NCBI RefSeq assembly: GCF_014204755.1
Contig: NZ_JACHLZ010000001.1
Span: 2,046,001-2,110,000 of the forward strand
Length of the DNA stretch: 64,000 bases
DNA from: Brachybacterium aquaticum
GTDB lineage: Bacteria; Actinomycetota; Actinomycetes; Actinomycetales; Dermabacteraceae
Reading direction: 5' to 3'
The position numbers and the translations under genes were made by a program. Numbering within the stretch: the stretch's first letter is position 1; the number at the start of each line of letters is the position of its first letter. The notes under the pieces were generated by a model, which worked only from the letters and a program-made list of their open reading frames with translations, was not told where the DNA came from and searched no databases. Of this stretch, positions 1 to 64,000 are shown in pieces.

Positions 1-352
1 CGATCTTGGCGACCACGGGGGCGCCGCCGGTGCCGGTGCCGCCGCCCTCACCCGCGGTCACGAAGACCATGTCGGCCCCGCGCAGGACCTCCTCGATCTC
101 CTCGGCGTGGTCCTCGGCGGCCTTCTTGCCGACCTCAGGATCCGCGCCGGCGCCGAGACCGCGGGTGATCTCCTTGCCGACGTCGAGCTTGACGTCCGCA
201 TCGGACATCAGCAGCGCCTGGGCGTCGGTGTTGATCGCGATGAACTCGACGCCCTTCAGCCCCGACTCGATCATGCGGTTGACGGCGTTGACACCTCCGC
301 CGCCGACACCGACGACCTTGATGACTGCGAGGGAGATCTGGGTTCCGGCCAC
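1..352 (-). CDS. ftsZ: Cell division GTPase FtsZ (5' part only)
   Basis: FtsZ is the tubulin-like GTPase that polymerises into the division ring. Only about the first 117 residues are in the window; the gene runs off the left edge. The N-terminus reads [20 protein letters not shown] followed by NAVNRMI, and the tubulin signature GGGTGTG is present near residues 106-112. I chose the GTG start at 352-350 because AAGGA lies 6 nt upstream and the protein begins at the usual point before the [10 protein letters not shown] strand. It is the last gene of the dcw cluster, 225 nt after ftsQ. That gap carries its own promoter-like sequence (475-503), so ftsZ can be expressed apart from ftsQ. Identification is secure. 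Confidence 0.98.
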
Positions 353-474
353 GTTTGGTCCTTGCTCTTGGGTTTCCTCAGGGAGAGGGGCCAGCGTCGC
401 GCCTGGTCGCGGTCCTCCGAAACCCTAGACCTCGAGTTGAGGTTCGGACTTCGGGGCGCCTCTCCTTTCTGTCG

Positions 475-503
475 ACGCTAAGGACGTCGGGACCGGTTCG
501 CAA
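475..503 (-). promoter_or_regulatory. Probable ftsZ promoter
   Basis: On the minus strand TTGCGA (503-498) is followed after exactly 17 nt by TAGCGT (480-475). These resemble the -35 and -10 of a housekeeping actinobacterial promoter. A start near 468 would give ftsZ a leader of about 115 nt. The rest of the 353-577 spacer shows no gene. Assignment is by motif and spacing only. Confidence 0.5.
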
Positions 504-577
504 ACACAAAGGGCGCGTGTCGTGCCCGAGGCGGGACAGATCACCGCCGCACGGAGGTCGGAGGGTGGGGGTGCGCG

Positions 578-1693
578 TCAGCGGGTGACGGGCGCGACCG
601 GGGAGGAGACGTCGATGACGGTCCCGGCCTGGCCCAGCAGCGCCTGGACCACCTCGCCCTTGAGCTCGGCGTCGGCGGAGTCGCCCCACACCACGGTCTT
701 GGTGCCGCCGTCCTCGAGGGCGAGGGTGAGGGTCACGTCGCTGGGGCTCGAGGCGGTGATGTCGCGGACCGCGCCGCGCAGGGGGTCCGGGAGGCCCGCG
801 AGGACCTCGCTCATGGCGGTCGCCGCGCCGTCGGGGTCGGCGGAGCCCGACTGCACGGCCAGCGGCACGAGGGTCGCTCCCTCGGCCGCGGCGGCGGGCA
901 GCTCATGCCCCTCGGCGTCGAGCACGGCGACGGAGCCGTCGGTGCGGGTCAGCTGGGCGACCGGGGTCGCCTCCGTCACGCTGACGCGCATGCCGTCGGG
1001 CCAGGCGCGCTCGACCGTCGCGGAGGCGATGCCGGGGACCTCCTCGACCTGGGCCTCGATGTCGCCGGTGGGCAGCAGCAGCACGCTGTCGCCCTCGCGG
1101 CCGGCGACGGCGGCGCGCACGTCCTCCTGGGAGACGTAGCCGGTGCCCTCGATCGCGATGTCGCGGACCTGGAGCGCCGGGAGGAACACGGCGGTGACGA
1201 AGGCGGCGACGAGCACGACCACGGTGGCGAGGCCGCCCGCGATGATCGCGCGGCGGCGTCGCCGCCAGGGCCGGCCGCGCACGAGGTCGCGGAACCGGTC
1301 GGCGGCCTGGACGACGCGGCCGCCCTCCTGCTCCTCCGGGGGCGCCGCGGCGGGCGCCGGGCGACCGGCCTCCGTGGGCGCGGGGCGGCCGAGGCTGCGG
1401 GTGCGGTTGCGGGACGCGGGTGCGTCGGCGGCGCTCGCGGCGCTCGGGGCGCTCGCGGCCGACGAGCGCGCGGCAGGGGCGGCGGTGCGCTGCGGGGCGC
1501 GGTTCGCCGACGCGGCAGAGGCGGCCGACGGAGCCGGTGCGGCGGACGCCGCGGACGGTGCCGACGCGGCGGAGGGTGAGGACGCGGCGGAGGGGGCCGA
1601 CGGGGCCGACGCCGAGGAGGCGGCCGACGCGCCTGTCGCCGACGGGCGGGATGCGCCCGGGCGGGGGCGCGGTGCGGTGGGGCGGCGAGCCAT
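578..1693 (-). CDS. ftsQ: Cell division protein FtsQ with long low-complexity N-terminus
   Basis: FtsQ is a bitopic divisome protein (371 aa here) that links early and late division proteins. Residues about 20-80 are an Ala/Ser/Pro tract built from APSAAS-like repeats. A basic stretch (RPWRRRRRA) precedes a single transmembrane segment (about 163-186, AIIAGGLATVVVLVAAF) and then the extracytoplasmic POTRA region (LQVRDIAIEGTGYVS) and FtsQ domain. The ATG at 1693-1691 overlaps the murC TGA by one base (TGATG), which fixes the start; the open frame continues upstream but only as a shadow of murC. The gene lies between murC and ftsZ as is usual. The cytoplasmic tail is much longer than the core fold needs and contains a copy of the GGCCGACGGGGC element (1595-1606). 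Confidence 0.95.
   Translation of the reverse strand: MARRPTAPRPRPGASRPSATGASAASSASAPSAPSAASSPSAASAPSAASAAPAPSAASAASANRAPQRTAAPAARSSAASAPSAASAADAPASRNRTRSLGRPAPTEAGRPAPAAAPPEEQEGGRVVQAADRFRDLVRGRPWRRRRRAIIAGGLATVVVLVAAFVTAVFLPALQVRDIAIEGTGYVSQEDVRAAVAGREGDSVLLLPTGDIEAQVEEVPGIASATVERAWPDGMRVSVTEATPVAQLTRTDGSVAVLDAEGHELPAAAAEGATLVPLAVQSGSADPDGAATAMSEVLAGLPDPLRGAVRDITASSPSDVTLTLALEDGGTKTVVWGDSADAELKGEVVQALLGQAGTVIDVSSPVAPVTR
1440..1640 (-). repeat. Degenerate repeat encoding the A/S/P tract of FtsQ
   Basis: This segment encodes short variations of Ala-Pro-Ser-Ala-Ala-Ser repeated about ten times. On the plus strand it appears as runs of gcggccgacg, gcggcgctcg and gcggagg units. It is in frame and interrupts nothing. 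It looks like an expandable coding microsatellite in a disordered cytoplasmic tail. Confidence 0.7.
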
Positions 1694-3234
1694 CAGGCGC
1701 GGCCCCGGTCCGCCGTCCGCAGCGCCTCGAGGACGTCGGGGGTCGTCTCGACCACGTCGCCGGCGCCGAGCATCAGCAGCAGATCGCCGGTGCGGGCCTC
1801 GGCGAGGACCTGCCCGAGCACCTCGTCGTCCGCGTCGAGCGGGGTGACGGTGCCCCCGGCGAGGTCGGTGATGGTGCGGGCGGTGGTGCTGGGGTCCGGG
1901 TCCTCGCGGGCAGCATAGACGGGCATCACCCAAGCACGGTCGGCGGCCTCCAGCGCGGCGGCGAAGTCGCCGGCGAAGTCCCGGGTGCGGGAGAACAGGT
2001 GCGGCTGGAACACGGCGAGCACGCGCCCGGGCTCGGCCTGGGCGGAGACGATGCCGCGGGCGGCGGCGAGGGTCGCGGCGACCTCGCGGGGGTGGTGGGC
2101 GTAGTCGTCCACCACGGTCACTCCCCCGGCGGTGCCGGCCACGTCGAAGCGGCGGGAGGCGCCGGTGAAGGTGGACAGGCCCGCGGCAAGGGCGGCGTGG
2201 TCCGCGCCGGGCACGGCCGCGGCGGTCGCGGCGAGGGCGCCGAGGGCGTTCAGGACGTTGTGGTGGCCGGTGACCGAGAGCTCGACGGAGAGCAGGCCCT
2301 GCGGGGTGTCGATCTCGATGCCGGCGCCGCGGGTGCCGCTGCGCTCGGCGCGCAGGTGCCAATCGGCGCCCTCGGCGGTGCCGTAGCGCAGCACCGTCGC
2401 GCCGCGGGCGGCAGCCCGCTCCCCCAGTGCCGCCGCACCGGGGTCGTCGGCGCACACCACGAGGGTGCCGCCGGGCAGGATCTGGTCGGTCAGTGCATCG
2501 AACGCGGCGGTGAGCGTTGCGGCGTCTCCGTGGAAGTCGAGGTGGTCGGGCTCGAGGTTGGTGACGACCAGCGAGCGCGGCGCGAAGGCGAGGAAGGAGC
2601 CGTCGGACTCGTCGGCTTCGACGACGGCGACCGCGGGGGTCGCGTCGGCCGGAGCCGACCCGGCCCCGGGGCCGGTGGCGGAATCCGCGCCGAAGCCGGC
2701 GTTGCGGCCGAGGTCGGGCACGGCGGCGCCGAGCGCCCATGCGGGGTCCAGGCCTGCGCCGCGCAGGGCGGTGACGGCCATGCCGGTGGTGGTGGTCTTG
2801 CCGTGGGTGCCGGCGACGGCGACGAGCTCGCGCCCGGCGAGCAGGCCCGCGAGCCCGGCGGCGCGGTGGATCACGGGGATGCCGCGCTCGTGGGCGGCGC
2901 GCACCTCGGGGTTGTCGGCGCGGACGGCGGTGGAGACGATGACGAGGTCGAGGTCGTCGGCGAGCAGGGCGGCGTCGAAGCCGATGCCGATGCGGGCGCC
3001 GGCCTCGCGCAGCGGGGCGATGAACTGGCCGTCCTGCGAGTCGGAGCCGCTGACGGCGAGGCCGGCCTCGAGGGCGAGCCGGGCCACGGCGCTCATGCCG
3101 GCGCCGCCGATGCGGACCACGTGCACGGAGCGGACGGGCCGGTCGGCGGGCCAGTCGGAGCGGGTGACGACGTCGCCGGGGCGCAGGATGGTGCGGGGGG
3201 AAGGCTGCGGGGCGGAGCCGGTCACGGAAGTCAT
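1693..3234 (-). CDS. murC: UDP-N-acetylmuramate--L-alanine ligase MurC
   Basis: MurC (513 aa) attaches L-alanine to UDP-MurNAc in the cytoplasm, the first step of stem-peptide synthesis. The sequence shows the N-terminal nucleotide-binding loop (HVVRIGGAGMSAVA, about 39-52), the Mur-ligase P-loop GTHGKTTTTGM (about residue 140), the EADESDGS motif and the C-terminal DDYAHHP motif. It lies between murG (35 nt upstream) and ftsQ (1-nt overlap). The ATG at 3234 has no Shine-Dalgarno; instead TACGGT sits 6 nt before it, suggesting a leaderless internal promoter. Identification is secure. Confidence 0.97.
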   Translation of the reverse strand: MTSVTGSAPQPSPRTILRPGDVVTRSDWPADRPVRSVHVVRIGGAGMSAVARLALEAGLAVSGSDSQDGQFIAPLREAGARIGIGFDAALLADDLDLVIVSTAVRADNPEVRAAHERGIPVIHRAAGLAGLLAGRELVAVAGTHGKTTTTGMAVTALRGAGLDPAWALGAAVPDLGRNAGFGADSATGPGAGSAPADATPAVAVVEADESDGSFLAFAPRSLVVTNLEPDHLDFHGDAATLTAAFDALTDQILPGGTLVVCADDPGAAALGERAAARGATVLRYGTAEGADWHLRAERSGTRGAGIEIDTPQGLLSVELSVTGHHNVLNALGALAATAAAVPGADHAALAAGLSTFTGASRRFDVAGTAGGVTVVDDYAHHPREVAATLAAARGIVSAQAEPGRVLAVFQPHLFSRTRDFAGDFAAALEAADRAWVMPVYAAREDPDPSTTARTITDLAGGTVTPLDADDEVLGQVLAEARTGDLLLMLGAGDVVETTPDVLEALRTADRGRA

Positions 3235-3240
3235 GAGGCC

Positions 3241-3246
3241 ACCGTA
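3241..3246 (-). promoter_or_regulatory. Leaderless -10 box of murC
   Basis: TACGGT on the minus strand, then GGCCTC (6 nt), then the murC ATG. No purine-rich ribosome-binding site is present. The same spacing recurs at several other genes in this window (see findings). It would provide an internal promoter for murC-ftsQ. Confidence 0.45.
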
Positions 3247-3269
3247 GTCCGGGCGGACGGGATGCCGGG

Positions 3270-4394
3270 TCAGGCTCGGCGTGCGACGCCGATCACCACG
3301 TCGGCCATCTCCTCGGCGGCGTCGGTGATGCCGAAGGCGCGGGCGGCCTCGGCCATGGCGGTGCGGCGCGTGCCGTCCAGCAGCAGCGGCAGGACGTCGC
3401 GGCGCAGCCGGTCGGCGTCGAGCTCCGCGTCGGGGATCATCGTCGCGCCCCCGGCGGCGACGACCTGCTCGCCGTTCAGCGCCTGCTCGCCGTTGCCGAT
3501 GGGCAGGGGCACGAGCACCGCGGGCAGGCCCACGGCGGTGAGCTCGCTGACGGTGCCGGCGCCGGAGCGGGTCAGGGCCAGGTCCGCGGCGGCGTAGGCG
3601 TCCTCCATGGCGGAGACGTACTCGAGGACCCGGTAGCCGGGCCGCTCGGTGAGCCCCTCGGCCTTGCCTCGGCCGGTGACGTGGAGGATCTGCCCGCCGG
3701 CGGCGAGGACGTCGTCGGCCGCCTCGGCGACCGCGGCGTTCAGGCGTTGCGCGCCGAGGGAGCCGCCGGTGGCCAGCAGCACGGGCCGCTCGGGGTCCAG
3801 ACCCAGCTCGCGCACGGCCTGCTCACGCCGGGCGGCGCGGTCCAGGTGGGCGATGCCCTCGCGCATCGGCATGCCGATGCGGCGGGCGCCGGGGAGGGTG
3901 GAGCCGTCGAAGGCGGTGAGCACGGCGGCGGCGCGGCGGGCGCCGAGCCGGTTCGCGAGGCCCGGCCTGCGGTTCGCCTCGTGGACTACGAGCGGCACGC
4001 GGGCGGAGGCGGCGGCGAGGTAGGCGGGCGGGCAGACGTAGCCGCCGAAGCCGGCGACCACGTCGATGCGGCGCTCGCGCATGAGGGTGCGGACCTCGCG
4101 CAAGGTCCCGGCGAAGCGGCCGGGGAAGCGCAGCGCGGCACCGTCGGGCTTCCTCGGGAAGGGGACCTTCTCGATGGTGGCCAGCTCGTACCCGGCGGCG
4201 GGCACGAGGTCCGCCTCGAGCCCTTCGGCGGTGCCGAGCACGAGCACCTCGGCGCCCGGGGCGCGGCGGCTGATCTGCGCGGCGGTCGCGAGCAGCGGGG
4301 AGACGTGCCCGGCGCTGCCACCGCCGGCGAGCAGGACGCGCACGGGCTCCGAGGAGGAGGACGAGGAGGCGGCGGGGGTCGGGGTCGCGGTCAT
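3270..4394 (-). CDS. murG: Lipid II synthase MurG (GlcNAc transferase)
   Basis: MurG (374 aa) transfers GlcNAc from UDP-GlcNAc to lipid I on the inner face of the membrane, giving lipid II. Seen here: the N-terminal glycine-rich motif LLAGGGSAGHVSPLLA (about 20-35), GFGGYVCPPAYLAA, HEANRRPGLANR, the GGSLGAQRLN loop, and the nucleotide-sugar region LTRSGAGTVSELTAVGLPAVLVPLP. The ATG at 4394 overlaps the ftsW stop by 4 nt (ATGA), which sets the start; a longer open frame upstream is only the shadow of ftsW. A short serine run follows the N-terminus. It is followed by murC after 35 nt. Confidence 0.97.
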   Translation of the reverse strand: MTATPTPAASSSSSSEPVRVLLAGGGSAGHVSPLLATAAQISRRAPGAEVLVLGTAEGLEADLVPAAGYELATIEKVPFPRKPDGAALRFPGRFAGTLREVRTLMRERRIDVVAGFGGYVCPPAYLAAASARVPLVVHEANRRPGLANRLGARRAAAVLTAFDGSTLPGARRIGMPMREGIAHLDRAARREQAVRELGLDPERPVLLATGGSLGAQRLNAAVAEAADDVLAAGGQILHVTGRGKAEGLTERPGYRVLEYVSAMEDAYAAADLALTRSGAGTVSELTAVGLPAVLVPLPIGNGEQALNGEQVVAAGGATMIPDAELDADRLRRDVLPLLLDGTRRTAMAEAARAFGITDAAEEMADVVIGVARRA

Positions 4395-5872
4395 CGGGTC
4401 CTCCGGGAGGTGCCTCCACGGCGGGAGGCACGGCGGGATGAGCGGGTGGAGCGGGTGGTGCTGCCGGTGCGGGCGGTGCTGCCGGTGCGGGCCGAGCGAC
4501 CGGTGCGTCCGGAGCGCGCGGTGCGGCCGGTGTCCTCTCCCGCGTCGCGGGGCGCGGGCAGCACGCTGATGGAGCGGCGCACGCTGCCGAAGCGGGCGCT
4601 GATGGCCTCCTGCGCGCCGGGCTCGCGCCGGGCGAAGGAGAGCAGCACCCCGAGTGCGGTCATCGAGGCCAGCAGCGCGGAGCCGCCGGAGGAGATGAAC
4701 GGCAGGGGCACGCCGATCACGGGCAGCAGGCCGGTGACGACCATCATGTTCACGAAGGCCTGGCCGAGCAGCCAGGCGCTGATCCCGGCGACGGTGATCT
4801 GCATGAAGGGGTCGTGCAGGCGGGTGATCATGCGGAACATGATCAGGGCGAGCGCGGTGAACAGCAGCACCACGCCGAGGGTGCCGATCAGGCCCAGCTC
4901 CTCGCCGATGATGGCGAAGATGTAGTCGTCCTCGGCGGCGGGCAGGCGGCCCCACTTCTGGCGGGACTGGCCCAGGCCCACGCCCCACCAGCCGCCCTCG
5001 GCCAGGCCCATGAGGCCCTGCTCGGACTGGAGGCAGGAGTCGCCGGCGCAGGTGCCGTGCAGCCAGTTCCCGATGCGGGCCATGCGGTTAGCGCTGGTGA
5101 CGGTCAGGAACACGACACCGAGGAGGGCGGCGCTGCCGGCGAGGGCGAACCAGCGCCGGGGCACGCCGGCGACCCACACCGCGCCGGCGACGAGCATGCC
5201 CATCACGAGGGTGGTGCCGAGGTCGTGCCCGAGGACCACGAGGCCCAGCGCCAGTCCGACGCCGGGCACGAGCGGGAAGAGCAGATGGAAGGGCCGGTGC
5301 AGGAGGGGGCGCTTCATGGCCAGCAGCGCGCCGAGCCAGACGGCGAGGGCGAGCTTGAGGAACTCGGAGGGCTGGAGGCGCTGGGAGCCGATCTGGATCC
5401 AGTTGCGGTTGCCGTACACCTCCACGCCGAGTCCGGGCACGTGCACCAGGCTCTGCAGCAGCAGGCCCAGGCCGAACAGCCCCCATGCGGCCTTGCGGTA
5501 GAAGCCGGGCGGCATCAGGGCCGCGGCGACGAGGCCCACGAGCCCCATGCCGGCGAAGGTGCCCTGGCGGATCAGGCCGGCGAAGCCGGAGGCGCCGCGG
5601 GAGATGTTGCCGACCGAGCTCGAGGACAGCACCATCACCAGGCCGACCCCGATGAGCAGGGCGCCGACGATGATCAGTCCGTAGAAGTCCAGGGCCGGGG
5701 AGCGCAGCCAGGTGCCCACTCCGTCGCGGACGCGGCCGGAGATGTTGCCGAGCGGGTGCTCCTCGTCGGGGCGCACCACGTCGGTGCTGCGCTCGGGGCG
5801 GGATGCGGCGGTGCGGCCGGTAGGACGGGCGGTTCCCCGACGGCTGTCCCGGCGGGTGTCCTCCATCGTCAT
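4391..5872 (-). CDS. ftsW: Septal peptidoglycan polymerase FtsW (SEDS family)
   Basis: FtsW (493 aa) is the SEDS-family glycosyltransferase that polymerises lipid II at the septum together with the class B penicillin-binding protein FtsI. The protein has about ten hydrophobic segments beginning near residue 58 (YGLIIVGALLIGVGLVMVLS) and the SEDS signatures YGNRNWIQIG, QPSEFLKLAL, GHDLGTTLVMGM and PFISSGGSALLASM. The N-terminus (about 50 aa) and the Thr/Arg/Ser-rich C-terminus (about 445-493) are basic cytoplasmic tails. The start at 5872 overlaps the murD stop by 4 nt; a second in-frame ATG is at 5866. FtsW rather than RodA is inferred from its place in the dcw cluster. Confidence 0.95.
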   Translation of the reverse strand: MTMEDTRRDSRRGTARPTGRTAASRPERSTDVVRPDEEHPLGNISGRVRDGVGTWLRSPALDFYGLIIVGALLIGVGLVMVLSSSSVGNISRGASGFAGLIRQGTFAGMGLVGLVAAALMPPGFYRKAAWGLFGLGLLLQSLVHVPGLGVEVYGNRNWIQIGSQRLQPSEFLKLALAVWLGALLAMKRPLLHRPFHLLFPLVPGVGLALGLVVLGHDLGTTLVMGMLVAGAVWVAGVPRRWFALAGSAALLGVVFLTVTSANRMARIGNWLHGTCAGDSCLQSEQGLMGLAEGGWWGVGLGQSRQKWGRLPAAEDDYIFAIIGEELGLIGTLGVVLLFTALALIMFRMITRLHDPFMQITVAGISAWLLGQAFVNMMVVTGLLPVIGVPLPFISSGGSALLASMTALGVLLSFARREPGAQEAISARFGSVRRSISVLPAPRDAGEDTGRTARSGRTGRSARTGSTARTGSTTRSTRSSRRASRRGGTSRRTR

Positions 5873-7395
5873 GAGCGCTCTCCTGGCAGTCGGGTCACAG
5901 CCGCCGCGAACAGATCCCCCCGCTCCGCGTAGTCACGGAACTGGTCGAGGCTGGCGGCTGCGGGTGCCAGGAGCACCACGTCCCCCGCCGCGGCGAGGGA
6001 GCGGGCGGCCTGCACCGCGTCCTCCATCAGCCGGGTGCGCCCGGCGACGTCGTCAGTCTGGCCCGGATCGATGCGCCGGACCGGGACCTCGGGGGCGTGT
6101 CGCTGAAGAGCCGTGGTGAACGGGGTCTCGTCGACGCCGAGGAGGACCACGCCCACGAGCCGGTCGGCGGCGGAGGCGATGAGGGGGTCGAGGTCGGCGC
6201 CCTTGACGTCGCCGCCGGCGATCCACACGACCCGCTCCGCGGCGCGCAGGGAGGCCGCGGCGGCCGCGGGGTTGGTGGCCTTGGTGTCGTCGACGAACCC
6301 GATCCCGTCGATCGTGGCGATGTGCTGGGCGCGGTGGTCGCCCATGCGGTAGGCGCGCAGTCCGTCGCGGACGGCGTGGGCCTCGACCCCGTGGGCGCGG
6401 GCGAGGGCCGCGGCGGCCAGGGCGTCAAGGACCACGTGCGGGCCGGCGCCCTGGGCGCCGAGGTGGGAGAGATCCTCGAGGGTGGCGAGCTCCGCGGCGG
6501 CGCGGCGGCGCTCGGGGTGGAAGGCGCGGTCCACGAGCATCCCGTCGATGACGCCGAGCTCGGAGGGGCCGGGGGCGCCGAGGCCGATGCCGATGGCGCG
6601 GGCGCCCTCGACGACGTCGGCCTCCTCGACCAGGCGCCGGGTGGTCTCGTCGGCGACGTTGTACACGCAGGCGGTGCGCACGCCCTCGAAGATCTTGCCC
6701 TTGGCGAGGGCGTACTCCTCGGCGCCGCCGTGCCAGTCGAGGTGGTCGGCGCTGACGTTCAGCACGACAGCGGCCTCGCAGTCCAGGTGCTCGGTCCAGT
6801 GCAGCTGGAAGCTGGACAGCTCGAGTGCGAGCACGTCGTAGCCCTCGGGGTCCAGGGCCGCCTCGATGACGGGCAGGCCCACGTTGCCGCAGGCGACGGC
6901 GCGCAGTCCGGCGGCGCGCAGGATCGACTCGAGCATGGTGACGGTCGTGGTCTTGCCGTTGGTGCCGGTGATGGCGAGCCAGTCGGGCCCGTCGGCCGCC
7001 TGCATGCGGCGCGCCAGCTCGATCTCGCTCCACACCGGGATGCCGCGGGTCGCGGCCTCGGCGAGCAGCGGCTGGTCGGGGCGCCAGCCCGGGGAGGTGA
7101 CGACGAGGTCGATCTCGCGATCGGCGGGAAGGGCGGTGGTGTGCTCGGCGCCGAGGCGGAACTCGACCCCGAGGACCTCGAGGATCTGGATGCGCTCGCG
7201 GATCTCGGGGGTGTCCTTGCCGTCCACGACGAGGACGCGCGCGCCGCGCTGCATGGTCTGGTCGGCGATCGCGTAGCCGGAGACGCCGAAGCCGGTGACC
7301 AGGATCCGCAGCCCGGCGACGTCGAGGCCCGGCCAGGGGCGCTGCTCGACGGGGGTGGAGCTGTCGGGACCTGCGCCGTGGGGGGCGGCGGTCAT
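5869..7395 (-). CDS. murD: UDP-N-acetylmuramoyl-L-alanine--D-glutamate ligase MurD
   Basis: MurD (508 aa) adds D-glutamate to UDP-MurNAc-L-Ala. It shows an N-terminal Rossmann domain (LRILVTGFGVSGYAIAD), the Mur-ligase P-loop ITGTNGKTTTVTMLESIL, the NVSADHLDWHG motif, and the C-terminal FVDDTKATNPAAAAASL and GGDVKGAD motifs. The ATG at 7395 overlaps the mraY stop (ATGA, 4 nt). Its own stop overlaps ftsW by 4 nt, so translation of mraY, murD and ftsW is probably coupled. Confidence 0.97.
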   Translation of the reverse strand: MTAAPHGAGPDSSTPVEQRPWPGLDVAGLRILVTGFGVSGYAIADQTMQRGARVLVVDGKDTPEIRERIQILEVLGVEFRLGAEHTTALPADREIDLVVTSPGWRPDQPLLAEAATRGIPVWSEIELARRMQAADGPDWLAITGTNGKTTTVTMLESILRAAGLRAVACGNVGLPVIEAALDPEGYDVLALELSSFQLHWTEHLDCEAAVVLNVSADHLDWHGGAEEYALAKGKIFEGVRTACVYNVADETTRRLVEEADVVEGARAIGIGLGAPGPSELGVIDGMLVDRAFHPERRRAAAELATLEDLSHLGAQGAGPHVVLDALAAAALARAHGVEAHAVRDGLRAYRMGDHRAQHIATIDGIGFVDDTKATNPAAAAASLRAAERVVWIAGGDVKGADLDPLIASAADRLVGVVLLGVDETPFTTALQRHAPEVPVRRIDPGQTDDVAGRTRLMEDAVQAARSLAAAGDVVLLAPAAASLDQFRDYAERGDLFAAAVTRLPGERS

Positions 7396-8483
7396 GCGCC
7401 GAGCCTCGGCAGGGCGTCGAGGTAGAACAGGCCCAGGCCCACACCGGCCAGGAGGCCGGCGACGATCCAGAAGCGGACCACGATGGTGACCTCGTTCCAG
7501 CCCTTGAGCTCGAAGTGGTGCTGCAACGGGGCCATGCGGAAGACGCGCTTGCCGGTGAGCTTGAAGCTGGTGACCTGGATGATCACGGACAGGGAGATCA
7601 CCACGAACAGGCCGCCGATGATCGCGCCGAGAAGCTCGGTGCGGGAGACCATGGTCAGGCCCGCGATCGCGCCGCCGAGGGCGAGGGAGCCGGTGTCGCC
7701 CATGAAGATCTTGGCCGGGGAGGTGTTCCACCACAGGAAGCCGACGCAGGCGCCGATCAGCGCCGCGCACAGCACGGCCGTGTCCAGAGGGTCGCGGGCC
7801 TGGTAGCCGTGACCGCCGGTGAGGTCCAGGACGTCGGTCTGCCGCCACTGCCAGAAGCTGATGATGAGGTACGCGGCGGTGAACAGGATGGTGGCGCCGG
7901 TGGCGAGGCCGTCCAGGCCGTCGGTGAGGTTCACGCCGTTGGACCAGGCGGCGACGAGGAAGTTCGCCCAGATCGCGAAGAGGATGAACCCGACCACGGA
8001 GCCGGCGAAGGCGAGGTCCAGCCACGGGATGTCACGCACGAAGGAGATGTTCGTCGAGGCGGGGGTGCGGCCCTGCCCGTCAGGGAAGAGCAGCGCGAGG
8101 ACCGCGAACACGGTGGCGACCACGAACTGGCCGAAGAGCTTGTAGCGGGGGCGCAGACCGGTGGAGTCCTGCTGGGAGATCTTGAGGTAGTCGTCGAGGA
8201 AGCCGACGACCGCCAGGCCCAGCATGAGGAACAGCACCAGCAGCACGGAGACGGTCGGCGGGGTCCACAGCACCAGGTGGGTGAGGAAGTAGGCCGCCAG
8301 CACCGCGAGGATGATCGCGACGCCGCCCATGGTGGGGGTGCCGCGCTTCGTGGCGTGGGTGGTGGGGCCGTCGTCGCGGACGAACTGGCCGTACCCGCGA
8401 CGCTCCAGCACCTTGATGAACACCGGGGTGCCGAGGATGGAGAGCAGCAGGGCGAGTGCACCCGCGATGATGATCGCGATCAT
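7392..8483 (-). CDS. mraY: Phospho-MurNAc-pentapeptide translocase MraY
   Basis: MraY (363 aa) is an integral-membrane enzyme that transfers phospho-MurNAc-pentapeptide to undecaprenyl phosphate, forming lipid I. About ten transmembrane helices are visible. Conserved loops include THATKRGTPTMGG, the aspartate pair FLDDYLKI, NGVNLTDGLDGLA and KIFMGDTGSLALGG, and the last cytoplasmic loop ends in PLQHHFELKGWNE. These are the Mg-binding and uridine-binding signatures of the family. The start at 8483 overlaps the murF stop by 4 nt. Confidence 0.98.
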   Translation of the reverse strand: MIAIIIAGALALLLSILGTPVFIKVLERRGYGQFVRDDGPTTHATKRGTPTMGGVAIILAVLAAYFLTHLVLWTPPTVSVLLVLFLMLGLAVVGFLDDYLKISQQDSTGLRPRYKLFGQFVVATVFAVLALLFPDGQGRTPASTNISFVRDIPWLDLAFAGSVVGFILFAIWANFLVAAWSNGVNLTDGLDGLATGATILFTAAYLIISFWQWRQTDVLDLTGGHGYQARDPLDTAVLCAALIGACVGFLWWNTSPAKIFMGDTGSLALGGAIAGLTMVSRTELLGAIIGGLFVVISLSVIIQVTSFKLTGKRVFRMAPLQHHFELKGWNEVTIVVRFWIVAGLLAGVGLGLFYLDALPRLGA

Positions 8484-9952
8484 GCGTCGTCTCCCGTCTG
8501 GGTGGTCGCGGCGTGGCCGCCGTGCTGGGTCAGGTGCTCCACGAGGGGGTCGGCGATCCGGCGCAGACCGGCGTCCCGGGAGGACTTCAGCAGCACCGCG
8601 TCACCGGGCCGCACGGTCCGTTCTAGCACAGCGATCGCCTCGTCCACGCTGTCCAGGTACTCCGACTCCCCGCCGAAGGAGCCCTCGAGGCTCGCGCCGT
8701 GGTGGATCGGGGCGGCGCCGTCTCCGACGACGTACAGCTGGGAGATGTTCAGGCGCACCGCGAGGCGGCCGATCTCGTCGTGCAGGCGCACCGAGTCCGG
8801 GCCGAGCTCGAGCATCTCGCCGAGCACCGCGATGGTGCGGTGGGTGCGGCCGAGGTGCGCGAGGGTCTTCAGCGCCTGCTTCATGGAGTCGGGGTTGGCG
8901 TTGTAGGCGTCGTCGATGACGAGCGCACCGCCGGCGCGCCGCACCTGCATGCGCTGGCCGGAGGCGAGGGTCGCGCCCTCGAGCGCGGCGGCCGCGGCGG
9001 CGGGGGCGACGCCCGCGACGAGCGCGCCGGTGAGCGCGGCGAGGACGTTGGCGGCCTGGTGCTCGCCGAGCAGGTCGGGGTGGACGCCGTGGCGTCCGGC
9101 GGGGATCGCGTCTCCTGCCAGGGTGGTCAGGCCCTCGGGGACGATGAGATCGAGGGTGATGCGGGCCTGCTCGTCCAGGGCGAGGTCCGCGCCGCGCACG
9201 TCGCCGGTGGAGAAGCCCCAGGTGACCACGGGCGCCTGCGAACGCTCGGTCATCGCGGCGACGAGGCGGTCCTCGGCGTTCAGGATCGCGCGGCCGGTGG
9301 GCGCGAGCGCCTCGACGAGCTCGCCCTTGGCCTGGGCGATCGCGTCGACGCTGCCGAACTCGCCGAGGTGGGCGGAGCCGACGTTGAGGACGAGGGAGAC
9401 GTCGGGGCGGGCGATGTCGGTGAGCTGGGCGATGTGGCCGATGCCGCGGGCGCCCATCTCCAGGACCAGGTAGCGGGTGGACTCTGCCAGGCGCAGCACG
9501 GTGAGCGGCAGGCCGAGCTCGTTGTTGAAGCTGCCGACGGGGGCGATGGTCTCCCCCGCCGCGGACAGGATGGTGCCCAGCAGGTCCTTGGTGCCGGTCT
9601 TGCCGGCGCTGCCGGTGACGGCGAGGACGACGAGGTCGGGGTTCTCGCTGCGGGCCCGCTCGAGCTGGGCTCGGGCGAGGACGGACAGCGCCTCGCGCAC
9701 GTCGTCGACGCGAACGGCGGGCACGCCGCGGTCCTCGCTGACCAGGGAGGCGGCGGCGCCGGCGGTGCGGGCGACGTCGAGGTAGTCGTGGCCGTCGACG
9801 TGCTCGCCGGCGAAGGCGGCGAACAGGTCGCCGGGTCCGACCTCGCGGGAGTCGATGCGTGCGGTGCCGGTGACGAGCTCGTCACCGGTGGCACCGCCGA
9901 CGAGCTCTCCGCCGGTGAGGGCGGCGATGTCCCGTGTCGTGGTCTCGAGCAT
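8480..9952 (-). CDS. murF: UDP-MurNAc-tripeptide--D-alanyl-D-alanine ligase MurF
   Basis: MurF (490 aa) adds the D-Ala-D-Ala dipeptide to complete the pentapeptide precursor. Seen: an N-terminal uridine-binding domain (IDSREVGPGDLFAAFAGEHVD), the P-loop VTGSAGKTGTKDLL (with SAGKTGT, as is common in MurF), and the C-terminal VIDDAYNANPDSMKQAL motif. The ATG at 9952 is separated from the murE stop by 2 nt. The much longer open frame upstream is a shadow of murE. Order and spacing match dcw clusters of related actinobacteria. Confidence 0.97.
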   Translation of the reverse strand: MLETTTRDIAALTGGELVGGATGDELVTGTARIDSREVGPGDLFAAFAGEHVDGHDYLDVARTAGAAASLVSEDRGVPAVRVDDVREALSVLARAQLERARSENPDLVVLAVTGSAGKTGTKDLLGTILSAAGETIAPVGSFNNELGLPLTVLRLAESTRYLVLEMGARGIGHIAQLTDIARPDVSLVLNVGSAHLGEFGSVDAIAQAKGELVEALAPTGRAILNAEDRLVAAMTERSQAPVVTWGFSTGDVRGADLALDEQARITLDLIVPEGLTTLAGDAIPAGRHGVHPDLLGEHQAANVLAALTGALVAGVAPAAAAAALEGATLASGQRMQVRRAGGALVIDDAYNANPDSMKQALKTLAHLGRTHRTIAVLGEMLELGPDSVRLHDEIGRLAVRLNISQLYVVGDGAAPIHHGASLEGSFGGESEYLDSVDEAIAVLERTVRPGDAVLLKSSRDAGLRRIADPLVEHLTQHGGHAATTQTGDDA

Positions 9953-9954
9953 GC

Positions 9955-11610
9955 TCAGCGTCCTTCGTCCGTGTCGTCGGCGTCGACGCGCCCGTCCTCC
10001 GTCGCGGCCGCGGCCAGCGCGTCGCGCAGTCGGAGGCGGTCGTCGAACGGATGGACGATACCGCCGATCTGCTGGCCCGTCTCCGCTCCCTTGCCCGCCA
10101 CCAGGATGGTGTCGGACACGTCGGCGAGGGACGCGGCGAGCTCGATCGCGGCACCGCGCCCGTCGACCTCGTAGACCTGCGCGTTCGTGTCGCCCGGGAT
10201 GCCGGCGAGGACCTCGGCGCGGATGTCCGCGGGGTCCTCGGTGCGAGGGTTGTCGTCGGTGACGATCACCACGTCGGCCAGGCGTGCGGCGACGGCACCC
10301 ATGTGGGGGCGCTTGGTGCGGTCGCGGTCGCCGCCGGCGCCCATGACGACCAGCACGCGGCGGGTGCCGGGGACGGCGCGCAGGGTGGTCAGGGCCTGCT
10401 CGAGCGCGTCCTCGGTGTGGGAGTAGTCCACGACCCCGCGCACGGGCGACTCGGCGACGAGCTCCATGCGGCCGGGGACGATGCCGGACTCGCCGAGGGC
10501 GCGGACGACCTCGGGGCCGCTGTGCCCGATCGCGGCGAGCATCAGCTCGGCGGCGAGGGTGTTGGCGACGTAGTGGCGTCCGGGCAGGGCGGCATGGAGG
10601 GTCCGCTCGCCGTCCGGGCCCTGGACGGTGACGTCGCTGCCGTAGCCGGAGGGGCGGATGTCGATCGCGCGGTGGTCGGCCTCGACGCCGGGGAGGGTGG
10701 CGTAGGTGGTCACCGGCACGGTCGCCTCGCGGGCGAGGCGGCGACCCCACTCGTCGTCGACGCAGATGACGCCGCGCCGGGAGTGCTCGGGGGTGAACAG
10801 CAGGCGCTTGGCCTCGTAGTACGCCTCCATGGTGCCGTGGAAGTCGAGGTGGTCCTGGGTGAGGTTCGTGAAGCAGGCGATGTCGAAGACGACCTCGTCG
10901 GCGCGGTGGAGGACCAGGGCGTGGCTGGAGACCTCCATGGAGGCCACGGCCACCTCGTCCTCGACCATGCGGGCGAGGATGCCGTGCAGCTCGGGCGCCT
11001 CGGGGGTGGTGCGCACGGTCGCGACGGCGTGGTCGGTGCCGCGGGGGTCGCGGTAGGCGGTGCCGCTGGTGCCGATCACCCCGGCGCTGACGCCGAGGGC
11101 CTGCAGGGTGCGGGTGATCGCGGTAGTGATCGAGGTCTTGCCGTTGGTGCCGGTGACGCCGACGGTCGCGAGGCGCTCCGCGGGCCGTCCCAGCACGAGC
11201 GCGGCGGCGGTCGCGGTCGCGGCGCGGGGATCCTCGACGACGAGGGCGGGCAGCCCCGCGGCCTCGCAGCGCTCGCGCCCGGCCTCGTCGGTCAGGGCGA
11301 GGACCGCACCGAAGGACGCGGCCTGGGCGGCGAACTGGGCGCCGTGCGCGGTCGCGCCCGGCAGGGCGGCCCACAGATCGCCCGGCTGGGCGGAGCGGGA
11401 GTCGAGGGTGACGCCGGTGAGGCGCACGTCGGCCGACGGGGACTCCGCGGTCGGCTGCGACTCCGCGGTCGGCTGGGAACCAGCGGCCGACGGGGCCGGC
11501 GTCGGCCGGGCCGCGCCGAGCGCGTCGGCGAGCTCTCCGACGCTCACGCCGAGCGGATGGCGCGGGCGCGCGGGCTCGGGGGTCGGGGCGTCGGTGGGTG
11601 CCGCGCTCAC
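9955..11610 (-). CDS. murE: UDP-MurNAc-L-Ala-D-Glu--meso-diaminopimelate ligase MurE
   Basis: MurE (551 aa) adds the third residue of the stem peptide. The P-loop GVTGTNGKTSITTAI, the NLTQDHLDFHG motif and a C-terminal TDDNPRTEDP motif are present. DNPR is the signature of meso-diaminopimelate-adding enzymes (L-lysine-adding enzymes differ there), and dapA, dapB and dapF occur in this window, so a DAP-type wall is expected. I chose the GTG at 11610 because it overlaps the ftsI stop by 4 nt (GTGA); no ATG is suitably placed. An insert of SQPTAE repeats follows the first 45 residues and is not part of the fold. Confidence 0.95.
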   Translation of the reverse strand: MSAAPTDAPTPEPARPRHPLGVSVGELADALGAARPTPAPSAAGSQPTAESQPTAESPSADVRLTGVTLDSRSAQPGDLWAALPGATAHGAQFAAQAASFGAVLALTDEAGRERCEAAGLPALVVEDPRAATATAAALVLGRPAERLATVGVTGTNGKTSITTAITRTLQALGVSAGVIGTSGTAYRDPRGTDHAVATVRTTPEAPELHGILARMVEDEVAVASMEVSSHALVLHRADEVVFDIACFTNLTQDHLDFHGTMEAYYEAKRLLFTPEHSRRGVICVDDEWGRRLAREATVPVTTYATLPGVEADHRAIDIRPSGYGSDVTVQGPDGERTLHAALPGRHYVANTLAAELMLAAIGHSGPEVVRALGESGIVPGRMELVAESPVRGVVDYSHTEDALEQALTTLRAVPGTRRVLVVMGAGGDRDRTKRPHMGAVAARLADVVIVTDDNPRTEDPADIRAEVLAGIPGDTNAQVYEVDGRGAAIELAASLADVSDTILVAGKGAETGQQIGGIVHPFDDRLRLRDALAAAATEDGRVDADDTDEGR

Positions 11611-13433
11611 CACTCGTCCTCCAGATCGACGCCGGGCTTGCCGGTGGGGGCGATGCCCTGGTTCTGGAGGGTGAAGGTGGTCAGCTCCGCGAAGGCGGGG
11701 GCGGCGGAGCGGCCGCCGGAGATGAAGGTGTCCAGGCCGAACAGGAACACGCCGACCACGATCTCGGGATCGTCCGCGGGGGCGAAGCCGATGAAGGACG
11801 CGGTGTAGGTGCCGTCGGGCACCTGGGCGGTGCCGGACTTGCCGGCGACCGCGTAGCCGCTGACGCTCGCGACGTTCTCGCCGTCGTCGATGTTGTTGTC
11901 CATGAGCTGGCGCATGGTCTCGGCGGTCTCGCTGGAGACGACGCGCGTCCTCTCCGGCTCGCCGAGCGGCCGCACGGAGCCGTCCTCCTGGCGGATGCCC
12001 TTGACCAGGGAGGGCTGGACGCGCACCCCGTCGTTGGCGAAGGTGCCCACGGCGGAGACCATCTGCAGGGCGTTGACGCTGTAGCCCTGGCCGAAGGAGG
12101 TGGTGTACCGGGTGCGGCCGGTCCACTGGTCAGCGGGGTGGACGATGCCGGCGGACTCGCCGGGCAGCTCCACGCCGGTGCGCTCCCCCAGCCCGAAGGC
12201 CTTGAGGTAGTCGTGGCGGACCTGCGGGGTGAGGGTCTCGGAGATCTGCACGGTGCCGACGTTGGAGCTGTTCTTGAGGATGCCGGCCGTGGTCAGCTGC
12301 TGATCGGGGTGGTAGCGGGAGTCCTTGATCCGCTCCCCGTCGAAGTACATCTCGTAGGGGATCTCGTACTCGGACTCGGGCGTGGTGGTGCCCTCCTCGA
12401 TCGCCGCGGCGAGGGTGAACAGCTTGCCGGTGGAGCCGGGCTCGAAGACGTTGGAGACCGAGCGGTTGCCGCGGTCCTCCTCGTCGGCGGCGCCGGGGTC
12501 GTTGGGGTCGTAGGTGGGGTACTCGGCCAGCGAGAGCACCTCGCCGGTGCGCGCGTTGTACACGACGGCGCTGCCGCCGGTGGCGCCCCACTTCTGGACG
12601 GTGCTCGCGACGATCTGCTGCGACTTCCACTGCAGGTCGCGGTCGATAGTGAGGACGACATCGCTGCCGTTCACTGCGGGGGTGGTGGTCTGCTTGCCGG
12701 TGGGGATGATCTGTCCCTGCGCGCCGCGCTCGTAGGTGGTCTCCCCGTCGGTGCCGCGCAGCTCGTCATCGAAGGACAGCTCCGTGCCGGCCAGGGCCGT
12801 GCCGTCGGAGCCGACGAAGCCGAGGATGTTGCCGCCCACGGAGCCGGCCGGGTAGATGCGGTCGGCGACCGCGTCCGCGCCGATCCCGGGGATGCCCAGG
12901 GCGATCACGGCGTCGCGGACGGCGGGCTCCACGTTCTTCTTGAGGTAGGAGAAGCCGGCGTCGCCGGTGAGGGCCTCCTTGGTCTTCGCCTCGGTCCAGC
13001 CGAGGACGGGGGCGAGCTCCTTCGCGGCGGCGTCGATGCCCTTGACCTCGGCGGTCTTGGAGTTCTGGCGGTACTCGTCGACCTGCAGCTGGTTGACCCA
13101 GAGGTCGTAGCGCTGGACGGAGCTGGCGAGCACGGTGCCGTTGCGGTCGGTGATCTCGCCGCGCAGCGCCGGGATCGTGCGGGTGACCGTGCGCTGGGCG
13201 ACGGCCTCCTCGGCGCGGGCGCTGGCGTCCAGGCCCTGGACCCACACGAGCCTGCCGGACAGGGCGAGCACGGCGACCAGGATCAGGGTGATCAGCAGGC
13301 GATGGCGCGTGGCCGGCTCGCCCACCCGGCCCGCGGGGAGGCGGGAGGCGGGACCGCCGGAGGTGCGCGGACGACGAGCACCCCCCGCGGAGCGGGAGGT
13401 GCTGGACCGACCGTTCCTGCGCGGTGACGTCAT
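11607..13433 (-). CDS. ftsI: Septal class B penicillin-binding protein FtsI (PBP3)
   Basis: FtsI (608 aa) is the septal transpeptidase. A basic, Ser/Arg/Gly-rich cytoplasmic tail (1-43) precedes one transmembrane anchor (about 44-65), a pedestal/dimerisation domain, and the transpeptidase domain with the three active-site motifs: STGK (Ser334, Lys337), SSN (389-391) and KSGT (532-535). The first motif is in the context FEPGSTGKLFT. The length is usual. The ATG at 13433 follows the ftsL stop by 3 nt. Partner of FtsW and of FtsL. Confidence 0.97.
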   Translation of the reverse strand: MTSPRRNGRSSTSRSAGGARRPRTSGGPASRLPAGRVGEPATRHRLLITLILVAVLALSGRLVWVQGLDASARAEEAVAQRTVTRTIPALRGEITDRNGTVLASSVQRYDLWVNQLQVDEYRQNSKTAEVKGIDAAAKELAPVLGWTEAKTKEALTGDAGFSYLKKNVEPAVRDAVIALGIPGIGADAVADRIYPAGSVGGNILGFVGSDGTALAGTELSFDDELRGTDGETTYERGAQGQIIPTGKQTTTPAVNGSDVVLTIDRDLQWKSQQIVASTVQKWGATGGSAVVYNARTGEVLSLAEYPTYDPNDPGAADEEDRGNRSVSNVFEPGSTGKLFTLAAAIEEGTTTPESEYEIPYEMYFDGERIKDSRYHPDQQLTTAGILKNSSNVGTVQISETLTPQVRHDYLKAFGLGERTGVELPGESAGIVHPADQWTGRTRYTTSFGQGYSVNALQMVSAVGTFANDGVRVQPSLVKGIRQEDGSVRPLGEPERTRVVSSETAETMRQLMDNNIDDGENVASVSGYAVAGKSGTAQVPDGTYTASFIGFAPADDPEIVVGVFLFGLDTFISGGRSAAPAFAELTTFTLQNQGIAPTGKPGVDLEDEW

Positions 13434-13436
13434 ACC

Positions 13437-13958
13437 TCAGGCCCCTTCGTTGCCCATGCCGTGGTAGGCCTCGGGCTGGTCGTAGATCTGCGCCGGCGGG
13501 ACGGCCACCTCGGCCGGGACGCCCGCGAGCTCCGGCGCGGTCCCAGTCTGCTCCGCCGGGGCCGTCTCGCCGATGATCTCGCCCGTGTCGAGGTCGATGT
13601 ATGCCGGATCCGACACCGGGACCATGCCGATCTCGCGGGCCTGGCGCTCGAGCTCCTGCGGGGTGCCCATGCGCTCGTTGGTCTCGGCGAGGCCCTGACC
13701 CTCCTCCTTCAGGCGCTGGGACTGCGCCTGCAGGCGGGTGATCTCGTAGCTGGTGCCCGACATCTGGATGTTGAGGAACAGCAGCGCGGCGAGGGTGGCG
13801 ACCACGATGAAGGTGCACAGGAGCGTGAACGGCATCGTGCTGCCGCCGGCCTTCGGCGCCGAGACGACGGCGAGGCGGGGGCGGGTCGCGGTCGACGAAC
13901 TCCGCGTTCCGCGGGTGGGGCGGATCGCGGGCGCGTGAACGGCGGACGTGCTGGCCAT
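13437..13958 (-). CDS. ftsL: FtsL-like septum formation protein
   Basis: This 173-aa bitopic protein has a basic cytoplasmic tail (about 1-40), one transmembrane helix (about 44-62, LLCTFIVVATLAALLFLNI), then a short periplasmic coiled coil (YEITRLQAQSQRLKEEGQGLAE) and a Pro/Ala/Glu-rich C-terminus. Sequence similarity is weak, as always for FtsL. The call rests on topology and on position between rsmH and ftsI. FtsL forms a complex with FtsQ and DivIC/FtsB and activates FtsW-FtsI. The ATG overlaps the rsmH stop by one base (TGATG). Confidence 0.85.
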   Translation of the reverse strand: MASTSAVHAPAIRPTRGTRSSSTATRPRLAVVSAPKAGGSTMPFTLLCTFIVVATLAALLFLNIQMSGTSYEITRLQAQSQRLKEEGQGLAETNERMGTPQELERQAREIGMVPVSDPAYIDLDTGEIIGETAPAEQTGTAPELAGVPAEVAVPPAQIYDQPEAYHGMGNEGA

Positions 13959-14953
13959 CAGTGTGCTCTCTCGGCGGATCGGGTACGGGTCAATGCTCGC
14001 AGGCGAACGGACGCGGCTCGGGGATTGCCACTCCGCTCTCTCTCATCGGCTTGGAGTGCGCCGCGCACGAGCGGGGTGAAGGAGGGCTTGTGCTCCTCGA
14101 GCTCGACCGGCAGGCCGGGCGGCGCGGTGGAGCGGGTCCGACGGGCGAAGGCGTTCTTCACCAGGCGGTCCTCCCCGGAGTGGTAGGACTCCACGACGAT
14201 GCGGCCGCCGACGTGGAGGCTGTCCAGGGCGGCGTCGATCGCGGTGGTGAGGATCTCGAGCTCTTCGTTCACCGCGATGCGCAGCGCCTGGAAGGTGCGC
14301 TTGGCGGGGTGGCCGCCGCTCGCCTTGGAGGCGGCGGGGATCGCGCGCTCGAGGAGCGCCACGAGCTCGCTGCTGCGGGTCAGGGGTGCGCTCTCGCGCT
14401 GCTCGACGATGCGGCGCGCGATCCGCTTGGCGAAGCGCTCGTCGCCGAGGTCGTGGAGGATCCGGGCGATCTCGGCCTCGGGCAGCTCGGCCAGGAGGTC
14501 CGCGGCGGTGGGGCCGTCGGAGGACGGGTCCATGCGCATGTCCAGCGGCGCGTCCACCGAGTAGGAGAAGCCGCGCTCGGAGGTGTCGATCTGGAAGCTG
14601 GACAGGCCAAGGTCCATCATCACGCCGTGCGCGCCGGTCAGGCCCAGCTCCTCGAGGACCTCGGGGATCTCGTCGTAGGTGGCGTGGACCAGTGTGGCCC
14701 GCTCCCCCACGCCCTCGTGGTCCAGGCGCTCGCGGGCGAGCTCGAGGGCCTGCGGGTCGCGGTCGATGCCGACGAGGTGGGCGGCAGGGGCGGCGTGCAG
14801 CACGGCGGCGGCGTGGCCGCCCATGCCGAGGGTGGCGTCGACGTGGACCGCGCCGGGCTCCTGCAGCGCCGGGACGAGGAGCTCGACGGAGGTCTCGAGG
14901 AGGACGGGGACGTGCCGACGCTCGGCCGGCAGGTTCTCCTGCGTGCTGTCCAT
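13958..14953 (-). CDS. rsmH: 16S rRNA (cytosine(1402)-N4)-methyltransferase RsmH
   Basis: RsmH (also MraW, 331 aa) methylates N4 of C1402 in the decoding centre of 16S rRNA using S-adenosylmethionine. Motifs: RHVPVLLETSVELL at the N-terminus, the SAM-binding DATLGMGGHAAAVL, GIDRDPQAL, MDLGLSSFQID with RGFSY, FQALRIAVNEEL and the C-terminal ESYHSGEDRLVKN. The ATG at 14953 was preferred to the longer open frame because GGGGAGGGG lies just upstream and the family begins here. The gene is second in the dcw cluster. Confidence 0.97.
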   Translation of the reverse strand: MDSTQENLPAERRHVPVLLETSVELLVPALQEPGAVHVDATLGMGGHAAAVLHAAPAAHLVGIDRDPQALELARERLDHEGVGERATLVHATYDEIPEVLEELGLTGAHGVMMDLGLSSFQIDTSERGFSYSVDAPLDMRMDPSSDGPTAADLLAELPEAEIARILHDLGDERFAKRIARRIVEQRESAPLTRSSELVALLERAIPAASKASGGHPAKRTFQALRIAVNEELEILTTAIDAALDSLHVGGRIVVESYHSGEDRLVKNAFARRTRSTAPPGLPVELEEHKPSFTPLVRGALQADERERSGNPRAASVRLRALTRTRSAERAH

Positions 14954-14959
14954 GTCACC

Positions 14960-15095
14960 CCTCCCCTCGGGTCCTGCTGTCGTGTCCTGCGGTGTTGCTG
15001 CGCTGCGTTCCAGCTGTCCTGCGGTGGTGCGTTGCTGCGGTGCTGCTGTGCTGCGGCGGTGGACCGTGATCCTGCCGGCTTCTGTCCTTCGTGCG
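14960..15095. repeat. GCTGC-rich degenerate repeat between mraZ and rsmH
   Basis: The spacer between mraZ and rsmH (14954-15202) is filled with imperfect units such as gtcctgcggtg and ttgctgcggtgctgctg. No convincing gene is present. Similar CTGTGCTG-rich text occurs at about 18605-18665 and 61825-61920. Confidence 0.5.
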
Positions 15096-15114
15096 GTGCC
15101 GTCCTGCCAGATTC

Positions 15115-15168
15115 CTCGTCGTTCCCGACCCGCCACCGGGGAAGTTGCGTCGGGGCGGGAACGACGAG
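15115..15168 (-). terminator. Hairpin between mraZ and rsmH
   Basis: CTCGTCGTTCCCG (15115-15127) and CGGGAACGACGAG (15156-15168) form a perfect 13-bp stem with a 28-nt loop, 34 nt after the mraZ stop on the transcribed strand. There is no T-run. It could attenuate transcription from mraZ into rsmH or protect an mRNA end. Confidence 0.45.
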
Positions 15169-15202
15169 AGGTCTCACAGGACGGATGTCCTCCGAGCCGG
15201 GC

Positions 15203-15634
15203 TCAGAACAGTCCGGGGATGACCTCCTCGGACGTCTCGGCGAAGCCCTCCTCCTTCTGCTCGAGGTAGGTCTCCCAGGCCGGGAGGGACCAGATCTCGA
15301 GGCGGTCCAGTGCGCCGATGACGGCGCATTCCCGGTCCAGGCCCGCGTAGGTGCGCAGGTGGCCCGGGATGGTGATGCGGCCCTGCTTGTCCGGGATGAC
15401 GTCTTCCGCTCCGGACAGCAGCACGCGCAGGTAGTCGCGGGTGCGTCGATCGGTGGTGGGCGCCCGACGGGCCTCCTCGAGCTTCTGGCGGAACTCCACG
15501 AGCGGGTACACGGCGATGCAGTGCTCCTGCCCACGAGTCATGACCAGTCCCGAGGCGAGCTCGTCGCGGAACTTCGCCGGGAAGATCAGGCGGCCCTTCT
15601 CGTCGAGCTTGGGCGTGTAGGTGCCGAGGAACAT
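15203..15634 (-). CDS. mraZ: Transcriptional regulator MraZ
   Basis: MraZ (143 aa) is a DNA-binding AbrB-fold protein that represses its own dcw operon by binding direct repeats upstream. Both SpoVT/AbrB-like halves are visible: [26 protein letters not shown] (about 1-26) and [19 protein letters not shown] (about 80-98), with the GR pair in each. The length is normal for the family. A matching four-repeat operator is present 49-84 nt upstream (15683-15718). It is the first gene of the dcw cluster. Confidence 0.97.
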
Positions 15635-15682
15635 CCACGCCCTCCTTCACCGACCGTCGCTCTCGATCCGGACTCCATCTCC

Positions 15683-15718
15683 TCCCAACACGCTCCACTT
15701 TACCCCACTACTCCCCAC
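15683..15718 (-). promoter_or_regulatory. MraZ box: four TGGG-type repeats with 10-bp period
   Basis: On the minus strand TGGG, TGGG, TGGA and TGGG recur at exactly 10-bp steps (plus-strand 15714-15717, 15704-15707, 15694-15697, 15684-15687). Known MraZ operators are TGGG repeats at a 10-bp period, so this is very probably the autoregulatory site. A -10-like TAAAGT (15702-15697) lies inside the array, so bound MraZ would cover the promoter. Confidence 0.8.
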
Positions 15719-16105
15719 CGGAGGCTGAGAATGTGGCTCTTTTCCTGGGCGAGTCGCGGATCGATGCTGGTCAGCGAGGTGGAGGAAGGTGGGGGGAATC
15801 TCGTCGCGGATCCCGCTCGGCGCGTCGCCTCCCGGCGCATCGGGACCCTCGACATTCGCACCCCTCCCCCATCACCTGCCCATCACCGCAGGTCAGGGGA
15901 TGTGGTGCGGGGCGGGGAGGGCAGTGGAGGGCGTGGTGGAGGGAAAGGGAGGACGCCGGTGGAGGGATGTGGGGGATGCTCCGCGGAGCGCGCGAGGAGC
16001 GCCCCGGGAGTGCTGCGGGGAGCAGTGCGGAGAGTGCTGGGGCGATCACCGTGAGGCCGCTGCCGGGGTCGCGCGGGCACGCCCCCGGGCATCCCCCGGG
16101 CACGA
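15719..16105. other. Gene-free spacer with a G-rich tract
   Basis: No supportable gene is seen between the MraZ box and the terminator of the DUF3040 gene. From 15893 to 15980 the plus strand is strongly G-rich. The run at 15909-15931 has four G-tracts of three or four separated by 1, 1 and 7 nt, which fits the usual pattern for an intramolecular G-quadruplex. Function unknown. Confidence 0.45.
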
Positions 16106-16137
16106 CGAAGCCCCGGCTCGCAGGAGCCGGGGCTTCG
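16106..16137 (-). terminator. Terminator of the DUF3040 gene
   Basis: A perfect 14-bp stem (16106-16119 with 16124-16137, arms CGAAGCCCCGGCTC and complement) with the 4-nt loop GCAG begins 34 nt past the DUF3040 stop. It is strong and GC-rich without an obvious T-tail, as often seen in actinobacteria. Confidence 0.75.
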
Positions 16138-16170
16138 GGGTGGTTCAGGGGGCGCGGTGGCGCGGGAGGG

Positions 16171-16575
16171 TCAGAGGCGGGGATCCTCGCCGGCGCGCTT
16201 CTCCCAGCGCTCCTCCATCTTGCGCATGAACGAGCCGCCGTCGCCGGTGGGCGGGACCGTGGGGCCGGAGCCGCCGCGGCCGGGACCGGAGGAGCCCTTG
16301 TCGGTGGCCGAGCCGCTCGGCCCGGTGATGGCGTAGACCGCACCGGCGACCATGCCGATGAAGGCGATCACGCCGAGCCAGATGGCGGGGAGGGCCACGG
16401 CGAGGATCAGGAGGGCGAGGCCGAGCACGACCGCACCGAGTCCGATGAGGATCCGCCGTCCGTTGCGGCGCGGAGGCGTCTTCGGCGCGAAGGCGCGCGC
16501 CAGGCGCGGATCGTCGGCGAAGAGCTGACGCTCCATCTCGTCGAGCATCTTCTGCTCGTGTTCAGACAGCGGCAT
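16171..16575 (-). CDS. DUF3040 family small membrane protein
   Basis: This 134-aa protein begins MPLSEHEQKMLDEMERQLFADDP, the signature start of the actinobacterial DUF3040 family. Two adjacent hydrophobic segments (about 43-63 and 64-82) follow, then a Gly/Ser/Pro-rich linker and a basic tail. Function unknown; the family is usually found between dinB and mraZ, as here. The ATG at 16575 was chosen over an upstream GTG-initiated frame because the family starts here and AAGGAG lies just upstream. Confidence 0.85.
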   Translation of the reverse strand: MPLSEHEQKMLDEMERQLFADDPRLARAFAPKTPPRRNGRRILIGLGAVVLGLALLILAVALPAIWLGVIAFIGMVAGAVYAITGPSGSATDKGSSGPGRGGSGPTVPPTGDGGSFMRKMEERWEKRAGEDPRL

Positions 16576-16671
16576 GACCCCGCTCCTTGTCCCCGTCCTC
16601 TCGCGCCCGTGGCGCCGGTTCACCGGCCAGGAGCCAGAGGCCCCCGTCGGCGGTTCATCCAGTTTAGAGCG

Positions 16672-18072
16672 TCATCCTGAGATATGGGAACTGTCGCCGT
16701 GGGGCATCCCCCACCCTGCGGGGAACAGTCCGTCCGCGCCCGGCCCGCGGGGCCCGTCGGACGCCTCTGCGGAGGGGTCCGCGCGGGCGTCGGCAGGAGT
16801 GTCGACAGGGCCATCGACGGCGCGATCGACGGGCCCGTCGGCTGGTCCGTCGACGGCGGAGTCCCCGCGCGGTGCCGGGCGGCCCGGGGCGAGCGTCGAC
16901 CCCCTCCCCAGGCTGCTGCTGCCGAAGCGGTCGCGGGCCCGGTCCATGGCGGCTTCGAGGTCCGACCATCCGGCCGACCTCGCGGTCAGCTCGGACTGCA
17001 CGGCGATCCCGGCAGAGGGCTCGAGGTGGGTGGCTCGCACCCCGGCCAGGCGCACCCGGGGCATCGACGGCCGCTCCCGCTCCCACAGGGCGACCACGAG
17101 CTCGCGCAGCCGTTCGCCGCTGGCGGTGGGCTGGTCGAGGGTCGAGGAGCGGGTGATCGTGGTGCCGTCGGGAGCGCGCAGCTTGAGCACGACGGTGCGG
17201 CCGACGAAGCCGGCGCGGCGCAGCTGGCTCGCGACGTCGTCCGCCATGACGGTGATGCGTCGGCGCACTTCCTCGTGATCGGTGAGGTCCTCGTCCCAGG
17301 TCCGCTCGGTGCCCAGGGACCTGTCCTTGACCCGTCGGCCGAGGCCGGTGCGATCGCTGCCGTCGGCCAGCCGGGCGACCTCGCGAGCGCGCGGGCCGAG
17401 GGCGCGGGCGAGGGTGGCCGGCGGGATCTCGCGCAGCTGGCCGATGGTGCGCACGCCGAGCCGCTCGAGGGATGCCTGGGCCTTGGGGCCGATGCCGGAG
17501 ATCGCGCCGACGGGCAGCGGGGCGAGGAACTCGGCGGTGCGCGCGGCGGGGACGATGAGCATCCCATCGGGCTTGGCGCGCGCGGAGGCGATCTTCGCGA
17601 CCGCCCGGGAGACGGAGCCTCCGACGGAGCTGGGAAGACCCAGCTCCTCGCGGATGCGGCGGCGCAGGAGGTCCGCGATCTGCTCCGGCTCGCCGAACAG
17701 TCGCCGCGCCCCGCGCACGTCGAGGAACGCCTCGTCGACGCTGATCTGCTCGATGTCGGCGACGACGTCGCCGAGGATCCCCATCACCTGCCGGGAGACG
17801 GTGCGGTAGTGGTCGATGCGGGGAGGGACGATCACGAGATCCGGGGCGAGGCGGCGCGCGGAGGCCATCGGCATCGCCGAGCGGATGCCGCGGCTGCGGG
17901 CCGGGTAGCTGGCCGCGGCGACCACGCCGCGCGCCCCCGCGCCGCCGACCACGACCGGCAGGCCCCGCAGCGAAGGGTCGTCGCGCACCTCGATGGAGGC
18001 GAAGAAGGCGTCCATGTCGAGGTGGAGGATCCCGGGGATCTCCTCCGCCGTGCCGTCGTCGCGCGCGCCCAT
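16672..18072 (-). CDS. dinB: DNA polymerase IV (Y family)
   Basis: DinB (466 aa) is an error-prone translesion polymerase. Catalytic acidic residues are in place: Asp19 and Asp21 in LHLDMDAFFAS, and the Asp113-Glu114 pair in ISVDEAFLDV; the aromatic steric gate is in DAFFAS. The thumb helix-hairpin-helix (AISGIGPKAQASLERLG) and little-finger domain follow to about residue 390. The last 75 residues are a disordered tail with repeats of the type DGPVD, and end near ADGLFPAG. No canonical clamp-binding QxxLF motif is evident. The ATG at 18072 has GGAGGTG upstream. No LexA box was seen close to the gene. Confidence 0.95.
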   Translation of the reverse strand: MGARDDGTAEEIPGILHLDMDAFFASIEVRDDPSLRGLPVVVGGAGARGVVAAASYPARSRGIRSAMPMASARRLAPDLVIVPPRIDHYRTVSRQVMGILGDVVADIEQISVDEAFLDVRGARRLFGEPEQIADLLRRRIREELGLPSSVGGSVSRAVAKIASARAKPDGMLIVPAARTAEFLAPLPVGAISGIGPKAQASLERLGVRTIGQLREIPPATLARALGPRAREVARLADGSDRTGLGRRVKDRSLGTERTWDEDLTDHEEVRRRITVMADDVASQLRRAGFVGRTVVLKLRAPDGTTITRSSTLDQPTASGERLRELVVALWERERPSMPRVRLAGVRATHLEPSAGIAVQSELTARSAGWSDLEAAMDRARDRFGSSSLGRGSTLAPGRPAPRGDSAVDGPADGPVDRAVDGPVDTPADARADPSAEASDGPRGPGADGLFPAGWGMPHGDSSHISG

Positions 18073-18109
18073 CGCCACCTCCCTCGCCGGGCACTGTACC
18101 CGGGAGGGA

Positions 18110-18604
18110 TCAGGGGGCGGTGAGCTCGGCGAGGCGCGCGGGGAGGTCCGCCACGAGCGACGCGGCGACCTCGGCGAGGTGCGCGGCGGTGTCGGCGAGG
18201 TGCTGCGCGAGCAGGTCCGGGGCGGGCAGGGCACGCGGGTCCCGGTCCAGTCGCATCCGCTCGGCGACCATCGGGGCCATCTGCGCGGAGCGCTCCGCGG
18301 CCGCCCCGCCCAGGCGGTCCAGCGCGGTCCACACGTTCAGCGGGAGCGCCCGGCGACGCTCCCGGTTCGCCCGGGCGACCAGCACCCCGGCGCAGCGGAG
18401 CGCGGCGCGGTGGACGAGCTCGAAGGACTCGCGCGGGGCGGGGCCGGCGAGCTCGTGCGCCTGCTGGAGCAGCTGGCGCGCCCGCTCGAGATCGGCCTGG
18501 TCCTGATCGAGCCGGGCCAGCAGGAGGCGCTGGGCGCGCGCCTCGGACCGCAGCGCGGGTGCGGCCGTGCGGCGGGTGGTGGGACGGGCCGTCGTGTGGG
18601 TCAT
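18110..18604 (-). CDS. SAV_6107-type HEPN domain protein
   Basis: This 164-aa, nearly all-helical protein resembles the SAV_6107 family of actinobacterial HEPN proteins, which usually sit beside dinB. Features are a helical ARAQRLLLARLDQDQADLE segment, RESFELVHRAALRCAGVLVARAN (about 58-80) and a helical C-terminus. HEPN folds often carry an R-x4-6-H RNase motif, but I see no clear catalytic pair. Role unknown. AGGAGG precedes the ATG. It lies 37 nt upstream of dinB on the same strand, so they are probably co-transcribed. Confidence 0.75.
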   Translation of the reverse strand: MTHTTARPTTRRTAAPALRSEARAQRLLLARLDQDQADLERARQLLQQAHELAGPAPRESFELVHRAALRCAGVLVARANRERRRALPLNVWTALDRLGGAAAERSAQMAPMVAERMRLDRDPRALPAPDLLAQHLADTAAHLAEVAASLVADLPARLAELTAP

Positions 18605-18787
18605 CGCTCTGCTCCTCCTGTGCGCTGCTGCCAGTGCTGTGCTGCCTGTGCTGTCGTGCCGAGGACGACGCTACGCAGGGGGTGTGACATCCGACGCTCG
18701 GGACGCCGCCCGGTGGAGGGCGCCGCCCTGGGGAGGAACGGTCGTGGAGGGCGGCGGCGCTCGCCCGCTGATCCCTCGGTGATCTCC
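18605..18787. other. Divergent spacer
   Basis: The spacer between the HEPN gene (minus) and the spermidine-synthase-like gene (plus) must hold both promoters. The side nearest the HEPN gene is rich in CTGTGCTG-like units. No gene is seen. Confidence 0.4.
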
Positions 18788-18793
18788 TAGAGT
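18788..18793 (+). promoter_or_regulatory. Leaderless -10 box of the spermidine-synthase-like gene
   Basis: TAGAGT, then GGGGCG (6 nt), then the ATG at 18800. No ribosome-binding site is present at a useful distance. Confidence 0.5.
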
Positions 18794-18799
18794 GGGGCG

Positions 18800-19642
18800 A
18801 TGCCCCGCCGCGATCGTGCGCCGCGTGCCGTGTTCGAGCACCTCGGCCCGCTGGACACCCTCATCCCCATCTCCACCGGTGCCGCCCGGCTCACCCGGGA
18901 GAACGACGGGTCGGTGCTGCTGGACGTCAACGGCGTCCCCTCCTCGCACCTGCACCCCGATCCCGAGCACCTGGTGTTCGAGTACATGCGCTGGATGCTG
19001 CTGGTGATCGACCGGCACCTGGAGGACTTCCCGGACGAGCGGGCCCCGCAGCTGGCGCATCTTGGCGGGGGTGGATGCTCACTCCCCCGCGCGGTCGCCG
19101 CCCGCCATCCCCGCTCCCGCCAGATCGTGGTCGAGGTCGATGCGCTGCTCGCTGAGCAGGTGCGCGAGTGGTTCGACCTGCCCCGCTCCCCGCAGCTTCG
19201 GCTGCGGATCGACGACGCGCTGACCGCGCTGCGCGACTGGCGCGAGGATCGCTTCGACGTGCTGGTGCGGGACGTGTTCTCGGGCTCCCTCACCCCGCCG
19301 GAGCTGACGAGCGTGCAGGCGGTGCGCCATGCGGCGCGGGTGCTGCGGGAGGACGGCCTCTACCTCGCCAACTGCGCGGCGCCGCCCGGGACCGGTCTGG
19401 TCGCCGACGAGGTCGCGACGCTCTCGGAGGTGTTCGCGCACGTCAGGATCATCGCCGAGCCCTCCCAGCTGGCCGGCAAGCGCCGGGGCAACTGCGTGCT
19501 GCTCGCCTCGCAGCGCCCGCTGCCCGACGGGGTGGACCGCGCGCTGCGCTCCGATGCGGTCTCGGTGCGGCTGGCGCCGACCGACCGGGTGCGCGCGCTC
19601 GCCCGGGCGGGGCAGGTCATCGACGTCGGCGGGACCGACTGA
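18800..19642 (+). CDS. Spermidine synthase-like SAM-binding protein
   Basis: This 280-aa protein resembles the aminopropyltransferase/spermidine synthase fold: HLVFEYMRWMLLVIDRHL, the nucleotide-binding LAHLGGGGCSLPRAVAARHP (about 87-106), an acidic residue ending the next strand (IVVEVDALL) and FDVLVRDVFSG. It lacks transmembrane helices and is shorter than fused transporter/synthase proteins. Whether it makes polyamines or is a methyltransferase is unknown; homologues in actinobacteria are commonly labelled spermidine synthase on fold alone. It is a single gene with two hairpins downstream. Confidence 0.75.
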   Translation: MPRRDRAPRAVFEHLGPLDTLIPISTGAARLTRENDGSVLLDVNGVPSSHLHPDPEHLVFEYMRWMLLVIDRHLEDFPDERAPQLAHLGGGGCSLPRAVAARHPRSRQIVVEVDALLAEQVREWFDLPRSPQLRLRIDDALTALRDWREDRFDVLVRDVFSGSLTPPELTSVQAVRHAARVLREDGLYLANCAAPPGTGLVADEVATLSEVFAHVRIIAEPSQLAGKRRGNCVLLASQRPLPDGVDRALRSDAVSVRLAPTDRVRALARAGQVIDVGGTD

Positions 19643-19645
19643 CCG

Positions 19646-19687
19646 GTCGGCCGACGGGGCTGTGGGCCAGAGGGCCCGTCGGCCGAC
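19646..19687. terminator. Inverted repeat formed by two copies of the GTCGGCCGAC element
   Basis: GTCGGCCGACGGG (19646-19658) pairs perfectly with CCCGTCGGCCGAC (19675-19687) over 13 bp with a 16-nt loop. It starts 3 nt after the spermidine-synthase-like stop. Two copies of a dispersed palindrome in opposite orientation create the stem. Confidence 0.55.
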
Positions 19688-19711
19688 CTGTCCCCCACGA
19701 CGAAGAACGGA

Positions 19712-19740
19712 CCGGGAAGGAGCGCGATGCTCCTTCCCGG
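19712..19740. terminator. Bidirectional terminator between convergent genes
   Basis: CCGGGAAGGAGC (19712-19723) and its complement (19729-19740) form a perfect 12-bp stem with a 5-nt loop, between the plus-strand gene ending at 19642 and cspA ending at 19767. Confidence 0.75.
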
Positions 19741-19766
19741 CCCGTGCACTCACGGGAGATCCGTGA

Positions 19767-19970
19767 TCAGAGAGGGCGGACCTGCTCGGCCTGCGGCCCC
19801 TTGTCCCCCTGGCTGACCTCGAACTCCACTCGCTGACCCTCTTCGAGGGAGCGGTAGCCGTCCATGTCGATCTTGCTGTGGTGCACGAAGACGTCTGCGC
19901 CGCCTCCGTCGATCTCGATGAATCCGTAGCCCTTTTCGGCGTTGAACCACTTGACCGAGCCCTGTGCCAT
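19767..19970 (-). CDS. cspA: Cold-shock protein (CspA family)
   Basis: This 67-aa OB-fold protein binds single-stranded RNA and DNA. The two nucleic-acid-binding motifs are present: RNP1-like [10 protein letters not shown] (about 15-24) and RNP2-like DVFVHHSKI (about 27-35). Length and sequence ([17 protein letters not shown]) are canonical for actinobacterial CspA. The ATG at 19970 is preferred to 19979 because the family starts with M(A)xGxVKWFN and AAGGTG lies 7 nt upstream. A long stretch without a gene lies upstream (see the next entry). Confidence 0.95.
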
Positions 19971-20247
19971 ACCTGTCACCTTCTGTGTCGTCCATCATCG
20001 GCCGCACGACGCGACCGCGGTGCCGCGTGAAGCCGTCCCCCGCCAAGGCGGGTGGCGCATTGGTGCGAGCCGTACTGCTGTGCCGAGGCATCATCGACGG
20101 GCTGTCCTGCTGGACCTGCATCACCGCAACGCGGACATTCTGTCATGACCGTGGCCCGCTTCACACGGTGACGTCCGCCTGCTGGTCACGAAGCAGTAAC
20201 GAACTCGCTCCCAAGACCCCGCGCAGCCCTGTCGCGCGGCGTGAGGG
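19971..20247 (-). other. cspA upstream region / probable long 5' leader
   Basis: These 277 nt hold no convincing gene. Cold-shock genes often have long structured leaders, so part of it may be transcribed. A 62-codon frame (20164-19976) begins with a zinc-ribbon-like stretch, but it has no family match that I recognise. Confidence 0.35.
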
Positions 20248-21249
20248 TCACTGTCCTCGCGGGGACTCGGGGTCCTCGGGACCCTCCTCCGCCTCGTCCT
20301 CGTCATCGCGGTCGGCGAGGAAGCGCTCGAAGTGCTCCCCGATCTCGTCGGCCGTGGGGAGGTCGAGCGTGGTGGCCAGGGGCGCGCGGTCCGCTCCCTC
20401 GCTCATCGCGTCGTACTGCTCCTCGAGCGCACTGACGATCTGGCGCACCTCGTTGTTCTGGGCGAGGGTGCCCTGCAGGGCGACGGTCGCCGCATCGGTG
20501 AGGTCGCCGAGGTGGACGAGGGGAAGCTCGAGATCCGCCGCCTCGCTGACCCGGCGCAGCAGCGCGAGCGCCCCGGCGGGGAAGTCGGTGCGGGTGAGGT
20601 AGTGCGGGATCTGCGCGGCATAGCCCATGGCGGGATGACCCGCGCGGCCGAGGGTGTGCTCGAGCAGGGCCCCGAAGGCCGCGGGGATGACCAGCTCCGC
20701 CATGCCCTCCTCCCCCTCGGACGGGTCCGTGCCCGGCGCCGGGGTGGGACGGGTGTGGGGCATGCCGAGCAGTGCAGGGTCGTTGGCATGCGCGAACAGG
20801 CCGATCGGGCGGGTGTGCGGAACCGCCATCGGGACCGCCTGCATGCCCACCACCCGCTCGACGTCGAAGTACTCGATGAGGTCGGTGAGCGCCTCGACGA
20901 GCCGCTTCCACTGCAGGTCCGGCTCCGGGCCGTCCAGGAGCAGGAAGGGCTGGTCCGCCTCGTCGTACACGAGCCAGAGCGTGAGCTCGGGGATGTCGAC
21001 GTCGGTGTAGGAGGTGCCGTCGAAGGTCGCCTGCGGGCGTGAGCCGCGGTAGTCCAGCAGCTCGTCGGTGTCGAAGGAGACCAGGCGCAGGTGGCGCAGC
21101 TCGTCGCGCAGGTACCGCGCGGCGATGCGGCAGGCGTTGCCGGCATCGACCATCCCCGGCAGGGCGTGGACCAGGGTGAGACCGGAACGGGGCACGGCCT
21201 CGAGGACCTCGGTGGACTCGAAGCGGTAGAGATCGCGCGGATCGCGCAT
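20248..21249 (-). CDS. PAC2 family protein (proteasome assembly chaperone-like)
   Basis: This 333-aa protein matches the PAC2 family of actinobacteria: VHALPGMVDAGNACRIAARYL near the N-terminus, VSFDTDELLDYRGSRPQATFD, FLLLDGPEPDLQWKRL, and VVGMQAVPMAVPHTRP. The C-terminus is acidic (DRDDEDEAEEGPEDPE). PAC2 proteins share a fold with eukaryotic proteasome-assembly chaperones; the bacterial role is unknown. The ATG at 21249 has AAGGGGAG upstream. The gene is divergent from helD, sharing a 151-nt spacer. Confidence 0.85.
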   Translation of the reverse strand: MRDPRDLYRFESTEVLEAVPRSGLTLVHALPGMVDAGNACRIAARYLRDELRHLRLVSFDTDELLDYRGSRPQATFDGTSYTDVDIPELTLWLVYDEADQPFLLLDGPEPDLQWKRLVEALTDLIEYFDVERVVGMQAVPMAVPHTRPIGLFAHANDPALLGMPHTRPTPAPGTDPSEGEEGMAELVIPAAFGALLEHTLGRAGHPAMGYAAQIPHYLTRTDFPAGALALLRRVSEAADLELPLVHLGDLTDAATVALQGTLAQNNEVRQIVSALEEQYDAMSEGADRAPLATTLDLPTADEIGEHFERFLADRDDEDEAEEGPEDPESPRGQ

Positions 21250-21400
21250 CGCGCTCCCCTTCCTCGCGGCCGTCGGACAGTCGGTGACCTGATGGCACGC
21301 GCACCCAGGCCCGTCCACCATAATGGACCACCGTGCTTCGCCGCCCTGGGTGCGCCCGGGGCGCGCGCGGCGTGTGGAGAGACATCGAGGGGGCAGGTCA
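21250..21400. promoter_or_regulatory. Divergent promoter region PAC2 / helD
   Basis: A small dyad centred on CCATAATGG (around 21317-21325) is the only AT-rich site in the spacer. CATAAT reads as a -10 for helD (leader about 70 nt), and the opposite strand gives CATTAT for the PAC2 gene. Overlapping divergent promoters are likely. Confidence 0.4.
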
Positions 21401-23683
21401 GTGGACGAGTCCGAGCAGCAGACGGTCCGGACCGAGGCGCAGGTCGCACGGGAGATCGCTCGGGAGCAGGAGTACGCGGACCGGCTCTACGAGCGGGTCG
21501 ACGAGCTCATCGCGCAGGTCGAGCGCAACCTCGACCAGATCCAAGGCTCGCAGCAGGCCTCGACCCACCAGAACCGCTCCGAGCGCGACGCCTTCATGGC
21601 GCTGTACGAGGACCGTCTCGCGCTGCTGCGCTCGGTCTCGCGCAGCGTGGTGTTCGGCCGGCTCGACATGGACGACGCCGCGCGCCACTACATCGGCCGC
21701 ATCGGCCTGTTCACCCCGGAGCGGGAGCAGCTGCTGGTGGACTGGCGCGCCCCTGCCGCTTCCGCGTTCTATCGCGCCACCAGCACCGAGCGGCTCGGGG
21801 TGCGGCTGCGCCGGCACCTCATCAACCGCGGCCGCACCGTGGTGGGGCTCGAGGACGACGTGCTGGACCAGTCCATGCTCGAGGGCGGCGCCGAGGACGT
21901 GGTGCTGCAGGGCGAGGGCGCGCTGCTGGCGGCCGTCTCCGGCACCCGCACCGGCCGCATGGGCGACATCGTCGCCACCATCCAGGCCGAGCAGGACCGC
22001 ATCATCCGCTCCGAGAACCGCGGCGTGCTCGTGGTGCAGGGCGGGCCGGGCACCGGCAAGACCGCCGTCGCGCTGCACCGCGCCGCCTACCTGCTGTACA
22101 CCCACCGTCGCCGCCTGGAGCACACGGGCGTGCTGATCATGGCGCCCACCCCCGGCTTCCTGCGCTACATCGAGCGGGTGCTGCCCAGCCTCGGCGAGTC
22201 GGGCGTGGTGATGATGACCCCCGGCGAGATGTTCCCGGGCGTGACCACCTTCGCGCACGACGAGGACGACGTCGCGCGCGTCAAGGGCGACATCGCCATG
22301 GCGGACCTGCTCGCCAAGGCCGTCAAGCTGCGCCAGGTCGTCCCCGAGAAGGACGTGCGCCTGCGAATCGACGGCACCGACCTCGTGCTGACCCGGGACA
22401 TGGTGCGCTCCGCCCGTCGCGAGGCGCGCGCCACCCACCGGCCCCACAACGCCGCCCGCACCGTGTTCGTCCGCGCGGCGATGGACCGCCTGGTCGACGC
22501 CTACGAGCGCGCGCTGAAGGCCGAGGGCCGCACCGTGGTCCCCGAGGACCGCCCCGACCTGCTCTCGGACCTGCGCCACGATCCCGAGGTGAGGCGGCAG
22601 CTGAACCTCGCCTGGCTCCCCTACACCCCGCAGGGCTTCCTGCGGATCCTGCTCTCCCGCCCGGACCGGCTGCGGGCCGCGGCACCGAGGGCCCTCGCCG
22701 ACAGGGTGTCGCTGCTGGTGCGCCCGAAGGACGCCGAGTGGACCGTCGAGGACGTGCCGCTGCTGGACGAGATCGCCGAGCTGCTGGGCGAGGACTCCGC
22801 CCCGGCGGAGGCGAAGGCCAAGGACGACGCCGAGCGGCGCCGCGCCGACGTGGAGTACGCCCGCAAGGTCATCGAGAACATCGACACCTCCGGCATCGTC
22901 CGCGCCGAGGACCTCGCCGACCAGGTGAGCCGCATCCGCGACGGCCGCACCCTCGCCGAGCGCGCCTCCTCCGAGCGCTCCTGGACGTACGGCCACGTGG
23001 TGGTCGACGAGGCGCAGGAGCACTCCCCCATGAGCTGGCGCGCCCTGATGCGCCGCGCCCCCACGAAGTCCTTCACCGTGGTGGGCGACGTCGCCCAGAC
23101 CTCCTCCGCCGGTGGCACCGACTCGTGGACCGCGGCGCTCTCCCCATACGTCCAGGACCGGCTCGAGGTCGAGCACCTCACCGTCAACTACCGCACCCCG
23201 GCACGGATCATGGACCGCGCGGTCGCGATGGCGCAGGCCCACTCCCTGCCCGTCACCGCGGTGAGCTCGGTGCGCGAAGGGGACGAGGACCCGCTGCTGG
23301 AGCGGACCGAGCCCGGTCAGCTCACGGCGCGCATCGCCGCGGCGGTCCGTGCCGTGCATGCGCGGATCCCCGGGCGCATCGCGGTGATCGCCGCGGCGGA
23401 GCGGCTCGAGGACCTCGCCGCCGCGCTGCGGGCCGACGGGGACCTGCCCCGGATCGGGACCGGGTCCGCGGGTGTGGACGACGAGATCGCGGTGATGACC
23501 GCGCAGGACGCCAAGGGCCTCGAGTTCGACACCGTGGTGATCGTCGAGCCGGCCGAGCTGATCGACGCCCATGGCGCGGGCGACCTCTACGTCGCCATGT
23601 CGCGCTCGACCCAGCACCTCGGGGTGGTCCATGCACGGGAGCTGCCGGCCGGCATGGCTCCGGAGGGTGCAGACGGCGCCTGA
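21401..23683 (+). CDS. HelD-type superfamily 1 ATPase (RNA polymerase recycling)
   Basis: This 760-aa protein is a UvrD/Rep-like SF1 ATPase of the HelD family. HelD removes stalled RNA polymerase from DNA, and the related HelR of some actinobacteria protects RNA polymerase from rifamycins. Seen: an N-terminal helical arm (VAREIAREQEYADRLYERVD), Walker A GGPGTGKTAVALHRA (about 214-228), Walker B-like VVVDEAQEHSPMSWRAL, and the late helicase motifs VMTAQDAKGLEFDTVVIVEP and LYVAMSRSTQHLGVV. I chose the GTG at 21401 because GAGGGGGCAGG lies upstream; upstream sequence is promoter-like. Whether it is HelD or HelR in function is not decided. Confidence 0.85.
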   Translation: MDESEQQTVRTEAQVAREIAREQEYADRLYERVDELIAQVERNLDQIQGSQQASTHQNRSERDAFMALYEDRLALLRSVSRSVVFGRLDMDDAARHYIGRIGLFTPEREQLLVDWRAPAASAFYRATSTERLGVRLRRHLINRGRTVVGLEDDVLDQSMLEGGAEDVVLQGEGALLAAVSGTRTGRMGDIVATIQAEQDRIIRSENRGVLVVQGGPGTGKTAVALHRAAYLLYTHRRRLEHTGVLIMAPTPGFLRYIERVLPSLGESGVVMMTPGEMFPGVTTFAHDEDDVARVKGDIAMADLLAKAVKLRQVVPEKDVRLRIDGTDLVLTRDMVRSARREARATHRPHNAARTVFVRAAMDRLVDAYERALKAEGRTVVPEDRPDLLSDLRHDPEVRRQLNLAWLPYTPQGFLRILLSRPDRLRAAAPRALADRVSLLVRPKDAEWTVEDVPLLDEIAELLGEDSAPAEAKAKDDAERRRADVEYARKVIENIDTSGIVRAEDLADQVSRIRDGRTLAERASSERSWTYGHVVVDEAQEHSPMSWRALMRRAPTKSFTVVGDVAQTSSAGGTDSWTAALSPYVQDRLEVEHLTVNYRTPARIMDRAVAMAQAHSLPVTAVSSVREGDEDPLLERTEPGQLTARIAAAVRAVHARIPGRIAVIAAAERLEDLAAALRADGDLPRIGTGSAGVDDEIAVMTAQDAKGLEFDTVVIVEPAELIDAHGAGDLYVAMSRSTQHLGVVHARELPAGMAPEGADGA

Positions 23684-23935
23684 GCGCTGGGCTGCCGACC
23701 CCCGGACAGGCGATCCCCGGACCGCCGATCCTCTGACCAGCGATCCCCGGGTCGCCGCTCACCTGTCCCGGAACGAGGATCGGCGGCCGTGGCTTCCCCT
23801 CCACGACCGCCGATCAGACGCGCACCTCGTCGGTGCACGGAGGACATCTTAAGCACATCCGGGACCCGCTCCGCACCACGTCCGGGAATCCTGTGGACCC
23901 CGCCGCGCCGGGGGGCCGGGTGACAGGTGCGGCGC
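23684..23935. terminator. Convergent spacer with terminator hairpin (23778-23815)
   Basis: Between helD and nrdR, GATCGGCGGCCGTGG (23778-23792) pairs with CCACGACCGCCGATC (23801-23815), 14 of 15 positions, with an 8-nt loop. Before it, the unit CGATCCCCGG recurs (around 23711 and 23741) with related CCGCCGATCC text. No gene is seen. Confidence 0.6.
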
Positions 23936-24430
23936 TCAGTCGGCGGCGCCGGCGGTCGCGGCCTGCACGTCCGCAGCGTCACCGATGCCCTCGGCGCGCA
24001 GCCGCGCGATGGCGGCCTCGAAGTCCTCGAGGGAGTCGAAGTCCTGGTAGACGCTCGCGAAGCGCAGGTACGCGACGAGGTCGAGCTCCTGGAGCGGCTG
24101 GAGGATCGCCAGACCGACCTGATGGGCGTCGATCTCGGCCTGACCGCTGGAGCGGATGTTCTCCTCGACCTTCTGCGCGAGCATCGCAAGCTGGTCGTCG
24201 CTGACGGGGCGGCCCTGGCAGGCCTTGCGCACGCCCGAGATGACCTTCGCGCGGCTGAAGGGCTCGCTCACGCCCGAGCGCTTGAGCACGGACAGGGAGG
24301 CGGTCTCCGAGGTGGAGAAGCGCCGGGAGCAGTTGGGGCACTGGCGTCGGCGCCGGATGGTCGCGCCGTCGTCGGACGTGCGCGAGTCGACGACGCGCGA
24401 ATCGGGGTGGCGGCAGAACGGGCAGTGCAT
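23936..24430 (-). CDS. nrdR: Transcriptional repressor NrdR
   Basis: NrdR (164 aa) is the nucleotide-sensing repressor of ribonucleotide reductase genes. An N-terminal zinc ribbon with Cys3, Cys6, Cys31 and Cys34 ([18 protein letters not shown]) is followed by an ATP-cone (about 49-139; [40 protein letters not shown]). Length is typical. The family starts at MHCPFC, so the ATG at 24430 is used rather than 24454. It is probably leaderless: TACCCT lies 6 nt before the ATG. Follows the LysM gene by 28 nt. Confidence 0.97.
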
Positions 24431-24436
24431 CCGCTC

Positions 24437-24442
24437 AGGGTA
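24437..24442 (-). promoter_or_regulatory. Leaderless -10 box of nrdR
   Basis: TACCCT, then GAGCGG (6 nt), then the nrdR ATG on the minus strand. It lies in the short gap after the LysM gene and would give nrdR its own leaderless transcript. Confidence 0.45.
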
Positions 24443-24458
24443 CCGGCACCGCATGCGC

Positions 24459-24851
24459 TCAGCGGGCGGAGTTCCCCTCGGCAGGCAGCTCGATCTCGGT
24501 GCCGGCGGTGATCCGACCGGTGGGCAGGTGGTTGAGCGCGCGGACCTGCGCGACGTACTCCGAGTGGCTCACGCCCTCGGGGGCGTGCTCCTCGGCGTAG
24601 CCCCAGAGGGTGTCCCCGGGCTGGACGGTGACGACCGCGGGACGCTCCTCGGTGCCGGCGAGGGCGGCGGGGAGGTCCAGCACCAGCAGGGCGACGGCCG
24701 CGACGAGCAGGCCGAGCAGGAAGGCGACGACGGTCAGGAGGAGGCGACCGCGGCGGGTCGGCTCGAGTCGAACGTGCTCTCGAACCGCACGCGCGGGGCG
24801 CTGCTCGTCCTGCCGCGGGAAGGGAAGGACCGTGGCGGTATGGGTACGCAT
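24459..24851 (-). CDS. LysM-domain membrane protein next to lexA (SOS-linked)
   Basis: This 130-aa protein has a cytoplasmic N-terminus, one transmembrane helix (about 34-58, [21 protein letters not shown]) and a C-terminal LysM peptidoglycan-binding domain (about 72-125; [36 protein letters not shown]). It is divergent from lexA, like the LysM or division-suppressor genes beside lexA in other Gram-positive bacteria (YneA in Bacillus, DivS in corynebacteria). I infer an SOS-induced division inhibitor or wall protein; similarity is to context and domain, not to a proven orthologue. The ATG at 24851 is set by AGGAG 7 nt upstream, which lies inside a LexA box. Confidence 0.8.
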
Positions 24852-24853
24852 CT

Positions 24854-24869
24854 CCGAACTCCTGTTCGA
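24854..24869 (-). promoter_or_regulatory. LexA box overlapping the LysM-gene ribosome-binding site
   Basis: TCGAACAGGAGTTCGG on the minus strand is a near-perfect actinobacterial SOS box (CGAAC-N4-GTTCG). The spacer contributes AGGAG, which is the Shine-Dalgarno of the LysM gene, 7 nt before its ATG. The site is downstream of the predicted transcription start. Confidence 0.75.
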
Positions 24870-24884
24870 TCGAATTTCTGTGCG

Positions 24885-24914
24885 ACTGTAGCCGTCGGGT
24901 CGTGCGACACGCAA
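24885..24914 (-). promoter_or_regulatory. Probable promoter of the LysM gene
   Basis: TTGCGT (24914-24909), an 18-nt spacer, and TACAGT (24890-24885) on the minus strand. A start near 24878 leaves a leader of about 27 nt containing the LexA box and Shine-Dalgarno. Confidence 0.5.
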
Positions 24915-24922
24915 GAGGAATC

Positions 24923-24938
24923 TCGAACACATGTTTGG
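24923..24938. promoter_or_regulatory. LexA box of lexA
   Basis: TCGAACACATGTTTGG matches the actinobacterial SOS-box consensus TCGAAC-N4-GTTCGA at 14 of 16 positions when N are free. It overlaps the lexA -35 (TTGGCT) by 4 nt and lies just upstream of the LysM-gene -35, so one bound LexA dimer could affect both promoters. Confidence 0.85.
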
Positions 24939-24963
24939 CTTCCGTCCGGTGCCGCCCTAGTCT
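24935..24963 (+). promoter_or_regulatory. Probable lexA promoter
   Basis: TTGGCT (24935-24940), a 17-nt spacer and TAGTCT (24958-24963). A start near 24970 gives a leader of about 75 nt. The LexA box covers the -35. Confidence 0.6.
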
Positions 24964-25044
24964 GGGGCCACGGACCTACTGAACCGCGAGGGTCCGACAG
25001 ACGAAGCCAGGACCCCTCACGCCAGGACCTCAGGAGGCCGCACG

Positions 25045-25743
25045 ATGACGACGAGCACCCCCAAGCCGACCCGGGCCCGCGGCGACGCGCCGGCCGATGC
25101 GCGCACCGAGGGGCTCACCCGCCGCCAGCGCCTGGTCCTGGAGACGATCAACGAGGCGGTCGCGGCGCGCGGATACCCGCCCACCATGCGGGAGATCGGT
25201 GATGCCGTGGGCCTGACCTCGTCCTCGTCGGTCGCCCACCAGCTGCAGACCCTCGAGCGCAAGGGCTTCCTGCGCCGCGATCCCAAGCGTCCGCGCGCCA
25301 TGGAGGTCGTCATGCCGGATGCGGATGACGCCCCCGCCCCCGCCGCCCCGGAGTCGACCCTCACGCCGCACTCGGTGAACGTGCCTCTGGTGGGCCGGAT
25401 CGCGGCCGGCATCCCCATCACGGCCGAGGAGCAGGTCGAGGACGTGTTCACCCTGCCCGAGCGGCTCGTCGGAGGCGGGGAGCTCTTCCTGCTGCAGGTG
25501 GTCGGCGACTCGATGATCGACGCCGCCATCTGCGACGGCGACTGGGTCGTGGTGCGCTCGCAGTCCACCGCGGAGAAGGGCGAGATCGTCGCCGCGATGA
25601 TCGACGGCGAGGCGACGGTGAAGACCTTCGTCCAGCGCGACGACCACGTCTGGCTCATGCCCCACAACCCCGCCTTCGCCCCGATCCTCGGCGACCACGC
25701 CGAGATCCTCGGCAAGGTCGTGGCGGTGCTGCGCGCCGTCTGA
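25045..25743 (+). CDS. lexA: SOS repressor LexA
   Basis: LexA (232 aa) represses DNA-damage genes and cleaves itself when RecA is activated. The N-terminal winged helix-turn-helix is at about 25-90 ([20 protein letters not shown]). The cleavage site is Ala121-Gly122 (RIAAGIPI). The catalytic dyad is Ser156 (GDSMID) and Lys193 (EATVKTF). A 25-residue Asp/Ala/Pro linker separates the domains. The ATG follows CAGGAGG. It is autoregulated through the box at 24923-24938. Confidence 0.98.
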
Positions 25744-25755
25744 GCGGTTCCAGCC

Positions 25756-25869
25756 CGCCGCGAGGCGGCGCAGTGCGCTCAGCTCGCCGCGAGGCGGGGC
25801 AGTGCGCTCAGCTCGCCGCGAGGCGGGGCAGCGCGCTCAGCTCGCCGCGAGGCGGCGTAGCGCGCCGAG
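25756..25869. repeat. 29-bp tandem repeat copied from the 3' end of dinG
   Basis: Three full 29-nt units (25756-25784, 25785-25813, 25814-25842) and a fourth that runs into dinG (from 25843). The unit is CGCCGCGAGGCGG followed by about 16 nt ending in GCGCTCAGCT. Read on the minus strand each copy contains the last dinG codons (RRLAAS) and a TGA. The 13-15-nt core CGCCG-N5-CGGCG is itself a small hairpin. It fills the convergent lexA-dinG spacer and probably works as a repeated terminator. Confidence 0.8.
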
Positions 25870-27858
25870 GGCGACCTCGGGGTCGGAGGTCGGCCACAGC
25901 GGCGGCATCGACTCGCGCAGGAAGCTCCCGTACCGCGCGGTCGACAGTCGCGGGTCGAGCACCGCGACCATGCCGCGATCGGACTCGGTGCGGATAAGCC
26001 GCCCGGCACCCTGGGCGAGCAGCAGCGCGGCGTGCTGGGCCGAGACCGCCATGAACCCGTTGCCGCCGTGCGCACCGATGCGCTCCTGGCGCGCGGCGGT
26101 CAGAGGATCATCGGGACGGGGGAAGGGGATCCGGTCGATGGTGACCAGTCGCAGGGAGCGTCCGGCCACGTCCACGCCCTGCCACAGCGTGAGGGTCCCG
26201 AACAGGGAGGCGTCCTCGTGCTCGCGGAAGGTGCGCACCAGGTTCGCCATCGAGTCCTCGCCCTGCACGGCGATCGGCAGGTCCAGGCGGGCGCGCACGT
26301 GCTCCGCGGCGAGCTCCGCGCCGCGGCGCGAGGAGAACAGGCACAGCGCTCCCCCGCGCGAGGCCTCCACCAGGTCGGTGAGGTGGTCGAGCATCAGCGG
26401 GGAGGGCCCCTCGCGGCCCGGCTGAGGGAGGTGCCGGGCGGTGTAGAGGATGCCCTGGCGGCGATAGTCGAAGGGGCTGCCCACGTCGATCCCGGCCCAC
26501 GCTCCGGAGTCCTCCGTGCGCGGCAGCGCGTCGGCGTCCATGCGCCCGGAGCGGGCGAGGCCCACCTCCCCCGCGGCGGGCTCGAAGCGGCCGCCGAGGG
26601 CGAGGGTGGCGGAGGTGAGCACGGCGGTGCGTTCCTCGAGGATGGCGCCGCGCATCGCGCCGGCGACGCTGAGCGGGGCGACCTGGAGGGAGACCCGCCC
26701 GGTGGCCTGGCCGCGGGAGACGGAGACGACGTCGTCCTCCCCCGGGTCGGTGAGGCGCTCGCAGACGTCGATGATCTCCTGCAGGTTCGCGCGGACGGTC
26801 TTGCGTGCCCCGGCGAGGGAGTCGTCGCCGGCGTCCTTCGCGTCGGAGTGGGCGGTGCGCGCCTCGACGCGCAGCTGCACGATCGCGTCGGCGAGCCGCT
26901 CCGGCAGGTCGCCGATGACACGGCCGTCGGGGGCGAGCTCGAGCGCCTCGCGCAGCTCCTCGGAGGCGTCCTCGAGCGCGGTGCCGGCGACCCCGAGCCC
27001 GCGCAGTTCGCGGACGGTGGCGCGCAGCAGGCCGGGGCTGAGCTGGTCGGTGACGGCGCTGGTGACGCGGGCGGTGAGGTCGTGGGCCTCGTCGAAGACG
27101 ACCACGTCGTGGTCGGGGATGATGCCGTGCTTGTCGAAGGCGTCGATGGCGAGCAGGGCGTGGTTGGTGACCACGACGTCCACCTCGCGGGCGATCTCGC
27201 GGCTGCGCTCGGCGAAGCAGCTCTCCACCAGTGGGCAGGAGGTGCCGATGCACTGGTTGCCGGTGACGGAGACCTGGCGCCAGGCGCGGTCGGAGACGGC
27301 GTCCTCGAGGGAGTCGCGATCGCCGGAGTCGGTCTCGTCGGCCCATTCGCGCAGGCGCTTGACCTGCTCGCCGAGTCGCTCCCCTCCGCTGCGCGAGGGG
27401 TCGGTGGAGGCCTCCGCGAACAGGGCCCCGGGCTCGATGTCCACGGGATAGCCGCCGGCGATCTTGTGCTTGCACAGGTAGTTCGCGCGGCCCTTGAGCA
27501 GGGCGAAGGTGGGGGTGCGCGGCAGGTGCGGGGCGAGCGCCTCCACGAGCCGCGGCAGGTCCTTGCGCACGATCTGGGTCTGCAGCGCGATGGTGGCGGT
27601 GGAGACCACCACGGGCCGGCCGCTCGCCAGGGCGTGGCGCAGCGCGGGCACGAGGTACCCGAGCGACTTGCCGGTGCCGGTGCCGGCCTGGACCAGCAGG
27701 TGACGGCCGCCGGACATGGCGGTGTCCACGGCCTCGGCCATGGCCTGCTGGCCGGGGCGGGGCGAGCCGCCGACGGCGGCGACCGCGGCCTCCATCAGGG
27801 TGCCCAGCGGCACGTCCCCCGCCGCAGGGACGGCGGGGTGCTCGGGCGCTGCGGTCAT
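25837..27858 (-). CDS. dinG: DinG-family ATP-dependent DNA helicase
   Basis: This 673-aa XPD/DinG-like superfamily 2 helicase has Walker A GTGTGKS (59-65), the four cysteines of an iron-sulphur cluster domain (Cys129, Cys203, Cys208, Cys214), a DEAH box (VVFDEAHDL, 256-259) and later motifs LFGTLTLWQGVDVAG and LIRTESDRGMVAVLDPR. Such 5'-3' helicases unwind R-loops and D-loops. It is convergent with lexA, as in related genomes. The start is probably leaderless (TACGCT 6 nt before the ATG). Whether it is SOS-regulated here is not shown: no LexA box was seen upstream. Confidence 0.93.
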   Translation of the reverse strand: MTAAPEHPAVPAAGDVPLGTLMEAAVAAVGGSPRPGQQAMAEAVDTAMSGGRHLLVQAGTGTGKSLGYLVPALRHALASGRPVVVSTATIALQTQIVRKDLPRLVEALAPHLPRTPTFALLKGRANYLCKHKIAGGYPVDIEPGALFAEASTDPSRSGGERLGEQVKRLREWADETDSGDRDSLEDAVSDRAWRQVSVTGNQCIGTSCPLVESCFAERSREIAREVDVVVTNHALLAIDAFDKHGIIPDHDVVVFDEAHDLTARVTSAVTDQLSPGLLRATVRELRGLGVAGTALEDASEELREALELAPDGRVIGDLPERLADAIVQLRVEARTAHSDAKDAGDDSLAGARKTVRANLQEIIDVCERLTDPGEDDVVSVSRGQATGRVSLQVAPLSVAGAMRGAILEERTAVLTSATLALGGRFEPAAGEVGLARSGRMDADALPRTEDSGAWAGIDVGSPFDYRRQGILYTARHLPQPGREGPSPLMLDHLTDLVEASRGGALCLFSSRRGAELAAEHVRARLDLPIAVQGEDSMANLVRTFREHEDASLFGTLTLWQGVDVAGRSLRLVTIDRIPFPRPDDPLTAARQERIGAHGGNGFMAVSAQHAALLLAQGAGRLIRTESDRGMVAVLDPRLSTARYGSFLRESMPPLWPTSDPEVALGALRRLAAS

Positions 27859-27864
27859 CGGCTC

Positions 27865-27870
27865 AGCGTA
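27865..27870 (-). promoter_or_regulatory. Leaderless -10 box of dinG
   Basis: TACGCT, then GAGCCG (6 nt), then the dinG ATG on the minus strand, in the 35-nt gap after hflX. Confidence 0.45.
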
Positions 27871-27893
27871 TCGGCCGCCCGGGCCCTCCCCGC

Positions 27894-29510
27894 TCAGGCC
27901 GCGCCGTGCAGCTCTGCGGCGAGCGCCTCATCCACGAGGGCGTGCACGCGCGTGCCCTCCATGAGGTGCTCCTCCTCCTCGAGCATCTCGCCGGTGGTGT
28001 GTACACGGGAGACGAGGTCCCCGCGGGAGTAGGGCACCACCACGTCCACCTCGACGGCGGGGCGCGGGAGGTGCTCGGCGATCAGCTCGCGCAGCTCCTC
28101 GATGCCCTCGCCGGTGCGGGCGGAGACGACGACGCTCTCCCCCACCTGGCTGCGCAGGCGGGCGATGGTCTCGGGTTCGGCGAGGTCGGCCTTGTTCAGC
28201 ACCACGATCTCGGGCACGTCGAAGCCCTCGATCTCGCCGAGCACGGTGCGCACGGCGGTGATCTGCCCCTCCGGGTCCGGGTGGGAGGCATCCACGACGT
28301 GCAGCAGCAGGTCCGAGCCGCCGACCTCCTCCAGGGTGGAGCGGAAGGCCTCGACCAGCTGGGTGGGCAGGTGGCGCACGAAGCCGACGGTGTCGGCGAA
28401 GGTGAACTCGCGCCCGTCCGGGGTGGTGGCGCGGCGGACCGTCGGGTCCAGGGTCGCGAACAGGGCGTTCTCGACGAGCACGCCCGCGCCGGTGAGGCGG
28501 TTCAGCAGGGAGGACTTCCCGGCGTTGGTGTAGCCGGCGATCGCGACGGCCGGCACCTGGTGGCGGGTGCGGTCGGCGCGCTGGGCCTCGCGACCGGGAG
28601 CCATCTCCTTGATCTCCCGGCGGAGCTTGGCCATGCGGTCGCGGATGCGCCGACGGTCCAGCTCGATCTTGGTCTCACCGGGACCGCGCGAGCCCATGCC
28701 CGCGCCGCCGGCGGCGACGCGACCGCCGGCCTGACGGGACATCGACTCGCCCCAGCCGCGCAGACGCGGCAGGAGGTACTCGAGCTGGGCGAGCTCGACC
28801 TGCGCCTTGCCCTCGCGGGACTTGGCGTGCTGGGCGAAGATGTCCAGGATCAGGGCGGTCCGGTCGACGACCTTGACCTTGACGATGTCCTCGAGAGCGC
28901 GGCGCTGGCCGGGGGCGAGCTCGCCGTCGGCGATCACGGTGTCCGCACCGGTCTCGGCGACGATCTCGGCCAGCTCCGCAGCCTTGCCCTTGCCCAGGAA
29001 CGTGGCAGGGTCGGGGTGGGCGCGGCGCTGGAGGATCCCGTCGAGCACCTCGGAACCCGCGGTCTCGGCGAGCGCAGCGAGCTCGCGCAGGCTGTTCTCG
29101 GCCTCGTCGGCGTTGCCGGAGGTGTACAGGCCCGCGAGGACCACGCGCTCCAGGCGCAGCTGGCGGTACTCGACCTCGGTGACGTCCTCGAGCTCGGTGG
29201 AGAGCCCGGCGACGCGGCGCAGCGCCTGGCGGTCGGCGAGGTCGTACTGCTCCCCGTCGGTCTCGGAGCCGTAGGTCACGGCGGAGACGGAGGCGTCGCC
29301 GCGGGCGAGGATCCGCTCGGTGAGGGGGTCGCGTCGGCGAGTGGCGGGAGTGCCGTCGGTCGCGGGGGTCCCGTCGGCCGACGGGGCCGGGCGGGTCGGG
29401 GCGCCGGTCGCGTCCGCGTCCGTCGGGAGTGCGTCGGCCCCGGCTCCTCCCGTGGTGGTCCCGTCGACGTCGAGGTCGGAATCGGGGTCGGGATGGAAGG
29501 CGATGGGCAC
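27894..29510 (-). CDS. hflX: Ribosome-associated GTPase HflX
   Basis: HflX (538 aa) splits and rescues ribosomes under stress. The N-terminal HflX domain includes GKGKAAELAEIVAETGAD and the linker motif SRGPGETKIELDRR; the GTPase domain has G1 GYTNAGKSS, G3 DTVGFVRHLP and G4 NKAD. The first 60 residues are an Asp/Ala/Thr/Pro-rich tail with DGTPAT repeats and contain a copy of the GGCCGACGGGGC element (29376-29387). The start is a GTG at 29510 with AAGGAG upstream. It sits between dapF and dinG, as in other actinobacteria. Confidence 0.96.
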   Translation of the reverse strand: MPIAFHPDPDSDLDVDGTTTGGAGADALPTDADATGAPTRPAPSADGTPATDGTPATRRRDPLTERILARGDASVSAVTYGSETDGEQYDLADRQALRRVAGLSTELEDVTEVEYRQLRLERVVLAGLYTSGNADEAENSLRELAALAETAGSEVLDGILQRRAHPDPATFLGKGKAAELAEIVAETGADTVIADGELAPGQRRALEDIVKVKVVDRTALILDIFAQHAKSREGKAQVELAQLEYLLPRLRGWGESMSRQAGGRVAAGGAGMGSRGPGETKIELDRRRIRDRMAKLRREIKEMAPGREAQRADRTRHQVPAVAIAGYTNAGKSSLLNRLTGAGVLVENALFATLDPTVRRATTPDGREFTFADTVGFVRHLPTQLVEAFRSTLEEVGGSDLLLHVVDASHPDPEGQITAVRTVLGEIEGFDVPEIVVLNKADLAEPETIARLRSQVGESVVVSARTGEGIEELRELIAEHLPRPAVEVDVVVPYSRGDLVSRVHTTGEMLEEEEHLMEGTRVHALVDEALAAELHGAA

Positions 29511-29641
29511 GATCGGGGTTCTCCTTCGGTCGGAAACGGGTTCCCCAAGAATCCCACGTCCCCGCGCCCGGGTCGAGAGATTTTGCGCTGGGCGGAGCGC
29601 GGATCACGCCCAGGCGGGCCGGGACGCGGGCTGCGGCTCCG

Positions 29642-29647
29642 TATCCT
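29642..29647 (+). promoter_or_regulatory. Leaderless -10 box of the RsmC-like gene
   Basis: TATCCT, then GCTCGG (6 nt), then the GTG at 29654. No ribosome-binding site is seen. Confidence 0.5.
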
Positions 29648-29653
29648 GCTCGG

Positions 29654-30268
29654 GTGGACGAGCACTACTTCACCGCCTCCCCCTCCGCCGAGGACCGTCG
29701 CTTCCCGCTCCGGGTGCGCCTGGCCGATCGCGACCTGGACCTGGTCTCCTCGACCGCGGTGTTCAGCGGGCACGGGCTGGACAAGGCGACCGCCGTGCTG
29801 CTGGACCGCCTCGACGAGATCGCCGAGCCGCCCGCGGACGGCGTGATCCTGGACCTCGGCTGCGGGTGGGGGCCGATCGCGCTGACCGCGGCGCTGCTGC
29901 ACCCGGACGCCGAGGTGTGGGCGGTGGACGTCAGCGAGCGGGCCCGGGAGCTCACGCGCGAGAATGCCCGCCGGGCGGGCGCGGAGAACCTCCGCGTCAT
30001 CGCGCCCGACGAGGTGCCCGCGGACCTGGCTCTCGATGCGCTCTGGTCCAATCCCCCGATCCGCATCGGGAAGCCGGCGCTGCATGCGCTGCTTCTGGAG
30101 TGGACGGCGCGGCTGCGGCCGACGGGCACGGCCGCGCTCGTGGTCGGCAAGAACCTCGGCGCCGATCCGCTGGCGCGCTGGCTCGGCGAGCAGCTGCCGG
30201 CGCGTCCGGTGCGCAAGGCCGCGAGTGCGAAGGGCTTCCGGATCCTCGAGATCGGACCCGGGGACTGA
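29654..30268 (+). CDS. RsmC-like SAM-dependent methyltransferase
   Basis: This 204-aa class I methyltransferase is like the catalytic half of RsmC/RsmD-type rRNA guanine-N2 methyltransferases. Seen: HYFTASPSAEDRRFPLRVRL, FSGHGLDKAT, the SAM-binding motif VILDLGCGWGPIALTAALL (about 63-81), and the catalytic motif WSNPPIRIG (NPP). Single-domain versions are common in actinobacteria; the exact substrate is inferred. The GTG start is chosen from the -10 box 6 nt upstream and from the family start. Divergent from hflX. Confidence 0.85.
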   Translation: MDEHYFTASPSAEDRRFPLRVRLADRDLDLVSSTAVFSGHGLDKATAVLLDRLDEIAEPPADGVILDLGCGWGPIALTAALLHPDAEVWAVDVSERARELTRENARRAGAENLRVIAPDEVPADLALDALWSNPPIRIGKPALHALLLEWTARLRPTGTAALVVGKNLGADPLARWLGEQLPARPVRKAASAKGFRILEIGPGD

Positions 30269-30310
30269 GACCCGAGAACTGAGAGCCGAGAACTGAGAAC
30301 TGAGAGCCGG
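30262..30310. repeat. Short ACTGAGA repeat in the spacer before dapF
   Basis: The motif GAGAACTGA or its variant recurs four or five times over about 45 nt, starting at the stop codon of the methyltransferase (GGGGACTGA). The spacer (30269-30334) otherwise shows nothing. It looks like a small duplication of the gene's 3' end. Confidence 0.5.
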
Positions 30311-30334
30311 CCTCCGGCGCTGGACCGTCGCGGC

Positions 30335-31183
30335 TCAGACCAGGGTGGTCCCGTCGGCGACGAGCTGGGCGGGGCCGGTGAGGGTGACCTCGCCGTCGTC
30401 GGTCCAGCCCACCTGGAGGCGGCCGCCGGGGACGTCCACGGTCCAGGGGGTGCAGGACTCGTCCCCGGCGCGCAGGGCGGAGGCGACGGCGACGGCCGCG
30501 ACGCCGGTGCCGCAGGAGCGGGTCTCGCCCACGCCGCGCTCGTGGACGCGCATGGCGACGTGGTGGTCGCCGCGCAGGGTGACCAGCTCGATGTTCGCGC
30601 CGTCCGCGGGTTCGGGGTCGAGCGCCGGGCGGCGGGTGAGGTCGAGGTCCTCGAGCACCACGTCGTCGGGCAGGAACGCGACGGCGTGGGGGTTGCCCAT
30701 GTCGACGTCGGTCGCCTCGAGCCGGTGCCCGGCGATCTCGACGGTCCGCGCACCGGGTGTGCTGCGGGAGGCGCCCATGCCCACGCGGACGCTCCACGGG
30801 GCGCCGTCGCTCGCGGCGTCCTCGAGGATGTCGACGGTGCGGACGCCGGCGCGGGTGAGGATCTCGAAGCGGTCGGAGTCCACGTGCCCGGCGCGGCGCA
30901 GGTGCGCGGCCAGGACCCGCACGCCGTTGCCGCACATCTCGGCGATGGAGCCGTCGGCGTTGCGGTAATCCATGAACCACTCGGGCGCGTCCGCGGGGGC
31001 GTCGATACCGGCGTCCTTGGAGCGGACGGCGCGGATCACGCCGTCGCCGCCGATCCCGGCGCGACGGTCGGCCAGGGCGGCGACGGTGGCGGCGTCGAGG
31101 CCGAGGGCGCCATCGGGGTCGTCCAGCACCACGAAGTCGTTCTCGGTCCCGTGGCCCTTGGTGAAGGCGATGCTGCGGCTCAT
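30335..31183 (-). CDS. dapF: Diaminopimelate epimerase
   Basis: DapF (282 aa) converts LL- to meso-diaminopimelate for lysine and peptidoglycan synthesis. The two catalytic cysteines are Cys84 (EMCGNGVRV) and Cys224 (ETRSCGTGVAA), each in its family motif; FTKGHGTENDFVVLDD at the N-terminus and DMGNPHAV are also typical. The ATG at 31183 follows the miaA stop by 10 nt; the open frame extends upstream without support. Together with dapA and dapB in this window it agrees with a DAP-type wall. Confidence 0.97.
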   Translation of the reverse strand: MSRSIAFTKGHGTENDFVVLDDPDGALGLDAATVAALADRRAGIGGDGVIRAVRSKDAGIDAPADAPEWFMDYRNADGSIAEMCGNGVRVLAAHLRRAGHVDSDRFEILTRAGVRTVDILEDAASDGAPWSVRVGMGASRSTPGARTVEIAGHRLEATDVDMGNPHAVAFLPDDVVLEDLDLTRRPALDPEPADGANIELVTLRGDHHVAMRVHERGVGETRSCGTGVAAVAVASALRAGDESCTPWTVDVPGGRLQVGWTDDGEVTLTGPAQLVADGTTLV

Positions 31184-31193
31184 GGACAGGAGC

Positions 31194-32225
31194 CTACGGC
31201 GCGGGCGTCCCCGGCGCGGTGACGCCGGTCTCCCCCGGCGCGGCCCGTCCCTCGCGGGCATGCTCCTGGCGGGCAGTGTCCACGAGGGAGAGGGCGCGGG
31301 GCAGCAGGTCGTGCCTCAGGGAGGTGTTCGTGTCGGCGTCGAGCCAGTGCACGCGGGCGTCGCGGCGGAACCAGGTGTCCTGTTTGCGCACCAGGCGCCG
31401 GGTGCCCACGATCGTCTCCTCGATCGCGGCCTCGCAGGTGAGGGTCCCGTCGAGAACGGCGAGGCCCTGCTGGTAGCCGATCGCGCGCCGGGCGGTGAGG
31501 CCGCGGTCCAGGCCCCGCTCGCGCAGGGCGCGGATCTCGTCGAGGAGCCCGGCCTCGACCATGCGGTGCACGCGCAGCGCGATCCGCTCGTGCAGCTCGG
31601 CACGGTCGCGGCGCAGGCCGATCTGCACGGTGCTCGGGTCCGCGTGGACGGGGCGGGGCAGGAAGGCGGTGAAGGGGCGGCCGGTCAGCTCCCCCACCTC
31701 GAGCGCGCGCACGATCCGTCGCGCGTCGCCCGGGCCGATCATGGCGGCAGCCTCGGGATCGCGGCCGGCGAGCTCCCGGTGCAGCGCCGCCGGGCCGATC
31801 TCGGCGACGCGCTGCTCGAGGCGGGCGCGGACGGCGGGGTCCGTCGGCGGGAACTCGATCTCGTCCAGCGCCGCCCGGACATACAGCCCCGAGCCGCCGA
31901 CGAGGATCGGGGTGCGGCCGCGGGACCGGATCGCGGCGATCGCCGCACGGGCGTCGGCCTGATAGGCGGAGACGCTCGCCTCCTCGGTGACCTCCAGCAC
32001 GTCCAGGAGATGGTGCGGCACGCCGCGGCGCTCCTCGGCGGTGACCTTCGCGGTGCCGATGTCCATGCCGCGGTAGAACTGCAGGGCGTCGGCGTTGATC
32101 ACCTCGCCGTCGAGGTGCTCGGCGAGGGCGATCGCGAGATCGGACTTCCCGGTGGCGGTCGCGCCGACCAGGGCGATCAGCGGCCGCGGGGCGTCCTGCG
32201 ACTCCGGGGCGGCGGGCGGGTGCAT
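31194..32225 (-). CDS. miaA: tRNA dimethylallyltransferase MiaA
   Basis: MiaA (343 aa) adds a dimethylallyl group to A37 of tRNAs reading UNN codons. The P-loop is GATATGKS (21-28); [30 protein letters not shown] and the [11 protein letters not shown] motif follow. The last 25 residues are a Pro/Ala/Thr-rich tail. The ATG at 32225 lacks a ribosome-binding site but has TACAGT 6 nt upstream. MiaA acts before MiaB, whose gene lies nearby (33030-34571). Confidence 0.96.
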
Positions 32226-32231
32226 GGCCGC

Positions 32232-32237
32232 ACTGTA
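32232..32237 (-). promoter_or_regulatory. Leaderless -10 box of miaA
   Basis: TACAGT, then GCGGCC (6 nt), then the miaA ATG on the minus strand. On the other side of this 165-nt divergent spacer, TAGGGT (32326-32331) can serve the YbjN gene with a leader of about 50 nt. Confidence 0.5.
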
Positions 32238-32390
32238 GCGACAGCGGCCCCGCCGCACGCCACGCCGCGGGGCCGGGGTCATGGGGATCACGGGTGCTCC
32301 TGGCCCCTTTCTCATGCGGAGGGAGTAGGGTGTCCGGCGATCCACGAGACCGGATCACCAGTTCCCTACGACGAGCGCCCGAGGTTGGAA

Positions 32391-32885
32391 GTGACTGCAC
32401 CGAACGAGTCCCCTGCGAGGACGGAAGGGGCCGAGGCGAATGCCGATCTGGCTCCGCTGTCCCTGTCGAGGGTCGAGGCGAGCCTCACCCGCCATGGATA
32501 TGTGTTCGTCGAGGACGGTGAGCACGCGGAGGTGGTCCGTGCTCGCTTCGACGACTACCGCTTCCAGTTCATGATCTCCGGCGAGGGGCACGGCGTGCTC
32601 CAGACCCGCGGTCGCTGGAGCCACTCCGTGGACATCTCCCGCAAGGTCGAGATGATCAAGCTGTGCAACGAGTGGAACATGAACCGCATCTGGCCGAAGG
32701 TCTACGTGCGCCGCGAGTCGGAGGGTCTGCTCGGCGTGTACGGCGAGCTGGCCGCGGACTTCCACGCCGGCGCCTCGGACACCCAGATCGACAGCGCGAT
32801 CAAGTGCGGCCTGTCCTCCGTGATCGCCTTCTTCCACAGCCTCGAGGAGCGTCTCGGCGCGGAGCTCGACGAGCTCGACAGCTGA
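32391..32885 (+). CDS. YbjN domain-containing protein
   Basis: This 164-aa soluble protein has the YbjN/type III secretion chaperone-like fold: LSLSRVEASLTRHGYVFVED, FQFMISGEGHGVLQTRGRW, KLCNEWNMNRIWPKVYVRR and a helical end (LGAELDELDS). YbjN proteins are implicated in stress responses, but the mechanism is unknown. The GTG at 32391 was chosen for the GAGGTTGGAA upstream and lack of ATG. It is divergent from miaA and convergent with miaB. Confidence 0.85.
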   Translation: MTAPNESPARTEGAEANADLAPLSLSRVEASLTRHGYVFVEDGEHAEVVRARFDDYRFQFMISGEGHGVLQTRGRWSHSVDISRKVEMIKLCNEWNMNRIWPKVYVRRESEGLLGVYGELAADFHAGASDTQIDSAIKCGLSSVIAFFHSLEERLGAELDELDS

Positions 32886-32965
32886 ACCGCTCCCCCGTCG
32901 GCCGCGAGGCATCTACCGCGAGGCATCCGCTGAGAGGCACGAGCCGAAGTACGTCGGCCGACGGG

Positions 32966-33013
32966 CATGACAGGAGGGCCGGCACCCCGCGGGGTGCCGG
33001 CCCTCCTGTCATG
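32966..33013. terminator. 48-bp perfect palindrome between YbjN gene and miaB
   Basis: CATGACAGGAGGGCCGG through to its mirror image forms a perfect palindrome of 48 bp with no unpaired base except the turn. It ends 16 nt before the miaB stop and begins 80 nt after the YbjN stop. It is probably a bidirectional terminator. A GTCGGCCGAC element (32953-32962) lies directly beside it. Confidence 0.85.
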
Positions 33014-33029
33014 GGCCGGCGATGCGCGC

Positions 33030-34571
33030 TCAGGCGCGGCGCAGGCTCGGGAGGCCGAGCGTGACGGGACCCGCCGGGGCCCCGCCGCCATGGCCGGTGC
33101 CGCAGGAGCTGCCGGCGTCCAGGCCCTGCACCCCCGCCTTCCAGGCATCGCCGGAGCGGGTGCGGCGCACGGAGAACGCACCGCCGTCCAGGGCGCTGTC
33201 GGCGAGGAGGTAGTGCGGGGCGGCGCGGGTGACGGTGGTGGTGACCAGGTCGCCGGGGCGCGGACGGTCCTTCTCGGGCAGGTCCGCGGGCAGGGCGAAG
33301 TGGACCAGGCGGTGGTCGCGGGCGCGCCCGGAGAGGCGGTGGGTCTCGCGGTCGCGGTCCCCCTCGCCCTCGGCGACGAGGATCTCGACCTGGGTGCCCT
33401 CGAGCTTCCGGTTCTCCTCGTGGGTGATGCGGTCCTGCAGGGCGACCAGGCGCTCGAACCGCTCCTGGACGACCTCCTTGGGGATCTGGTCCTCCATGGT
33501 CGCCGCGGGGGTGCCGGGGCGGATGGAGTACTGGAAGGTGAAGGCGCTGGAGAAGCGCGAGGCCTCGACGACCTCGAGGGTGCGCTGGAAGTCGTCCTCG
33601 GTCTCGCCAGGGAAGCCGACGATGATGTCGGTGGTGATGGCGGCCTCGGGGATCCGGTCGCGGACCCGGTCGAGGATGCCGAGGAACTTCTTGGAGCGGT
33701 AGGAGCGCTTCATGCGGCGCAGCACGTCGTCGGAGCCGGACTGCAGGGGCATGTGCAGCTGGGGCATGACGTTGGGGGTCTCGGCCATCGCGTCGATGAC
33801 GTCGTCGGTGAACATCGCCGGGTGCGGGGAGGTGAAGCGCACCCGCTCGAGTCCGTCGACGTCGCCGCAGGCACGCAGCAGCTTCGCGAAGGCGCCGCGG
33901 TCGCCGAACTCGACGCCGTAGGAGTTCACGTTCTGGCCCAGCAGCGTCACCTCGATGGCGCCGGCATCCACGACGTCGCGGACCTCGGCGAGGATGTCGC
34001 CGGGGCGGCGGTCCTTCTCCTTGCCGCGCAGGGACGGGACGATGCAGAAGGTGCAGGTGTTGTTGCAGCCCACGGAGATCGACACCCAGGCGGCGTAGGA
34101 GGACTCGCGCCTCGTGGGCAGGGTGGAGGGGAACACCTCGAGGGACTCGAGGATCTCCACCTGCGCCTCGGCGTTGTGGCGGGCGCGGTCCAGCAGCACC
34201 GGCAGGGAGCCGATGTTGTGGGTGCCGAAGACGACGTCGACCCAGGGGGCGCGGTCCACGATCGCGGCGCGGTCCTTCTGGGCCAGGCATCCGCCGACGG
34301 CGATCTGCATGCCCGGGTTCGCGTCCTTGCCGGGGCGGAGCCCACCGAGGGTGCCGTAGAGCTTGTTGTCCGCGTTCTCCCGCACCGCGCAGGTGTTGAA
34401 CACGACCACGTCGACCTCGCCGCGTCGGGCGTCGGCGCCGTCGGGCGCGGCGGTGTACCCGGCCTCCTCGAGCATGCCGGTCAGGCGCTCGGAGTCGTGG
34501 ACGTTCATCTGGCAGCCGAAGGTGCGCACCTGGTAGGTGCCGCGCGTGGGGGCGGGAGCGGTGAGAGACAT
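33030..34571 (-). CDS. miaB: tRNA-2-methylthio-N6-dimethylallyladenosine synthase MiaB
   Basis: MiaB (513 aa) is a radical-SAM methylthiotransferase acting on i6A37. The auxiliary cluster cysteines are Cys20 (RTFGCQMN), Cys61 (NTCAVRENA) and Cys95 (VGGCLAQ); the radical-SAM triad CNNTCTFC is at 169-176. A TRAM domain follows (about 390-465). The C-terminal 45 residues are Gly-rich and not conserved. The ATG has GGGGAGG upstream and a TATTCT only 9 nt away. Synteny with the glutamate transporter, recX and recA matches Corynebacterium. Confidence 0.96.
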
Positions 34572-34730
34572 AGCCTCCCCAGAATACGGCGCAGGGCCGC
34601 GCGGGGCCCTGTCAGGGCCGACGGGGACGGGGGTGATCCCGCCCCCATCGGGGCGTCCGCCGACCGGGCGGCAAGGTCACAACAGAGTGACAGCACCTCC
34701 CGCAGGGGTGGAATGCCGGCGCTCCTGGCC

Positions 34731-34736
34731 TAGGTT
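34731..34736 (+). promoter_or_regulatory. Leaderless -10 box of the gluABCD operon
   Basis: TAGGTT, then GCCGGT (6 nt), then the ATG at 34743. No ribosome-binding site is present before this first gene, whereas gluB and gluC each have AGGAG. Confidence 0.5.
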
Positions 34737-34742
34737 GCCGGT

Positions 34743-35525
34743 ATGACCTCCATTACACCGGACCCCGCGGGGCCCCGGGCCTCGACGACGCGGCCCCTGG
34801 TCCAGCTCTCCGGCGTCCAGAAGCACTTCGGCGATCTGCACGTCCTGAAGGACATCGACCTCGAGGTCGCCCCCGGCGAGGTGGTCGTGGTGCTGGGCCC
34901 CTCCGGCTCCGGCAAGTCCACGCTCTGCCGCACGATCAACCGCCTGGAGACCATCGACGAGGGCGAGATCCGCATCGACGGCACGGTGCTGCCCACCTCC
35001 GGCAAGGGACTGGCGAAGCTGCGCTCCGAGGTGGGGATGGTCTTCCAGTCCTTCAACCTCTTCGCCCACAAGACGGTGCTGCAGAACGTCACCGTCGCCC
35101 CCATCAAGGTCAAGGGCGTCCCGCGCAAGCAGGCCGAGGCCGAGGGGATGGAGCTGCTGGAGCGGGTGGGCGTCGCCGACCAGGCCGACAAGCTGCCCGC
35201 GCAGCTCTCCGGCGGCCAGCAGCAGCGCGTCGCGATCGCCCGCTCCCTCGCCATGAAGCCCAAGGTGATGCTCTTCGACGAGCCCACCTCCGCCCTCGAC
35301 CCCGAGATGATCAGCGAGGTCATCGAGGTGATGACGGGGCTGGCCAAGTCGGGCATGACGATGATCGTGGTCACCCACGAGATGGGCTTCGCCCGCCGCA
35401 CCGCCGATCGGGTGGTGTTCATGGACTCCGGGCGCATCGTCGAGGTGCGTCCGCCCGAGGAGTTCTTCTCCTCCCCCGAGTCGGACCGCGCCAAGGACTT
35501 CCTCGGCAAGATCCTCCACCACTGA
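34743..35525 (+). CDS. gluA: Amino-acid ABC transporter ATP-binding protein (GluA-like)
   Basis: This 260-aa ABC ATPase powers polar amino-acid uptake. Walker A is GPSGSGKST (about 55-63), the Q-loop is [18 protein letters not shown], the signature is [13 protein letters not shown], Walker B is [12 protein letters not shown], and the switch is [14 protein letters not shown]. All are intact. First gene of a four-gene operon; the arrangement miaB-gluABCD-recX-recA is the same as the glutamate transporter locus of Corynebacterium, so glutamate (or a related acidic or amide amino acid) is the likely substrate. Confidence 0.92.
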
Positions 35526-35588
35526 GCCCCATCGACCGCTGAGCCCTGTCCTCCCACCGACCCCGACCAGCACCTCCAGGAGAACACC

Positions 35589-36479
35589 ATGAGCAAGCCC
35601 CTGAACCGCCGCCTCTTCCTCACCGGCACCGTCGGCACCGCCGCCGCTCTCACCCTCGCCGCCTGCGGGGGCGGGGACAGCAGCGACGAGCCCGAGGTCG
35701 CCGAGGTCGACACCGCCGACTTCCCCGAGGGCTCGACCATGGCGCGCCTGGCCGACGCCGGCGCCATCACCATCGGCACCAAGTTCGACCAGCCGCTGTT
35801 CGGGCAGGCCGGGCCCGACGGCGACCCCGTCGGCTTCGACGTCGAGATCGGCAAGATCATCGCCGGCGCGCTCGGCATCGAGGCGGGCAGCATCACCTGG
35901 ACCGAGACCGTCTCGGCGAACCGCGAGCCCTTCATCGAGAACGGCCAGGTCGACATCGTCGTGGCGACCTACACCATCAACGACACCCGCAAGGAGGTCG
36001 TCGACTTCGCCGGGCCGTACTACGTGGCCGGCCAGGCGCTGATGGTGCTGGCGGACAACGAGGACATCACCGGCGAGGACTCCCTGGCCGGCAAGAAGGT
36101 CGCTTCCGTCGAGGGCTCCACCCCGGCCCAGTACATCCTGGACAACCACCCCGACTCGGAACTGGTCACCTTCGACACCTACTCCAACTGCGTCACCGCC
36201 CTGATCAACGGCCAGGTCGACGTGGTCACCACCGACAACGTCATCCTCGCGGGCTTCGTGGAGTCCGATCCGGACAACCTCAAGCTCGTCAACGACGGCG
36301 AGACCTTCACCGAGGAGCCCTACGGCATCGGTCTGGCCCTCGGCGACGACGACTTCCGCACCTTCATCAACGACACGCTGCAGGCCGCGTACGACGACGG
36401 CGCCTGGGCCTCGGCGTGGGAGTCGACCGCGGGCGTCGTGCTGCCCACCCCGGAGCCGCCGGCCATCGACCGGTACTGA
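35589..36479 (+). CDS. gluB: Amino-acid ABC transporter substrate-binding lipoprotein (GluB-like)
   Basis: This 296-aa extracellular solute-binding protein has a lipoprotein signal peptide ending in the lipobox LAAC (Cys26) followed by GGGDSSDEP. The mature part is a family 3 binding protein: IGTKFDQPLFGQAGPDGDPVGFDVEI, VDIVVATYTINDTRKEVVDFAGPYYVAGQ, and ITGEDSLAGKKVASVEGSTP. The N-terminus has an RRLFLTG stretch, but the pair lacks a full twin-arginine motif. AGGAG lies upstream of the ATG. It delivers substrate to the permeases encoded next. Confidence 0.92.
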   Translation: MSKPLNRRLFLTGTVGTAAALTLAACGGGDSSDEPEVAEVDTADFPEGSTMARLADAGAITIGTKFDQPLFGQAGPDGDPVGFDVEIGKIIAGALGIEAGSITWTETVSANREPFIENGQVDIVVATYTINDTRKEVVDFAGPYYVAGQALMVLADNEDITGEDSLAGKKVASVEGSTPAQYILDNHPDSELVTFDTYSNCVTALINGQVDVVTTDNVILAGFVESDPDNLKLVNDGETFTEEPYGIGLALGDDDFRTFINDTLQAAYDDGAWASAWESTAGVVLPTPEPPAIDRY

Positions 36480-36498
36480 CCTCCCTTTCCCCCTCCCC

Positions 36499-36528
36499 CG
36501 TCGGGCCGGCTCCCCAGCCGGCCCGACG
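36499..36528 (+). terminator. Intercistronic hairpin between gluB and gluC
   Basis: A perfect 13-bp stem (arms beginning CGTCGGGCCGGCT) with a CCCC loop lies 19 nt after gluB and 18 nt before gluC. It probably attenuates transcription or protects the gluAB end of the mRNA so that the binding protein is made in excess over the permeases. Confidence 0.65.
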
Positions 36529-36546
36529 ACCCAGCCAGGAGCCGCC

Positions 36547-37194
36547 ATGGAGACCTTCGTCATCGAGCACCAGATGCTCTGGCGCGCCTTCAGCACCACA
36601 CTGTCCCTCGCCGCGGTCTCCGGCGTGCTCGCCCTGCTGATCGGCACGTTCATCGCCGCGCTGCGCGTCTCCCCGTACCGGCCGCTGCGCCTGGTCGCCA
36701 CCGCGTACACGGAGTTCCTGCGCAACACCCCGCTGACGATCGTGTTCTTCTTCTTCGTGTTCGTCACCCCCTCGATCGGCTTCTCCTTCGACTACCGCAC
36801 CGCCGCGACGATCGCGCTGAGCTGCTACACCTCCGCGTTCGTCGCCGAGGCGGTGCGCTCGGGCATCAACTCCGTCGCCGTCGGGCAGGCGGAGGCGGCG
36901 CGGTCGCTGGGGATGTCCTTCCGCCAGAACCTCTCGATCGTGGTCCTCCCCCAGGCGTTCCGCACCTCGATCCCGCCGCTGATCAGCGTGCTCATCGCGC
37001 TGGTGAAGAACACCTCGGTCGCCGGCGCCTTCGGCGTGTTCGAGCTGTTCGCCATGTCCCGGCGCCTGACCAACGTGTACTCCGCGGACGTCATCGCGAT
37101 CCTGCTCGGGGTGGCGCTGTTCTACCTCGTCATCTGCATCCCGCTCGGCCAGATCGCCGGTCGCCTCGAACGGAAGGTGGCGTTCGCCCGATGA
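36547..37194 (+). CDS. gluC: Amino-acid ABC transporter permease (GluC-like)
   Basis: This 215-aa membrane protein belongs to the HisM/GlnP permease family, with about five transmembrane helices. It has the helix pair AVSGVLALLIGTFIAALRVSP and TEFLRNTPLTIVFFFFVFV, and the ATPase-contact EAA-like loop EAARSLGMSFRQNLSIVVLPQ. The ATG follows AGGAG; the stop overlaps the next gene by 4 nt (ATGA), so the two permeases are translated together and probably form a heterodimer. Confidence 0.92.
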   Translation: METFVIEHQMLWRAFSTTLSLAAVSGVLALLIGTFIAALRVSPYRPLRLVATAYTEFLRNTPLTIVFFFFVFVTPSIGFSFDYRTAATIALSCYTSAFVAEAVRSGINSVAVGQAEAARSLGMSFRQNLSIVVLPQAFRTSIPPLISVLIALVKNTSVAGAFGVFELFAMSRRLTNVYSADVIAILLGVALFYLVICIPLGQIAGRLERKVAFAR

Positions 37195-38063
37195 GCAGCT
37201 CCAGCGGACCCGTCCTCTACGACGTCGCCGGCCCCGAGGAGAAGGCGCGCGAGCGCCGCATCTCGGTGATCCTGGCGCTCGTGCTCGTCGCGCTCGGCGG
37301 CGGCCTGATCTACCTCCTTGCCCGCAACGGTGCCTTCAACGACCGCTGGCTGGTGCTGGTGGACGTGCCCACGAACTTCGCCGGCTACGAGACCCGCCAC
37401 GTCTGGCAGGCCGTGTTCCGGGGACTGACCAACACGCTGATCGCCGCCGCGATCTCGCTGCCGCTCGCGGCGCTTCTGGCGCTGGTGCTGGTGTCGCTGC
37501 GCCCCTCCCCCATCGCCCCGGTGCGCTGGGCGGTCGTTGCGATCACCGAGTTCTTCCGCGGACTGCCGGTGGTGCTGGTGATGTTCTTCGGGATCCTCGT
37601 TCTGCCGGGGGCGACGCAGCTGATCGCCGTGGTGTTCGGACTGACGCTGTACAACGCGGCGGTGTTCGCGGAGATCCTCCGCGCCGGCATCGCGGCCCTC
37701 CCCAAGGGGCAGACGGAGGCGGCCGAGTCACTCGGCATGGGCCGATTCCTCACCTACCGCGACATCCAGCTGCCTCAGGCGGTGCGGATGATGATGCCCT
37801 CGCTCATCGCGCAGGGCGTGGTGCTGGTCAAGGACTCCTCGCTCGGCTACATCGTCGGCTATGCGGAGCTGCTGCGCAGCGTGAGCCGTGTCGCCGATGC
37901 TCTGACCAACGCGCAGTACCTGCTGCCGCTGCTGACGGTGGGCGCGGCGGTGTACATCGCGCTGAACATCTCGCTGTCGCGCCTGGCCGTGTTCGTCCAG
38001 CGTCGCAGTTCCTTCGCCCGCAAGGCACCCACCCGGGTGGTGGGCACCCCGCCGATCCCCTGA
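37191..38063 (+). CDS. gluD: Amino-acid ABC transporter permease (GluD-like)
   Basis: This 290-aa permease is longer than GluC, with a soluble N-terminus of about 20 residues and an extra first helix (ISVILALVLVALGGGLIYLLA). The family motifs TEFFRGLPVVLVMFFGIL and EAAESLGMGRFLTYRDIQLPQ (EAA loop) are present. Last gene of the operon, followed by a hairpin. Confidence 0.92.
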   Translation: MSSSSGPVLYDVAGPEEKARERRISVILALVLVALGGGLIYLLARNGAFNDRWLVLVDVPTNFAGYETRHVWQAVFRGLTNTLIAAAISLPLAALLALVLVSLRPSPIAPVRWAVVAITEFFRGLPVVLVMFFGILVLPGATQLIAVVFGLTLYNAAVFAEILRAGIAALPKGQTEAAESLGMGRFLTYRDIQLPQAVRMMMPSLIAQGVVLVKDSSLGYIVGYAELLRSVSRVADALTNAQYLLPLLTVGAAVYIALNISLSRLAVFVQRRSSFARKAPTRVVGTPPIP

Positions 38064-38085
38064 GCGGGACCGGCGCGGCTGGCCT

Positions 38086-38131
38086 CGAAGGAGCTCCTCT
38101 CGTCGGGGCTCCCCTCATCGGAGCTCCTTCG
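38086..38131. terminator. Terminator between gluD and recX
   Basis: CGAAGGAGCTCC (38086-38097) and GGAGCTCCTTCG (38120-38131) form a perfect 12-bp stem with a 22-nt loop between two convergent genes. Confidence 0.7.
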
Positions 38132-38138
38132 CCGGAAC

Positions 38139-38876
38139 TCAGGCGGCGGGCTCCTCGGCGGCGGCGCGGAGCTCGCCGGAGATGACGTGGACGGCGAGGT
38201 CGCCGGGATAGCCCTTGCGGGTCAGCAGCGCGTCCAGGCGCCGGGAGAGCTTCCTGCGGTGGGCGCCGTCCCTCTCCTCGCGCAGCCGCGCCCGGTCCCG
38301 CTCGTCCAAGCGCGAGCGGACCAGCTCACGGCAGCGCTGCTCCTCGTCGTCCTCCCCTGCGCGCAGCGCCTCCTCGATGAGGTCCGACGCGACGCGGCGG
38401 TCCTCGAGCTCGCGGCGCAGCGCCTCGTCGCCGAGGGCGCGCAGGGCGCGGCGCTGCTGGACCCAGTCCCGGGCGAAGGCGGCGTCGTCGATCAGCCCGG
38501 CGCGGTCGATGCGGGCGATGACCTCGTGGGCGACGGCGCCGGGCACCTCCCGCTGGGCGAGGCGACGGCGCATCTCCCCCTCGGAGCGGCGGCGGGTGGC
38601 CAGCAGCCGCATGAGATAGCGGCACTCGTGGACGACGGCCTTCTCATGGGACGCGTCCTCCTCGGTGGGCTTCGGCCGCGGGGCGTCGAGGATCTCGCGG
38701 GTGCGCCGCTCGAGGCGCTCGCGGACCCGCGCGGACGGGGAGGTGCCGGCCGATGGGGCGGCGCCGGCCGACGGGGCGGTGTGCCCGGCCGACGGGGCCT
38801 GTGTGCGGGCGGGGACGGCGGCGGCGCCGGCGACCGGGTGGTCGTCGGCGCCGCGCTCGGGGTGCTGCCGGGCCAT
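38139..38876 (-). CDS. recX: RecA regulatory protein RecX
   Basis: RecX (245 aa) binds RecA filaments and limits RecA activity. The conserved three-helix repeats are at about 80-245: LMRLLATRRRSEGEMRRRLAQREVP, IDDAAFARDWVQQRRAL, and LSRRLDALLTRKGYPGDLAV. The first 45 residues are Ala/Pro/Ser/Gly-rich (APSAG repeats) and hold two copies of GGCCGACGGGGC on the plus strand (38766-38777, 38787-38798). The ATG is 2 nt after the recA stop, so expression is coupled to recA. Confidence 0.93.
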   Translation of the reverse strand: MARQHPERGADDHPVAGAAAVPARTQAPSAGHTAPSAGAAPSAGTSPSARVRERLERRTREILDAPRPKPTEEDASHEKAVVHECRYLMRLLATRRRSEGEMRRRLAQREVPGAVAHEVIARIDRAGLIDDAAFARDWVQQRRALRALGDEALRRELEDRRVASDLIEEALRAGEDDEEQRCRELVRSRLDERDRARLREERDGAHRRKLSRRLDALLTRKGYPGDLAVHVISGELRAAAEEPAA

Positions 38877-38878
38877 CG

Positions 38879-39973
38879 TCAGATGGTGGCGGGGACGTCC
38901 TCGTCGAAGAACTCGTCCTCGCCGAGCGCCTCCTCGGCCTCGGGCGCCGCCTGCTCGGCGGCGTACTTGCCCACGCCGAGGGTGCGCAGGATCTTCTCCT
39001 CGATCTCGGCGGCGAGGTCGGGGTTGTCCTTGAGGAACTGGCGGGAGTTCTCCTTGCCCTGGCCCAGCTGGTCGCCCTCGTAGGTGAACCAGGCGCCGGA
39101 CTTGCGGACCACGCCGTGCTCGACGCCGAGGTCGATCAGCCCGCCCTCGCGGGAGATGCCCTCGCCGTAGAGGATGTCGAACTCGGCCTGCTTGAAGGGC
39201 GGGGCCATCTTGTTCTTGACGACCTTGACGCGGGTGCGGTTGCCCACCGCGTCGGAGCCGGACTTGAGGGTCTCGATGCGGCGGATGTCCATGCGCACGG
39301 AGGCGTAGAACTTCAGCGCCTTGCCGCCGGTGGTGGTCTCGGGGCTGCCGAAGAACACGCCGATCTTCTCGCGCAGCTGGTTGATGAAGATGGCGGTGGT
39401 GCCGGAGTTGGACAGGGCACCGGTGAGCTTGCGCAGCGCCTGGGACATGAGGCGGGCCTGGAGGCCGACGTGGGAGTCGCCCATCTCGCCCTCGATCTCG
39501 GCCTTGGGCACCAGCGCCGCGACGGAGTCGACGACCACGATGTCCAGCGCGCCGGAGCGGATCAGCATGTCGGTGATCTCGAGCGCCTGCTCGCCGGTGT
39601 CCGGCTGGGAGACCAGCAGGGCGTCGGTGTCCACGCCGAGCTTCTTGGCGTATTCGGGGTCCAGCGCGTGCTCGGCGTCGATGAACGCGGCGATGCCGCC
39701 GTTGCGCTGCGCGTTGGCGACCGCGTGGAGGGCGACGGTGGTCTTGCCGGAGGACTCCGGGCCGTAGATCTCCACGATGCGGCCGCGGGGCAGGCCGCCG
39801 ATGCCGAGCGCGGCGTCCAGCGCGACGGAGCCGGTGGGGATGACCTCGACGGGCGGGCGCGTATCGTCGCCGAGCCGCATGATCGAGCCCTTGCCGAACT
39901 GGCGGTCGATCTGCGCGAGGGCGTTGTCGAGGGAGGATCCGCGATCCTTCGGGGCGGACTTCGGTGCAGGCAT
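38879..39973 (-). CDS. recA: Recombinase RecA
   Basis: RecA (364 aa) catalyses strand exchange and stimulates LexA self-cleavage. The ATP-binding loop GPESSGKTT (71-79) is followed by [40 protein letters not shown], loop 2 [23 protein letters not shown], and an acidic tail ([13 protein letters not shown]). No intein. The ATG at 39973 has GGAAGGA upstream and matches the family start; the longer frame reads through the leader. A LexA-covered promoter lies about 170 nt upstream. Confidence 0.98.
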
Positions 39974-40139
39974 GGGGTGTTCCTTCCAGAGGGCCGGGAG
40001 TGCCGACGTGGTGACCGTGCGGCCACAGTAGGCGCGGGCCCCGACATTTCTCGCCGTCCCGCATCCCCTGTGGATGACAGAGCGCTGTGGAGGAGAGGTG
40101 CTGAGGCGGGCGCGGTGCCCGGGCGGACCGACAGGGAAC

Positions 40140-40167
40140 AGAATACCGAACAGACGTTCGAACACAA
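40140..40167 (-). promoter_or_regulatory. recA promoter with LexA box filling the spacer
   Basis: Minus strand: TTGTGT (40167-40162), TCGAACGTCTGTTCGG (40161-40146), TATTCT (40145-40140). The 16-bp SOS box (CGAAC-N4-GTTCG core) is exactly the -35/-10 spacer, so LexA binding would block RNA polymerase. The leader to recA is about 160 nt. Confidence 0.8.
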
Positions 40168-40194
40168 GTCTGTGCGCGGCGTGTCGCGCACGGC

Positions 40195-40255
40195 GGTCTC
40201 CGGGCGGATCACGCGCGGCTATCTACGGACGGATCACGCACGGCGTCCGGGCGGC
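40195..40255. repeat. Direct repeat of GGATCACGC units upstream of the recA promoter
   Basis: CGGGCGGATCACGCGCGGC and, 31 nt on, CGGACGGATCACGCACGGC form an imperfect direct repeat between the recA promoter and the DUF3046 stop (40290). No gene is seen there. Function unknown. Confidence 0.45.
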
Positions 40256-40289
40256 CGGCGAGCAGCAGGTGGATCGGCTCTCCGAGGGG

Positions 40290-40514
40290 TCAGCGGCGTC
40301 GCTGCTCCAGCGGGATCTCCCAGCGCTGGGTCTCGGGCACGTCCATCTGGTCGCACAGTGCGGTCCACACCGCACGCACAGCGACCCCGCGCTCGAGGGC
40401 GTCGGCGGCGGTCAGGCCGCCCACCTCCTCGAGCACGAGGTCGTGGGTATAGGTGCGGGCCAGGGCCGGACCGAAGACGTGCTCGGCCAGCTCCGTGAAC
40501 TCGCTGCGGCGCAC
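40290..40514 (-). CDS. DUF3046 family protein
   Basis: This 74-aa protein matches the actinobacterial DUF3046 family that regularly lies just upstream of recA: MRRSEFTELAEHVFGPALARTYTHD, then helical VLEEVGGLTAADALERGV and a W-rich end (VWTALCDQMDVPETQRW). Function unknown. It starts with GTG, one base after the clgR TGA, so the two are translationally coupled. Confidence 0.88.
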   Translation of the reverse strand: MRRSEFTELAEHVFGPALARTYTHDLVLEEVGGLTAADALERGVAVRAVWTALCDQMDVPETQRWEIPLEQRRR

Positions 40515-40515
40515 C

Positions 40516-40821
40516 TCAGCGGGCGCCGACCAGGGGCGCCGGCTCGTCGGCCAGACCCTCCGGCACGGTGTCCGGGATCGTCACGCGCTCGTGGACCGCG
40601 ATGCGGTCGGACACCTCGCGCAGAACGAAGGACAGCGGGAGGCCGAGCGCGTCGGTCACCGAGACCAGCAGCTCGCTGGAGGCCTCCTTCTGGCCGCGCT
40701 CGATCTCGCTGAGGTAGCCCAGCGACACGCGGGCGTCGGAGGACACCTGTCGCAGGGTGCGGCCCTGGGCGCGGCGTGCATCGCGCAGCACGTCCCCCAG
40801 CTCCTGACGGAACAGGATCAT
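40516..40821 (-). CDS. clgR: ClgR-like XRE-family transcriptional regulator
   Basis: This 101-aa protein is almost entirely a Cro/C1 helix-turn-helix: [41 protein letters not shown] and [20 protein letters not shown]. This strongly resembles ClgR, the activator of clp protease and stress genes in actinobacteria, and the position between cinA and recA agrees. GGAGGCAGG precedes the ATG at 40821. The open frame extends 52 codons upstream to 40977, but those residues are not conserved in the family as I know it. Confidence 0.88.
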
Positions 40822-41030
40822 GGACCTGCCTCCCTTCCTCTGACTCTGGATGAACTGGTCATGCACCTCTGCGGTGCGGTACGTCGTCGTCATCACGAAG
40901 AGGTCAACGCGCGGTCCCGCGAGAGTGTTCCCCAGAGTGTAGTGGCCCACTCCCGAGGATTCGCTGGAGGTGTGCACGGTGGGACGGTGGGGAGGAGAGG
41001 ACGCCCTTGCGGGGACCCCGCCGGGTGCGG
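40822..41030 (-). other. Spacer between cinA and clgR
   Basis: The 209-nt gap probably holds the clgR promoter. A TTGACC sequence is present on the minus strand, but no -10 at standard spacing is convincing. No gene is seen. Confidence 0.3.
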
Positions 41031-41606
41031 TCAGGCCTCGTGCCCGTCGGCCGGGTCCTCGACGAGCAGACCCTCGGCGAGGAGGGCGAGGGCGGCGCGG
41101 ACGCTCGCGGCGCGGATCTCGGCCCTCGTGCCGCGCAGGTGCAGCTCCTGGGTGCGGGTCTCCGCGCCGCGGCGCGCGAGACCGAGGAAGACGGTGCCCT
41201 CGGGGGTGCCGCGCTCGTCGGGGCCGGGGCCGGCGACGCCCGTGGTGGAGACGGCGAGGTCCGCGTCGTAGAGGCGCTGGGCTCCCTCGGCCATGGCGGC
41301 GGCGACCTCGGCGGTCACGGCGCCGGTGCGCGCGAGCAGGTCCGCGTCGACGCCGAGCACACGGGACTTCGCGGCATAGGAGTAGGTGGCCGCTCCCCCG
41401 GCGATCACGGCGCTCGCGCCGGGCACGTCGACCAGTCGCGCGACCACGGCGCCGGCGGTCAGCGACTCGGCGGTGGCGAGCCAGAGGCCCTGTCGGCGGG
41501 CGGCGGCGATCACCTCGGCGGGCTCGACGCCCGCGCCGGTGACCGCCGGAGCCGGCGCGGCCGCGGAAGCCCCGTCGGCCGCGGGAGCCGCGTCGGCGGT
41601 GCTCAT
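41031..41606 (-). CDS. cinA: CinA C-terminal domain protein (nicotinamide-nucleotide amidase-like)
   Basis: This 191-aa protein corresponds to the C-terminal, PncC-like half of CinA, which deamidates nicotinamide mononucleotide. It has [42 protein letters not shown] and the [21 protein letters not shown] motif. The N-terminal molybdopterin-binding-like half is absent; single-domain forms are normal in actinobacteria. The first 25 residues are Ala/Pro-rich. The ATG overlaps the pgsA stop by 4 nt. Confidence 0.92.
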
Positions 41607-42202
41607 GCCGGTCCGGCGCCCTCGGCGAGGGCCTCGCGGCGCAGGCGCAGGCCGTCCTTGAGGTTCACCAGGCCCGACCAGACGGTGAGAATCACGGCCA
41701 GCAGCACCAGGGCCAAGCCGATCCAGCGCGCCGGGGACCACCACAGCTCGAAGGGCAGCAGGCAGAAGGTGATCGCGATGGACTGGACCATGGTCTTGGC
41801 CTTGCCGGCCATGTTCGCCGGCAGCGCCCCGTACTTCAGGATCGTGAAGCGCATGATCGTGATGCCGAACTCGCGCACCAGGATGAGGATGGTCATCCAC
41901 CACGGCACGTACTCCCACACCGAGAGCATGACCAGCGCCGCCCCGGTCATCGCCTTGTCGGCGATGGGGTCCATGATCTTGCCGAAGTCGGTGATGAGGT
42001 TGCGGCTGCGGGCCAGGTGCCCGTCCACGAAGTCGGTGATCATGGCGATCACGAACACCGCCGCGATGAGGATCCGGCCGCCCACCGTGTCCGGGTACAG
42101 GATCGCGAGCACCACCAGCAGCGGCACCATCGCGCAGCGCACCATGGTGAGGATGTTGGCGATGTTCCACAGCGGGACCTCGGCCTTGGGCGAAGCGGTC
42201 AT
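41603..42202 (-). CDS. pgsA: CDP-diacylglycerol--glycerol-3-phosphate 3-phosphatidyltransferase
   Basis: PgsA (199 aa) makes phosphatidylglycerol phosphate at the membrane. The CDP-alcohol phosphotransferase signature [19 protein letters not shown] followed by IMDPIAD gives all the metal-binding aspartates (D-x2-DG-x2-AR-x8-G-x3-D-x3-D). About five to six transmembrane helices are present. It is translationally coupled to cinA and follows ftsK by 60 nt, a common actinobacterial order. Another CDP-alcohol substrate is possible but less likely given the context. Confidence 0.93.
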
Positions 42203-42262
42203 CGGTGCTCCTCGATGCGTGTGGGGCGGGTGTAGGGGCGGGGCGGGCGAGGGACGGGACGC

Positions 42263-45223
42263 TCAGCGGCCGGTGAGGGACCAGGCGTCCTCGCTGTCCT
42301 CGTCCTCCTCGTCGTAGTAGTCCACGGCGGGCTCGGAGCCGTCGTCGGCCAGCGGGTCGGAGGCGTAGCGGTCCTCGCCGCCGTCCGCGGAGACCCGCTC
42401 GACCGGCTCCTCCTCGAGGTCGACCGCCTGGTCGGCGCCGTAGGGCTCCTCGCCCTCGCCTGCCGGCGGCTCCTCGCCGCGGATGCGGGCGATGGCGGTG
42501 CCGAGGTCGTCGGGGTGGACGAGCACGTCGCGGGCCTTGGACCCCTCGGAGGGGCCCACGATCTCGCGGGACTCGAGCAGGTCCATGAGGCGACCGGCCT
42601 TGGCGAAGCCGACGCGGAGCTTGCGCTGCAGCATGGAGGTGGAGCCGAACTGGGTGGTGACCACCAACTCCGCCGCCTGCAGCAGCACCTCGAGATCGTC
42701 GCCGATGTCGTCGTCGATCTGCTTCTTCTCCGCGACGACAGCGACATCCTCGCGGTAGTTGGGCTTCATCTGGGTCTTGACGTGGTCGACGACCTTGTGG
42801 ATCTCCGACTCGTTGACCCAGGCGCCCTGGACGCGCATGGGCTTGGCCTTGCCCATCGGATGGAACAGGGCGTCGCCCTGGCCGATCAGCTTCTCCGCGC
42901 CGGGGGTGTCGAGGATGACGCGGGAGTCCTGCAGCGACGAGGTCGCGAAGGCGAGACGGCTGGGGACGTTGGCCTTGATGATGCCGGTGACCACGTCGAC
43001 CGACGGGCGCTGGGTCGCCAGGATCAGGTGGATGCCGGCGGCGCGGGCCAGCTGGGTGATGCGCTGGATCGACGCCTCGACGTCGCGCGGGGCGACCATC
43101 ATCAGGTCCGCGAGCTCGTCGACCACGACCAGCAGGTACGGGTAGGGGGCCAGGCGCCGCTCGCTGCCGGGCGGGACCTGCACCTCCCCCGCGCGCACGG
43201 CCTTGTTGAAGTCGTCGATGTGCTTGTACCCGAAGGCGGCGAGGTCGTCGTAGCGGGCGTCCATCTCCTTGACGACCCACTCGAGCGCCTCGGCGGCCTT
43301 CTTGGGGTTGGTGATGATCGGGGTGATCAGGTGCGGGATGCCCTCGTAGATCGTGAGCTCCACGCGCTTGGGGTCCACGAGCACCATCCGCACCTCCTCG
43401 GGGGTGGCGCGCATGAGGATCGAGGTGATCATCGAGTTCACGAAGCTGGACTTGCCGGCGCCGGTGGCGCCCGCGACCAGCAGGTGCGGCATCTTGGCGA
43501 GGTTCGCGACGACGTACCCGCCCTCGACGTCCTTGCCCACGCCCATCACCATCGGGTGCTCGTTGCGGCGGGCGACGGGGCTACGCAGCACGTCGCCGAG
43601 CGCGACGGTCTCGCGGTCGGTGTTGGGGATCTCGATGCCGATGGCCTTCTTGCCGGGGATCGGCGAGAGGATGCGCACGTCGGCGCTGGCCACGGCGTAG
43701 GAGATGTTCTTGTCCAGGGCCGTGACCTTCTCGACCTTGGTGCCCGGGGCGAGCTCGACCTCGTAGCGGGTGACCGTCGGGCCGCGGGAGAAGCCGACGA
43801 CCTCGGCGTTGACGTTGAACTGCTCGAAGACCTCGCCGAGCGCGGCGACGACCTGGTCGTTGGTCTCGGAGCGGGTCTTGTGGGGCGGGCCCTCCAGCAG
43901 GAAGGACGAGTCCGGCAGGGTGTAGACCACGTCGCCCGCGAGCTCGAGCTGCTCGCCGGCACGGGGCAGGTCGCCCATCGGCGGCGGGATCAGCTCGGCC
44001 TTCTCGGCGGGCCTCTCGTCCTCAGCCGCTGCTGCTGCTGCGGGCACGGGCTTGGGCTTCTTCACCGGCATCGCGGCGGTCGCGCCGTCGCGGGCGCCCT
44101 TGGCGGGCAGAGGGGTGGTGGGCGCGGGAGCGCCGTCACCGGACGGAAAGGACTTGGCGCGGTGGTTCTCGTCCTCGACGACGTCGAAGACCTCGGTGGA
44201 GTCCGCGGGAACGCCGCGACGGGGACCGGTGCGGCGCGAACGGCCCTCCCCCTTGGCTGCCTTGGCGCCCTTTCCGCCCTTGCCGCCCCGCGTATCCTCC
44301 TCGGCGACACCCTGCTCGAAGGCCTCGTCGCCGGCGTAGCCGAACGCCTCGTGGTCGCGCTCGGCGGCCTCCGCAGCCTCGGCCTCCGCCTTCTCCTTGC
44401 GGGTGCGGCGGCGCGGGCGGGCAGTCTGGGCCTCGGTGGCCTGCTCGTGCACGGCCGGGTCGACGCGGCGGGGGCGCAGGCCGAAGGCGACGCGCTCCTC
44501 GTCCTCCTCCTCGCTGCGGCCCACCATCACGTCGTACACGCCGCGCAGGCGCGAGGGGATCGACTCGACCGGCGTGGCGGTGAGGACGAGGATCCCGAAG
44601 GCGATGAGCAGGGAGTGAATGACGATCACGGCGACCGGGGGCAGCAGCGCCTCCAGCGGTGCGGCGGCGAGGTAGCCGAGCACGCCGCCGCCGCGGGCGA
44701 GGGCGTCGATCCCGTCGGCCGGGGCGGGCAGGCGCGCGGCGACGGACGCGATCGCGGAGATCGCGGTGAGCAGGAGGGCGATGCCGATCGCGATGCGGGA
44801 GTTGGCGCGCACCTGGTCGGGTCGGCGGAACATGCGCAGCGACCAGCCGGCGGCCAGCAGCGGGATCACCATGGAGGAGATCCCGAAGGTGCCGGCGACC
44901 ACGGTGTGCACGGCGCCGAGCACGGGACCGGCGGCCTGCCACCACTCGACCACGGCGACCAGCACCGCGATGAGCATCAGGAACAGGGAGTAGCCGTCAC
45001 GGCGCTGCTCGGGCGCGACCTCCCAGCGCTGCACCCCGATCGAGCGGACCATTCCGCCGACCATCCGGGCGATCGCGAGATAGCCGGAGCGCACTGCGCG
45101 CACCGGCAGAGGGAGCGTCGAGGGATCGTTCGCCGCGGCACCCTGGGTCCGGGAGGTGCCGGAGGCCGAGGTGCGGGACGAGCCTTTCGACGCACGTGCG
45201 GGGGAAGACGTACGTGTCGCCAT
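42263..45223 (-). CDS. ftsK: DNA translocase FtsK
   Basis: FtsK (986 aa) pumps DNA through the closing septum and helps resolve chromosome dimers. Four hydrophobic segments lie at about 65-220. A charged Ala/Glu/Arg-rich linker follows (about 240-400). The motor has Walker A VAGATGAGKSSFVN and Walker B LLVVVDELADLMM, and the C-terminal gamma winged helix (TSMLQRKLRVGFAKAGRLMD) recognises oriented chromosome motifs. An acidic tail (about 920-986) ends the protein. The start lacks a Shine-Dalgarno; TACGAT lies 7 nt upstream. Confidence 0.97.
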   Translation of the reverse strand: MATRTSSPARASKGSSRTSASGTSRTQGAAANDPSTLPLPVRAVRSGYLAIARMVGGMVRSIGVQRWEVAPEQRRDGYSLFLMLIAVLVAVVEWWQAAGPVLGAVHTVVAGTFGISSMVIPLLAAGWSLRMFRRPDQVRANSRIAIGIALLLTAISAIASVAARLPAPADGIDALARGGGVLGYLAAAPLEALLPPVAVIVIHSLLIAFGILVLTATPVESIPSRLRGVYDVMVGRSEEEDEERVAFGLRPRRVDPAVHEQATEAQTARPRRRTRKEKAEAEAAEAAERDHEAFGYAGDEAFEQGVAEEDTRGGKGGKGAKAAKGEGRSRRTGPRRGVPADSTEVFDVVEDENHRAKSFPSGDGAPAPTTPLPAKGARDGATAAMPVKKPKPVPAAAAAAEDERPAEKAELIPPPMGDLPRAGEQLELAGDVVYTLPDSSFLLEGPPHKTRSETNDQVVAALGEVFEQFNVNAEVVGFSRGPTVTRYEVELAPGTKVEKVTALDKNISYAVASADVRILSPIPGKKAIGIEIPNTDRETVALGDVLRSPVARRNEHPMVMGVGKDVEGGYVVANLAKMPHLLVAGATGAGKSSFVNSMITSILMRATPEEVRMVLVDPKRVELTIYEGIPHLITPIITNPKKAAEALEWVVKEMDARYDDLAAFGYKHIDDFNKAVRAGEVQVPPGSERRLAPYPYLLVVVDELADLMMVAPRDVEASIQRITQLARAAGIHLILATQRPSVDVVTGIIKANVPSRLAFATSSLQDSRVILDTPGAEKLIGQGDALFHPMGKAKPMRVQGAWVNESEIHKVVDHVKTQMKPNYREDVAVVAEKKQIDDDIGDDLEVLLQAAELVVTTQFGSTSMLQRKLRVGFAKAGRLMDLLESREIVGPSEGSKARDVLVHPDDLGTAIARIRGEEPPAGEGEEPYGADQAVDLEEEPVERVSADGGEDRYASDPLADDGSEPAVDYYDEEDEDSEDAWSLTGR

Positions 45224-45230
45224 GGTCCCG

Positions 45231-45236
45231 ATCGTA
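45231..45236 (-). promoter_or_regulatory. Leaderless -10 box of ftsK
   Basis: TACGAT, then CGGGACC (7 nt), then the ftsK ATG on the minus strand. No ribosome-binding site is seen. Confidence 0.45.
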
Positions 45237-45306
45237 CCGTCCGGGCCCCTCCGGGCCCGGGAGGCGGGGGCCGGGATCCGCCGGGCGGGCGCAGATCACG
45301 TCCCCT

Positions 45307-45324
45307 CCCCCGTCGGCCGACGGG
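45307..45324. terminator. 18-bp perfect palindrome, probable rnj terminator
   Basis: CCCCGTCGGCCGACGGGG is a perfect palindrome in the 174-nt rnj-ftsK spacer. It is the fullest form of the dispersed GTCGGCCGAC element. Nearer to rnj, AGGGGGCGGTTC is tandemly duplicated (about 45376-45400). Confidence 0.5.
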
Positions 45325-45397
45325 GCCCGCGGGGCGCGCGGCTACGCGGGGGCAGACGGCTCCGCGAGGCAGCTCAGGGGGCGGTTCAGGGGGCGGT

Positions 45398-47092
45398 TCA
45401 GGCCTCGACGACGACGGGGATGATTATCGGCTTGCGGCGCAGGCGCTGGGAGACGTAGCGGCCGACGACCCGGCGCATGACCTGCTGGAGCTGGTAGGTG
45501 TCGCGGCGGTTGGACTGGTCGGCGACGGCCTGCTCGAGGGCCTTGATGATGTCGGGCTTGATCCGGTCGAACACGGCCTCGTCCTCGGCGACGCCGCGGG
45601 CGTGGATCTCGGGCCCGGCGATGAGGGCGCCGGTCTCGGAGTTCACGACCGCGAACAGGGAGATGAAGCCCTCGTCGCCGAGGATGCGACGGTCCTTGAG
45701 GTCGGCCTCGGAGATCTCTCCGACGCTCGAGCCGTCCACGTACACGTAGCCGTTGGGGACCTCGCCGACGGTGCGGGCCACCCCGTCCTTGAGGTCCACG
45801 ACGTGGCCGTCCTTCGCCAGCACGATCCGCTCGCGGGGCACGCCGGTGCGCTCGGCGATGCGGCCGTTGGCGATGAGGTGGCGCACCTCGCCGTGGATCG
45901 GCATGACGTTCCTGGGCCGGACGATGTTGTAGCAGTACAGAAGCTCGCCCTCGCTGGCGTGGCCGGAGGTGTGCACCTTGGCGCTGCCCTTGTGGACCAC
46001 CTCGGCGCCGAGCGCCATCAGCCCGTTGACCACCCGGAACACGGCGTTCTCGTTGCCGGGGATGAGGGAGGAGGCGAGGATGACGACGTCGCCGGGGCGT
46101 ACGCTGACGCGGTGGTCGCGGTTGGCGATCCGGCCCAGCGCCGCCATCGGTTCGCCCTGGCTGCCGGTGCACATGAGGACCACCTGCTCGTCGGGCAGGT
46201 CGTCGATGCGCTTGACGTCCACGAGGGTGTTCTCGGGGACGGCGAGGTAGCCCATGTCCGCGGCGATGCCCATGTTGCGCACCATCGAACGGCCCACGAA
46301 TGCGACCTTGCGGCCGTGCTTGGCGGCGGCGTCGAGGACCTGCTGGACGCGGTGGACGTGGCTGGAGAAGGAGGCGACGACGATCTTCTGGCGGGCGCGG
46401 GCGAAGATCCCATCCAGGGTGGGGCCGATCTCGCGCTCGGCGAGGGTGAAGCCGGGGACCTCCGCGTTGGTCGAGTCGGTCATGAACAGGTCCACGCCGG
46501 CCTCGCCGAGGCGGGCGAAGGCGCGCAGGTCCGTGATCCGGCCGTCCAGCGGCAGCTGGTCCATCTTGAAGTCGCCGGTGTGCAGGATCGTGCCGGCCGG
46601 GGTGGACACATGCACTGCGAGCGCGTCGGGGATGGAGTGGTTCACGGCCACGAACTCGCAGTCGAAGGGGCCGAGGCTCTCCGTCTGCCCCTCGGCGACG
46701 GCGAGGGTGAAGGGGGTGATGCGGTGCTCGCGCAGCTTCGCCTCGATGAAGGCGAGGGTGAGCTGGCTGCCCACCAGGGGGATGTCGGGCTTGAGGCGCA
46801 GCAGGTAGGGCACCGCGCCGATGTGGTCCTCGTGGCCGTGGGTGAGCACGATCGCGGCGACGTCGTCGAGCCGGTCGGCGATGACGTCGAAGTCCGGCAG
46901 GATCAGGTCGACGCCCGGCTGGGTCTCCTCGGGGAAGAGCACGCCGCAGTCGATGATCAGCAGCCGGCCCCCGTACTCGAGGACGGTCATGTTGCGGCCG
47001 ACGTCCCCGAGCCCGCCCAGCGGGATGATCCGCATCGCGCCCTCGTCGAGGGCGGGCGGCTCGGGGAGTCGGTCGGTGAACGCTGCGGTCAT
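45398..47092 (-). CDS. rnj: Ribonuclease J
   Basis: RNase J (564 aa) is a metallo-beta-lactamase/beta-CASP exo- and endoribonuclease for mRNA decay and rRNA maturation. Seen: IIPLGGLGDVGRNMTVLEYGG, the metal-binding THGHEDHIGAVPYLL, HTGDFKMDQLP, the beta-CASP motifs (VASFSSHVHRVQQVLD, TGSQGEPMAALGRIA), and TSGHASEGELLYCYNIVRPRNVMPIHGE cut into GHAS and PIHGE boxes. The conserved C-terminal domain is complete. GGAGG precedes the ATG. It is 29 nt after dapA, a common actinobacterial pair. Confidence 0.97.
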   Translation of the reverse strand: MTAAFTDRLPEPPALDEGAMRIIPLGGLGDVGRNMTVLEYGGRLLIIDCGVLFPEETQPGVDLILPDFDVIADRLDDVAAIVLTHGHEDHIGAVPYLLRLKPDIPLVGSQLTLAFIEAKLREHRITPFTLAVAEGQTESLGPFDCEFVAVNHSIPDALAVHVSTPAGTILHTGDFKMDQLPLDGRITDLRAFARLGEAGVDLFMTDSTNAEVPGFTLAEREIGPTLDGIFARARQKIVVASFSSHVHRVQQVLDAAAKHGRKVAFVGRSMVRNMGIAADMGYLAVPENTLVDVKRIDDLPDEQVVLMCTGSQGEPMAALGRIANRDHRVSVRPGDVVILASSLIPGNENAVFRVVNGLMALGAEVVHKGSAKVHTSGHASEGELLYCYNIVRPRNVMPIHGEVRHLIANGRIAERTGVPRERIVLAKDGHVVDLKDGVARTVGEVPNGYVYVDGSSVGEISEADLKDRRILGDEGFISLFAVVNSETGALIAGPEIHARGVAEDEAVFDRIKPDIIKALEQAVADQSNRRDTYQLQQVMRRVVGRYVSQRLRRKPIIIPVVVEA

Positions 47093-47121
47093 GCCGTGCC
47101 TCCGGGGCGGTGCGGGACGGG

Positions 47122-48030
47122 TCAGAGCAGCCCGGCGGCGTCCAGGGCGGCGGACAGCTCGCGCTGCTGCTCGGCGTCCGCGGCGACGAGCGGGCCGCGC
47201 ACGGTCGCGTTCGGGAGCACGCCCTGCAGGTGCAGGGCGGTCTTGGCGGCGACCGCGCCGGGGATGCGGGTCATGATCGCCTCGACCAGCGGGATCAGGC
47301 GGCGGTGGGCGTCCAGCGCCGCGGCGACGCCGGAGCGGTCCATCGCCTCGACCATCGCGCGCTCGAGGTCGCCGGCGACCTGGCCGACCACGGAGACCAT
47401 GCCGGCCGCGCCGATGGACAGCCAGGGCAGGTTCAGCGCGTCCTCGCCGGAGTAGTAGACGAGGTCGGAGCGCTCCATGACGACCGCGGCCTGCTGGAGG
47501 TCGGCCTTGGCGTCCTTCACGGCGAGGATCCGCTCGTGCTCGCCCAGGCGCAGCAGGGTGTCGGTCTCGAGCGCCGTGCCGGTGCGGCCGGGGATGTCGT
47601 ACAGCATGATCGGCAGGTCCGTGGCGTCGGCGATCGCCTCGGTGTGGGCGATGACGCCGGCCTGGCCGGGCTTGGAGTAGTAGGGGGTGACGACCAGCAG
47701 GCCGTCGAGTCCCAGGTCCGCATGGGCGCGGGCCAGCTCGACCGAGTGGGCGGTGTCGTAGGACCCCACCCCGGCGAGGACCGAGACCTCGGGGCCGACG
47801 GCCTCGCGGACCGCCCGGGCGAGGTCGACCTTCTCCTGGTCGGAGAGGGTCGGCGACTCGCCGGTGGTGCCGGAGACGACGATCATGTCGTTGCCGTGGG
47901 CGACCACGTGGGCGGCCAGAGCCTGGGCGGCGTCGAGGTCCACCCCGAGTCCGTCCGCGGTCAGCGGGGTCACCATCGCGGTCCCCACCGCGCCGAAGGG
48001 TCGCGCGGTGCGCGGATCGGTGCCGGTCAT
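47122..48030 (-). CDS. dapA: 4-hydroxy-tetrahydrodipicolinate synthase
   Basis: DapA (302 aa) condenses pyruvate with aspartate semialdehyde, the first committed step to diaminopimelate and lysine. The class I aldolase features are clear: VVSGTTGESPTLSDQEK, LVVTPYYSKPGQAGVIAH (with the catalytic Tyr), YDIPGRTG and the Schiff-base lysine in LAVKDAKADL. GGGAGGAG precedes the ATG. It is co-directional with rnj (downstream) and asnB (upstream, 55 nt away). Confidence 0.97.
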   Translation of the reverse strand: MTGTDPRTARPFGAVGTAMVTPLTADGLGVDLDAAQALAAHVVAHGNDMIVVSGTTGESPTLSDQEKVDLARAVREAVGPEVSVLAGVGSYDTAHSVELARAHADLGLDGLLVVTPYYSKPGQAGVIAHTEAIADATDLPIMLYDIPGRTGTALETDTLLRLGEHERILAVKDAKADLQQAAVVMERSDLVYYSGEDALNLPWLSIGAAGMVSVVGQVAGDLERAMVEAMDRSGVAAALDAHRRLIPLVEAIMTRIPGAVAAKTALHLQGVLPNATVRGPLVAADAEQQRELSAALDAAGLL

Positions 48031-48085
48031 GGTCTCCTCCCGAGAAAGTCCTGTAGCCCGGAGCCTAGTCCAGCCGGGCGCGTCG

Positions 48086-50845
48086 TCACCGCGAGGACGC
48101 GGTGCCGAGATCCACGAGGATCGCCAGCGGCGTGCGCTGACGGCCCTGACCCAGCGGATTGTCCGCGAAGGTCGCCTCGAGGACGTCGTTCGAGGTCGCG
48201 ACGTCGGAGCCGAGGACGTTGCGGCCGATGTCGTTGGCGTCCATCACCACGGTGCCCACGAAGCTCTTCTTCAGCGCGTCGGGGATGTCCGCGGCGCGGA
48301 TCGCGGCGGAGATCTGCGCGGAGACCTGGTCCGGATCCTTCGGCGGCAGCTTCGCGGAGACGTTGGACGGGAACGCCGAGTACGGGGTGGGGCCGTCGAT
48401 GGCGCGCACGTTCGCGCCGACGACCTCGTAGAACAGTCCGCGCTTGCCGACCACCTTTCCGGCGGCGCCCACGGCGGAGGCCGCGACCACGCGGGGCAGG
48501 CCGACCTCGCGGATCGCCAGCTCCATGGTGGTGGGGTCGCCGAGGCCGATGCCGGCGGGGGTGCGGCTGACGAAGCGGCTGAGCACCTTGGCGGAGCGTC
48601 GGGGCTTGATCTCCCAGGTGAACCAGGAGCGGTTCTGGGAGATCGCGATGATCTTCTCGCTGATCACGAAGTACCAGGGCGCACCGTCCGGGACCACGTC
48701 GGCGGGCAGGGAGGAGGCGAAGGCCTCGACCCGCTCGCGCGCGATCCGCACGATGTCGTCGCCGCGGGCGACCAGCGCGGTCTGCAGCGGCAGGCGGCGC
48801 CAGCTGTGGCCGTCGGCCTCGGAGACGAGGTCGAGCTGCTTGTCGGGGTTGGCGACGTAATCGCTCTTGGGCACGACCTCCTCCTCGACCGCGGGCGCGG
48901 AGGCGAGGGCGGCCGGGGCCGGAGCGGCCGCGAGGGCGGCCTCGTCGGCCGAGCCGCCGAGCGCGCGGGTCGCGCCCTCGGCGTCGTCGAAGAAGGTCCG
49001 CATCCACAGCTCGACGTTCAGCAGGCGCCAGAACATGAGCGTGCCGTGGTTCTCGGGGTGGGCGATGTAGTCGTCGAACAGCGCCAGCACGCTGGGGGCG
49101 TCGAAGTAGGGGCGCGAGGCGAAGGACTGCGAGGCGAAGATGTCGCGCAGCTGCGGGGCGATCGAGCGGAACCACTCCCCCTCGGGGGTGGTGAAGCCGA
49201 TCTTGTTTCGGCGCTTGGAGATCATGTCGGGCAGGATCCCGTCCATGGCCTCGCGCAGGATGCGCTTGTTCCAGCCGTCGTGGATGATCGCGGACTCGTC
49301 CAGGGAGAACAGGAACTTCAGCAGCTCCTTGTCCACGAACGGCACGCGCCCCTCGATGCTGAAGCGCATCGTGTTCTTGTCCTCGTAGCGCAGCAGCGAG
49401 GGCAGCGAGGCGCGGAAGGTGTCCTCGATCAGCCGCTCCTTGAGGTCGTCCTGGACGCTGGTGACCTTCTCGCCGCTGTGCTCGGCGACGAAGCCGGAGT
49501 TCAGCAGCGCCTCGATCGGCACGGAGGTGCGGCCGGAGAACTTGGTCCTCGCGAGCTTGCGCAGGATGTCTCTCGAGCCGACCATCTCGCTCGCGAGCTC
49601 CTTGAACCGCTTCTGGCGGCGCAGCTGGCGCAGGTAGACGTAGAAGTAGGGGTTGTAGCCGGCCATCATCTCGTCGGCGCCCTGGCCGTCCAGCAGCACG
49701 GTGACGTGCTGGCTGGCCACGCGCATGACCGCGTACTGGGCGTACGGGCCGGTGGAGATGATCGGCTCCTCCTGGGTGCGCACGAAGTCGTGCAGGTCCT
49801 CGAGGAAGGCGCCGGGCTTGGGGGTGATCTTGTGCGGGGTGACCTGCCCCTGGTAGTCCTCCAGCAGCGCGTCCACGTACCGCTCCTCGTCGTTGGAGGA
49901 GTTGGGGAACACGGCCGAGAAGGTGTTCTGGCGGCTGCCGACGGCGCTGAAGCCCTCGTCGCCGGGCTGCTCGCGCAGCTGGCGGGCGATGACGGCGGCG
50001 ACGGCGGAGGAGTCCAGACCGCCGGAGAGCGAGGTGCCGACGGGGACCTCGGACTGCAGGCGCAGCCGCACCGACTCCTGGAAGCGCTCGCGGTACTCGT
50101 CCACAACCTTCTCGTCGTAGGGGCGGGAGGGGCGGGCGGCGATCTCGCGCAGCTCCTCCTTCAGGCGGGTGAAGGAGGAGACGTCGGTGCCGTCGGGGCG
50201 GATCTCGAGGATCTCGCCGGACATCAGGCGGTTCACGCCCGCGAAGAAGGTGCGGGAGTCGTCGTCCTGGACGCGGAACTTCAGGTAGCGGTAGACCGCG
50301 CGGTCGTCCGGCGCGGCCTCGAAGACCTTCGCCGCCAGCAGCGAGCGGATCTCGGAGCCGAAGACGATGCGCGGGGCGGCGCCGGCCTCGGTCGCGGGGT
50401 CGATCCAGTAGTACAACGGCTTGATGCCGAAGTGGTCGCGCGCCAGGGTGATCGTGCCGGTGGTGGCGTCGTGGATCGCGAAGGCGAACATGCCGTTGAA
50501 GCGGTCGTAGGCGGCGGTGCCCCACTCGGCGTGGGCCTCCAGCAGCACCTCGGTGTCCGAGTCGGTGCGGAAGACGTGCCCGAGCTCCTCGAGCTCGGCG
50601 CGCAGCGCGAGGTAGTTGTAGGTCTCGCCGTTGTACACGATGGTGTAGCGGCCGTCCGCGGTGGTCATCGGCTGGGCGCCGTGCTCGCGGCCGATGATGG
50701 CGAGGCGGCGGTGGGCGAGTCCGGTCTCGCCGTCGACGAAGAGGCCTTCGCCGTCGGGGCCGCGATGGGCCAGCGCGCTGCTCATCCGGCGGGCGATGCC
50801 CTCGGTGTCAGCGCCGAATCCGTAGGTGCCGGCGATTCCGCACAT
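48086..50845 (-). CDS. asnB: Glutamine-hydrolysing asparagine synthetase fused to an F420-0:L-glutamate ligase-like domain
   Basis: This 919-aa protein has three parts. Residues 1 to about 623 are a complete class B asparagine synthetase: nucleophile Cys2 (MCGIAG), the glutaminase RIVYNGE-type loop (TIVYNGETYNY), and the synthetase pyrophosphate loop SGGLDS (274-279). A 34-residue Ala/Pro/Glu linker follows. Residues about 658-919 resemble the CofE-type F420-0:L-glutamate ligase fold as found in stand-alone proteins: GDDIVRIARERVEAF, YFVISEKIIAIS, RTPAGIGLGDPTTMELAIRE, RAIDGPTPYSAFPSN, KLPPKDPDQ and VVMDANDIGRNVLG. Asparagine synthetases are normally about 500-650 aa. The second domain is continuous in frame, with no stop or frameshift. 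Roles considered are asparagine synthesis, amidation of cell-wall diaminopimelate (as LtsA in corynebacteria), or making an amidated gamma-glutamyl compound; none is shown. AAAGGA precedes the ATG. Confidence 0.85.
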   Translation of the reverse strand: MCGIAGTYGFGADTEGIARRMSSALAHRGPDGEGLFVDGETGLAHRRLAIIGREHGAQPMTTADGRYTIVYNGETYNYLALRAELEELGHVFRTDSDTEVLLEAHAEWGTAAYDRFNGMFAFAIHDATTGTITLARDHFGIKPLYYWIDPATEAGAAPRIVFGSEIRSLLAAKVFEAAPDDRAVYRYLKFRVQDDDSRTFFAGVNRLMSGEILEIRPDGTDVSSFTRLKEELREIAARPSRPYDEKVVDEYRERFQESVRLRLQSEVPVGTSLSGGLDSSAVAAVIARQLREQPGDEGFSAVGSRQNTFSAVFPNSSNDEERYVDALLEDYQGQVTPHKITPKPGAFLEDLHDFVRTQEEPIISTGPYAQYAVMRVASQHVTVLLDGQGADEMMAGYNPYFYVYLRQLRRQKRFKELASEMVGSRDILRKLARTKFSGRTSVPIEALLNSGFVAEHSGEKVTSVQDDLKERLIEDTFRASLPSLLRYEDKNTMRFSIEGRVPFVDKELLKFLFSLDESAIIHDGWNKRILREAMDGILPDMISKRRNKIGFTTPEGEWFRSIAPQLRDIFASQSFASRPYFDAPSVLALFDDYIAHPENHGTLMFWRLLNVELWMRTFFDDAEGATRALGGSADEAALAAAPAPAALASAPAVEEEVVPKSDYVANPDKQLDLVSEADGHSWRRLPLQTALVARGDDIVRIARERVEAFASSLPADVVPDGAPWYFVISEKIIAISQNRSWFTWEIKPRRSAKVLSRFVSRTPAGIGLGDPTTMELAIREVGLPRVVAASAVGAAGKVVGKRGLFYEVVGANVRAIDGPTPYSAFPSNVSAKLPPKDPDQVSAQISAAIRAADIPDALKKSFVGTVVMDANDIGRNVLGSDVATSNDVLEATFADNPLGQGRQRTPLAILVDLGTASSR

Positions 50846-51043
50846 GGGACGAGTCCTTTCGAGGATGACGGCTGCGCTCCGCGGTCCGGGCGCTCGTCGT
50901 CGGGTTCCGGGACGCCTGGAGGGCGTCCGCTTCTCGAGTGTCGGGGCGGACCGGTCGGGCCGCCCGAGCCTATCAACGGGGCCGCGCCCGACGGGTGAGG
51001 CGCGGCGGTGGGATCAGTGGGTCGGGAGCTGGGCGCGGAGCGC
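50846..51043 (-). terminator. Spacer between the HAD gene and asnB, with terminator at 50981-51006
   Basis: GCCGCGCC (50981-50988) and GGCGCGGC (50999-51006) form a perfect 8-bp stem with a 10-nt loop, 38 nt beyond the HAD stop on the minus strand. The remaining sequence presumably holds the asnB promoter; no clear boxes were found. Confidence 0.5.
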
Positions 51044-51763
51044 TCAGCTGCCGCGTCGGGACAGGAGCAGGTCCTCGCCCTGGACGTGGACCTCCAGGTC
51101 GTCGAGCGAGGTGACCAGGGCGTCCGCGAGCGGGGACAGCTCCCCGGCCGGGGTGGTGCTGGTCACGGCGACGGTGCGGGCACCGGCTGCGGTGCCGGAG
51201 CGCAGCCCGCCGACGGAGTCCTCGATGACGACGGTCCGGCCGGGCTCGACGCCCAGGCGCTCGGCGCCGAGGAGGTACGGCTCGGGGTCGGGCTTGCCGC
51301 GGGTGACCTGGTCGGCCGTGACCAGGTGCGCGGGGACGGCGAGGCCGGTGCGGGCCCAGCGGGCCTCGAACAGGGGCCGGGTGCAGGAGGTGACGATCGT
51401 CCAGGTGGGACGGCCGACCTGCTCGGCGGCGGCGTCCAGCTCGGCGAGGAGGCGCTCGGTGCCGGGCAGCACGACGATCCCCTCGACGTCGCTGCTCTCG
51501 AGCTCCTCGATGCGGGAGTGGGCGTCGGCGAGCTCCTGCTCGGTGAGCTCCGGCAGGACCTCGGTGAGGACCTGGCGCGCGGGCTTGCCGTGCTGGGCGT
51601 GGCCGAAGGTGAGGTCGGCGCCGAGCTCGCGGAAGAGCTGGTTCCAGGACCGCTCGACGGCGGGGCCGGAGTCGATGAGGGTGCCGTCCATGTCCAGCAG
51701 CAGTGCGCCGGTGGTCAGCGGCAGCGACTGCTCGTCGTGGGTGGTGCCCGTGGGAGAGGTCAT
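51044..51763 (-). CDS. HAD-superfamily phosphatase (beta-phosphoglucomutase-like)
   Basis: This 239-aa protein is a HAD hydrolase with a helical cap: motif I LLLDMDGTLID (about 21-31), motif II TIVTSCT, motif III GKPDPEPYLLGAERLG and motif IV VVIEDSVGGLRSG. This pattern is that of sugar-phosphate phosphatases (GS1/YniC-like) or phosphoglucomutases; a substrate cannot be named. CATCCT lies 7 nt before the ATG, so it may be leaderless. It is divergent from azlC. Confidence 0.85.
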   Translation of the reverse strand: MTSPTGTTHDEQSLPLTTGALLLDMDGTLIDSGPAVERSWNQLFRELGADLTFGHAQHGKPARQVLTEVLPELTEQELADAHSRIEELESSDVEGIVVLPGTERLLAELDAAAEQVGRPTWTIVTSCTRPLFEARWARTGLAVPAHLVTADQVTRGKPDPEPYLLGAERLGVEPGRTVVIEDSVGGLRSGTAAGARTVAVTSTTPAGELSPLADALVTSLDDLEVHVQGEDLLLSRRGS

Positions 51764-51822
51764 GCGCCCCAGGATGGCACAACGGCACGTGGGCGTCCCG
51801 GCGTCGTCGCCGCAGGTGATCG

Positions 51823-51828
51823 TAGAGT
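51823..51828 (+). promoter_or_regulatory. -10 box of azlCD
   Basis: TAGAGT, 10 nt before the ATG at 51839. Transcription would begin a few nucleotides before the start codon. There is no Shine-Dalgarno. Confidence 0.4.
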
Positions 51829-51838
51829 GTCGAGCATC

Positions 51839-52642
51839 ATGACCACGGCATCGACGACGCCCGCCGACGGCGCGGGCTCCCCCGCGGGCGGCGCTGGAGG
51901 CTCCGCGACAGGCTCCTCGACGGATGCCCTGCGCAGGATCCGCCGCACGGGCTTCTCGATCGGGCTGGCCACGGGGCTGTACGGCATCAGCTTCGGCGCA
52001 CTGGCGACCGCCTCGGGACTGGACGTGTGGCAGGCGGTGGTGCTCTCGGCGGTGATGTTCACCGGCGGCAGCCAGTTCGCCTTCATCGGGGTGCTCGGCG
52101 GGGGCGGCTCCGCGCTCGGTGCGGCGCTCGCCTCCCTCCTGCTGGGGATCCGCAACACCCTGTACGGCCTGATCCTCGCCCCGTCCCTGCCGCGCGGCGG
52201 GGTGAAGGGCGTCGCCCGCGCGCAGCTGACGATCGATGAGTCCGCGGCGCTGGCCGCCTCGGGCACCACGGTCGAGGAGAAGCGGGCCGGGTTCTGGTCC
52301 GCCGGGGTGTGGGTGTACGTCTTCTGGAACCTGTTCACCCTGGTGGGCGCCTTCGCGGGGCAGTACATCGCCGACCCGTCGGCCTGGGGGCTCGACGCGG
52401 CGGCCGCCGGTGCGTTCCTCGCGCTGCTGTGGCCGCGACTGCGCACCGGGGACGCGGTGGCGATCGCGGTCGCCGCGGCGTTCGTGGCGCTGGTGACCAC
52501 GCCGGTGCTGCCCGCGGGCCTGCCGGTACTCGCCGCCTCGCTGGTCGCGGTGGTCGCGGGACTGCTCCCCCACCGTCAGGGCCTGGCGAGCACGGGAGAG
52601 AGGTCGGCGGAGCGGCCGGAGGACGAGGAGGGGACCCGATGA
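51839..52642 (+). CDS. azlC: AzlC family branched-chain amino-acid exporter subunit
   Basis: This 267-aa membrane protein is the large subunit of an AzlCD-type exporter (BrnFE in corynebacteria for isoleucine, leucine, valine and methionine). After a 30-residue Gly/Ala/Ser tail come about seven helices, with the conserved SIGLATGLYGISFGALA, SAVMFTGGSQFAFIGVLGGGG and LLGIRNTLYGLILAPSL. The stop overlaps azlD by 4 nt, so the subunits are translated together. The exact substrate is inferred. Confidence 0.9.
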   Translation: MTTASTTPADGAGSPAGGAGGSATGSSTDALRRIRRTGFSIGLATGLYGISFGALATASGLDVWQAVVLSAVMFTGGSQFAFIGVLGGGGSALGAALASLLLGIRNTLYGLILAPSLPRGGVKGVARAQLTIDESAALAASGTTVEEKRAGFWSAGVWVYVFWNLFTLVGAFAGQYIADPSAWGLDAAAAGAFLALLWPRLRTGDAVAIAVAAAFVALVTTPVLPAGLPVLAASLVAVVAGLLPHRQGLASTGERSAERPEDEEGTR

Positions 52643-52953
52643 GCCTGCTGTGGATCGCGGTGATCGCCGCGTCGGTGCTGAGCTTCGTGCAGAAGTGGAT
52701 CGGCTACCAGGCCCCGCAGGATGTGCTGGAGGGTCCGCGGATCTCGCGGATCACGACGCTGCTGCCGATCGCACTCCTCGGCGCGCTGGTGGCGACCCAG
52801 ACCGCGGTGAGCGGCGCCGAGATCGTGCTGGATGCGCGCCTGGCCGGGCTCGCCGCCGGGGTGGTGCTGCTGCTCCTGCGCGCCCCGTTCCTCGCGGTGG
52901 TGGTCGGGGCCGCCGTGGTCGCCGCGGCGCTGCGCGCCCTCGGCTGGGCCTGA
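52639..52953 (+). CDS. azlD: AzlD family branched-chain amino-acid exporter subunit
   Basis: This 104-aa protein has three to four transmembrane helices (LWIAVIAASVLSFVQKWIGY, TTLLPIALLGALVATQTAVSG, LAAGVVLLLLRAPFLAVVVGAAVVA), as expected for the small subunit of the AzlCD exporter. The ATG lies in the azlC stop (ATGA). Confidence 0.9.
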   Translation: MSLLWIAVIAASVLSFVQKWIGYQAPQDVLEGPRISRITTLLPIALLGALVATQTAVSGAEIVLDARLAGLAAGVVLLLLRAPFLAVVVGAAVVAAALRALGWA

Positions 52954-52981
52954 CGGCTCGCCGTCAGCTCGCCGGCGGAGC

Positions 52982-53020
52982 GGCCGACGGGGCGGGCGCT
53001 GCGGCCCGGCCCCGTCGGCC
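52982..53020. terminator. Terminator between azlD and the small membrane protein gene
   Basis: GGCCGACGGGGC (52982-52993) and its complement (53009-53020) form a perfect 12-bp stem with a 15-nt loop. Like the hairpin at 19646-19687, it is made from two inverted copies of the dispersed element, between convergent genes. Confidence 0.65.
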
Positions 53021-53061
53021 CCGGCTCAGCCGCGGACTTTGGCGGTGGCGGTGACGGGGAC

Positions 53062-53496
53062 TCAGCCTCGGGCGGCGGCGGTGCGCTTGGACGCCTCGAT
53101 CGCGCGGCGGGTCGACAGCCGGGCGTTCCTGCGATCGCGCATCGCGTCGTAGGCCAGCGCCAGGCGGAACCATGCCCGCCAGTCGTCCTGCACCCCGTCG
53201 GCCGCGGTCTCCCCCTCCAGCGCCTCCCGCGCCGCCTCGAACTCGGCGGCCGGATCCTCGGCGATCGCGTCGGCAGGGGGCTCGTAGCGGGAAGCGAGAT
53301 CGCCCGAGGCGAGGCCGAAGAGCACCTCGCGCCAGGTGACCCACACGGTCAGCGCCAGCAGCAGCACGATGCCGAGGGCGAGGCCCCAGCCGACTGCTCC
53401 GCCGACCCTCACGAAGCCCCAAGCGATCCAGCCCAGGCCCCAGGCATAGGCGGCGGTGATCAGCAGCAGCGCTGCGACGAGCAGCTTCTGGCGCAT
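53062..53496 (-). CDS. Conserved small membrane protein of unknown function (next to dapB)
   Basis: This 144-aa protein has two transmembrane helices (about 5-27 and 33-55; LLVAALLLITAAYAWGLGWI and GWGLALGIVLLLALTVWVTW) and a soluble C-terminus (DDWRAWFRLALAYDAMRDRRNARLSTR in two halves) that looks like a single tetratricopeptide-like helix pair. I do not recognise a characterised family. The ATG at 53496 follows the dapB stop by 10 nt, so it is probably co-transcribed with dapB. Confidence 0.75.
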   Translation of the reverse strand: MRQKLLVAALLLITAAYAWGLGWIAWGFVRVGGAVGWGLALGIVLLLALTVWVTWREVLFGLASGDLASRYEPPADAIAEDPAAEFEAAREALEGETAADGVQDDWRAWFRLALAYDAMRDRRNARLSTRRAIEASKRTAAARG

Positions 53497-53506
53497 CCGG
53501 GCGGCC

Positions 53507-54295
53507 TCAGCCGAGGTCCATGTAGCCGTCCAGCCCCACGGTGAGGCCGGGGTGGGCGGCAACCTCGCGCACGCCCAGCAGCACGCCGGGCATGAAGCTG
53601 ACGCGGTCGAAGGAGTCGTGGCGCAGCACGAACTGCTCCCCCACCCCGCCGAACTGGACGACCTCGTGGGCGACCAGGCCCTGCTGGCGCACGGCGTGGA
53701 CGTGGATGCCGTCGACGACCGCGCCGCGGGCGCCGTCGGGGTCCTTCTCGGTGGCGTCCGGGACGGGGCCGAGACCGGCGGCGGCGCGGCCGCGGGCGAT
53801 CGCGGCGGCGGTGTGGCGCGCGGTGCCGGAGGGGGCGTCGAGCTTGTTCGGGTGGTGCATCTCGATGATCTCGGCGCTGTCGTAGTAGCGGGCCGCGACC
53901 TCAGCGAAGCGCATGGCGAGCACGGCGCCGATGGCGAAGTTCGGCGCGATGAGCACGCCGATCCCGTCGGCCGCGGCGAGCTGCTCGCGCAGCGCGCCGA
54001 GGGTCTCCTCGGTCCAGCCCGTGGTGCCGACCACGGCGTGGATGCCGTGCTCGACCAGCCAGCGAACGTTCTCGGCGGTGGCGGAGGGGACCGTGAGGTC
54101 GATGGCGATCTCGGCGCCGGCCTCGGTCACCGCGGTCAGGTCGTCGCCGCGGCCCAGCGCCGCGACGAGCTCGAGGTCGGGGGCCTCCTCCACGGCGGTG
54201 CAGGCGGCGGAGCCCATGCGGCCGCGAGCGCCGAGCACGGCGACGCGCAGCGGCTCCTCGGGGGTGGCGGTGCGGGGTGCGGGCTGCGGGGTCAT
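53507..54295 (-). CDS. dapB: 4-hydroxy-tetrahydrodipicolinate reductase
   Basis: DapB (262 aa) reduces the DapA product to tetrahydrodipicolinate with NAD(P)H. The N-terminal nucleotide-binding motif is VAVLGARGRMGSAA; GTTGWTEE, APNFAIGAVLAMRFAE and the catalytic EMHHPNKLDAPSGTA follow, and HDSFDRVSFMPG lies near the C-terminus. All are typical. GAGGAGC precedes the ATG at 54295. It follows the M16 peptidase by 38 nt, a common order after pnp. Confidence 0.97.
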   Translation of the reverse strand: MTPQPAPRTATPEEPLRVAVLGARGRMGSAACTAVEEAPDLELVAALGRGDDLTAVTEAGAEIAIDLTVPSATAENVRWLVEHGIHAVVGTTGWTEETLGALREQLAAADGIGVLIAPNFAIGAVLAMRFAEVAARYYDSAEIIEMHHPNKLDAPSGTARHTAAAIARGRAAAGLGPVPDATEKDPDGARGAVVDGIHVHAVRQQGLVAHEVVQFGGVGEQFVLRHDSFDRVSFMPGVLLGVREVAAHPGLTVGLDGYMDLG

Positions 54296-54333
54296 GGGGT
54301 GCTCCTCGGGGACGGGATGGATGGCGGGCGGGA

Positions 54334-55665
54334 TCAGGACTCCGGGCCGACCTCGACCCGGGTGCTGTAGGAGCGGGCGAGGCGCGCGGCGAGCTCGCGC
54401 ACGGCGGGGACGTCGACCTCGCCGATGCGGGCGAGGGTCTCGTCCACGCTCGTGTAGCGGCCGTGGACCAGCTCGATCGTGCCGAGCCGCCCCATGCGGG
54501 AGCTGGTGTCCTCGAGCCCGAGCGCGAAGGAGCCGGTGATCTGTCCCTTCGCGCGGGCGAGCTCGAGCTCGTCGATGCCCTCGGCGCCCATGCGCTCGAG
54601 CTCCGCGGCGAGCAGCCCGACGACCTGGCCGGTGCGGCCGGGACGGCACGCGGCGTACATGCCGAACAGTCCCGCGTCGCGGTAGCCGGCGCTGAAGGAG
54701 TACACCGAGTAGGCAAGACCCCGCTGCTCGCGCACGGACTGGAACAGGCGCGAGGACATGCCGCCGCCGAGCACGCTCATGAGGATCGACAGGGCGTGAC
54801 GGTCCTCGCTGAGGGCGGTGAGGCCGAGACCGCCGAGGTAGATGTGGTTCTGCTCGGTGGGGCGGGTGAGGCGGCGCGGGGCGAGGGCGGCGACGTCGCC
54901 GGAGGTGCGCGCGGCGCCGGCGAGGCCCTCAAGGCGGGTGGGGCGGCGCGGCAGGGCACCGTCCTCGAGGGTCCAGCCGCCGCGGCGCAGGCCCGCGAGC
55001 AGCAGACCGGCGAGCTCGTCGTGGTCGATGTCACCCACGGCCGTGACCACGAGGTTGTCCGGGCGATAGTGCTCGGCGTAGTGGGCGCGCACGTCCTCGA
55101 TGTCGAGCGCGGAGACGGTCTCCGCCGTGCCCCCGACGGGCCGGCCGAGCGCCGTCTCGGGGCCGAGCACGTCGGCGAGGAAGGTCTCGTAGCCGACGTC
55201 GTTGGGGTCGTCCTCGGCCATGGCGAGCTCCTCGAGGATGACCTCGCGCTCGGTGGCCAGGGCGTCGCCCTCCAGGACGCTGGCGGTGATCATGTCGGTC
55301 AAGACGTCCACGGCCATGGGGACGTCGGCGGAGCGGACCCGCCCGTAGTAGAGGGTGTGCTCCTTGGCGGTGACGGCGTTGGAGTCGCCGCCCACCTCGT
55401 CGAAGGCGGTGGCGATGTCCATCGCGCTGCGGCGCCGGGTGCCCTTGAACAGAAGGTGCTCGAGGACGTGGGTGGAGCCGGCGTGGGCGGGGGCCTCGTC
55501 GCGGGAGCCGACCGGGAGCCACAGGCCGATGCTGGCGCTGCGCACGCTGCGGTCGGTCTGGGTCAGCAGGCGCACGCCGCCGGGCAGGATGCTGCGGCGC
55601 ACCCCGGTGGCGGCGTCGAGCACCACGTCCGAGGCAGGGTCGTCGTACAGGAGGTCAGAAGGCAT
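54334..55665 (-). CDS. M16 family zinc metallopeptidase (processing-peptidase-like)
   Basis: This 443-aa protein is an M16B peptidase. The inverted zinc motif HxxEH is present as HVLEHLLFKG (about 71-75), with the third metal ligand expected in EREVILEELAMAEDD. The inactive second half (GGGMSSRLFQSVREQRGLAYSVYSF) is also typical. It lies directly after pnp, as in most actinobacteria; the substrate is unknown. The ATG at 55665 lacks a ribosome-binding site; AACAAT lies 6 nt upstream. Confidence 0.92.
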   Translation of the reverse strand: MPSDLLYDDPASDVVLDAATGVRRSILPGGVRLLTQTDRSVRSASIGLWLPVGSRDEAPAHAGSTHVLEHLLFKGTRRRSAMDIATAFDEVGGDSNAVTAKEHTLYYGRVRSADVPMAVDVLTDMITASVLEGDALATEREVILEELAMAEDDPNDVGYETFLADVLGPETALGRPVGGTAETVSALDIEDVRAHYAEHYRPDNLVVTAVGDIDHDELAGLLLAGLRRGGWTLEDGALPRRPTRLEGLAGAARTSGDVAALAPRRLTRPTEQNHIYLGGLGLTALSEDRHALSILMSVLGGGMSSRLFQSVREQRGLAYSVYSFSAGYRDAGLFGMYAACRPGRTGQVVGLLAAELERMGAEGIDELELARAKGQITGSFALGLEDTSSRMGRLGTIELVHGRYTSVDETLARIGEVDVPAVRELAARLARSYSTRVEVGPES

Positions 55666-55671
55666 CGATCG

Positions 55672-55677
55672 ATTGTT
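55672..55677 (-). promoter_or_regulatory. Possible leaderless -10 box of the M16 peptidase gene
   Basis: AACAAT, then CGATCG (6 nt), then the ATG on the minus strand. A weaker match than the TANNNT boxes elsewhere, but at the same spacing and with no Shine-Dalgarno. Confidence 0.3.
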
Positions 55678-55762
55678 CCACGAGGCGGGTGGGAGGGAGC
55701 CGAGCCGTTCGTCACGGCCGACGGGGCGCCGGCGCGGCCCGGGTCGGCGGGCCGACATGCGC

Positions 55763-55844
55763 GGAGGGGAGGCGCCCGGTCATGGGCACCTCCCCTCCAG
55801 CGGTCGTCGACCGGGGCCGACGGGTGGATCGCCCGGGGGCGATC
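55763..55844 (-). terminator. Two terminator hairpins after pnp
   Basis: Twelve nucleotides after the pnp stop, GATCGCCC and GGGCGATC (55827-55844) form an 8-bp stem with a 2-nt turn. Further on, 55763-55777 pairs with 55784-55798 over 14 of 15 positions (arm GGAGGGGAGGCGCCC). The pair separates pnp from the M16 gene. Confidence 0.65.
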
Positions 55845-55856
55845 ACACCGCGAGGA

Positions 55857-58133
55857 TCACTCGGCGGTGGTCTCCTCGGAGGCGACCGACTCGGCGGACT
55901 CGGTCGACTCGCCGTTCTCGGCCTCGTCCTCGATCACGGCGAGGGAGATCTTGCCGCGGGCGTCGATCTCGCGGATCTCCACCTCGATCTTCTGACCGAC
56001 CTTGGCGACGTCCTCGACGTTGTCCACCCGCTTGCCGCCGTTGAGCTTGCGCAGCTGGGTGACGTGGAGCAGGCCGTCCTTGCCCGGGGTGAGGGACACG
56101 AAGGCGCCGAAGTCCACCACGCGCACCACGGTGCCGAGGTAGCGCTCGCCGACCTCGGGGACCATCGGGTTGGCGATGGCGTTGACCGCGGAGCGGGCCG
56201 CCTCGGCCGAGGGTCCGTCGGTCGCGCCGATGTAGACGGTGCCGTCGTCCTCGATGGTGATGTCCGCGCCGGTGTCGTCCTGGATCTGGTTGATCATCTG
56301 GCCCTTCGGGCCGATGACCGCGCCGATCTTGTCCACCGGGATGGTGACCGCGAGGACGCGCGGGGCGTGCGGGCTCATCTCGTCGGGGGCGTCGATGGCC
56401 TCCTCGAGCACCGCGAGGATCGCCAGGCGCGCCTCGTGGGCCTGGGACAGCGCACCGGCCAGCACGGAGGCGGGCAGGCCGTCGAGCTTGGTGTCCAGCT
56501 GGATGGCGGTGACGAACTCGGAGGTGCCGGCGACCTTGAAGTCCATGTCGCCGAAGGCGTCCTCGGCGCCGAGGATGTCGGTCAGCGCCGCGTAGCGCTG
56601 CTCGCCGTCGATCTCGCCGGAGATCAGACCCATGGCGATGCCGGCGACCGGGGCGCGCAGCGGCACACCGGCGTTCAGCAGCGACAGGGTCGAGGCGCAG
56701 ACCGAGCCCATCGAGGTGGAGCCGTTGGAGCCCAGCGCCTCGGAGACCTGACGGATCGCGTAGGGGAACTCCTCGCGGCTGGGCAGGACCGGCACGATGG
56801 CGCGCTCGGCGAGCATGCCGTGGCCGATCTCGCGGCGCTTCGGGGAGCCGACGCGACCGGTCTCGCCGGTGGAGTACGGCGGGAAGTTGTAGTGGTGGAT
56901 GTAGCGCTTGCGATCGACCGGCCCGAGAGAGTCGATCTGCTGCTCCATCTTGAGCATGTTCAGCGTGGAGACGCCCAGGATCTGGGTCTCGCCGCGCTGG
57001 AACAGGGCGGAGCCGTGCACGCGCGGGAGCACCTCGACCTCGGCGGAGAGCGCACGGATGTCGCGCAGGCCGCGGCCGTCGATGCGGATGCCGTCGGTGA
57101 GGACCTTGCGGCGCACGACCTGCTTGGTCAGCGAGCGGAACGCACCGGTGACCTCCTTCTCGCGGCCCTCGAGCTCCTTGCCCTCACCGGCCAGCTCGGC
57201 GGTGACCTCGGCCAGCAGCTGCTCGGTGCGCTCCTCGCGCTCCTGCTTCGCGGCGATGGACATGACCTCGGCGAGGCGCTCGGTGGCGGCGCCCTCGACC
57301 ACGGCGTAGGCGTCGTCCTGGTAGTCCAGGAACAGCGGGAACTCGCGCACCGGCTTGGCGGCCTTGGCGGCCAGCTCCTGCTGGGCCACGCACAGGCTGC
57401 GGATGAAGACCTTCGCGGCCTCGAGGCCCTCGGCCACGACGGCCTCGGTCGGGGCGATGGCGCCCTGGTCCTTGATGAGGGTCCAGGCGTTGTCGGTGGC
57501 CTCGGCCTCGACCATCATGATCGCGACGTCGTCGCCGACGATGCGGCCCGCGACGACCATGGAGAACACGGCCTCGTCGAGCTGGGTGAAGGTCGGGAAG
57601 GCGACCCACTGGCCGCCGCCCTGCGCGTCGGGCATGAGGGCGATGCGCACGCCGCCGATCGGGCCGGAGAAGGGCAGGCCCGAGATCTGGGTGGAGGCGG
57701 AGGCGCCGTTGATGCCGACGACGTCGTAGGCGTCGTCGGGGTTGCAGGCCATGACGGTCAGGACGACCTGGACCTCGTTGCGCAGACCCTTGACGAAGGC
57801 GGGGCGCAACGGGCGGTCGGTGAGGCGGGCGGCCAGGATGGCGTCGGTGCCGGGGCGGCCCTCACGACGGAAGAACGAGCCGGGGATGCGGCCCGCGGCG
57901 TACATCCGCTCCTCGACGTCGATGGTGAGGGGGAAGAAGTCGAACTGGTCCTTGGGCTTGTTCGACACGGCGGTCGCCGAGAACACCATGGTGTCGTCGT
58001 CGAGGTAGACGGACACGGCGCCGGCGGCCTGCTGGGCGAGGCGGCCGGTCTCGAAGCGGACCTCGCGGCGCCCGTAGGAGCCGTTGTCGATGACGGCGGT
58101 GGTGGCGGTGATGTCAGGGCCTTCCATGGCCAT
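55857..58133 (-). CDS. pnp: Polyribonucleotide nucleotidyltransferase (PNPase / GpsI)
   Basis: PNPase (758 aa) degrades mRNA phosphorolytically from the 3' end. Two RNase PH-like domains are seen (first [17 protein letters not shown]; second [29 protein letters not shown] in parts), followed by the KH domain ([23 protein letters not shown]) and the S1 domain ([30 protein letters not shown]). The tail is acidic (Glu/Ser). AAGGAG lies 7 nt before the ATG at 58133. It is downstream of rpsO, the classical order. Confidence 0.98.
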
Positions 58134-58297
58134 GGGGGATCTCCTTGTATCGGGGGTGCCCCTCCGGCGCGGCCTTCGTCACTCACCCGCGGCGGTCAGG
58201 CTGAGCCGGGGCTTCCGGATCGCCTGGTCCGCAGGTCACTGCCGAGGACCGAACCTGGTCGGGGCGGGGTCTGGTCCGCCGACGGGCGGACACACGA

Positions 58298-58333
58298 CAC
58301 CGCCGCCCGCCCGAGGGGCGAGCGGCGGCGGTG
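58298..58333 (-). terminator. Hairpin immediately after rpsO
   Basis: CACCGCCGC (58298-58306) pairs with GCGGCGGTG (58325-58333) over 9 bp, with further GC pairing possible inside. It begins 2 nt past the rpsO stop on the transcribed strand. Such a hairpin between rpsO and pnp can act as terminator and as an RNase-entry site for PNPase control. The rest of the 58134-58335 spacer shows no gene. Confidence 0.6.
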
Positions 58334-58335
58334 GA

Positions 58336-58605
58336 TCACCGGCGAATGCCGAGGCGCTTGATCAGCGCACGGTAACGCTCGATGTCGACTTCCTGGAGGT
58401 ACTTCAGGAGGCGCTTGCGCTGACCGACCAGCAGCATCAGACCGCGGCGCGAGTGGTGGTCGTGCTTGTGGGTCTTGAGGTGCTCGGTCAGGTAGGTGAT
58501 GCGGTGGGTGAGCAGCGCGATCTGGACCTCGGGCGAACCGGTGTCGCCCTCGCCGGTCGCGTACTCCGAGATGATCGCCTGCTTGGTGGCGGTATCGAAG
58601 GCCAT
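58336..58605 (-). CDS. rpsO: 30S ribosomal protein S15
   Basis: S15 (89 aa) binds the central domain of 16S rRNA early in 30S assembly. The sequence is canonical: [40 protein letters not shown] and [32 protein letters not shown] precedes the ATG at 58605. The gene has a 163-nt leader that may carry autoregulation. Confidence 0.98.
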
Positions 58606-58768
58606 ACTGGTTCTCCTCAGGTCGTTGCGCGGCGCGCCGGGACCTTCTGTCCCGGGCTCTTCCGATGAGCGGGCCCCGGACATGCAGCACCCCGAACGAT
58701 GTGTGAGGGATGCGATGCATGGGGGCGGAGCGCTCTCCGCGGCCGATATGACGGCACCCGGCAGGATA
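58606..58768 (-). promoter_or_regulatory. rpsO leader: promoter, and possible S15-binding structure
   Basis: TATCCT (58768-58763), immediately after the ribF stop, reads as a -10 box and gives a leader of about 150 nt. In the leader CCGGGAC and GTCCCGG (58637-58655) form a perfect 7-bp hairpin with a 5-nt loop, 31 nt before the ATG. S15 represses its own mRNA in many bacteria through unrelated leader structures, so this is a candidate; no known motif was identified. Confidence 0.4.
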
Positions 58769-59785
58769 TCAGCCGGCCGCCCCCGACCGGGAGCGCTCGT
58801 CGGCGAGAGTGCGGCGGGTCACCTCGACGTCCTCGCGCATCTGTGCGACCAGCGCGTCGATGGAGTCGAACTTCAGGGTGGGGCGCTGGAAGTCCACGAA
58901 CTCCAGGCGCAGGGTGTCGCCGTAGAGGTCGTGGTCGTGGGCGCCGAGCACATAGGCCTCGACGGTGCGCTGCGGCGCGCCGTGGGCCTCGAAGGTGGGG
59001 TTCGTGCCGATGGAGATCGTGGCGGGCGCGCCCGTCAGCGGCTCCGTGCCCTCGTGGGCGGGAATCTGGGCGGTCACGGTGGCGTAGCCCGCGTAGACCC
59101 CGTCGGCCGGGATGAGGCCCTGCGGGGCCGGGCCGAGGTTCGCGGTGGGGAAGCCCAGCTCCCTCCCTCGCTGGAAGCCGTGATGGACCACGTCGGTGAC
59201 GGTGTGGAGGCGGCCGAGCGCCTCGTTCGCGGCGCGCACGTCGCCGGCGAGCAGGTCGCGACGGATGCCGGAGGAGGACAGGCGCCCGGTGCCGGCGCCC
59301 TCGGGCCCGAGGTCGTCGACGGTGACGACCTCGAAGCCGTACCGCTCCCCCAGCTCCCGCATGGTGTCGATGGTGCCGGCGTTCGCGCGGCCGAACAGGG
59401 CGTCCTCCCCGAGGACCACGCACTTGGCGCCGAGTCCCTCGACCAGGAAGACCCGCACGAAGTCCTCCGGGGAGTACTGGGCGAAGTCGAGGGTGAAGGC
59501 GAGGTCCAGCACGCCGTGCATCCCGGCGAGCAGCAGCAGGCGGTCGCGGTCCTCGTGACCGGTGAGCAGCGGGGTCGCCGACGGATCGCCCATGACGTGG
59601 CGGGGGTGGGGCCAGAAGGTGAGGGCGACGGGCTCGAGGCCGCGCACCTCGGCGTGGTGGCGCAGCTGGTCCAGCACGTAGCGGTGGCCGCGGTGGACGC
59701 CGTCGTAGTTGCCGATCGAGACCGCGGTCGGGCCGAGCGCGGCGGGCACCTCCTCGACGGAGTGCCAGATGGGCGGGCGGGTCAC
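58769..59785 (-). CDS. ribF: Bifunctional riboflavin kinase / FAD synthetase
   Basis: RibF (338 aa) makes FMN and FAD. The N-terminal adenylyltransferase domain shows [20 protein letters not shown] and [11 protein letters not shown], then [14 protein letters not shown] and the ISSSGIR-like [14 protein letters not shown]. The C-terminal kinase domain has [12 protein letters not shown] (PTAN motif) and [21 protein letters not shown]. The start is a GTG at 59785, with GGAAGGA 12 nt upstream. In related genomes ribF follows truB directly; here an L,D-transpeptidase gene lies between. Confidence 0.95.
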
Positions 59786-60166
59786 GACGCGGTCAGGTCC
59801 TTCCGGTGCCGGGGAGCTGATGCCCCCTCGCTCGGCCGCACCGGGATCGGGCGCGGCGGCGGGTTCGCCGGTCACACTGTAGCGCCCGGCGGCTGCGGGG
59901 CTCGCGCCGGCCCCTCGTCGAGGCCCCGCCCCGGCCCCTGCGCGGACGTGCGCGACGACCAGCGCATGGGCCTGTGCGAGCACGCGCACCCCTGAGGTTC
60001 CTGTTCGCGGGCCGTTGCCCAGCTGTGACGAAGGACGGCCCGAGGCTCCTGCCCTGCTGCACAGGAACCCGTTATCCTGGCCGCCAAGGCGGCGCCGGGG
60101 AGGGACCCCTGTGTCCTCCTGCGAGAGCGGGGGCACCACGACGGCCGTCGAGAACGGATCTCATCC
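59786..60166. other. Divergent spacer ribF / L,D-transpeptidase
   Basis: 381 nt without a supportable gene. On the minus strand TACAGT (59881-59876) may be a -10 for ribF (leader about 85 nt). On the plus strand TATCCT (60073-60078) may serve the transpeptidase (leader about 80 nt). A nested inverted repeat (next entry) lies beside the latter. Confidence 0.4.
59996..60069. repeat. Nested inverted repeat upstream of the L,D-transpeptidase
   Basis: Outer arms GGTTCCTGT (59996-60004) and ACAGGAACC (60061-60069), inner arms GGGCCGT (60009-60015) and ACGGCCC (60035-60041), all perfect. The right outer arm ends 3 nt before the putative -10 (60073-60078). It could be an operator or an RNA structure. 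Confidence 0.5.
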
Positions 60167-61753
60167 ATGACGAACGTGACCGATACGGCCGCACTGGGCG
60201 GCCCGACCCGTCCCGGCGGCCGCAGCCGCCGCCGCGTCGCCCTGGTCCTGGTGGCAGTCCTCGCGGCCCTGGCCGTGGTGCTGACCGGCGGGGCCCTCGC
60301 CTATGCCAAGCAGTTCGACGGCCGCGCGCTCCCAGGCACCACCGTGCTCGGCCAGGACGTGGCCGGGAAGACCCCTGAGGAGATCGCCGCCCTGGTGACC
60401 GAGCGCGGTGACGCCGTGAAGGTCTCCGTGACCGCCGGCGACCAGCAGCTCGACGTGCCGCTGGCGGACCTCGGCGTCACCGTGGACGCAGCGGCGACCG
60501 GACAGGCCGCCGTGCAGCGCGACGACTCGCTGCCCGCCGTGCTCTCCTCGACCTGGTCGGGCGAGCACCCGGTGGAGCCCGTCGTCACCGTCGACGAGGC
60601 CAAGGCCGCCGAGTTCGCCAAGGGCCTCGTCCCTGCCGACCTCACCACCCCGGTGGATGCGCAGGTCGTCTTCGACGAGGACGCCCAGACCTGGAACGTC
60701 GAGCCCGGCCGCAACGGTCAGGGCGTGGACCCGCAGAACCTCGTGGACGCGGTCACCGCCAACGCCTCCGCGCTGAAGGACTTCTCCGTCGAGCAGCCCA
60801 TCGAGGAGATCGCCCCGGCGATCACCGATGAGGAGGCCCAGGACGTGGTCGGCTCGATCGCCAAGATCCTCGAGCAGCCCATGGCCATCGCCGGCGCGGA
60901 CGGCGAGACCCACGAGGTCTCCGCCGAGCGCCGCAACAGCTGGATCTCCGTGACCCCCTCCGAGGACGGCCAGGGCCTGTCCGTCGCGGTGGACGAGGAC
61001 GCGGTGCGCGAGTGGGTCTCCGCGCGTGCCGACAAGGACGCCGTCGAGCCGGAGAACGGCATCGAGCAGGTCGACGAGTCCGGCAAGGTCGTCAAGGTCG
61101 TCTCCGAGAAGAAGGACGGCCTGGAGATCACCAACACCGACTCGGTCGCCGAGGAGCTCATCACCGCGCTGAAGGGCACCACTCCGCTCGAGGCAGCCTT
61201 CGAGACCAAGAAGCTCGAGGCCGAGGTCGACCAGGTCGACGCCCCGAAGTCGGAGGAGGAGAAGAAGGCCGAGGAGGAGAAGAAGGCCGAGGACGAGAAG
61301 ACCTCGGACGACAAGGCCACCGACGAGGAGAAGAAGACCGAGGAGGAGGCCGCCCCGGCCGAGCCCACCGGTGAGAAGTGGATCGACGTCGACCTCACCA
61401 ACAAGACCGTCACCGCCTACGTGGGCGACACCCCGGTGTGGGGCCCTCGCTCGATGGTCGACGGCAAGGAGGGCAACGAGACGCCCACCGGCACCTACGA
61501 GATCTACCTGCGCTACGACCGTCAGGACATGACCAACGCCGCGTACTACCCCGAGGGTCACGAGAAGTACTACTACATCCGGGACGTGCCGTGGGTGCAG
61601 TACTTCCACCACGGCTACGGCTTCCACGGCGCGCCCTGGCGCTCCTCGTTCGGCTACTCCGGCTCCCACGGGTGCATCAACCTGCCGGTCTCCGACGCCA
61701 AGTGGCTGTACGACTGGGCGAGCATGGGCACCAAGGTGGTCGTCCACCGCTGA
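60167..61753 (+). CDS. L,D-transpeptidase with peptidoglycan-binding domains
   Basis: This 528-aa enzyme makes 3-3 cross-links or anchors molecules to peptidoglycan. A basic N-terminus and one transmembrane or uncleaved signal segment (about 23-47, VALVLVAVLAALAVVLTGGALAYA) lead to two tandem VanW/PG_binding_4-like domains (about 50-355). A Glu/Lys-rich linker of about 40 residues (about 360-402) precedes the YkuD catalytic domain, with HGAPWRSSFGYSGSHGCINL split as HGAPW and SHGCINL; the nucleophile is Cys503. It is alone on the plus strand inside a minus-strand cluster for translation genes. No Shine-Dalgarno is obvious at the ATG. Confidence 0.92.
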   Translation: MTNVTDTAALGGPTRPGGRSRRRVALVLVAVLAALAVVLTGGALAYAKQFDGRALPGTTVLGQDVAGKTPEEIAALVTERGDAVKVSVTAGDQQLDVPLADLGVTVDAAATGQAAVQRDDSLPAVLSSTWSGEHPVEPVVTVDEAKAAEFAKGLVPADLTTPVDAQVVFDEDAQTWNVEPGRNGQGVDPQNLVDAVTANASALKDFSVEQPIEEIAPAITDEEAQDVVGSIAKILEQPMAIAGADGETHEVSAERRNSWISVTPSEDGQGLSVAVDEDAVREWVSARADKDAVEPENGIEQVDESGKVVKVVSEKKDGLEITNTDSVAEELITALKGTTPLEAAFETKKLEAEVDQVDAPKSEEEKKAEEEKKAEDEKTSDDKATDEEKKTEEEAAPAEPTGEKWIDVDLTNKTVTAYVGDTPVWGPRSMVDGKEGNETPTGTYEIYLRYDRQDMTNAAYYPEGHEKYYYIRDVPWVQYFHHGYGFHGAPWRSSFGYSGSHGCINLPVSDAKWLYDWASMGTKVVVHR

Positions 61754-61790
61754 CGCACCGTCGGCGCGGGTGGTCCCTCCCCCGCACAGT

Positions 61791-61832
61791 GCACGAGAGC
61801 CCCTCCCGATCCGTCGGGAGGGGCTCTCGTGC
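61791..61832 (+). terminator. Terminator of the L,D-transpeptidase gene
   Basis: A perfect 19-bp stem (61791-61809 with 61814-61832; arms GCACGAGAGCCCCTCCCGA and complement) with a TCCG loop, 38 nt after the stop codon. Confidence 0.85.
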
Positions 61833-61890
61833 TGTGGGGGCTCTCGTGCTGTGGGGGCTCTCGTGCTGTGGGGGCTCTCGTGCTGTGCGG
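61824..61890. repeat. 17-bp tandem repeat grown from the terminator arm
   Basis: CTCTCGTGCTGTGGGGG is repeated at 61824-61840, 61841-61857 and 61858-61874, with a fourth degenerate copy at 61875-61890. The first copy overlaps the right arm of the terminator. The spacer continues with CTGTGCGGTGCGGCG text up to the truB stop (61929). No coding function (the unit is not a multiple of 3). Confidence 0.85.
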
Positions 61891-61928
61891 CGCCCTGTGC
61901 GATGCCGAGTCCTGTGCGGTGCGGCGCC

Positions 61929-62882
61929 TCAGCAGCGGGCGTCGGCCGGGACCACGAGGGTGGGGCGCCACTGGGCGCCCTCGCGCACGAGGATCGCGAT
62001 GAGGCGCCCTGCGGCGTCGAGCGCCGCGACGGGGCTCTCTTCCCCCGCCTCGGCGGTGCGGGGGCGGTGCGGGCCCGGTGCCGGGACGGGCTCGGAGGCG
62101 GCGTGGATGCGTCGGCCGGTGCCGAGGTCCTCGACCTGGGCGGCATCGACCTGGAGCGCGGGCAGCACCTGGCGGGCGATCCCGCCGAGGCCGTGCAGGG
62201 GCAGGTCGACGTCGTCACCCTCGCCGCGGGCGGGGACGTGCGCACCGTCCGCGACGGCGAAGGGGCCTACGGCCGTGCGGCGCAGGGCCGTGAGGTGCCC
62301 GCCCACGCCGAGCGCAGCGCCGAGGTCGCGGGCGAGCGCACGGATGTAGGTGCCGGAGGAGCAGTCGATGACCGCGTCGAGATCGAGATGGCCGTCCGCT
62401 TCGCGGCGCGCGGTGATCTCGAAGCGGGAGATCCGCACGGGGCGAGCGGCGAGCTCGACGTCCTCCCCCGCCCGGGCGCGGGCGTAGGCGCGCTTGCCGT
62501 CGACCTTGATGGCGCTGACGGTGGAGGGGACCTGGGCGATGTCGCCGCGCAGAGCGGCGACCTGCTCCTCGATCTGCGCGTCCGTGAGGGCGGTGGCGTC
62601 GACGTGCTCGCCGAGCGGCTCGCCCTCGCGGTCATCGGTCGCGGTCGCACGGCCCAGCCGGATCGTGGCCTCGTAGGTCTTGTCCAGACCCACCAGGTGC
62701 GTGAGCAGGCGGGTGCCCTGGCCGATGCCGAGCACGAGCAGCCCGGTCGCCATGGGGTCCAGCGTGCCGGCGTGCCCGACCTTCTTGGTGCCCAGCAGCC
62801 AGCGGACCCGGGCGACGACGTCGTGGCTGGTGCGGTCGGGAGCCTTGTCGACCAGGAGGATCCCGTGCGGGGCGGGGCTCAC
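61929..62882 (-). CDS. truB: tRNA pseudouridine(55) synthase TruB
   Basis: TruB (317 aa) makes pseudouridine 55 in the T-loop of tRNAs. Catalytic Asp42 is in VGHAGTLDPMATGLL; GILLVDKAPDRTSHDVV, LDKTYEATIRLG and SAIKVDGKRAYARARAGE are also typical, and a C-terminal PUA-like region ends the protein. The start is a GTG at 62882, overlapping the rbfA stop by 4 nt (GTGA). Confidence 0.96.
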   Translation of the reverse strand: MSPAPHGILLVDKAPDRTSHDVVARVRWLLGTKKVGHAGTLDPMATGLLVLGIGQGTRLLTHLVGLDKTYEATIRLGRATATDDREGEPLGEHVDATALTDAQIEEQVAALRGDIAQVPSTVSAIKVDGKRAYARARAGEDVELAARPVRISRFEITARREADGHLDLDAVIDCSSGTYIRALARDLGAALGVGGHLTALRRTAVGPFAVADGAHVPARGEGDDVDLPLHGLGGIARQVLPALQVDAAQVEDLGTGRRIHAASEPVPAPGPHRPRTAEAGEESPVAALDAAGRLIAILVREGAQWRPTLVVPADARC

Positions 62883-63394
62883 GCCTGTCCGCGGGCCGCG
62901 TCGGCCTCGTCGTCGAGATCGTCGTCCTCGTCGTCGAGATCGTCGTCGTCGAGCTCGTCGTCCTCGAGCTCCTCCTCGCGGGGCTTGCGGTAGGGGTCGG
63001 CCTCGCCGGCGTGGACGGCGCCGACCTTGGCCTTCTCGAGCTCGGCGTCGCGGCCGCGGGCCTCGCTGAGGAGGTCCTCGATGATGCGGGCGTTCTCGGG
63101 GACGGCGTCGGCGATGAACTCGAGGGTCGGGGTCAGGCGCACGCCGGTCTGGCGGCCCACCTCGCGGCGGAGCATGCCGGTGGCGCTGCGCAGCGCGGCG
63201 GCGGTGCCCTCCCGCTCCTCGTCGGTGCCGAAGACGGTGTAGAAGAGGGTGGCGTGCTGCAGGTCGCCGCTGACGCGCACGTCGGTGATGGTCACGAACC
63301 CGAGGCGCGGGTCCTTGACCCGGGTGTCGAGCTGCGTGGCGACGATGACCTTGATGCGGTCGGCGAGCTTGAGGGCGCGGGGGCTGTCGTTCAT
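62879..63394 (-). CDS. rbfA: 30S ribosome-binding factor RbfA
   Basis: RbfA (171 aa) is needed for late maturation of the 30S subunit. The KH-like domain (about 1-120) has ALKLADRIKVIVATQLDTRVKDPRLG in two parts, VTITDVRVSGDLQHATLFYTV, and GMLRREVGRQTGVRLTPTLEF. The last 40 residues are an acidic tail almost made of Asp and Glu, as often seen in actinobacterial RbfA. The ATG overlaps the preceding methyltransferase stop by 4 nt. Confidence 0.96.
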   Translation of the reverse strand: MNDSPRALKLADRIKVIVATQLDTRVKDPRLGFVTITDVRVSGDLQHATLFYTVFGTDEEREGTAAALRSATGMLRREVGRQTGVRLTPTLEFIADAVPENARIIEDLLSEARGRDAELEKAKVGAVHAGEADPYRKPREEELEDDELDDDDLDDEDDDLDDEADAARGQA

Positions 63395-64000
63395 GGTACT
63401 GGTGTCTCCTGGTCGGCGCCGAGAGCGGCGAGCTCGTCGGCGCGGGGGTGGTCGAAGGGGACCGCGAGCAGGATGTCACGGTCGATGGACTGGTCCACAC
63501 GGTGGCGGAAGGCGCCGTCGGCGCTGAGGACCCGCAGACCGGCGTCGGCGAGCACGGCGCTCGCCTCGCCATGGTCCAGGGTGCGGCGGTTGACGGCCAG
63601 CGCCACCCCGGCGCCGTCGCGCAGCAGGGAGCGCCAGCCGGGGGCGGCCTCGCGCAGCACCTCGAGCGGGGAGCGCCGCCAGGTGCCGCCGGCCCGGGCG
63701 CCGTGCTGGACGCCGTAGGGCAGGTCGCCCACGAGCGCGTCGACGGAGCGGGCGGGCATCACCTCGGAAAGGCGCGTGGTGTCGCAGCCGAGCACGGTGA
63801 CGCGCTGCCCGCCGTTCTCGCGCAGGGTCTGCTTGTCGAGGGCGAGCTCGGCCTCGAGCCGGCTGCCCAGCTGCTCGCCGCGCACGGTGAGGCGGGTGGA
63901 GTCGAGGGTGTGCTTGTAGCGGTGGGTGCGCAGCCAGGTGCCGAGGAAGGCGCGGTACGCCTCGACGTCCTTGCGGTCGATCTCGGCGCCGCGGGGGCTG
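63391..64000 (-). CDS. TRM11-like SAM-dependent RNA methyltransferase (C-terminal part)
   Basis: The frame is open to the window edge, so only the last 203 residues or so are seen. They include YRAFLGTWLRTHRYKHTLDS, RVTVLGCDTTRLSEVMPA and VDALVGDLPYGVQHG. The DLPYG motif stands at the position of the (D/N)PPY motif of RNA and DNA amino-methyltransferases, and the arrangement resembles TRM11/THUMP-type tRNA guanine-N2 methyltransferases. The true start lies beyond 64000; a GTG at 63885 is internal. Its coupling to rbfA (4-nt overlap) suggests a role in RNA or ribosome maturation. Confidence 0.7.
   Translation of the reverse strand, partial: SPRGAEIDRKDVEAYRAFLGTWLRTHRYKHTLDSTRLTVRGEQLGSRLEAELALDKQTLRENGGQRVTVLGCDTTRLSEVMPARSVDALVGDLPYGVQHGARAGGTWRRSPLEVLREAAPGWRSLLRDGAGVALAVNRRTLDHGEASAVLADAGLRVLSADGAFRHRVDQSIDRDILLAVPFDHPRADELAALGADQETPVP

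Follow-up and report, generated by a model that had tools for sequence, protein, structure and literature searches.

A CofE-like ligase fused to an AsnB-type amidotransferase as a candidate replacement of MurT-GatD in Brachybacterium

Comparison of the fusion with the closest described systems

In lipid II, the alpha-carboxyl of D-glutamate (D-Glu) is reported to be amidated by GatD-MurT (PMC3266927), a modification described as essential in Staphylococcus aureus and Streptococcus pneumoniae (PMC8554201). AsnB proteins that amidate meso-diaminopimelate (mDAP) are also on record (PMC8554201, PMC7920481). In the window, that is, the whole 64,000-nucleotide stretch of Brachybacterium aquaticum DNA analyzed here, a single gene (48086..50845, minus strand; 919 codons plus stop) encodes an AsnB-type protein joined to a domain resembling CofE, hereafter CofE'. 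As in MurT-GatD, a carboxyl-activating ligase would thereby be combined with a glutaminase; the inferred substrate and outcome are the same, and murT-gatD stand at the same locus in a congener. The folds differ, since the fusion has a CofE fold instead of a Mur ligase and a class II AsnB instead of the class I GatD. In our reading, the fusion works like MurT-GatD without belonging to the MurT-GatD family.

The AsnB part (residues ~1-620; 48986..50845, minus strand) comprises a class II glutaminase with Cys2 and a synthetase domain. It is followed by a linker (residues ~623-657; 48875..48979, minus strand) of low model confidence, with pLDDT <50 at residues 623-627 and 630-657 in the structure model of the fusion chain, and by the CofE-like domain (residues ~658-919; 48089..48874, minus strand), which carries the motif of the subfamily called IDG below. 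The domain was present in 20 of 24 Brachybacterium genomes, in 18 of them within frames of at least 894 codons and in two within short frames, and was found in none of 14 genomes from other families of the order. One carrier is Brachybacterium tyrofermentans, isolated from cheese. A domain search among proteins of 505-1608 aa gave 1221 matches, and the named ones among the 120 listed included proteins of Brachybacterium, Helcobacillus, Terrabacter, Knoellia, Flexivirga, Rudaeicoccus and Intrasporangium. Because the same architecture, common to the relatives, recurs across the genus and beyond it, the join is real. This confirms the two-enzyme chain proposed in an earlier, sequence-only reading of this DNA and answers its question of spread, the fusion occurring in Brachybacterium and several further actinobacterial genera.

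The CofE homology put forward in that reading was borne out. PF01996 (F420_ligase) matched the domain with an E-value of 2.7e-5 (24.2 bits, just under the cut-off of 25), the cut-off was passed by the relatives P0166 (27.8), P0206 (25.7) and L173 (33.5 bits), and the domain has the CofE fold. With CofE and the N-terminal domain of FbiB it shares a GDD stretch near the N terminus and a C-terminal Gly-rich loop. Across 53 CofE' sequences, Clostridia among them, 45 columns were invariant, including N666, R684, E730, K731, Q737, D817, N828, D869, D872, N896, P897 and Q900. In a mixed alignment, Asp150 of the CofE metal site aligned with the invariant Asp869; Asp817 is probably the counterpart of CofE Asp109 by its motif, although the same alignment places it a few columns off. 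These CofE residues are the ones that we take to bind metal or nucleotide.

Unlike CofE, the fusion domain has, by alignment, no counterpart of the segment after Asp150 (G153-C155), and the match ends at CofE residue 222, so that the F420-stacking Arg234 lies beyond the matched part. Of the F420 genes named in the sequence-only reading, no cofD was found in the own genome: the single match to the CofD family (PF01933) is YvcK, as seen from its rapZ-yvcK-whiA setting. A second, classical CofE/FbiB-like protein is encoded elsewhere in this genome (L065; G000:C1:851306-851893, minus strand). It has 394 aa from the ATG taken, scores 146.8 bits with PF01996 and adjoins a WhiB-looking gene.

The AsnB part shares the class II glutaminase and the ATP-pyrophosphatase synthetase domain with AsnB, LtsA and the N-acetylglutaminylglutamine (NAGGN) amidotransferase. 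It carries SGGLDS at residues 274-279 and, at 386-392, DGQGADE where Escherichia coli AsnB has SGEGSDE. In the fused clade, Gln thus takes the place of Glu348 of the E. coli enzyme and the TTIRAS stretch lacks its Arg; both residues are presumably catalytic. The Glu-to-Gln change also occurs in another AsnB-type clade (L249). TIGR01536 (asparagine synthase AEB) scored 410.1 (cut-off 267.1) and TIGR03104 (NAGGN amidotransferase) 297 bits, below its cut-off of 570. In a tree of 39 AsnB-type proteins, which contains some long branches and a single LtsA-type reference, 11 fused and 2 operonic AsnB (L097, L098) formed one clade (100/92) that excludes E. coli AsnB and that reference, L268. The latter was taken as LtsA from an adjoining frame with a CuA-like motif, ltsA lying next to ctaC.

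The AsnB part is not equally well kept in all members. Of 112 listed proteins with 780 aa or more, the window's included, 98 have Cys-Gly after Met1, 89 retain SGGLDS and 84 retain DGQGADE. By Pfam, P0062, which is close to a partial Micrococcus luteus record (P0129), has a short region before CofE' with an AsnB remnant at most, and in the Micromonosporaceae protein P0200 this region is likewise short, with a weak remnant or none. A partial Brachybacterium hainanense record (P0187) resembles these two, but its sequence is cut. In tblastn searches with the window's AsnB, Dermabacter L042 (frame of 805 codons) gave no match at E 1e-15, and none was found in Brachybacterium phenoliresistens L047, whose contig ends 0.5 kb upstream. 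With AsnB eroded in several relatives and the CofE' columns invariant, CofE' is the constant part of the system and AsnB the optional one.

Subfamilies and wall-gene context of CofE'

A domain-only search returned 4786 matches; among the 120 listed, many are of stand-alone length and a few are named F420-0 ligase. The named matches of the two domain searches are annotated as asparagine synthase, F420 ligase, hypothetical protein or, once, redoxin protein. A scan of genome contigs gave 53 loci, including fusions in Schaalia, Actinomyces and a Coriobacteriales MAG and stand-alone cofE' genes in Clostridia and Oscillospiraceae. Counting both subfamilies, CofE' occurred in 27/396 Actinomycetota genomes and in 122/299 genomes of a Bacillota-type sample (the phylum of G430). 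In a FastTree phylogeny of 151 domains with two CofE as the outgroup, the split followed the motif at Asp817: all 101 domains with Gly after this residue (IDG), the window's among them, fell in one clade (support 0.84), and all 50 with Asp (IDD) in the other (0.985). Fused and operonic CofE' belonged to one group of 26 that includes stand-alone-length proteins.

Two genomes (G253, G351) have asnB and cofE' as separate neighboring genes, abutting in L097, within the run ftsZ-pgeF-yggS-sepF-proC-yggT-asnB-cofE'-divIVA-yggU (asnB by Pfam, other names by sequence reading). The pair seems to exist in two states, as a fusion and as an operon.

We then surveyed the neighbors of cofE' at 131 loci, 126 of which had a called gene (76 IDG, 50 IDD). 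In raw counts, 40/50 IDD loci had an Amidase_3 gene or a SpoVB/YtgP-like or MurJ flippase within four genes, or a fused Amidase_3 (Amidase_3 in 26, fused Amidase_3 in 12, SpoVB/YtgP-like flippase in 14, MurJ in 2). Such links were rarer in IDG, the subfamily of the window (8/76, also raw counts); among the other IDG loci, four lie beside a GlmS-like gene (by eye), two in the ftsZ cluster and one beside MurT (L104). Pfam assigned L173 to Amidase_3 plus F420_ligase (33.5 bits, above the cut-off) and the flippases of L161 and L168 to Polysacc_synt and, above the cut-off, MurJ. An Orn/Lys/Arg decarboxylase gene was located within two genes of 10/50 IDD loci (L105, L182, L185, L215, L220, L222-L225 and L232), directly downstream in 8, which suggests that a diamine might be the amine joined there.

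Several loci have composite chains. Amidase_3 (N-acetylmuramoyl-L-alanine amidase) and CofE' form one chain in L168-L176, L230, L234 and L235, and a SpoVB/YtgP-like flippase gene adjoins 11 of these 12 loci. In L108, L109 and L113, CofE' follows a long, apparently repeat-rich N-terminal part (TPR-like by eye), and L108 and L113 lie near MurJ.

Relationship to MurT and exchange at the Brachybacterium locus

MurT_C (PF08353) and CofE' were searched with the same settings in genomes assumed to be identical, as their numbers and listed handles agree. MurT was found in 223/396 Actinomycetota and 104/299 Bacillota-type genomes, leaving 173 and 195, respectively, with no match; Lactococcus lactis, a control in this search, has MurT. 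In Actinomycetota, 4/27 CofE' carriers had MurT compared to 219/369 noncarriers (Fisher p 8e-6, ignoring kinship). Within family f17, the three carriers lacked MurT and 4/5 listed noncarriers had it (weak matches, E 7e-6 to 4e-9); among the genomes listed for family f41, two carriers lacked it and six noncarriers had it, at loci other than the cofE' site. In the Bacillota-type sample, no exclusion was seen overall (40/122 carriers versus 64/177 noncarriers, p 0.62, ignoring kinship). The 91 of 122 carriers whose loci were fetched were classed by subfamily, a split chosen after the scores were known: MurT was present in 2/48 genomes with IDG only compared to the 64/177 without CofE' (p 4e-6, ignoring kinship), in 30/41 with IDD only and in neither of two genomes with both subfamilies. 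Among 19 classed Actinomycetota genomes, MurT occurred in 3/13 with IDG and 0/6 with IDD, so that the subfamily split does not explain the pattern in this phylum. The CofE' subfamily of the window thus seldom coexists with MurT in samples of two phyla. Six genomes are exceptions, four of them Actinomycetota (G076, G142, G244, G370; the others are G505 and G575). In family f54, a diverged CofE', of the IDG type where classed, coexists with MurT in G142 (L104), G370 (L103) and G244; in L104 it directly adjoins a MurT gene with a GATase_3-like tail.

No PF08353 match was found in the own genome, and among the 24 Brachybacterium genomes MurT was detected in one, G017 (locus L281), which has no CofE' match. 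Of the three further genomes of the genus that lack CofE', two reach 74% and 88% completeness; the third, G013, is 99% complete and contains neither protein. In G017, the gene order is ftsK, rnj, dapA, gatD, murT, azlC, azlD, membrane protein, dapB, M16 peptidase, pnp, rpsO (FtsK, DHDPS, DapB, MurT, GATase_3, RNase J and PNPase by Pfam, the other genes by tblastn or by eye). The order in the window is the same, with the fusion standing for gatD-murT and an extra HAD-type gene (by eye) between the fusion and azlC. Both murT (PF08353, 95.5 bits) and gatD (GATase_3, 109 bits) are thus flanked by dapA and azlC, with a gap of ~0.8 kb from dapA to gatD, and no AsnB or CofE' match was found in the region. 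The flanking genes of G017 are 66 to 90% identical to those of the window (ftsK 76%, rnj 84%, dapA 72%, azlC 77%, dapB 74%, M16 66%, pnp 90%). None of the window's neighbors was found by tblastn within 12-17 kb at eight further murT-gatD loci from the order (f6, f8, f4, f15 and four of f16), indicating that this site is not the usual place of murT. By presence alone, the comparison in the genus is 0/20 versus 1/2 complete genomes (Fisher p 0.09), and the locus exchange is one case. Its simplest account is that functional equivalents were swapped at one site.

The downstream neighbor of the fusion is dapA (47122..48030, minus strand), which the sequence-only reading had noted as the next gene. 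It lies within ~1 kb in 17/18 named Brachybacterium loci, the CofE' domain being upstream of it (all but L047, a diverged copy whose contig is short), and was a neighbor in 0/33 other loci tested. Being limited to the genus, this adjacency gives no hint of diaminopimelate (DAP) chemistry; the position beside dapA matters because murT-gatD occupy it in G017.

Proposed function and its alternatives

Starting from what was computed, namely the fold, the conserved core residues, the co-inheritance as fusion or adjacent genes, the rarity with MurT and the one-locus exchange, we infer the substrate, the nucleophile, the order of steps and the role of AsnB. With a nucleoside triphosphate (GTP in CofE) and the help of a divalent metal, the CofE-like domain would convert one of the stem-peptide carboxyls, the alpha-carboxyl of D-Glu2 being the likeliest, to an acyl phosphate, which it would then couple to an amine, either ammonia or glycine. 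AsnB would supply glutamine-derived ammonia as that amine or, alternatively, its ammonia would amidate a carboxyl left free, for example that of an added glycine. A role of the fusion in wall precursor synthesis is, in our judgment, quite likely, and the ftsZ-cluster loci, the amidase and flippase neighbors and the exchange with murT-gatD support the link to the wall drawn before. We hold with moderate confidence that its target is the D-Glu alpha-carboxyl and, similarly, we favor the view that the fusion stands in, as a non-orthologous replacement, for the lipid II amidotransferase MurT-GatD. The sequence-only reading had envisaged a glutamyl unit for a wall bridge or for a small amidated solute; the evidence instead favors a stem-peptide carboxyl as the group that is substituted, as it is by MurT-GatD. 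The replacement is in good agreement with the loss or degeneration of AsnB, including Cys2, in several relatives that conserve CofE'. Against it speak the intact synthetase domain of many members, which simple ammonia delivery does not explain, the wall neighbors that are frequent for IDD and rare for IDG, the lack of exclusion in the Bacillota-type sample taken whole, the MurT loci of f41 lying away from the cofE' site, the nearly complete genome with neither system and the six with both.

Other functions were weighed against this proposal. The CofE fold and the PF01996 match would also fit a coenzyme F420 gamma-glutamyl ligase joined to asparagine synthetase, but with YvcK as the only CofD-family match, the F420-binding features missing and a separate classical CofE-like gene in the genome, we give this almost no credence. 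An ordinary asparagine synthetase that carries an extra domain would agree with the TIGR01536 score and is nevertheless very unlikely, given the two catalytic-site changes and the degeneration of AsnB where CofE' persists. In addition, no AsnRS scored above the cut-off in the own genome, so that free asparagine may not be needed to charge tRNA.

A stronger case can be made for amidation of the mDAP epsilon-carboxyl by the AsnB part, as by LtsA or Bacillus AsnB, with CofE' serving a separate wall task. Such AsnB proteins have precedent (PMC8554201, PMC7920481), mDAP is reported in Brachybacterium walls (PMC6090031), and the only other PF00733 match in the own genome is partial (28.5 bits; LarE-like by eye). 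However, the fused AsnB does not group with L268, the single LtsA-type reference; Intrasporangium, with a type species described as having LL-DAP (PMC3035309), carries the fusion as well; and in the genus it takes the place of murT-gatD, just as its subfamily is seldom found with MurT, which acts on D-Glu. We therefore regard the LtsA-like role as unlikely.

A sharper and non-exclusive form of the MurT-GatD replacement is that glycine is attached by CofE' to the D-Glu alpha-carboxyl and amidated at its own carboxyl by AsnB, the lineages that keep free glycine having lost AsnB. The AsnB remnants of the M. luteus record and its full-length relative P0062 fit this route, as do the TIGR03104 score, though under its cut-off, and the Glu-to-Gln change shared with the L249 clade. 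Glycine is reported on the D-Glu alpha-carboxyl of Intrasporangium calvum (PMC3035309), a strain of which carries the fusion (L040), and in the peptidoglycan of Brachybacterium vulturis, also a carrier (P0016), and Brachybacterium avium, the text consulted giving no position for it (PMC6090031). The murein of Brachybacterium faecium, in contrast, is listed with mDAP, Ala and Glu and without glycine (PMC3035206), so that some members of the genus may use another nucleophile, and "glycine amide" did not appear among the literature matches listed. We therefore see this route as possible but rather doubtful. Negativicutes are reported to carry polyamines on the D-Glu alpha-carboxyl (PMC10628300); with glycine, polyamine and glycine-free walls all described, the nucleophile probably differs from carrier to carrier. 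For the window, it would be ammonia or glycine.

More broadly, and tentatively, the CofE-fold, GTP-type ligases could represent a general second route to substitution of the D-Glu alpha-carboxyl, in which IDG, alone or paired with its own AsnB, would use ammonia or glycine and IDD other amines, such as a diamine. The family is a concrete candidate for the MurT replacement in part of the 195/299 Bacillota-type and 173/396 Actinomycetota genomes without MurT. Micrococcus, like Intrasporangium, has glycine on D-Glu, and genes for such old, unexplained substitutions, perhaps also for cadaverine on D-Glu, would come into view if this holds. The old question of which enzyme places glycine or diamines on D-Glu thereby becomes directly testable through the CofE' family. 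The domain has also been joined to an unrelated partner: in P0206, from a Candidatus Saccharimonadales MAG, CofE' is fused to an AhpC/TSA peroxiredoxin.
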